Of a stretch of 26,034 nucleotides of DNA, positions 1-26,034 are shown piece by piece. The position numbers and the translations under genes were made by a program. Position 1 is the stretch's first letter, and each line of letters opens with the position of its first letter. The DNA is from a virus: IMG/VR virus record IMGVR_UViG_3300035145_000662, positions 1-26,034 of that record; one strand, written 5' to 3'. The notes beneath the pieces are model-generated. The model searched no databases. It saw nothing but the letters and a program-made list of their open reading frames with translations, and was not told the origin of the DNA.

Positions 1-22
1 TTATCGGAAGGTCTTTAGTCTA

Positions 23-697
23 TCACAGGTGTCCGTTTTCTTCCAACCACTTTCGGGTTAGAGGGGTCGGTTCGTAATCTGTCCACATAGTGCCACGAGC
101 ACAAGATTCGAGTGCTTTCTGTGTCATCTTCTCAGTGCGTCCTGCCCAACCAGCTTCCGCTTCCCAGGGTACAGCGTGCTCAGGATATGTACGCTCCGCC
201 ATCACCCGCCAGATTGTAGGCACAGACTCTTCAGGCATAATGATAGCAATCATCTTGTTCTTGATAGAACCCGCCATACAATCTTGAGCAGCGTGCCAAC
301 CTTCGTGGCGTGTGACACTCATCAGGATGTGTGGACGACTGACGTGATCCTTGTTGAGATAAAAATGATTGCTAACAGTATGATAAACACCGCGATGTCC
401 AGGGGGAAAATACTTAGGTGGTGCAAGATAAACATTCGTTCCGATCTTGCCGAAAGAGGTCATAATCTTATCGAACTCATCTTCGATAGGATCCCAGTTG
501 GAACCAGGAAATGCCCGACGGAGATCACCAGTATCATAGATCCTCTGAACACCATCAGTACACTCCTGCAAGAGCATACAACCCATTGCATCCGCACTAT
601 GGTAACCCTTGGTGATCTTAGAATCGTCAGCAAGGACTGGGACTGTTGCACCGTGGAGGGCACCTAACAGTGCTCCAGCAATGATTGCATCTCTCAT
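23..697 (-). CDS. putative exported HExxH (zincin-type) metalloprotease
   Basis: This 224-residue protein has an N-terminal hydrophobic stretch (about residues 5-23, small residues, ending in VLA before two Asp) that looks like a cleavable signal peptide. The metalloprotease evidence is HEGWH at residues 131-135: two His would bind zinc and Glu132 would be catalytic, with Glu179 or Glu181 (WEAEAG) as possible third ligand. Several Cys (40, 46, 140, 198) would fit disulfides in an exported protein. It is the last gene of the gp43-uvsX-gp41-mazG run, and its start codon overlaps the preceding 58-residue gene (ATGA). I know similar proteins only as cyanophage hypotheticals; the substrate is unknown. 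A role in the envelope or in lysis is inference. Confidence 0.8.
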   Translation of the reverse strand: MRDAIIAGALLGALHGATVPVLADDSKITKGYHSADAMGCMLLQECTDGVQRIYDTGDLRRAFPGSNWDPIEDEFDKIMTSFGKIGTNVYLAPPKYFPPGHRGVYHTVSNHFYLNKDHVSRPHILMSVTRHEGWHAAQDCMAGSIKNKMIAIIMPEESVPTIWRVMAERTYPEHAVPWEAEAGWAGRTEKMTQKALESCARGTMWTDYEPTPLTRKWLEENGHL

Positions 698-870
698 TTT
701 TGTTCTTCGTAATAAACGTCAAGTTTGGCATCAAGTTGTCCGATCACTTCACGGATTTTTTTGATGCGCAGCGGACAAGTTCTCTCATCCTTAGTGAAAC
801 CTTTTTCTTCTTGGATCAGTGCCTGCATAACAGACACTGCCATCTCAGGGGTAAGTTCAAGTTCGATCAT
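694..870 (-). CDS. 58-residue hypothetical protein
   Basis: A short reading frame of 58 codons begins MIELELTPEM and ends YYEEQK. It links its neighbours exactly: its ATG overlaps the mazG stop as ATGA at 867-872, and its TGA overlaps the ATG of the next gene at 694-697. Such tight coupling on both sides strongly suggests a real translated gene. The product is charged and mostly helical in pattern, with one Cys and no membrane segment. I do not recognise a family. Confidence 0.8.
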   Translation of the reverse strand: MIELELTPEMAVSVMQALIQEEKGFTKDERTCPLRIKKIREVIGQLDAKLDVYYEEQK

Positions 871-1298
871 CAGATGTCACCTTCCTTGCGGTTTTCAGAA
901 TAGTACACATCGAAGGTGCCTTCAGGATAACGCGACAAGAGTTTAATCATATTCTGTGCGAGAATGTGGTCAAGGGACACATCGAGAGCGATACACGCTT
1001 GTGTGATGTACCACATCACATCACCCAGTTCCTTGATCATATGCAGTTTTGCATCAGCACTGAGATCCTTGCCTTGGAAGGCAACCTTCTTCACGATCTC
1101 GGTAAACTCACCACCTTCAGCAGAGATACCAATAGCAGCAGTCAAGAGACGTGCGAGAGGAATACCTTGCTCGTCAAGATCGTTGATGCGGCGAATAAAT
1201 TCTGAGTTCTTCTGCGAAGGATACGAAGTTACTTCGTTAACAAAAGAAGCGTACTTAGTAAAGTCAACTTTACGTTCTTCAGCGGGGACGGTAATCAT
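870..1298 (-). CDS. mazG: MazG-like nucleotide pyrophosphohydrolase
   Basis: This 142-residue protein matches the short all-alpha MazG/NTP-PPase fold. The metal-binding pattern is visible as E61-x-x-E64 (EGGEFTE), followed by E90-x-x-D93 (KELGDVMWYI). These enzymes cleave nucleoside triphosphates to monophosphate and pyrophosphate using Mg. Phage copies in marine cyanophages are a known auxiliary gene; proposed roles include hydrolysis of dGTP/dCTP or effects on host (p)ppGpp. The ATG at 1296-1298 overlaps the end of the gp41 gene, indicating translational coupling. Confidence 0.93.
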   Translation of the reverse strand: MITVPAEERKVDFTKYASFVNEVTSYPSQKNSEFIRRINDLDEQGIPLARLLTAAIGISAEGGEFTEIVKKVAFQGKDLSADAKLHMIKELGDVMWYITQACIALDVSLDHILAQNMIKLLSRYPEGTFDVYYSENRKEGDI

Positions 1299-2674
1299 AC
1301 AATAAAGTCAGCGAATTTAGATTGAGATTCTTTAGAGAAATCGGGTTGGAAGTTTAACTCCTTAGCAGTGGACTCGGAGTCCTGTTCTTGCAACACATCA
1401 TACAGCTTCATTTTGGATCTGTCAATACCGATGGTGAAGCGTCTATGCATTGTGAGGTCATTGTATCTGTTCTTGAGCTGCTTGACCATAATTTGATTCT
1501 GCGCTTCAAGTTCTTCAGTACTAATAAGAGCAAACATAAAATCTGCAGTAGCGGGTAGACCAAAAGACTCAGAAGTGTCGGTAAGATCAACGTCGCTATT
1601 CCCAAAACCAGCACGAGTAGTCTGAGTAGCAGAGACAATTGGTACATCAGACTCAACAGCGAGACCACGAAGTTCCTCCGCAATCGCCTTAACGTACGTG
1701 TAGGAGTTAACAATAGCCCCCTTATACCTCGATGATGCACAGATGTTTAGATAATCGATAAAGATAATGTCTGGCGAGAAAGATTTCTTTAGTGCCAGTT
1801 CATTCAGAAGCGAACGAAAGTGTCCGACGTGAGCAGATGCTGTAGGGTATTCCTTGATAATAAGTTTACCCTCTGTCTTGCGTGACAGGTCAGCAACTTT
1901 AGATTCAAAGATCATCCGTGGAAGTTCAGCGATGTCTTTGATGTTGATGTTAAGGAGATTCGCATCGATACGTTCTGCGATCTTTTCCTCAGACATCTCC
2001 AGTGTAACATACAGGACGTTCTTTCCCTGAGCAAGGAACGCTGCTGCACAGTGACACATAAAGAGTGACTTACCAACACCTGTACCTGCCAAGGCAACGT
2101 TCAGAGTTTTGTTGGGGATACCACCCTTAGTAATTTTGTTAAAGAGATCAAGATCGAAGGGAAGTTTTTCCTCGTCTTGAGTATAGAAGTCGAAACGTTC
2201 TTGATAGTCATCGAGATAATCGTGACCAATGTGATCGTCAAAGGATACGGAGAGTGCTTCCTTCAGGATCTCAGGGATAGCGTCTCTAGACTGCTTCTCA
2301 TCCTTGCCGTCAGCAAGTTTGATGCTCGCCATAAGAGCGAGATAGATGGCACGATCTTTACACCACTTCTCGGTGGCATCGATCAACCAATCTTTTGTAG
2401 GATCCTCGGTTACATCCGAGAAAGATTTACAGATACTTCGGACTTCACTAAACGTCTGATCAGAAACGTCGTCCCGTCGTTCGATTTCAATAAGAACAAC
2501 CTCCGTGGTCGGGAGACGGTCATACTTAGCAGCGAATTTTCCGATTTCCTCAAAAATGAGCTTCTCGTTAAGTTCTTCATAATATTCAGATTTAATAAAA
2601 GGTAAGACCTTGCGGAAATACTCCTCATCTCTGAAGAGATTCCGCAAGATTGTTTGTTCTACACGCTCATTCAT
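1295..2674 (-). CDS. 41: T4 gp41-like replicative DNA helicase (DnaB family)
   Basis: This is the hexameric 5'-3' helicase that unwinds the lagging-strand template and works with the primase. Numbered from the chosen start, the Walker A motif is AGTGVGKS at 196-203 and Walker B is [10 protein letters not shown] at 302-311, in the RecA-like C-terminal domain of DnaB helicases. The N-terminal 150 residues are the helical domain. The frame is open further upstream to 2710, but the ATG at 2674 (MNERVEQ) is preferred: AGGAG lies about 12 bases before it and it overlaps the uvsX stop by only 8 bases. The product is 459 residues; T4 gp41 has 475. Confidence 0.96.
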
Positions 2675-3683
2675 TACCGTACTTAAACTCCTTGGCAGCG
2701 CATTCATCAAGGGCTTGCATTACCTCAGGGGTGAAATACTTTTCGGGGTCGGCAAGAATCTGTTTGGGGTAAACGGAAGAACCGTTAACTTTGTAGCGAT
2801 TGCCTACTCTTTCAAAGACACCATATGCTTCGCCAAGTTCCAGGAGACCGTAGTAACGATCCAGACCTCGTTCGTCATAGAAGAGTCGTGTTTTTACTTT
2901 GCAGTTTTCTTTTGTGAATCGGGACTTACGATTCGTGGCAGTAATGATATTGCCAACAACTTCGGTACCGTCCTTTTCCTTCGCCTTCGATAGGAAAATA
3001 ATGTTAGAAGCAGCGTACTTGAGACCTGTTCCACCACCCATCTCCTTAGTAGGAACATAGGCACCCACAACCTCGTAGGTGTGGTTGGTAACCAGCAGTG
3101 GTATATTCGCTCGACCTAGATTTAGCGTCAGGACACGGAAGATAGACTTAACCACTTGGGCGCGAGTCATATCACGGGTGTCTTTTCCTGCTGCGGAATC
3201 TTCCATCTCCTTAGAGGTAGAAAGGTTACCAAGACTATCTAGGACCATAAAGATGGGGACCCTTTCTTTCTCAGGCAATTTTTCGTATTCGCTGACAATC
3301 TTCATTGCCTGCGTACGGAACTGCTGGACAGTAACGACAGGAACAAGTCCGACACGATTGATATCAATGCCGCGTTCTGCCATCATATCCTTGGAGATAG
3401 CAGACTCAGACTCGAAATAAATGACGTTGCCTGTAGGATTACTATCAAGGAAATGGCGAATGACGCTGAGAGCAAAAAAAGTCTTTCCCGTGCTTGATTC
3501 TCCTGCCAAGGCCGTGACTTTATTAGAGGGAAGACCTCCAAAAATAGAACCACTAACGAGGGCGTTAAAAATATAAGACCCAGTGTCAACCCACCCAGCA
3601 ATGTCACCTGCAGCAACACCGTCAGAGACAACTGTAGCGTGTTCATTACCAAGCTCCTTGATAACGCTGTTTAGAAAAGACAT
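2667..3683 (-). CDS. uvsX: UvsX recombinase (RecA-like)
   Basis: UvsX is the phage strand-exchange protein that coats single-stranded DNA with help from UvsY and drives recombination-dependent replication. The 338-residue product has Walker A GESSTGKT at 61-68 and Walker B FMVLDSLG at 145-152, in the order expected for RecA folds. A run around GGGTGLKY corresponds to the DNA-binding loop region. It is shorter than T4 UvsX (391), as is usual in cyanophages. Its ATG overlaps the gp43 stop (ATGA at 3680-3685), and its 3' end overlaps the gp41 start. Confidence 0.97.
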
Positions 3684-6169
3684 CAGAAAAACTCCATAAG
3701 ACTACCAGTGCGTTCTGCTTTCCAACCGATGCATTCTAGCACAGTACGGAGGGGTTCGTAGAACGCTTTTTCAAATTGTTTGTCAAAATCAATATACTTC
3801 TCAAGACCGAACTCACTAGGTAGGTCTTGGAAGAACGAGATCACGTTCTCCTGTATAGGATTCGGTTCTCTCAGGTAGATGAATTTAATCTTTTCACCTT
3901 CCTGAATACGTGCGTGTTTGTTTTCGATCTTATGTTTTTTGATATAGTGATTGTATAACAAGGCACCACGCACGTGAATGGGACAACCCTTCTTGTAGAT
4001 AGTAGGAGGGTGTGTATAATTACCAATGTTATTACAACCACGAGGGAAAGCAACCTCAGCAAGATTTGCTTTACGTGTTTCTTTCTTGCACTTAGCAATG
4101 TAGTCAATAACTGTATCGTTATCAGACGACATAATTAAACGGAACGCTTTCTTCAGTCGATCTCTAAAGAACTGAGGAACAGAGGAGCGTGCTGTCTCCA
4201 AACCCATAATCTTCATCTTGGGTTCAGCATATGCAACACCTTCGCTGTTCCACACGTTGAGAATGTATCGCTTTTTCGCGGTCCAGATGCCACGGTCAGC
4301 GATGTTCTCACGCTTCATTTGCATTTTTTGGTCGTATGCCGAAACGTACGTTGCAAGCTCTTGATATGAACGTTCAATAAAAGGTTCCAGTTTCTCCTGG
4401 CAGATCTTATCAAGTATAGAAACAATTGCTGCTTTATCGCCAGACTTATTACTAAAAAATTTAGTAACAAGAGGTCCAAGATTAAGATAGATCGAATCAG
4501 TATCTGATGCGATAACATAATCTACACCTTTCGTTTGCAAAACGGTATTTAGATACGAATTTACTTCGCCTTCAATCCACCTAATCGAGACTTGACCGCT
4601 GAGAGTAATCGCCTCAGCATTTGCCAACTTGTAATACCTGAAGTATTGGTTTCCGATGGCACCATAGGCAGAGTTGAGTTGAATCTTCCTTGCCATCTGG
4701 AAGTTGTTGTATCTAGAAATGGTCTTTTGAAGTGAATCGGACGGAGATGCTTCGTATTCTTGTTTTGCATCCAGCATCTTACGCTTGTAAACCTTTCGTT
4801 CATCATAGATTTTCTCCATAAGTTCGGGAAGGAAACCACGCACATCCTTACGGTACATAGCACCGTTTGCACAACAGGCGTAGTCTTCATTAGTTATAAA
4901 GTCACGGTTGAGGATACGATCAACCGATGCTTTAGGATGTCTCTCATCGACCAGGGTCTCAGGAGAGATGTTGTACTGCATAATCAAGTGCGGGTACAGA
5001 GAGTTAAGGTCAAAGTTTACAACCCAGTCATAGATTCCTGGGACAGGTTCCTTAACGTATGCACCAGCATATTGAACAGACTTCTCTTGCTTAATCTTAG
5101 GAGGAATAGCAATGTTCCTCTTACGCAGATAGTTGTAGATGATGGCATCCCACACTCTTACCTGAGAGAACACGTCCTCCAGGTTTACCTTAGCATCATA
5201 TGCCAAAGTGAATGCGAGATCCATCAACTTCATCTTGTCTTCAAGTTGATCGACAAGACGCACGTCGTGGATGTTGTAGTCCACGAACTTTTTCCAATCG
5301 TTTGTGTAGAACTGTTTGAAGGTATCGTACTCGCTGTGATCGAGTTTTTGTTGACCAAGTTCTACAAAAGCGATATGGTCGAGTCGGTAAGACTCCTGGT
5401 TTGTATAAGTAAACTTCCTATACAAATCCAGGTAGTCCAGCACAGTAATCCCAGAAACATCAAAAGAGATGTTCTTACGTCCTTGGATATTAATTTCACG
5501 GGAACTGAGAAGTTTCCAAGGTGAAAAGAGTTTCGTAGTCTTGTCTCCAAGAATACGAGCAAGACGGTTGCAGATATAGGGAACGTCGAACAGTTGTACG
5601 TTCCAACCTGTAATAACGTCAGGATAATTCTCGGTCCACCAAGCGAGGTACATCTTGAGTAGTTCCTGCTCATCAGCACAGTGTGTGTAGTTCACTTCCG
5701 CCTTAGAGGTCTTGTAGGGGCGTGAACCCCATACGTGATAGATCCCTGTAAAACTGTCCTTGACGGTGATCAGCAAGATCTCCTGATCAGCAGATTCAAT
5801 GTCTGGGAATCCATTCTCTGCTGCGGTTTCGATATCGATCGTGAACACACGGATCTTACTAGGATCGTAATCAACTTCACCAGGGAAGTTGTCACTGATC
5901 CATTGATACAAGTATGCCTGATTACCATACACAGTAAACCCTTCGACATCTTCATAACGTTTGCAGAATTCTCTGCAGTCACGGATGCCTCCAGGTTGAA
6001 TAGGGCGGACAGGTTCACCCTCAAGTGTGGTGTATCCTGTTCCGCCCTTATTAGACTTCACATACAATGTAGGATAGAATTCATCACGAATACGGACCTC
6101 TTGGTGTCCGTCATAACCACGAACAAGAATGCGATCACCGACTTGATCAACGTTCTTGTAGAATCTCAT
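3683..6169 (-). CDS. 43: DNA polymerase, family B (T4 gp43)
   Basis: This is the complete 828-residue replicative polymerase with 3'-5' proofreading. Exonuclease motifs are D112-I-E114 (Exo I), ITGWN near 187-190 (Exo II) and Y298-xxx-D302 (Exo III). Polymerase motifs are DLNSLYP at 387-393 (motif A), K495...N499-S-A-Y502-G (motif B) and DTDS at 556-559 (motif C). The extreme C-terminus ends LMEFF, as expected for the clamp-binding tail that docks on gp45. The gene is uninterrupted, with no intein, intron or split. The ATG at 6169 lies 23 bases inside the preceding small gene. Confidence 0.98.
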
Positions 6170-6416
6170 TGTATGCTTTGACTAGGTACTCGTTTGGTTC
6201 GACAATGGTGAGAATCGAATCGCTGTGGATCATCATCTCATCTTGTATGGTAACATCCTTGAGGAGCCGTGTCAAGTTACCGTCTTCGTCCAACTCATAG
6301 GGTTTGACCAGAAGGACATCAGGCTCACCAGGGAGTTCCGCTGCAGTCTCCTCAATCTGGCTTAATAATACCTTGTCGTTCTTGAGTAGCAGCACTTGCA
6401 GATTCAAGTTGTTCAT
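6147..6416 (-). CDS. small hypothetical protein with Sm-like pattern, paralogue A
   Basis: This is an 89-residue acidic protein from the ATG at 6416; the frame is also open to GTG 6425 and TTG 6428, so the start is uncertain. It begins with a strand-like LQVLLLKN, then a variable acidic stretch, and ends with [19 protein letters not shown]. That layout recurs in the gene just upstream (6352-6708) and in 21389-21796, suggesting one paralogous family. Alternating hydrophobic residues suggest a small beta-barrel (Sm/SH3-like), but this is only a pattern judgement. It overlaps gp43 and its upstream neighbour, so translation is probably coupled. The function is unknown. Confidence 0.82.
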   Translation of the reverse strand: MNNLNLQVLLLKNDKVLLSQIEETAAELPGEPDVLLVKPYELDEDGNLTRLLKDVTIQDEMMIHSDSILTIVEPNEYLVKAYNEILQER

Positions 6417-6708
6417 CGGTTTCACCAAAACGTTCGATAAAGTGTTTTGCCAATGCTTCGATCGGCATCGTAATAGTAATAAAAGAAGACTCCCGAATCA
6501 GGAATCGACGCTCTGCAGCAAGGGGTGCCCAGTTTTCAAAGAGAACGTTAGGACCTTTCTCAGGATCCTCCATATTCTTCATAATCTTCACGATCTGGGG
6601 GTCGCGAAGAATGTATCCAGTAGGACCGTTCTCGCCATCTGGACGCATTTCATACACGTCAGCGATCACGTCCTCACCAGACTTCATCAGGAGCAGTTGT
6701 ACGGACAT
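6352..6708 (-). CDS. small hypothetical protein with Sm-like pattern, paralogue B
   Basis: This 118-residue protein shares the layout of its neighbour: an N-terminal strand LLLMKSGEDVIADV, a middle YILRDPQIV, then FLIRESSFITITMPIEALAKHFIERF. These align by eye with paralogues A (6147-6416) and C (21389-21796). It is the first gene after the near-consensus promoter at 6730-6758 and so should head the transcript carrying gp43, uvsX, gp41 and mazG. The start codon is only about 15 bases from the likely transcription start and has no clear Shine-Dalgarno. The C-terminal 25 residues are polar and probably disordered. The function is unknown. Confidence 0.87.
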   Translation of the reverse strand: MSVQLLLMKSGEDVIADVYEMRPDGENGPTGYILRDPQIVKIMKNMEDPEKGPNVLFENWAPLAAERRFLIRESSFITITMPIEALAKHFIERFGETDEQLESASAATQERQGIIKPD

Positions 6709-6729
6709 AATAGTTACTAGGTCAAGGTC

Positions 6730-6758
6730 ATTATAAAGGACCCCCCGACCGAAGTCAA
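6730..6758 (-). promoter_or_regulatory. near-consensus sigma-70 promoter for the gp43-uvsX-gp41 transcript
   Basis: On the minus strand, TTGACT (6753-6758) is followed by exactly 17 bases and TATAAT (6730-6735). This is one base from the bacterial consensus. The -10 box ends 22 bases before the start codon at 6708. The -35 box and spacer lie inside the hairpin that terminates hsp20, so terminator and promoter share the same bases. The site would be read by the host housekeeping sigma factor, fitting early or middle expression of replication genes. Confidence 0.8.
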
Positions 6759-6765
6759 GGGGTCC
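6738..6765 (-). terminator. UUCG-capped terminator after hsp20, overlapping a promoter
   Basis: Read on the minus strand, GGACCCC (6759-6765) pairs with GGGGTCC (6738-6744). Two U-G wobbles and an inner GAC/GTC stem continue the pairing, giving about 12 pairs capped by a TTCG tetraloop (6750-6753). TTTAT follows. The hairpin is strong but the T tract is short, so read-through is possible. It lies 27 bases after the hsp20 stop. Confidence 0.8.
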
Positions 6766-6792
6766 AGTGTGGCACGCAGGGAGTCTTAGTAT

Positions 6793-7227
6793 TTAGAGGA
6801 AATCCTGGCGCTGGAAGTGCTCGGGGACAACTTTTTGCAGTTCAATTCTCAGGAGACCATCTTCAAATTGAACATCATCCACTCTCCAATCTTCTGTTAG
6901 GGTCCAGGATCGGGTGAAGCTACGTTGGGCAATGCCCTTATGAGAATAATTCACATCAGTTTCTTTATCTTCTTTCTGTCCTTCGACAAAAAGTTTACCG
7001 TGTTCGGTGTAGACAAAGACTTCCGCTTTCTTGAAACCAGCAAGTGCGATTTCAACCACCTGTTTCACATTTGATTCGTGAATAACATTATAAGGCGGAT
7101 AATTTTTAGTAGTCTCGTGCAGTGCGCCGACTCTTTCAAACCAATCCTCAGCACCAATAGAATACTTAAGGATCTTATCCATCAGTTCTGGCATATCGGC
7201 AGCAGTGTACCTTACGACTCTGTTCAT
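6793..7227 (-). CDS. hsp20: small heat shock protein (Hsp20/IbpA family)
   Basis: This 144-residue protein carries an alpha-crystallin domain: YPPYNVIHESNV opens it, EIALAGFKK and KLFVEGQ follow, and DGLLRIEL contains the beta-strand pattern near the end of such domains. Hsp20 proteins are ATP-independent holdases that keep unfolding proteins soluble; a cyanophage copy is a known core feature and is thought to help folding during infection. The start is supported by AAGGAG nine bases before the ATG at 7227. The gene stands alone between two terminators and has a leader of roughly 90 bases, unlike its neighbours. Confidence 0.96.
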   Translation of the reverse strand: MNRVVRYTAADMPELMDKILKYSIGAEDWFERVGALHETTKNYPPYNVIHESNVKQVVEIALAGFKKAEVFVYTEHGKLFVEGQKEDKETDVNYSHKGIAQRSFTRSWTLTEDWRVDDVQFEDGLLRIELQKVVPEHFQRQDFL

Positions 7228-7326
7228 CTTCGTAGCTCCTTTAAAGCGAGTTTGTGTTGTGTGGTCCCCGAAGGCAACCTTTGGCGTTGAAGGGGTTCTG
7301 TCGAACCAAAACCTCCAACAGTACTA

Positions 7327-7335
7327 ATTATAACA
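7327..7335 (-). promoter_or_regulatory. extended -10 promoter for hsp20
   Basis: The minus strand reads TGTTATAAT, an extended -10 box (TG-n-TATAAT). No recognisable -35 box lies 16-18 bases upstream, where the terminator hairpin of the preceding gene sits. It would start a leader of roughly 90 bases (about 7228-7320), with a GGTTC-GACA-GAACC hairpin and a second TTCG-containing stem before the AAGGAG of hsp20. Confidence 0.6.
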
Positions 7336-7340
7336 CTACA

Positions 7341-7368
7341 CAAAAAAAGACGGGTGTGGTAACCCGTC
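7341..7368 (-). terminator. intrinsic terminator after the 80-residue gene
   Basis: On the minus strand a perfect 7-bp stem GACGGGT / ACCCGTC (7349-7368, 6-base loop) is followed by seven T (7342-7348). It ends the transcript coming from gp45-gp44-gp62-regA and separates it from hsp20. The next promoter box begins within about 10 bases of the T tract. Confidence 0.9.
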
Positions 7369-7420
7369 CAATGTAGCGTATATTCCGTATGTAGCGTGTC
7401 GCGCACGAAAAGGCGACGAA

Positions 7421-7663
7421 CTATTTAGGGGGAGACCAGAGTTTGGGGTTTGCTCTACCTTCAGTCTGATCGAATCGTAGAAAATCTTTACGATACTTGT
7501 CCCAATAATGATCAAACAGATCTACTTTTTTACTACAAACAGCGATGTCATATTTTTTCTGACCGTTCTCGTAGTAAGTTACAATGTACGCAGTGTTCGG
7601 AAGTGATTTGTCTTCTGCTTTAGAAGGATCACAGTCTTCGTATAAAACTCTTACTTTACTCAT
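7421..7663 (-). CDS. 80-residue conserved hypothetical protein
   Basis: The product begins MSKVRVLYEDC and contains NTAYIVTYYENGQKKYDIAVC, a likely beta hairpin, followed by a basic and aromatic helix-like segment (DHYWDKYRKDFLRFD). The ATG overlaps the stop of the preceding oxygenase gene by four bases. It is the last gene before the terminator at 7341-7368. There is no membrane segment or known motif. I recognise it only as a cyanophage-type small protein of unknown role; the Cys residues (11 and 43) could be coincidental. Confidence 0.8.
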   Translation of the reverse strand: MSKVRVLYEDCDPSKAEDKSLPNTAYIVTYYENGQKKYDIAVCSKKVDLFDHYWDKYRKDFLRFDQTEGRANPKLWSPPK

Positions 7664-8499
7664 TGTTTAGGTTTTTCACTGATAAAAGCACTCTTTCCTG
7701 CAGGTGGCAGCGACAGGGCGAGCATAGAAACTAGGGAATAGCGGACGTGACCTTCAGGGTACCAGGCAGGGTTGTAGTTAGCAGTGTGGAACATAGATCC
7801 ACGATACCCTGAGATGCAGTTAAAACCGCCTGGGACGACGCCTTCCAGGTTATAGACTTCATCACCAGTGAACCACACCCAATCGTCAGGGATGCCCGCT
7901 CCGATCCTGTTGATGTCCATTACCTGTGAGATCGTGGAAGGACGCAGACCAGACTTCTTCTCCATCTCCCTCACGTCCAACCACTTCTGACCTTCGACAT
8001 TAATAGAGAAGATAGCAGTGCCATCATCCTCGTGCATATCGTCAGAAAGAAACAAGTTGAATGCAAAGTCACCAGGGTCAACGTGAGGACGATAGTTAGA
8101 ATCAATCGCCTTCATATCCCTCCAGAACACGTTACAATAGCAACAGAAATCCTGCCACTGGATGTTACGTGACGTGATCTTCTTTTTGAAAAGCATATCG
8201 CGCAGATACTGCACGTATGGTTTCATCCACTCGTTAGCAATAGGTTGCTGCATACCAGGAGCACCAGTCTTGTCGGGAACAAGATTGTTAGTGCCAGCAA
8301 TGTATGCCGAGTTGATCAGAAAATCTCTGACATCATAAGGATTCATAAGAGCATTTTCCACAGCAACATAACGTGCCTCAGGAAAATCTTTACTGATCGA
8401 ACCGATGTATTCCTTACGATTAGGGTTCAGTTCAAATAGTGTTTCAAGTTCACTGGGAAAAATAATCCTTCCCTTGAAATCATTATCTAAGGTAAGCAT
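7660..8499 (-). CDS. putative 2OG-Fe(II)-type oxygenase (DUF6445-like)
   Basis: This 279-residue protein has the residues expected of the Fe(II)/2-oxoglutarate double-stranded beta-helix. H139-V-D141 (RPHVDPGDFAFNLFLSDD) and distal H238 (MFHTANY) would hold iron, and R253 (HVRYSLVSML) would bind 2-oxoglutarate. The spacing and the DDGTAIF strand also fit. It resembles the DUF6445 family as I know it. Such enzymes hydroxylate or demethylate proteins, nucleic acids or small molecules; the substrate here is unknown. The gene lies 2 bases after regA and overlaps the 80-residue gene. Confidence 0.75.
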   Translation of the reverse strand: MLTLDNDFKGRIIFPSELETLFELNPNRKEYIGSISKDFPEARYVAVENALMNPYDVRDFLINSAYIAGTNNLVPDKTGAPGMQQPIANEWMKPYVQYLRDMLFKKKITSRNIQWQDFCCYCNVFWRDMKAIDSNYRPHVDPGDFAFNLFLSDDMHEDDGTAIFSINVEGQKWLDVREMEKKSGLRPSTISQVMDINRIGAGIPDDWVWFTGDEVYNLEGVVPGGFNCISGYRGSMFHTANYNPAWYPEGHVRYSLVSMLALSLPPAGKSAFISEKPKQ

Positions 8500-8501
8500 A
8501 A

Positions 8502-8930
8502 TTAAGATTCAGGAGTTTTTTTCTTTCCGATATTGTACTTAGATTCTAAGATCCACTCACTCTTTTCTTTAAAAGCGAGCACTTTAATTTGATTTAGAGG
8601 TGCAACGTTAGCAATCTTTTCCTGACTAACAGCACAGATAGTAACCAGTCCCCAATCAACCAAGAGTTGAATAATACGGTTGCGACGCTGAATATCATTC
8701 ATACTCAGGTTCGTTTGCTTGCCATCCAGGGCAAACAACTCCTTGAAATGAACAATATAATACTTGCCACGTTTATGCAAGATGTGACAAGATTGATAAA
8801 TCTTTTTTTCCTTACGAGAAGCAACACCAATACGGGTCAGAGTCTCACGAACCTTCAAAAAATCATCAGGTTCCTTGAGAACAACTTCGACCATATGGTT
8901 CTCGTTCCATTCCACAAATTCTTCGCTCAT
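8502..8930 (-). CDS. regA: RegA translational repressor
   Basis: The product matches T4 RegA clearly: LKEPDDFLKVRETLTRIG, YQSCHILHKRGKYYIVHFKE and LLVDWGL correspond to the T4 protein segment by segment. RegA binds the ribosome-binding region of many early phage mRNAs and blocks their translation, including its own and the clamp genes in T4. At 142 residues it is longer than T4 RegA (122), with extra residues at both ends. It follows gp62 with an ATGA-type overlap, the conserved 62-regA order. Confidence 0.95.
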   Translation of the reverse strand: MSEEFVEWNENHMVEVVLKEPDDFLKVRETLTRIGVASRKEKKIYQSCHILHKRGKYYIVHFKELFALDGKQTNLSMNDIQRRNRIIQLLVDWGLVTICAVSQEKIANVAPLNQIKVLAFKEKSEWILESKYNIGKKKTPES

Positions 8931-9301
8931 TTACTGCCACCAGTATCAATTAGGGTTTTAATCTCAGATATCTGAGAGGTGGTCAACACCTGCAGGGCTT
9001 GGCGAGCTTTTTCATTACTATAACCATAGTAAATTTTTACCGCATCAAGATCATCAAGTTTTGACTGTTTCAACCAGGGAGAGAAACGCTTCCTCGGTCT
9101 CAGAGTATTTATATAGTAGTCATACTGCATCTTCTTATCCAGGTGCTGATGAAAATTCATCTCATTAGCGTGAAGAATGCAGTCAAGATGACCTGACAGG
9201 CAGCGATTGATCACAAAGGGTGGATAGTTTTTGTGATCGTCGGGATCCCAGATGTCTTTTTTAGACTGGTTGATTGAGTACAGGTAATCCTTTAGTTCCA
9301 T
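8927..9301 (-). CDS. 62: clamp loader small subunit (T4 gp62)
   Basis: This 124-residue protein sits directly before regA, and its start (LKDYLYSINQSKKDIWD) resembles gp62. It also has the aromatic-rich DKKMQYDYYINTLRPRKRFSPW segment typical of cyanophage gp62. With gp44 it forms the clamp loader that opens gp45 and places it on primed DNA. It is much shorter than T4 gp62 (187), which appears usual for cyanophages. The ATG at 9301 overlaps the preceding stop (TGATG). Unlike T4, it is separated from gp44 by four genes. A late-promoter-like TATAAATA lies inside it at 9106-9113. Confidence 0.88.
   Translation of the reverse strand: MELKDYLYSINQSKKDIWDPDDHKNYPPFVINRCLSGHLDCILHANEMNFHQHLDKKMQYDYYINTLRPRKRFSPWLKQSKLDDLDAVKIYYGYSNEKARQALQVLTTSQISEIKTLIDTGGSK
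9106..9113 (-). promoter_or_regulatory. late-promoter-like octamer TATAAATA inside gp62
   Basis: The minus strand reads TATAAATA, the T4 late-promoter -10 octamer recognised by gp55, which is encoded in this window. It lies about 175 bases before the regA start and is internal to gp62. It could give regA a late transcript, but a single octamer in coding sequence is weak evidence. Confidence 0.3.
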
Positions 9302-9645
9302 CAGAGCTTGCCACCGACAACACCATCGAACACAGCTTGTTCACCATCGTAACCATCTTCTGCCCACTTAAGATGCCAGTAGGTCATTTCGATAACGTCC
9401 TGCAGGTGAAGACCAGTGATAACAGTTTTACCCGTGGTAGTTTCTTCACTGACACTACTATGCAAACCGAATCGTGTCTTAAAGAAACGGACTTGACCTA
9501 GACGTTCTTCGCCTTCGTAGTATGCCCAGTTCGTAACCCACTTAGCAGCAGGTGGAAGTTCAAAACGTACGGACTGGTCCGAAGACTGTTCGTCCACTAG
9601 AGTTGAATCGATAGATTTGGGTTTTTCCGTTAGTGAGAGTGACAA
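9301..9645 (-). CDS. 114-residue hypothetical protein
   Basis: The product contains AAKWVTNWAYYEGEERLGQVRF and DVIEMTYWHLKWAED, rich in Trp and Tyr, with a polar N-terminus. The best start is TTG at 9645, with AAGGAG nine bases before it; a GTG at 9597 is possible but lacks a ribosome site. From the TTG the gene overlaps the preceding one by 86 bases. It ends on the gp62 start (TGATG). No family is recognised. It belongs to the block inserted between gp44 and gp62. Confidence 0.72.
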   Translation of the reverse strand: MSLSLTEKPKSIDSTLVDEQSSDQSVRFELPPAAKWVTNWAYYEGEERLGQVRFFKTRFGLHSSVSEETTTGKTVITGLHLQDVIEMTYWHLKWAEDGYDGEQAVFDGVVGGKL

Positions 9646-9766
9646 CTACTTCGTCTCCTTGAATAAGTGCGTTTTGTACATCGACCCCAAAGGTCTGGAG
9701 GACACCAGCTGAGGTGTCAACAATCTGTGCGCGACCACCTGCGGCGCGAGCGATAATGTTTCCCAT
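9560..9766 (-). CDS. 68-residue hypothetical protein
   Basis: This short protein begins MGNIIARAAGGRAQIVD and continues with strand-like segments (DEVVVTLTNGKTQIYRF), suggesting a small beta-rich fold. Its start overlaps the end of the Dam methylase gene by one base, and its 3' third overlaps the next gene in another frame. Continuity with its neighbours supports it as real, though no family is recognised. Confidence 0.7.
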   Translation of the reverse strand: MGNIIARAAGGRAQIVDTSAGVLQTFGVDVQNALIQGDEVVVTLTNGKTQIYRFNSSGRTVFGPVRTF

Positions 9767-10629
9767 TATTTGTACCAGAGATTGCTACTATTATCTATAG
9801 AATAATTAACAAGCAGTAATTCTTTACGCTTGTCTTGGTCAGCACCATAGGTAGAGGTGGACCGCATCGTATAGGTAAGATCCCACTGCAGTTTAGCGAA
9901 GGTGGGATAGAGATCTTCTACTTCCTGGCAGGAGTTGTAGGTGATCATTGTGCGCCCCCTGAAGTCCTTCAGGAGGTCTGCCATACGCTGATGGTCGAAC
10001 TGCTTATGCAGGTCACCCTTGGACCCGTACAGGTTGTCCTTGATAGCGTACGGAGGGTCTAGGAAGTTGAATGCATCCACGTCGATAACGTCAGCATAGT
10101 CATCGTTCCTGATGTCCCACCGCTGGATCATCTGATGATAGAAGATCAGTGAGGAGATACCGTTGTTGCTGAAGTTAGACTGAGATGCTTGCCCCGAGAA
10201 AGAACTGTTCTCACTCAGACCAGAGAAACTACATTTGTTGCAGATATAGAAGTTAAGAGCGTTCTCGTAAACACCAGGATTCTCCTGCAGTTGCTCCTTT
10301 GCTTTCACAAATGCCGCACGGTGTGCTTTGATAACATCATCCTTGTCTTCGTAGTCAGACAGAGCCTGTTTGATGCTGAACAGATGTGACTGCAACCGAG
10401 GACCTTCGTCCCTCAGCGTCAACCAAAAACAATAGAGGGGATAGTAAAGATCACTGACAGTAATCTTGAGACTGGGGTTGCGACGTGCAAGAGCAATCGC
10501 CATAGAACCACCACCAAGGAAACCCTCAGTGTAAGCATCAAACTTCTCAGGAATGTAATCGAGAAGGAACTTAGTAGCACGTGATTTACCACCAGGGTAA
10601 CGCAGAGGTGTCTTGAACTTTTTACTCAT
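9766..10629 (-). CDS. dam: DNA adenine methyltransferase (Dam, D12 class)
   Basis: This 287-residue N6-adenine methyltransferase has the alpha-type motif order: RYPGGKSR at 10-17 (AdoMet-binding motif X region), EGFLGGGSMA around 35-44 (motif I), and catalytic DPPY at 191-194 (motif IV). T4 Dam has the same class and targets GATC, so GATC is the likely site here. The frame is open to 10680, but ATG 10629 (MSKKFKTPLRYPGGK) fits the family start and overlaps the preceding stop by 8 bases. It lies between the two clamp loader genes, an unusual place. Possible roles are protection from host restriction or matching host methylation. Confidence 0.93.
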   Translation of the reverse strand: MSKKFKTPLRYPGGKSRATKFLLDYIPEKFDAYTEGFLGGGSMAIALARRNPSLKITVSDLYYPLYCFWLTLRDEGPRLQSHLFSIKQALSDYEDKDDVIKAHRAAFVKAKEQLQENPGVYENALNFYICNKCSFSGLSENSSFSGQASQSNFSNNGISSLIFYHQMIQRWDIRNDDYADVIDVDAFNFLDPPYAIKDNLYGSKGDLHKQFDHQRMADLLKDFRGRTMITYNSCQEVEDLYPTFAKLQWDLTYTMRSTSTYGADQDKRKELLLVNYSIDNSSNLWYK

Positions 10630-11440
10630 AATAAGGAATAGGTACCAGTTTGGTATTGAAGATGTCAATGTTACGTTCAAAGACGGGGTACGCTTGGCAC
10701 ACGCCCTTGTCGGAACTACAATCCTCCATTGCTAACCAGTTCAGATCATCAATGATATCATACCCGATGCTGCAACGGATGCCTTTGAAAGGTTTCGGTA
10801 CAACACGGTGCAGCAGGGGACCAGGACCAATGTAGTGGAGTCCCTGCTCGTTAGGAATCACACGGGTGATGCCTTCTTTATTCAGAGGATGCTCATCGCG
10901 ATCGTTAGCATCTTCCAGATACCACTGAGTAATATCATCACGCTCCTCATTTGATGTGGGAATGTGATCAGCGAATACAGTATCTGTTGCTTTGTCGCTG
11001 AGGTGCACGAAACCGTGATACCTGCAGTAACTGTGGTTGTGCCAACCAAGAGAAAGTCTGCCAAGATCTTCCTGACGGTGCACATTCAACCAGGCGTGAA
11101 TCCACAGAGGTTTTGTTTTCAGTTCTGGGTGAGAACGAATCTGTCGAAACATTTGGTTCCACAGTTCGTAAAAATTAGGAAGCGTAGAAGACAGACAGAT
11201 GATGTTGTAAGCGTTCTTGCTCAACGTCATATCCCAATCACTGTCGTCTACAGACTCAGCACTCATTGCCATCTTAGACATATTAGAGATGCTGCCCTTC
11301 CACAGATCGTAGCAAGACTTTGCTTCACCAAGCACACCACGGAAGTTCACGTCCACTTTATAGGTACGTGTGAGGTCCATCAGACTCTCACAATCGTAGT
11401 GACGCTCTCTAGCAATCTCGCGTTCTTTAGGTAATGTCAT
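10622..11440 (-). CDS. putative 2OG-Fe(II) oxygenase superfamily protein
   Basis: This 272-residue protein shows a degenerate but recognisable 2-oxoglutarate/iron layout in its C-terminal half. H134-N-H136 (LGWHNHSYCRYHGFVHLS) resembles the HxH start of the 2OG-FeII_5 type family, and H211 (GPLLHRV) and R222 (GIRCSIGYDI) fit the distal ligand and cofactor arginine. The N-terminal 110 residues are helical and without known motif. Its stop overlaps the Dam start and its start overlaps the end of gp44 (ATGA-like), so it is co-transcribed with replication genes. The substrate is unknown; DNA base or protein hydroxylation are both open. Confidence 0.65.
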   Translation of the reverse strand: MTLPKEREIARERHYDCESLMDLTRTYKVDVNFRGVLGEAKSCYDLWKGSISNMSKMAMSAESVDDSDWDMTLSKNAYNIICLSSTLPNFYELWNQMFRQIRSHPELKTKPLWIHAWLNVHRQEDLGRLSLGWHNHSYCRYHGFVHLSDKATDTVFADHIPTSNEERDDITQWYLEDANDRDEHPLNKEGITRVIPNEQGLHYIGPGPLLHRVVPKPFKGIRCSIGYDIIDDLNWLAMEDCSSDKGVCQAYPVFERNIDIFNTKLVPIPYYE

Positions 11441-12375
11441 TTGAATTCACACTCCACCATAATCTGTGTCATACAAGCAAGCAGGTTGATTTCTTGGTCA
11501 GCAACAAATGCAGTTTTGTACTGATACTCACCGATGATCAACACCAATTGCGGCACAGATTTTCCGACAAGGGTATTTAAGAGTACATCGTAAACCTTGC
11601 GCAAGATCATATTGGGATCGTTGTCAAGATTCTCCACCACCCACTGACGAACAGTGTTGAATTCTTTGTTCTTCAGCGCCTTGACCAGCGAAGTGATGTC
11701 CAAGTCAGCGATATCCACCAAGATACCACTATCTATTTCACCGCTAGCAGCGTGTCGCTGGAGTTCATTCAAGCAGCGACGCCAGTCAGGATAGTGCTTC
11801 TGCACCAGTTTGACCAGAACTTTATCAGGTGCGGTGACAGCATTTTCTTTCAGGATCTGCTTCACACGTAAGAAGAACTGACCTTGCAATTCCATCTTCT
11901 CTTCTTTCTTAACGGTGAAGTCAAAGACAGAACAGCGTGACTGCAGAGCAGGCATAATCTTGTTCTTGTAGTTACAAGTAAAGATAAACCTACAGTTGTT
12001 TTGAAACTCTTCGATGGCAGCACGCAGTTGTGCCTGCACATCAGGTGTCATATTATCTGCTTCATCGATGATGACACACTTATGTGTGCTACCAGTCAGC
12101 GAGATCGTGGACGCAAATGTTTTAACTCGTGTCCGTACGGTGTCGAGATATCGTCCCTCATCAGAACCGTTAATAACAATGGAGCTAACACCCAACTCAT
12201 CACAAAGAGCACGAGCAATCGTCGTCTTGCCCACACCAGCAGACCCCGAAAGAAGGAGGTTCGGAAATTCTCCTGCATCTACAAACTCCTGAAAAGTTTT
12301 CTTTAGGTTAGCAGGCAGGATGCAATCTGCAACTTTTGTCGGACGGTATTGTTCGACCCAAAGGAATTTTTTCAT
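11437..12375 (-). CDS. 44: clamp loader large subunit (T4 gp44)
   Basis: This 312-residue AAA+ ATPase begins MKKFLWVEQYRP, like T4 gp44 and RFC small subunits. Walker A is GSAGVGKTT at 44-52, Walker B VIIDEADN at 101-108, and the SRC arginine-finger motif lies at 146-148. Four copies with one gp62 load the gp45 clamp using ATP. The frame extends to a TTG at 12381, but ATG 12375 gives the family N-terminus. It follows a tiny membrane-protein gene that follows gp45. Confidence 0.97.
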   Translation of the reverse strand: MKKFLWVEQYRPTKVADCILPANLKKTFQEFVDAGEFPNLLLSGSAGVGKTTIARALCDELGVSSIVINGSDEGRYLDTVRTRVKTFASTISLTGSTHKCVIIDEADNMTPDVQAQLRAAIEEFQNNCRFIFTCNYKNKIMPALQSRCSVFDFTVKKEEKMELQGQFFLRVKQILKENAVTAPDKVLVKLVQKHYPDWRRCLNELQRHAASGEIDSGILVDIADLDITSLVKALKNKEFNTVRQWVVENLDNDPNMILRKVYDVLLNTLVGKSVPQLVLIIGEYQYKTAFVADQEINLLACMTQIMVECEFK

Positions 12376-12377
12376 AA

Positions 12378-12518
12378 TCAATTAAAGTTGTGCAAGTTAT
12401 GCCAGACTGTTTGCACTGACATATGTCCGTGAAAGTATCCTGCAACAATTACGCTCAGGGTGGCAAAGATGACACCCAGAAACATAAGGACAGGAATCAA
12501 AGGTCCTTTAGGGTTCAA
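12378..12518 (-). CDS. small single-span membrane protein between gp45 and gp44
   Basis: The space between gp45 and gp44 is filled by a reading frame of 46 codons from TTG 12518 (LNPKGPLIP...) or 35 codons from ATG 12485. Both contain a hydrophobic stretch LMFLGVIFATLSVIVAGYF, long enough to cross a membrane once, followed by a polar tail with several His. Neither start has a well-placed ribosome site; the TTG overlaps the last codons of gp45, which would allow coupling. The stop lies 3 bases before the gp44 ATG. That the whole gap codes for a credible membrane segment supports it. The function is unknown. Confidence 0.6.
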   Translation of the reverse strand: MNPKGPLIPVLMFLGVIFATLSVIVAGYFHGHMSVQTVWHNLHNFN

Positions 12519-13200
12519 GAGCGATGAAGTATTTTAGTCCAATAGATTTGTGAGTCCACTCGGAAATGTAACGATTGGAAACACTGACGCTGTAGTCACC
12601 ATCAGTTCCAGTCTTCACACCTGAGTAGAGTCGGAGGTTCTCCACTTTAAAGTCCAGAGCATACTCATCGTCGGATGATCCTGTGACGACCTGATCATAC
12701 GAGTTTGATGTGTCATCTTCCTTGTCGCGGACTTGGAGGGTGACAGTATCCTGCTCACTGACAACAGTAAGATCAGGGAGACCGTATACAGCGGATGCCT
12801 TAAGAAGAGCCGCAATGTTATCGAAGGTAACGTCAAAGTTAATGTTGCCACCAGGGAATTTGATTTCACGATCAGGCGATGCCTTCATCGTAATTTCAGG
12901 ATTCGAGAAGTAATACTTTACGCGACGACCTTTGTTGCTGTCACGGATAGTGACATAATTATCGTTGTCGAAGTGAAGTACAGGACTCTCAAACAAACTA
13001 AGACCAACGATGAACTGACTGAGGTCATAGATTGCGAAGTCGCGAGGAAAAGTTTCTTCTACTGTTGCTTGCGCAAAGATGTTCTCAGCATTGCTGATGG
13101 TCTTGAGTTCGTTACCTGCCTTGACCACGATGCTGGTATTGATCGTGGAAAAGTTCTTCAGGATTTCAATAGTTTGTACAGAAAGAGGTACTACAGTCAT
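12508..13200 (-). CDS. 45: sliding clamp (T4 gp45)
   Basis: This 230-residue protein (T4: 228) has the clamp pattern of two similar beta-rich halves. The first half begins LSVQTIEILKNFSTINTSIVVK and includes FAIYDLSQFIVGLSLFE; the second begins at the FDVTFDNIAALLKAS segment. The trimer encircles DNA, tethers gp43 through its C-terminal tail and, in T4, activates late transcription with gp55. The ATG at 13200 overlaps the preceding stop (ATGA). It heads the 45-44-62-regA series. Confidence 0.96.
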   Translation of the reverse strand: MTVVPLSVQTIEILKNFSTINTSIVVKAGNELKTISNAENIFAQATVEETFPRDFAIYDLSQFIVGLSLFESPVLHFDNDNYVTIRDSNKGRRVKYYFSNPEITMKASPDREIKFPGGNINFDVTFDNIAALLKASAVYGLPDLTVVSEQDTVTLQVRDKEDDTSNSYDQVVTGSSDDEYALDFKVENLRLYSGVKTGTDGDYSVSVSNRYISEWTHKSIGLKYFIALEP

Positions 13201-13481
13201 TGAGGATAGGTCTCGGTTACGTCGGTCTTGTCGCTGAAATGCATTAGAAGAACAGCATAGTGCAGGATCTTCATAATGTCACGACGTGCAGTGCCCTTCT
13301 TATCATAACGAGAGGCATACTTCAGGATGTTGCTGCGGCAGAATGCTTCTGCATCACCACAAGCTTCAATCAGATCCAGGGTTTGGATCTGGTCATTACC
13401 AGATGAATAATGTTGCTGGTAAGTGCCAATGATGTAGTCACGTACTTCATCGAGAATTTGTTTTTCATTGTATTTGTTCAT
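13197..13481 (-). CDS. DUF3310-like small protein
   Basis: This 94-residue protein has a helical segment EACGDAEAFCRSNILKYASR followed by DIMKILHYAVLLMHF. It matches the DUF3310 pattern of phage proteins (a short N-terminal Tyr-rich region, then a Lys-Tyr-basic turn and a helix), the family including T7 gp1.7-type nucleotide kinases. A kinase role is only suggested by that relation. It is coupled to gp45 downstream (ATGA) and to the 102-residue gene upstream (ATGA). Confidence 0.72.
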   Translation of the reverse strand: MNKYNEKQILDEVRDYIIGTYQQHYSSGNDQIQTLDLIEACGDAEAFCRSNILKYASRYDKKGTARRDIMKILHYAVLLMHFSDKTDVTETYPQ

Positions 13482-13786
13482 TGTAAAAAATCAAGGATAG
13501 AAATTTTGACCTTGGGTTTAGGCATCGCCGTGTAAGGCGTAGTGTCTTCAAATTTTATGGTGTTGCCGACTTTTTTTGAGTTGACTGGACTGTAGTAGGT
13601 GTCTGACTTGGGTTTGTAGAATCCCCAGATACAACGAACGTCAGCGCCGTCATTATAAACATACCCAGGGTTGCAAACAGACCAAATTGCAAGTAGAGAA
13701 GCATTTTTGCGAATGACCTCGTATCGGTATCCATTGGGAGGTTTGTGTGTAAAGGATGTAGGTAGTTCGATTATATCACGCCCCAT
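13478..13786 (-). CDS. 102-residue hypothetical protein
   Basis: The best start is ATG 13786 (MGRDIIELPTSF), which overlaps the stop of the CobS-like gene by 11 bases; the frame is open upstream to 13873, but that part is a shadow of the other gene. The product has RYEVIRKNASLLAIWSVCNPGYVYN and VRCIWGFYKPKSDTYYSPV, an aromatic beta-rich protein with no membrane segment. Its end overlaps the next start (ATGA). No family is recognised. Confidence 0.8.
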   Translation of the reverse strand: MGRDIIELPTSFTHKPPNGYRYEVIRKNASLLAIWSVCNPGYVYNDGADVRCIWGFYKPKSDTYYSPVNSKKVGNTIKFEDTTPYTAMPKPKVKISILDFLQ

Positions 13787-14840
13787 TGTAAACCTCAACA
13801 GTGTCATCCTCAAGTTCAACTTTGTCGTCAACCTTGGAGTACAGGTCCAGGAATGCCTGCTTGGTTTCATCATCGAAACGATTCAGACACAGTTGCACTG
13901 CTTCCAAGCGATCGTTAAAGATATTGAATGCCTGCACAATGTGCACCAGGCGACGGGTAGAGATCAACTCATCGATACCACCATCATAGAAAGTCTTGCG
14001 GATGATGTCAGCCCAGTCAGCAAGACGCTTAGTGAATTCTTCATCACTACAGATCTTGTTCAGGATCTTTTGCTCAACAGCAATAGAAGGATACTCTTGC
14101 TCGAAGGTCAGCGGGAATCTTTCCAGGAACGCTTCGTTGAGGACATTCGTGCCCACAAACCGACCGTCATCAGAACCCTTACCTTTCGTGTTAGCGGTAG
14201 CAACCACCGTGAACCCTTTAGCAGGAGAGACCCAACGTCCGATTTTTTTGAGGAACACCCCTTTGCCTTCAAGGATGCTCTGAAGGCACAGAATTTTGTT
14301 AGAAGCGAGGTCAATCTCGTCAAGCAGGAGAACAGAACCCCTCTCCAGAGCATCGACAACAGGACCGTTGTGCCAAACAGTATTACCGTCAACCAACCTG
14401 AAACCACCGATGAGATCGTCTTCGTCAGTTTCGATAGTAATGTTGACACGAATTAGTTCACGGTTAAGTTGTGCGCAAGCTTGCTCAACACCGAAAGTCT
14501 TGCCGTTACCAGATAGACCAGTGATGAACAGAGGGTAGAAGAGATTAGACTTCAGGATTTTTTTGATACGGTTGAAGTTACCGAAGGGAACAAAGTTACT
14601 GTCCGTGGTAGGAACCAGACCTTGCTTCTCTTGGTTAGCAGCAGGCAGTTGAATCTGGTGCTCAAACTGCTCACGTGCTTCAGTTACAGTCAGGTTCCAA
14701 GTACCACGCTTGACTTTATATTGCTCAAGTTTGCGAGTGATGGTAGGGTAAGAAACACCTGCCTCACGTGCATACTTCTTGACTTCAGTAGCGGTAATCT
14801 CAGTACCATACTGGTCGCGGAGATCAGAGACGATGTTCAT
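13776..14840 (-). CDS. cobS: CobS-like MoxR-type AAA+ ATPase
   Basis: This 354-residue protein is the cyanophage CobS-type ATPase. Walker A is GLSGNGKT at 108-115 and Walker B LLLDEID at 171-177; FTVVATANTKGKG follows as sensor 1 and the STRRLVH segment is near sensor 2. The N-terminal 45 residues look like a DNA-binding-type helical domain (VSYPTITRKLEQYKV). In cobaltochelatase, CobS works with CobT and CobN to insert cobalt into the B12 ring. Phages lack CobN, so other remodelling roles are plausible. It lies 70 bases after the VWA protein gene, the expected partner. AAGG sits 5 bases before the ATG. Confidence 0.9.
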   Translation of the reverse strand: MNIVSDLRDQYGTEITATEVKKYAREAGVSYPTITRKLEQYKVKRGTWNLTVTEAREQFEHQIQLPAANQEKQGLVPTTDSNFVPFGNFNRIKKILKSNLFYPLFITGLSGNGKTFGVEQACAQLNRELIRVNITIETDEDDLIGGFRLVDGNTVWHNGPVVDALERGSVLLLDEIDLASNKILCLQSILEGKGVFLKKIGRWVSPAKGFTVVATANTKGKGSDDGRFVGTNVLNEAFLERFPLTFEQEYPSIAVEQKILNKICSDEEFTKRLADWADIIRKTFYDGGIDELISTRRLVHIVQAFNIFNDRLEAVQLCLNRFDDETKQAFLDLYSKVDDKVELEDDTVEVYNGA

Positions 14841-14863
14841 TGTGCCTTGTGTTGTATGAAACT

Positions 14864-14894
14864 ATTATAAGGGAAGAGGGTGGTCTCGCCACCC
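14864..14894 (-). promoter_or_regulatory. -10 box and preceding hairpin before cobS
   Basis: The gap between the VWA gene and cobS holds, on the minus strand, a hairpin GGGTGG-CGAGA-CCACCC (14878-14894), eight bases, then TATAAT (14864-14869), 24 bases before the cobS ATG. No good -35 box is seen. The hairpin is followed by a pyrimidine run rather than a clean T tract, so termination would be weak. Confidence 0.5.
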
Positions 14895-14910
14895 ATATGT
14901 GGACAGATGC

Positions 14911-16992
14911 TCAACTGACCATAGAGACGAATGACGACAGGATTTTCTTGTTCACTGCTTTGTTGCCCAGAGATTTCTTAAAGGCGGAACGGATCTGAGT
15001 TTTACTAGCGTTGTCATCGACAACAAAATCAGTATCCAAAGTGAGTGACTTAGTAGTTATAAGATAAAAGGCGTCATAACCAAGTACATTATTGAAAACA
15101 GTTGTTTTGTCTTTCTGTACTTTCTTACGGAAAACATCAAGATCATTAATAACAATGTGATGTTGGGCAGCACGACACCATCCAGCAACGTCACGAGTTT
15201 CAACCAGACGGAAGCATACCACGTTCATACCTGGGAAAGTATTCTTAAGATCTTCGATGAAGATTGCAGTGTTACCAAGGTATCCCTGATTAAAACAAGG
15301 ATAAACAATACCCAGTTTACGGTTACGAAGTTGTGCGCGACCTTCCAACTGGCGGCAATAGAAGCGACCAGGATCTTGGTACGCACGATTTTCTGTAGTG
15401 AAACCACCAGCATTTGCTTCACCGTCAGTCAAGACAATCAGATTCAGTTTCTCTACACCATACTTCTTACGGAACCAAGGCAGCACAGTGTGCATCGCTA
15501 CGATTCCATCGTTCAGCGGGGTACCACCGAGAGACATTCCGAAAGGAATTGACAGTTGACGTGCATAAGGGAACACGCTGTTGGCATTGTAGCTACTGAA
15601 GAATGCACCGAGATAGAACAGATACCGCAGCTGCTCCTCAAACTGTCGTGCGGGAAGATCAGTTGTGATGACGTTGATCAGAGAGAAAGAATCCCCGAAA
15701 GCAAACTTCAGAGGTTCGTCACGAGAAATCTTATTCTCGTTAGGACACTCAGTTGTAAACAGATATGCATTGAAAGGAATCTGTGCTTTGCGACAGAACC
15801 AAGCGATGTTCAGAAGTTGCTTGACCATCGCATAACAAACGTTACCGATAGAACCAGACCAGTCAACCAAAGCAACCAAACCGTGATTCTTACCATCAGG
15901 AGTGATGGTGATCTTCTTGAAAAGATCTTCGTTGTATTTGAACGTGTGGAGTTTAGCGGTATCAAGAACTCCAGTGCGGGCAGTGCTAGAACGAGCATAT
16001 GCTGCAGCAGACTTCTTGCACTCAAATTCCTTGACGAGATAGTTTACCTCACGTGCAGCAGACTTGCGATACTTCAAGAACTCACTGCTAGCAGATTCGA
16101 CAACATAATCATCACGCAACTTGTAGTGGTCACGGCAATACTCAAGGAACTTCTGGTTGCTAACAACAAGCTGATCAAGAGAGACCTTAGGATATTCAAT
16201 GATGACATTTTCATCGTACTTGTTATCAGAAGCACGATCCTTGAGAGCATTGTCAAAAGCTTCAGCAGTTTCCACAGTGTCCTCATCGAGACCGTAGGAA
16301 CCGCAAGAACCATCACCTAGGGTCTCCTCACCTTCGCCGTCAGCATCGCCCTCCTGCTGGTCCTCAGCGTCCTCTGAGGAGTCCTGAGGGGTGGTATCAC
16401 CCTGACGACCGTCAGGACTGCTGCTAGGAGGTACAGGGAGTTGCTCCTGCTGCTTCTGCTCCTGGTGCAGAGCGTACATTTTCTTCGCTGCTTCTACAGC
16501 ATCTTCAAAAGTCTCAGCAGATTCGATCTCCGAGATCAGTTCCAGTTCAGCACCATCGAAAGCGATCTCGATAAAGTGACCGATTTTGAAGTGCAGGTTT
16601 ACACGGTCAGCAAGGGACATCTCGTCTAGGTCAACACCAAGGACGCTAAAGAAATCTTTCTGATGCAGTTCGCGGTACCCATTCCAGAAATCTTTGCGGA
16701 GACCCAGGTACTTACGCTTCATCAGTTTTTCGATGCGTACGTCCTCAGTGACGTTCACATAATCCTTGGGAGCACCAAGGTCAGTCATATCACGGTCAGG
16801 AGTGAACAGGGCGTGTCCAACCTCGTGACCTACCAAGAGATCGTATACGGTGTTGGACAGACCGTTCCAGATGGGCAGCGTCAGAACACGGTTGTGAACA
16901 TCAAAGGAAGCAGTCTTGACTGCCTTGTGCTGAACCAGAAGGTTCTCACTCGCTAAGAGCTTGGCTAAGTTGCCCTTGATTTGCTGTTGCAT
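14911..16992 (-). CDS. CobT-like protein: zincin-type N-terminus plus VWA domain
   Basis: This 693-residue protein has three parts. Residues 1-100 carry HEVGH at 56-60 and N80-VTED-V-RIE at 80-88, the pattern of a zinc metallopeptidase-like domain as in CobT-type and related VWA proteins. Residues 180-240 form a strongly acidic, low-complexity linker, also typical of CobT. Residues about 370-570 form a von Willebrand A domain with metal-site motif D377-W-S-G-S381, GGTPLNDG for the third metal-site strand, and LIVLTDGEAN. Paired with the CobS-like ATPase just downstream, it would form a MoxR-VWA remodelling or chelatase-type complex. Whether the HExxH is active is unknown. Confidence 0.88.
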   Translation of the reverse strand: MQQQIKGNLAKLLASENLLVQHKAVKTASFDVHNRVLTLPIWNGLSNTVYDLLVGHEVGHALFTPDRDMTDLGAPKDYVNVTEDVRIEKLMKRKYLGLRKDFWNGYRELHQKDFFSVLGVDLDEMSLADRVNLHFKIGHFIEIAFDGAELELISEIESAETFEDAVEAAKKMYALHQEQKQQEQLPVPPSSSPDGRQGDTTPQDSSEDAEDQQEGDADGEGEETLGDGSCGSYGLDEDTVETAEAFDNALKDRASDNKYDENVIIEYPKVSLDQLVVSNQKFLEYCRDHYKLRDDYVVESASSEFLKYRKSAAREVNYLVKEFECKKSAAAYARSSTARTGVLDTAKLHTFKYNEDLFKKITITPDGKNHGLVALVDWSGSIGNVCYAMVKQLLNIAWFCRKAQIPFNAYLFTTECPNENKISRDEPLKFAFGDSFSLINVITTDLPARQFEEQLRYLFYLGAFFSSYNANSVFPYARQLSIPFGMSLGGTPLNDGIVAMHTVLPWFRKKYGVEKLNLIVLTDGEANAGGFTTENRAYQDPGRFYCRQLEGRAQLRNRKLGIVYPCFNQGYLGNTAIFIEDLKNTFPGMNVVCFRLVETRDVAGWCRAAQHHIVINDLDVFRKKVQKDKTTVFNNVLGYDAFYLITTKSLTLDTDFVVDDNASKTQIRSAFKKSLGNKAVNKKILSSFVSMVS

Positions 16993-17533
16993 TGGTCTCC
17001 GCTGTTCTTGGATTCCATTTTAGGTTACCCGACATCGATACGCGATTTGTTGTGCCACTATTCGGATTGACACTATGCACGCAGTGAGAGGGGAAGACTA
17101 CGATGTCTCCTGCAGCAAAATTAAAATCGATCGATTCATATACGTTTCCTTCTCGATGCGAAAACTCGCGAAGAAGATTAAACTGTTGGAATATATTTGG
17201 ATTCTGTACCTTTAATCCCTCGGAGTCTGTCAGGTACCAGGCAAAGGCGAGGTCCGAACCAGGATGTATGTGAGGAACATTCTCATCACCAGGACGGTTG
17301 ACGTTGACCCACATCGATGCAACATCAAAGTTCGGGAATGCTTTCTGAAGATAAGTTTGCAACTCTATAGCAAACGGTCCACCAATGCATTCTTTAGATT
17401 GCCATCCACCACGATTAGATTTGTTGCGACCTTCAGTCGCGGCCATCTCTTCCCAATAAATTAGAGCACCCTGAGGAACCTCAAGATGCCCTTTAAAAAA
17501 TGGGGTTGCAAATACTGGAAGATAATCAAACAT
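16946..17533 (-). CDS. putative 2OG-Fe(II) oxygenase (2OG-FeII_5 type)
   Basis: This 195-residue protein has the pattern of the 2OG-FeII_5 family: WVNVNRPGDENVPHIHPGSDLAFAWYL (split here across residues 75-101, with H88 and H90), then GDIVVFPSHCVHSV with distal H153, and R164 in the closing strand. The N-terminus FDYLPVFATPFF is also typical of the family. ATG 17533 is chosen because it overlaps the preceding stop by 8 bases; the open frame to 17563 reads into the other gene. Its C-terminal 47 bases overlap the start of the VWA gene. The substrate is unknown. Confidence 0.83.
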   Translation of the reverse strand: MFDYLPVFATPFFKGHLEVPQGALIYWEEMAATEGRNKSNRGGWQSKECIGGPFAIELQTYLQKAFPNFDVASMWVNVNRPGDENVPHIHPGSDLAFAWYLTDSEGLKVQNPNIFQQFNLLREFSHREGNVYESIDFNFAAGDIVVFPSHCVHSVNPNSGTTNRVSMSGNLKWNPRTAETNATANQGQLSQALSE

Positions 17534-17711
17534 CGTCGTCGTCAAGACTGTGCAAGAGTTCATCTACCTCTTGGATATGCTCAGCGTTGAAGATCATCTC
17601 TCCAATACTCTTAACAACAAAAGGACTTTCCGATCGTGCTGCAAATGCAAGTGCTTCGCGCAAGTGGTGCGATGCTTCTTCGAGGGATTGTTTTACTTGT
17701 TCAGAAACCAT
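17526..17711 (-). CDS. 61-residue acidic helical hypothetical protein
   Basis: The product is MVSEQVKQSLEEASHHL followed by a helix and a very acidic end (SLDDDDV). The start overlaps the last base of the gp46 gene, and the stop overlaps the next ATG by 8 bases. All-helical with no membrane segment or motif; the function is unknown. Confidence 0.8.
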   Translation of the reverse strand: MVSEQVKQSLEEASHHLREALAFAARSESPFVVKSIGEMIFNAEHIQEVDELLHSLDDDDV

Positions 17712-19462
17712 TATTCTCCTTGAGGTATAGATTGTGGACCACCTGCTTCCAAAACTTCCAACTTGGAAAAGTTTTGAGGTTTGGAGAACTGCAGCACACG
17801 TTGGAATTTGTCAGTGAGGTTATCTCTGTGTGAGATAACATACACATTAGATTTATCATTAAACGTCCTGAGGATAAATGATAACTCATCTGATCCTACT
17901 GTGTCAAGAGATCCGTCAAAGATCTCGTCGAGAATGAGGAGGTTAGTATCCACGCTATTCTTAAGCTTAGCAATACCACGCCAAGTGAGCAGCAAACTGA
18001 TATCAATACGAGCTTTCTCTCCTTCGGAGAAATTTTCATAAGAGAACTCATCAATATACCGCGACTTCATCACTTCCTTAAACTCTTCATCTAAGGTAAA
18101 GTTACAGAAGAATTGCAACTTATTGAGGTACTGGTTAATAAGTTTATTCATCACAGGAAGATACTTCTTGATGATGCGTGTCTTAATACCAGAGTCCTTC
18201 AAGAGAAGACCTGCGGTGATATGCAGGTCCAGTTGCTTACGCGACTCTACAAGAGAGTTAGTCACGGTTTTGAGAGATTCGGTCATTTCGAGAAGTTTCT
18301 TAGCTTCCTCTTTGACGGAAGTGCTGTCGTCTACAAGATCTTTGATCTCGCGCTGCAGCACTCTCCGCTGACCGTCTAGAGTAGTAATCACCCCCTCCTG
18401 AGTGTAAGTAACTTCAGTGCACTGACGGATACCATCAGTATATTCTTGCAGTGCTTCTAATGGTGAAACAACTTCAGCAAGGCGTTGATCGATATCAGCA
18501 AACGCTGTCTCGACTTCTCTGATCTTACTATCGAGTGCGGAGATTTGTTCAAGCTTAAACTCCTGACTTATTGACTGTTTGCAAGTGGGACAGTTAGCAC
18601 TGTCTTCGTAGAATTTTTTATCACCAGTAATCTTGGTAACCCTACGCTTCAACTTCATTGACAGATCACGCAAATCACTGCGGCGCTTCTCGGGGTTGTT
18701 GAGAGCGACAATCTTTTCATTGATCTCGGCAATCATTTGTGTGGCGTCCACAATTTTTGCGCGACAATTATCCTGTTGATCTAGGACTTCACGAAGTTGA
18801 CTTTTCTTCTGCTCAATATCCTTATTCTTCTTGACCTCCAGATTATTAATGAAACCTTTTTGAAGTTCGATCTTCTCCTTTACACTTTGCGTGTTAAGTT
18901 CGTGCGTACGCACAGCATCCTTAATTTCTTTAAGACGAACTTTAAGGACTTCGTTCATAGAAGAGAACACATTAATATCTAGGAGATCTTCAATGATTTC
19001 TCTACGCTGTGCCAGGGGCAGACGCATAAAGGGTACGAACGTACTGCTTCCCAAGACAACGATTTGGGTAAAAGATTTGTAGTTAAGTTTGAGAACGTTC
19101 TGCTCGAAGTTCTTCTGCTGATCTACTGCAGAACTATTCTGGTCATACATCTGACCGTTGCAATAGATCTCGAAGATGTTTGGTTTGATACCACGTCGCA
19201 CCAAGAACTCTTTGCGACCGATAGTGAATTCGATCTCAACCAGGGTGCCCTTTTCGTTGACACTGTTTACTAGTTGAGGTTTATTAATTTTACGGAATGG
19301 TTTTCCAAACAATCCAAAAGTAAACGCATCCAGGATTGTGGACTTACCTGCACCGTTGGTGCCAATGATCAGATTTGTTCTAGCAGATGTGATGTCAACC
19401 TCAGTGAAAGAATCACCCGTGCTCAGGAGGTTTTTCCAACGGATCTTTTGGAACAGGATCAT
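17711..19462 (-). CDS. 46: recombination nuclease ATPase subunit (T4 gp46, Rad50/SbcC family)
   Basis: This 583-residue SMC-like ATPase works with gp47 to resect DNA ends for recombination and to degrade host DNA. Walker A is GTNGAGKST at 34-42. Long coiled coils flank the zinc hook C291-P-T-C294. The ABC signature FSEGEKARIDIS lies at 478-489 and Walker B LLILDEIFD at 508-516. Size and order match T4 gp46 (560). The ATG at 19462 lies 50 bases inside the DUF3110 gene. Confidence 0.97.
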   Translation of the reverse strand: MILFQKIRWKNLLSTGDSFTEVDITSARTNLIIGTNGAGKSTILDAFTFGLFGKPFRKINKPQLVNSVNEKGTLVEIEFTIGRKEFLVRRGIKPNIFEIYCNGQMYDQNSSAVDQQKNFEQNVLKLNYKSFTQIVVLGSSTFVPFMRLPLAQRREIIEDLLDINVFSSMNEVLKVRLKEIKDAVRTHELNTQSVKEKIELQKGFINNLEVKKNKDIEQKKSQLREVLDQQDNCRAKIVDATQMIAEINEKIVALNNPEKRRSDLRDLSMKLKRRVTKITGDKKFYEDSANCPTCKQSISQEFKLEQISALDSKIREVETAFADIDQRLAEVVSPLEALQEYTDGIRQCTEVTYTQEGVITTLDGQRRVLQREIKDLVDDSTSVKEEAKKLLEMTESLKTVTNSLVESRKQLDLHITAGLLLKDSGIKTRIIKKYLPVMNKLINQYLNKLQFFCNFTLDEEFKEVMKSRYIDEFSYENFSEGEKARIDISLLLTWRGIAKLKNSVDTNLLILDEIFDGSLDTVGSDELSFILRTFNDKSNVYVISHRDNLTDKFQRVLQFSKPQNFSKLEVLEAGGPQSIPQGE

Positions 19463-19718
19463 TATCTGAAGGGGGGATTACGAAATCGTTAGGAGTGATT
19501 ATACTATAACGACAGTTGACTTTCTCGCAGGTAGCAATAACCTGTTGATCTTCTATACTAGTAACTGCCATTGGAGGGAAGTCATCTGCTTCCAGTAACC
19601 CAGCATACCGCATAGCATCATCCTTGTCAACAAACAAATAGAGGACGTTTTCGCCGTCAGCATCGTGAACAGCGTAAGCGCCCTCTCCTTCGTGACCTTC
19701 TAGAGTGATGATAAACAC
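19413..19718 (-). CDS. DUF3110 family protein
   Basis: This 101-residue protein contains EGEGAYAVHD, LYLFVDKDDAMRYAGLLEADDFP and CRYSII, which match the DUF3110 pattern (a Phe-Asp-Ala-Arg-Tyr-LEA-Phe-Pro core) known mainly from cyanobacteria. Its function is not known. The Pro-rich C-terminal 18 residues overlap the gp46 start. It is inserted between gp47 and gp46, coupled to gp47 by a one-base overlap. A cyanobacterial origin of the gene is a reasonable inference. Confidence 0.8.
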   Translation of the reverse strand: MFIITLEGHEGEGAYAVHDADGENVLYLFVDKDDAMRYAGLLEADDFPPMAVTSIEDQQVIATCEKVNCRYSIITPNDFVIPPSDNDPVPKDPLEKPPEHG

Positions 19719-20764
19719 TACGCTACTTCACAGGATTCAATATATAGCGATTTCATTAAACTCTTAAGTGCGGTTTTATCTACCTCTAGCGTCACTTCGT
19801 CAAGGTATTCGTCCAGTAAAGTCAGTGTGTCTTTGACATCGATTGCCTCCGCTTCGGGGTCATCGAACACACCAACTTTCTCAACAACCTTTACATCGAG
19901 AGCACCTGCATCATAGAGACTGTTAAGCATATGCTCAAAGTCTACGTAGTTTGTTTTTTGCTCAACAATAACCTTGACATACTTGTTTGCATAATCTTTG
20001 GGTTCGATCAGTGCAGGTGCGTCTGCTGAATCATCCCAATAGATTTTTGCAAAAATTTCATATGGGTTTTTAACCATACGAATTTTGAATGTTTCTGTAT
20101 CAAAGATGTGGAAACCACGGGTGTCACCGTGATCATTCCAGTACATCTGATACGGGTTACCAAGGTAAGTAACGTTGCCCTTAGAATTCTTATGGTGGAA
20201 GTGTCCGCTCAGGACAACATCAAAGTCAGAAAAAAGGTTAGCGTCCATTCCACTATCATAGCGGAATCCAGGGCGAGCAAGATACCCACTGAGCTCAAGA
20301 TGACCCATCGCAACTCGCGAGGAGGAATTACGAATCGTCTTAATGGACAGGTCATAGTTGTCAGCGCAAATCCAGGGAACAAAAAGTACACTGGTTCCAC
20401 CAATCTCGGCATCAGTGGGTTCCTTGTACACTACCACGTTATCATATTCACTCAACAATAACTCAACGGTGTTAACCTTGTTAGTGTTTTTGTAATATGC
20501 GGTGTGGTTACCGACTACGGTATGGACGGTAATGCCCATATCGCGGAGAACATCATAGTAGTTCTCCTTTGCCCACTCAAGAGAAACAAAGTCGATACTC
20601 TTGCGGTTGTCAAAAGTATCGCCAAGGTCGAGAACGGTTGTGATTTTATGCTTCTTCAGGTAAGGGAAGAAGACGTTATCGTAGAACCTCTTGTAGTAAT
20701 CGAGATAGATCTGACTACCCTTGTGACTACCAAAGTGCTGATCTGTGATAACGGCAACCTTCAT
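19718..20764 (-). CDS. 47: recombination nuclease subunit (T4 gp47, Mre11/SbcD family)
   Basis: This 348-residue calcineurin-like phosphoesterase is the nuclease partner of gp46. Metal-binding motifs in order are D8-Q-H10 (DQHFG), GDTFDNR at 48-54, G-N86-H87 near 85-87, and GHFHH at 187-191. T4 gp47 is 339 residues. The ATG at 20764 overlaps the gp55 stop by four bases. The order 55-47-46 is standard for T4-like phages apart from the DUF3110 gene. Confidence 0.97.
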   Translation of the reverse strand: MKVAVITDQHFGSHKGSQIYLDYYKRFYDNVFFPYLKKHKITTVLDLGDTFDNRKSIDFVSLEWAKENYYDVLRDMGITVHTVVGNHTAYYKNTNKVNTVELLLSEYDNVVVYKEPTDAEIGGTSVLFVPWICADNYDLSIKTIRNSSSRVAMGHLELSGYLARPGFRYDSGMDANLFSDFDVVLSGHFHHKNSKGNVTYLGNPYQMYWNDHGDTRGFHIFDTETFKIRMVKNPYEIFAKIYWDDSADAPALIEPKDYANKYVKVIVEQKTNYVDFEHMLNSLYDAGALDVKVVEKVGVFDDPEAEAIDVKDTLTLLDEYLDEVTLEVDKTALKSLMKSLYIESCEVA

Positions 20765-21252
20765 CGCGACATTCTAATTTCAATGTTTTCTTTAATGGAG
20801 TTGAGTCCCGAATCGGATTCGTTCATCCCTGACATACTACCATCAAACCGATCAGAGTGCAACACCTCGGAGTAACCACAGCGTTCAATTAACTTGCTAC
20901 GGATCTCAAGTTGTTTTTTCTCCTTCTGAATCCTACGTAAGAAGGCGTAGTAGATGATCTGGGTAAAGTAAGCGAAAGGATTCTTGGACTTTGCAGGATC
21001 GAAATTATCAACATACTGGAGACAGTTCTCAATGCCATCACAAACCATATCTTCACGGAACATATAGTTCACGAAGTTAGGCTTATAACTTAAATGAGTG
21101 GCAATCTTGAGAAAACACTCGGCAATGTAATTGGGAAGGAGAGGACGAGGCAATTCGTTTTCTTTAGCGAAATGCACTTTCTCTCGGTACTCCACAATGG
21201 CGGCAAGAAATTCCTTATTGTTTACGTAGTACTCGGTTTTAACTTTCGCCAT
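20761..21252 (-). CDS. 55: late transcription sigma factor (T4 gp55)
   Basis: This 163-residue protein matches the conserved core of gp55: MVCDGIENCLQYVDNFDP, NPFAYFTQIIYYAFLRRIQKEKKQ, corresponding to sigma region 2 that recognises the late -10 octamer TATAAATA. It binds host RNA polymerase and acts with gp45 to switch on late genes. It is shorter than T4 gp55 (185). The -10 box at 21275-21280 lies 23 bases before its ATG; no clear Shine-Dalgarno is visible. Confidence 0.93.
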   Translation of the reverse strand: MAKVKTEYYVNNKEFLAAIVEYREKVHFAKENELPRPLLPNYIAECFLKIATHLSYKPNFVNYMFREDMVCDGIENCLQYVDNFDPAKSKNPFAYFTQIIYYAFLRRIQKEKKQLEIRSKLIERCGYSEVLHSDRFDGSMSGMNESDSGLNSIKENIEIRMSR

Positions 21253-21274
21253 ATGTGATTCTTTCGATGTGAGT

Positions 21275-21283
21275 ATTATAACA
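21275..21283 (-). promoter_or_regulatory. extended -10 promoter for gp55
   Basis: The minus strand reads TGTTATAAT, an extended -10 identical to that of hsp20. No -35 box is seen 16-18 bases upstream. The bases just before form a weak ACACA-TCT-TGTGT stem. It would give gp55 a leader of only about 15 bases. Confidence 0.6.
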
Positions 21284-21330
21284 CAAGATGTGTAAAAGGG
21301 AAGTGACGAGGTGACAAATCTAGGGGTAGC

Positions 21331-21359
21331 TTGACAGACCCTCTAAATATCTCTATAAT
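21331..21359 (+). promoter_or_regulatory. perfect consensus sigma-70 promoter on the plus strand
   Basis: TTGACA (21331-21336), a 17-base spacer and TATAAT (21354-21359) match the consensus at all twelve positions. It points toward higher coordinates, against every gene in the window. The expected start is near 21366; the RNA would begin close to a short AACAG-TGTCG-CTGTT hairpin and run antisense to the gene at 21389-21796 and then uvsW. No plus-strand gene is present. It could make a regulatory antisense RNA or an origin primer. Confidence 0.75.
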
Positions 21360-21388
21360 AACAGTGTCGCTGTTGAGAAACACCAGAG

Positions 21389-21796
21389 CTACTTTCGGTA
21401 GAGACGTTCAAAGAGCTTACGGTGATCATCAATTGAACCTAAGTAACCCATATTGCGTGAGGGTTTGATGCGATTGGATCCTGCCTTGCGGAAAACCATT
21501 GATATGTTTTCCTGATAGAAGGTCGCGATCGATTCGTTTGCTTCTGTAATGGTTAGTATCTTATCACTATTCATTAAGAAAAAGTCATCCTCATCCATAG
21601 CAGATTTTATCCAGAGGTCAAGTTTGAATCCTTTGATGACAGAAAACTCATCTTTCGATGTTGCTTCTTCTACCAACATAGGATTCTGTAACATAACAAC
21701 GTTGTCCTCCTCGGACCACGCGACGAGCGAGATCAGTTCTTCTCCAGTGACTAGTTTTAATACACCGACAAAAGGTTCTGCTAAGGGATCTATCAT
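21389..21796 (-). CDS. small hypothetical protein with Sm-like pattern, paralogue C
   Basis: This 135-residue acidic protein lies 3 bases after uvsW. It starts FVGVLKLVTGEELISLVAW, then VVMLQNPMLV, a DLWIKSA segment, and DKILTITEANESIATFYQE. The order of these blocks matches paralogues A and B near gp43, so the three probably arose by duplication. The longer C-terminal tail (about residues 105-135) is unique. Its 3' end is the target of the antisense promoter at 21331-21359. The function is unknown; an Sm/SH3-like barrel is a guess from the strand pattern. Confidence 0.85.
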   Translation of the reverse strand: MIDPLAEPFVGVLKLVTGEELISLVAWSEEDNVVMLQNPMLVEEATSKDEFSVIKGFKLDLWIKSAMDEDDFFLMNSDKILTITEANESIATFYQENISMVFRKAGSNRIKPSRNMGYLGSIDDHRKLFERLYRK

Positions 21797-21799
21797 ACG

Positions 21800-23257
21800 C
21801 TAAAACTTGGAACGGACTTTGATAATTTCATAATCAAATCTTTCTTCTTGATAGATTCTGACACGCTCCTCAAAATGTTTGTAAGTGAAATTCTTCCACT
21901 CACCACGTGTGATATCATCAGCGATATCATACAGAGTAGCAACGTGTTTGTCTTTAGACTTTCTCAACACACGCCCGATGGATTGCAGGTTACGAATCCG
22001 CGACTTGGACGGTGACGCAAAGATAACGTTATGAAGTTTTTTGATATTGATACCCGTGGAGAACGTACCGTAAGACGCAATGATGACAGCGTTGGATTCC
22101 AACTCCGTAATCCTGCGGACTTCCTCACGGTCTTCTACATCCACACCCCCGTGAACGAAAAATACTTTCCGCTCTGTGCTATTATTTATCATCTCATAAA
22201 GAGGTTCTCCGTGACGCTCTACGTAGTTGAACAGCACTAGAGTGTTACCATCCAAATCGTTGACCAGATTCTTGATTAAATTATTACGCTTTGGATGCGT
22301 GATCAAATAATCAATTTCATCGTGGTAACTATCGAATGTACCCCACTCGTGTTTAAGCACTAGACATTTAACCTTAAGTGGAGTAAGATGACCTCCTTCC
22401 ATAAGGTCCTTTGTTTTCACGAGTTGTTCGCAAGGACCGAACAAACCTTCTAGGATCCACTGATGTGTTTGAGTACCATCTAGAGTTCCTGTGAATCCAA
22501 TGCGGTACTTTACATTATGACATTTTGTCATAATCTTAGTAAGAGATTTCGACTTAAACAAATGCGCTTCGTCACCAATGACACAATCGAATCTCTCAAA
22601 CCATTTACGTGGTTCTTTGTAAATGGATTGCCAAGTAGTAATTACTACGTTAGAATCCTTGTACTTATCCTGTCCAGAGTAAATCTTGTGACAATGCTTT
22701 TCGGCATTCCAACCGTAATCTTCAAAGTCCTTGTACATCTGTTCTACCAAACTAGTTGTGGGAACGATCAACAGGACTTTGCGTTTGTTGGCAACGTGCC
22801 AGCGAGCAATGCCGTAAACCATCAGAGACTTACCGCTAGCAGTTGGGGACAGCAGCAGTTTGCGATTATATTTCAGAGCTTCGTATACACCGTAGATTTG
22901 GTAGTTACGAGGTTCCAGTTTAGTAATACCCTTCATAAATGTACGGACACCAGACAAGGAAATTTCCTTGTTCATAGCATCAGGCATACCAAAGAATTTG
23001 TTGTCTTCGTATTCCAAGGTGTAGCGCATCGTCTTACACCAGTGCAGCAAATGCTCCGTGAGTCCACCGTAGATTTCACCATTGCCAGGAGAGTAGAGAC
23101 GAATCTTTCCGTCCCACACCTTCTTCCTGTATAACGGCATAAACTTTGCCTCAGGAACCTCAAACGTAAAATACTCAGAGAGTTCACGATGAATATGAGG
23201 TTCCGTAGTAATAACGTTAAAGACTTCGTTTTTCTTCTGAAGTTTAATGTCCGCCAC
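21800..23257 (-). CDS. uvsW: UvsW DNA/RNA helicase (SF2)
   Basis: UvsW unwinds branched DNA and R-loops and moves replication from origin-dependent to recombination-dependent mode. The preferred start is GTG 23257, giving M(V)-ADIKLQ, which aligns with the T4 start (MDIK) and has GGGAG about 10 bases before it; the longer frame to ATG 23284 lacks a ribosome site and overlaps uvsY more. In this 485-residue numbering, Walker A is PTASGKS at 138-144 and the DEAH box is at 229-232. IGFTGT and an arginine-rich QSIGRVLR motif VI follow. Confidence 0.95.
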   Translation of the reverse strand: MADIKLQKKNEVFNVITTEPHIHRELSEYFTFEVPEAKFMPLYRKKVWDGKIRLYSPGNGEIYGGLTEHLLHWCKTMRYTLEYEDNKFFGMPDAMNKEISLSGVRTFMKGITKLEPRNYQIYGVYEALKYNRKLLLSPTASGKSLMVYGIARWHVANKRKVLLIVPTTSLVEQMYKDFEDYGWNAEKHCHKIYSGQDKYKDSNVVITTWQSIYKEPRKWFERFDCVIGDEAHLFKSKSLTKIMTKCHNVKYRIGFTGTLDGTQTHQWILEGLFGPCEQLVKTKDLMEGGHLTPLKVKCLVLKHEWGTFDSYHDEIDYLITHPKRNNLIKNLVNDLDGNTLVLFNYVERHGEPLYEMINNSTERKVFFVHGGVDVEDREEVRRITELESNAVIIASYGTFSTGINIKKLHNVIFASPSKSRIRNLQSIGRVLRKSKDKHVATLYDIADDITRGEWKNFTYKHFEERVRIYQEERFDYEIIKVRSKF

Positions 23258-23690
23258 TTCTAAATTTCTCCCACTCAATAGCATTTTTAATCTGATATTG
23301 ACGGGCAGAGATTTGTTTGAGAACAGACTCCAGGAAATATAGAATCATCTCGTAGTACTTTATCTTTGCGGAATGCTTGGCAAGATCCTCATCCGCATTA
23401 AGAAACATCTCTACTTCGTCTTTAGTTGTCAACTTCAAATCGAAAGGAACATCCTTGTACGCTGACGCAGGTGCCTTCTTTTTGTAATACATCCACTTCT
23501 CTTTGTAGAGAAACTTGTAAGCAAACTCCTGATCAATCATTCGCGATTTGTAATCGCAAAAGAGATCCAGGTACTTGGAGTGAAGATATGGTGTTTCATT
23601 ACAAGCTTTAAGGAAGTCGGGATAACCGTCGTTCCCATCTAGGACAGTGGAGTCGTGCTTCCACATATCCTTCAATTGATCAAGGTTCAT
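23244..23690 (-). CDS. uvsY: UvsY recombination mediator
   Basis: This 148-residue protein (T4 UvsY: 137) begins MNLDQLKDMWKHDS and has the conserved C-terminal half LTTKDEVEMFLNADEDL, KIKYYEMILYFLESVLKQI and ARQYQIKNAIEWEKF, matching T4 UvsY. It helps UvsX replace single-strand binding protein on DNA. It overlaps the gp3-like gene by 11 bases and uvsW by 14, the conserved uvsY-uvsW pairing. Confidence 0.92.
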   Translation of the reverse strand: MNLDQLKDMWKHDSTVLDGNDGYPDFLKACNETPYLHSKYLDLFCDYKSRMIDQEFAYKFLYKEKWMYYKKKAPASAYKDVPFDLKLTTKDEVEMFLNADEDLAKHSAKIKYYEMILYFLESVLKQISARQYQIKNAIEWEKFRSGGH

Positions 23691-24201
23691 ACTTACGTTG
23701 GGACAAGTTCAAGAATTCATAGTAACCGTACTTAAATGTAACGGTGCCGATAAGATATTCTACATCATTTGCTCCCGCATTGAATGCAAGTGTGTTAAGA
23801 CTTACAGGGAACAAACTGTCGAAGTTAACAACAAAGTTTGTGTTAAAGTTGTTGGTAAGAACAAACAGTTGTGCATTAGAAAACTGTGGTTCTTTGCTGT
23901 CATCTGGTTCGTATGCCAGAGTAGTATCGTTAATCCAATTCCAAATAGACAGGTAATTCTTTAGGTCTTCGTCAACCAGGAACTGAACTGTAAGATCATC
24001 AAACGTAGTACCACCTGCAGCAGGGATAGGTAATCTTCTTCTGGAAGTAGATACTTCGTTGACTTGTGCCGTGATGCCAGGGATGTTTGCAGATTGGCAG
24101 AAGAAGTCAACACCAGGAAAGATGTCGATCTTCATCTTGAAACCGACTGGCGATAAAAAGTTTCTGTTATCAGGTTGATCTTGCAACCACACCGCAGACA
24201 T
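23680..24201 (-). CDS. 3: probable tail completion / tail-tube-type protein (gp3-like)
   Basis: This 173-residue protein has FFCQSANIPGI, PAAGGTTFDDLTVQFLVDEDLKNY (residues about 60-83) and WNWI, the pattern of the T4 gp19/gp54/gp3 tail-tube superfamily. In cyanophages the gene between the capsid genes and uvsY is annotated as gp3, the tail completion and sheath stabiliser, and its length agrees with T4 gp3 (176). ATG 24201 is chosen because GGAG lies five bases before it. gp54 or another tube-like protein cannot be excluded by eye. Confidence 0.72.
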   Translation of the reverse strand: MSAVWLQDQPDNRNFLSPVGFKMKIDIFPGVDFFCQSANIPGITAQVNEVSTSRRRLPIPAAGGTTFDDLTVQFLVDEDLKNYLSIWNWINDTTLAYEPDDSKEPQFSNAQLFVLTNNFNTNFVVNFDSLFPVSLNTLAFNAGANDVEYLIGTVTFKYGYYEFLNLSQRKYEP

Positions 24202-24231
24202 AATAACTCCAGGCACTACTGGGGTATTTAG

Positions 24232-24411
24232 TTACTTACGGAGAACCCAGTTTTCCGCAAAATCATTAGCGTCCCATTCTCTATCAAACGTACGCTTCTC
24301 TAAAGTTTTTTCTAGTGATTGTGTGCACAAGACTTCAAACCCATCACGGTCATACACAACCACTGCAGTGCGATCTCCTTCGGGAGAGAAATAATTAGAC
24401 AGAGTTTTCAT
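24232..24411 (-). CDS. 59-residue conserved hypothetical protein
   Basis: This short frame (MKTLSNYFSPEGDRTAVVVY..., ending WVLRK) fills the space between the terminator at 24442-24469 and the gp3-like gene. It has a beta-hairpin-like centre (AVVVYDRDGFEVLC) and a polar end (FDREWDANDFAENW). Such short proteins occur near gp23 in cyanophages. CTAAATAC follows the stop, just upstream of the gp3-like gene. The function is unknown. Confidence 0.75.
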   Translation of the reverse strand: MKTLSNYFSPEGDRTAVVVYDRDGFEVLCTQSLEKTLEKRTFDREWDANDFAENWVLRK

Positions 24412-24441
24412 TTAGGGGTACGCTCTTGTCCTTATATAGCA

Positions 24442-24469
24442 TAAAAAAAGACCCCCTTCTAGGGAGTCT
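24442..24469 (-). terminator. intrinsic terminator after the 94-residue gene
   Basis: On the minus strand AGACTCCCT (24461-24469) pairs with AGGGGGTCT (24449-24457), nine pairs with one U-G wobble and a 3-base loop. Seven T follow (24442-24448). A TATATA box (24433-24438) comes directly after and could start the next short transcript, but it is a weak match. Confidence 0.9.
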
Positions 24470-24489
24470 TTCTTAAGATTGTCACCGTG

Positions 24490-24774
24490 TCACTTGATTC
24501 GCTTACAATAGTAACCGAACTGTGTACGATCGCCAGGCAGGTCACGACGAACTTTGACAACAGAGAACTTACGTCCAGTTTCCTTCAGAGTTGCAGGAAC
24601 GTTAGGACGTGCTTTATCAGTATCAATCTGCTCCTTAGTGCGCTCAACAAAGAACCCACCACCGACTTTGATTTGCTCTGACATCCAGGGGTACTTGACG
24701 CCACCGCTGCCACCACGTTGACCCAACGGGGTGATGCCTTCAGGAGTACAGATGATGAAATTAGTGTCTTGCAT
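24490..24774 (-). CDS. 94-residue conserved hypothetical protein
   Basis: From ATG 24774 the product is MQDTNFIICTPEGITPLG, then VGGGFFVERTKEQ and GRKFSVVKVRRDLPGDRTQFGYYCKRIK. It is basic at the C-terminus, which could bind nucleic acid. The frame extends upstream to 24828, but that part lies over the promoter at 24800-24828. The gene is a single cistron bounded by terminators at 24442-24469 and 24917-24942. I know it only as a cyanophage-type hypothetical. Confidence 0.82.
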   Translation of the reverse strand: MQDTNFIICTPEGITPLGQRGGSGGVKYPWMSEQIKVGGGFFVERTKEQIDTDKARPNVPATLKETGRKFSVVKVRRDLPGDRTQFGYYCKRIK

Positions 24775-24799
24775 AATGGGGTGTTTTGAATATGCGGTA

Positions 24800-24828
24800 A
24801 GTATACACGATATATAGGCAGAAAGCAA
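24800..24828 (-). promoter_or_regulatory. sigma-70-like promoter for the 94-residue gene
   Basis: The minus strand has TTGCTT (24823-24828), 17 bases, then TATACT (24800-24805), ending 26 bases before the start at 24774. Four of six -35 and five of six -10 positions match the consensus. The following leader has no strong ribosome site. Confidence 0.6.
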
Positions 24829-24874
24829 GGAAAAAGCAGGACCTACAGAAAATATATTAGCAAATCAAAACAGT

Positions 24875-24892
24875 TTATATAAGTTATATAAG
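24875..24892. repeat. tandem 9-base A/T repeat
   Basis: TTATATAAG occurs twice in tandem (24875-24883 and 24884-24892) within an A/T-rich stretch (about 24800-24895) between the terminator at 24917 and the promoter at 24800. On the minus strand it reads CTTATATAA twice. It may be a protein-binding or easily melted site. Nothing else coding is visible in 24829-24916. Confidence 0.6.
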
Positions 24893-24916
24893 ATGCAGGG
24901 TAAACAGGGTAAGCAC

Positions 24917-24942
24917 AAAAAAAGGGGGGTCCAAGACCCCCC
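24917..24942 (-). terminator. strong intrinsic terminator after the 59-residue gene at 24963
   Basis: On the minus strand GGGGGGTC pairs with GACCCCCC (24924-24942; eight pairs, TTG loop), followed by seven T (24917-24923). It ends the short cistron at 24963-25142. Confidence 0.93.
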
Positions 24943-24962
24943 AGTACAAGACTCATTATAAG

Positions 24963-25142
24963 CTACATTAGAATACCCCTACAGATTCTTTTGCAAGCAG
25001 CTGAATCCTCATCGCACTCGATTAAACATTCATAGTAGTCATTCAGTTTTTCAACCATCTGATTCTCGATTTCCAGTTTATCGAGAGTCTCTTCAAAATG
25101 ACGCCATTCAGTTAATTGATTACGAGACAATATGTTGTGCAT
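24963..25142 (-). CDS. 59-residue conserved hypothetical protein downstream of gp23
   Basis: The frame starts MHNILSRNQLTEW and is helical and charged, with a central KLEIENQMVEKLNDYYECL heptad-like stretch and four Cys-containing positions near the end (YECLIECDEDSAACKRIC). I recall very similar small proteins in this position in other cyanophages. It is followed after 20 bases by a strong terminator. No ribosome site is obvious. The function is unknown; the coiled-coil pattern suggests an oligomer. Confidence 0.78.
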   Translation of the reverse strand: MHNILSRNQLTEWRHFEETLDKLEIENQMVEKLNDYYECLIECDEDSAACKRICRGILM

Positions 25143-25159
25143 AGTTTAACCCCACGGTT

Positions 25160-25300
25160 TCAGAAGAAAATCATAATAAAATGGAAGTTAGGTTTCAGTG
25201 CATTGGCGTAACTCCAATTCCTGCTACTAATTATACGTGAACCCTGACAATTTTCCCCGATCCACGGTGTATCGTATTGACTCTTATTATGTGCATACAT
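25160..25300 (-). CDS. possible 46-residue protein between gp23 and the 59-residue gene
   Basis: A frame of 46 codons (MYAHNKSQYDTPWIGENC..., ending PNFHFIMIFF) covers most of the space between the gp23 terminator and the next gene. Its residue mix is protein-like, but there is no ribosome site. A TATAAT (25230-25235) inside it suggests the region may instead be a promoter for the downstream gene. I report it as a candidate only. Confidence 0.3.
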   Translation of the reverse strand: MYAHNKSQYDTPWIGENCQGSRIISSRNWSYANALKPNFHFIMIFF

Positions 25301-25333
25301 CGCTACACAAACTACTTAACAAAAAATTTACAT

Positions 25334-25358
25334 AAAAAAAGGGGTCCCGAAGGACCCC
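25334..25358 (-). terminator. UUCG-capped terminator of the major capsid gene
   Basis: On the minus strand GGGGTCC-TTCG-GGACCCC (25341-25358), with an extra A-T pair at the base, is followed by a run of T (25334-25340). It lies 21 bases after the gp23 stop and is a textbook terminator for a highly expressed structural gene. Confidence 0.95.
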
Positions 25359-25379
25359 TGAGGAATATGTGATGATGGA

Positions 25380-26034
25380 TCACATAAGGTTGCGGACCAG
25401 CACGCGACGGTAGTACTGGTTGCGTCCCTTGCCAGTGGCGCTGTTGAGGTCTTCGCCCACAGCGGAACCATCTGCCTTGAACACGAAGGGGTTGGCGACC
25501 ATACCGTAGCGGGTCTTGAAGCCAATCTTCGGTTGGAAGGAACCCTGATCCACGGCGCGGACCATCTGCAGGGGCACATAGGGGCAGTAGAAGAGACCTG
25601 CGTCATATGCGCTGCTACCCTTATAACCAGCCACGTAGTAGTGGTCGTTAGCCAGGTTTGCAGAATAAGGATCCACGTAGACCTTAACGCCGCCGTTGAG
25701 GGTACCAACGAAGGTGTTACCAGTGTCATCGGGGAGACCGTTGGTGGACAGTGCAGGGGTGTAGTCCAGCACGCCAGCCATATTCAGAGCGGAAGCAACA
25801 TCAGCGGAGCAGAGGATGAAGTTGCCCTTCCCTCTACGAGTTTGCTGTGCAATAGCGTTGGCATCGCGCTCGATCTGATAGATCAGACCCTTGAACTTCT
25901 CAACGCTCCAGCGACCGTTGGAGTCGGTGTCGAGGTTGAAGATACCAGCGTTAGCAACGTTGTTCTGAGCACCGACCTTTGCCTGCAGATACACAGTACG
26001 GATCACTTCACGGTTGATCTCAGCCAGGATCTCA
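25380..26034 (-). CDS. 23: major capsid protein (T4 gp23), 3' part only
   Basis: The frame is open to the right edge of the window, so the 5' part of the gene is missing; about 217 codons are present. The segment NREVIRTVYLQAKVGAQ and then KGLIYQIERDANAIAQQTRRG, FILCSADVASAL, GGVKVYVDPYS and FYCPYVPLQMVRAVD (in order) identify the T4 gp23 C-terminal half. It ends RRVLVRNLM. This protein forms the capsid hexamers after proteolytic cleavage of its N-terminus. Its base composition is visibly richer in G and C than the small genes beside it, as is usual for an abundant protein. Its promoter lies outside the window. Confidence 0.97.
   Translation of the reverse strand, partial: EILAEINREVIRTVYLQAKVGAQNNVANAGIFNLDTDSNGRWSVEKFKGLIYQIERDANAIAQQTRRGKGNFILCSADVASALNMAGVLDYTPALSTNGLPDDTGNTFVGTLNGGVKVYVDPYSANLANDHYYVAGYKGSSAYDAGLFYCPYVPLQMVRAVDQGSFQPKIGFKTRYGMVANPFVFKADGSAVGEDLNSATGKGRNQYYRRVLVRNLM

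Follow-up and report, generated by a model that had tools for sequence, protein, structure and literature searches.

Early sigma-70-like promoters have been described for the T4-like cyanophages S-PM2 and Syn9 (PMC2984593), and the promoter reported here shares with them the form TTGACA-17-TAnAAT. Since alt, modA, modB, motA and asiA are missing in T4-like cyanophages (PMC2984593), it is presumably the host RNA polymerase in unmodified form that reads early promoters, and the ordering of early and middle transcription in these phages has been described as unclear (PMC2984593). Antisense transcription in a T4-like cyanophage likewise has a precedent in CfrI, an antisense RNA of about 225 nt at the 3' end of psbA that is known in S-PM2 and predicted elsewhere (PMC2984593, PMC5931967). 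In T4, a promoter in the uvsW-uvsY neighbourhood belongs to ori(uvsY)/oriF (PMC3016281).

The promoter described here departs from each of these systems. Unlike the other cyanophage early promoters, it has a block of inverted-repeat sequence over the start, there are only one to three copies in a genome, and among these there is always an antisense one next to gp55. Whereas CfrI lies at psbA, this promoter lies opposite phrog_471-uvsW and is shared by essentially all members of the group. It differs from T4 ori(uvsY)/oriF in that it is of a sigma-70 early rather than a MotA type, points in the reverse direction, has no unwinding element and lies on the other side of uvsW. Antisense promoters of the lambda paQ, or P(aQ), type oppose late or delayed genes, and that of lambda needs the activator CII. 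The idea is similar, insofar as opposing transcription sets developmental timing, but there is no sequence relation. The promoter or its transcript may already figure in a published start-site list, so claims of novelty should be made with some caution.

Sequence and setting of the promoter

The window, by which we mean the whole stretch of DNA analysed, is a virus record of 26,034 bases with T4-like gene content, in which every recognised gene is on the minus strand. At 21331-21359 (+) it carries TTGACA (21331-21336) and TATAAT (21354-21359), a match to the sigma-70 consensus at 12 of 12 positions with a 17-bp spacer, inside the 16-18 bp range for such promoters. The -35 hexamer is unchanged or almost so in relatives, and the family consensus of the -10 is TAnAAT. 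When both strands of the 26 kb were searched for TTGACA-N15..19-TATAAT this was the single match, against 0.01 expected per window from shuffles, and the perfect plus-strand promoter proposed in an earlier note is thereby confirmed. Looser 9-of-12 matches are not in excess (18 in the window, 19.8 by chance), so it is the perfect match, together with conservation, that makes the case for the promoter.

The promoter is located in the gap between the gene for an Sm-like protein (phrog_471 / PF16243; 21389-21796, -) and gene 55, which encodes the late sigma factor gp55 (phrog_234; 20761-21252, -), and it points away from gp55. Beyond the Sm-like gene lie those for the helicase uvsW (21800-23284, -) and the recombination mediator uvsY (23244-23690, -), and the site separates the uvsY-uvsW-phrog_471 block, with its structural genes, from a gp55-gp47-gp46 block. 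The earlier note was right that a plus-strand transcript would run opposite the Sm-like gene and then uvsW and uvsY; as a small correction, the gap that holds the promoter is the one between gp55 and the Sm-like gene, and uvsY is thus some 2 kb off. Its statement that no plus-strand gene exists held up, in that none of ten plus-strand ORFs (nine of the longest, plus an 84-aa ORF at 21549-21803) had a PHROG match.

On the opposite strand, an extended -10 (TGTTATAAT; 21276-21281, -) belongs to a probable divergent promoter of gp55, as suggested by its sequence and by a divergent gp55-facing promoter in relatives. It has no good -35 in the window; most relatives have a TTGACA/TTTACA form. A T4-type late promoter (NATAAATA) was not found at the promoter site, and matches to it in the window occur only at 22190 and 9113 (-). 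Judged by its sequence, we consider 21331-21359 to be a genuine sigma-70-type promoter, apparently of the early class and strongly conserved in T4-like cyanophages and their relatives.

Conservation and the inverted-repeat block

Loci were gathered by gp55 similarity alone and supplemented with cultured phages; the promoter was not used as a criterion, and loci that had been fetched with the promoter pattern itself (L085-L163) were excluded from the prevalence count. The 97 gp55 loci, which include cyanomyoviruses of Synechococcus and Prochlorococcus and one Methylophilales phage, represent 94 upstream gaps that differ from one another, or 87 once clustered. The pattern TTGACA-17-TAnnnT-N5/6-TGT, facing away from gp55, is exact in 87 of the 94 distinct gaps, and the other seven carry a variant with one altered -35 base, a spacer of 16 or 18, or TGC replacing TGT. 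Two controls, the sense strand and reversed sequences, each gave four variant matches and no exact one. The 13 nearest relatives, which were found with the Sm-like protein, all retain both boxes. Loss of the boxes in close relatives had been proposed as a refutation; the promoter survives that test, with the two boxes present in 13/13 nearest relatives and in 94/94 gaps (exact or variant). One perfect site could turn up by chance once per 100 such windows, but a functionless match is already refuted, since the promoter, its orientation and its block are common to all 94 distinct gp55 gaps. The annotation of the Methylophilales phage, Melnitz, places a minus-strand hypothetical ORF within the gap (L206, 3932-4027); its -35 is weaker, and its block is retained and matched (AGCTATGT) to its second copy.

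Among relatives the hexamers and the 17-bp spacing are retained and the spacer sequence drifts. Information per column amounts to about 2.0 bits in TTGACA, 0.46 in the spacer, 0.90 in the block and 0.26 past the block, a profile that indicates selection on the promoter and some 20 bp behind it rather than on a longer RNA. This bears on the suggestion, also made in the earlier note, of a separate small RNA gene acting in trans. Such a gene would suit a conserved promoter with no plus-strand ORF behind it, but conservation drops to background about 15-20 nt past the start, there is no nearby plus-strand terminator in the window, and the covariance models of Rfam 15 gave no match at the gathering threshold and only chance-level ones below it. 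A trans-acting RNA is consequently unsupported, because no conserved RNA body follows the promoter, and we consider it very unlikely.

The block lies immediately 3' of the -10 and reads AACAG-TGTCG-CTGTT in the window (21360-21374, +); its arms covary, and away from this site it turns up only behind that promoter. A conserved continuation downstream of it, GAGAAACACCAGAGC (21375-21389, +), is present in most of the window's clade. Blocks are 15-20 bp long, with the general form AAC-nn-TGT-n(n)-GGGTT or a variant of it, and their arms flank the TGT at the predicted transcription start, which in the window falls near 21366, the centre of the block. Many loci have AACTC-TGTCAA-GGGTT and others AACCT-TGTAG-AGGTT. 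Among cultured phages, the TGT of the block is near 84438 (-) in S-PM2 (AJ630128), 123697 (-) in Syn9 (NC_008296) and 120708 (-) in P-HM2 (GU075905). In 66 distinct blocks the arms formed 3.80 pairs with their own partners compared to 3.35 when permuted (sd 0.065). The window element thus belongs to the class as we define it here, namely TTGACA-17-TAnnnT followed after 5-6 nt by TGT within covarying arms.

As single-stranded DNA, the window block is predicted to form a hairpin of -2.6 kcal/mol (z -3.2). A perfect hairpin in every block was rejected, as AACAC-TGT-AAGGGTT types are imperfect. We also rejected, as the main reading, an RNA hairpin in the transcript, given that the start lies mid-block and only half of it would be in the RNA, while a hairpin in RNA from the opposite strand fails because sense copies elsewhere share the same layout. 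With the start at the centre of the block, an RNA hairpin is a less likely explanation of the symmetry than a DNA feature (operator or open-complex element). The most likely role of the block is to set promoter strength or timing, whether as an operator or as an open-complex element that a putative phage-encoded factor would read.

Further copies of the promoter and block

A scan of viral contigs for the promoter followed by AACTCTGT yielded 79 loci. At 64 the neighbouring gene is gp55, and at the remainder the pattern precedes other genes. Most complete genomes contain the pattern one to four times, and the reversed control contained almost none; the Bellamy genome had no match to the exact pattern, its gp55 copy having a 16-bp spacer. 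The 19-nt block was also searched for with no promoter requirement in S-PM2, Syn1, S-CAM4, S-RIM2, Syn9 and ACG-2014b. Beyond the gp55 copy, the next-best matches in five of these six genomes were exactly behind TTGACA-17-TAnAAT; the second copy in S-CAM4 has the first eight bases of the block only.

In the window's own clade, each of the 32 loci that have the AACAG/CTGTT variant is a gp55-antisense copy, and no other copy was found. A near-complete relative of 187 kb has the gp55-antisense copy alone; nine of its ten strong promoter matches are on the other strand, and the sole same-strand one is this element. In most other lineages the promoter and block are found once or twice more per genome, sense to small genes and in nearly all cases 9-64 nt ahead of a small ORF. 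This position just before small ORFs marks the module as a working promoter type. Sense copies at L248, L250, L253, L255, L260 and L086, and in Syn9 near 52770, precede small proteins of phrog_718 (function unassigned), a candidate early host-takeover or regulatory protein. The extended promoter also stands ahead of a thyX-like gene (L090, L119, L143) and of a RusA-like resolvase/nuclease of phrog_244 (L133, L138, L153).

The block of the gp55 copy matches the other copies in its own genome at 84%, compared to 63% when permuted between genomes (p<0.0002), while the corresponding values for the spacer are 43% and 37.5%. Matches with no block-like sequence (Syn9 163318, P-HM2 44586, G001 59148, ACG-2014b 155684), together with those of ACG-2014f and Melnitz, were left out of this comparison by hand, which does not affect the block-only scan. 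That the block matches within a genome and differs between genomes suggests that it is recognized by a sequence-specific factor, one that is not the same in every phage. Gene conversion is a weaker alternative, since the spacer should then be carried along too. Together, these sequence patterns point to a distinct class of early promoter in which the initiation or operator element is specific to the phage.

Predicted antisense transcription opposite uvsW and uvsY

Ahead of the promoter, no good plus-strand terminator is predicted in 2.8 kb before 24206, and to our knowledge Rho is absent from cyanobacteria. A long antisense RNA is therefore plausible, and we predict one opposite phrog_471, uvsW and uvsY (21366-23690, +). 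We hypothesize, with a probability of just under one half (about 0.48), that an early antisense promoter restrains phrog_471-uvsW-uvsY until gp55-driven late transcription starts. According to this hypothesis, unmodified host RNA polymerase would use the promoter early in infection, and transcription would run antisense across phrog_471, uvsW and probably uvsY, so that the sense genes would be held down by polymerase collisions, by sense-antisense duplexes, or by both. Once gp55 displaces the host sigma factor the early promoter would go silent and the sense genes would be freed. The inverted-repeat block could serve in this scheme as an operator or open-complex element through which a phage factor would tune the strength or timing of the promoter.

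The repression of uvsW-uvsY is something that we infer from the geometry. UvsW of T4 is a late product that unwinds R-loops (PMC3016281), and early repression of uvsW would thus make biological sense. The late status of the uvsY-uvsW operon in the window is assumed by analogy with T4; a search for a NATAAATA late promoter just ahead of uvsY in the window found none. Behind the major capsid gene are two strong intrinsic terminators (24924-24942 and 25340-25359, -), and uvsY-uvsW probably have promoters of their own as a result.

Conservation of the promoter could equally serve the regulation of gp55. The antisense promoter would then adjust the gp55 promoter next to it, by an overlap of -35 boxes, polymerase competition or supercoiling, and the antisense RNA itself would be inert. 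Nearly all relatives do have a back-to-back gp55-facing promoter (at least 9 of 12 positions at 78 of 81 loci), and the palindrome TTGTCAA/TTGACAA often serves as both -35 boxes. However, the distance between the two promoters ranges from overlap to tens of bp, and in the window the gp55 promoter is an extended -10 only. At one locus (L118), phrog_471 and gp55 are separated by an inserted gene (5023-5678) that resembles 2OG-Fe(II) oxygenases; the promoter element has stayed next to phrog_471, some 600 bp away from gp55, and adjoins another gene. This single case favors a role toward uvsW over one toward gp55, and we regard the tuning of gp55 as unlikely, if the most serious of the rivals.

The antisense transcript might instead protect or process the uvsY-uvsW-phrog_471 mRNA, in the manner of cyanophage antisense RNAs acting against host RNase E. 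Antisense transcription in Kyanoviridae, and antisense protection in another cyanophage, are both mentioned in PMC10976474 with reference to Stazic et al. 2016. However, the RNA would need to coexist with the late mRNA, yet the promoter is of an early type, and we consider protection improbable.

The earlier note had also raised an R-loop origin of the T4 ori(uvsY) kind, in which the promoter transcript would prime leading-strand synthesis. Proximity to uvsW and uvsY, a number of one to three copies per genome and the early-type promoter thought to be used by T4 oriE (PMC3016281) would all suit an origin. However, ori(uvsY) of T4 requires an A+T-rich unwinding element as well as a middle-mode (MotA) promoter (PMC3016281). 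T4-like cyanophages lack motA and asiA (PMC2984593), and the -35 here is a perfect TTGACA and not a MotA box. No unwinding element was found: A+T content over +0 to +150 is ordinary (median percentile 0.52-0.54), the first 100 bp past the promoter in the window are at the 48th percentile, and the moderately A+T-rich region from +100 to +200 (0.80) is the 3' coding end of phrog_471. Moreover, 90% of loci have a C-rich RNA-like strand, cumulative GC skew in six genomes does not turn at the promoter site, and the other copies of the promoter serve as ordinary small-gene promoters. T4 ori(uvsY) is, furthermore, the sense promoter of uvsY itself, and the window promoter is accordingly not homologous to it. 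On these grounds the origin can largely be set aside, its likelihood being still lower than that of a trans-acting RNA.

Returning to restraint of phrog_471-uvsW-uvsY, a wider joint claim can be made, which we offer as tentative and somewhat doubtful. The copies would form a shared promoter class with a phage-specific palindrome at the start and a putative phage factor, and the antisense member, the most conserved of them, would time the late recombination genes. This member would then be an early-to-late switch of the phage that is absent from T4.

Our results lead to the predictions that S-PM2, Syn9 and other cultured phages should have an antisense transcript opposite uvsW, that each genome should have a small set of co-regulated promoters, and that an undiscovered factor should have a specificity that tracks the palindrome. 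A backward-pointing promoter that is present in all the members examined, with a co-evolving start palindrome, would thus provide a concrete and testable handle on the order of transcription in cyanophages.
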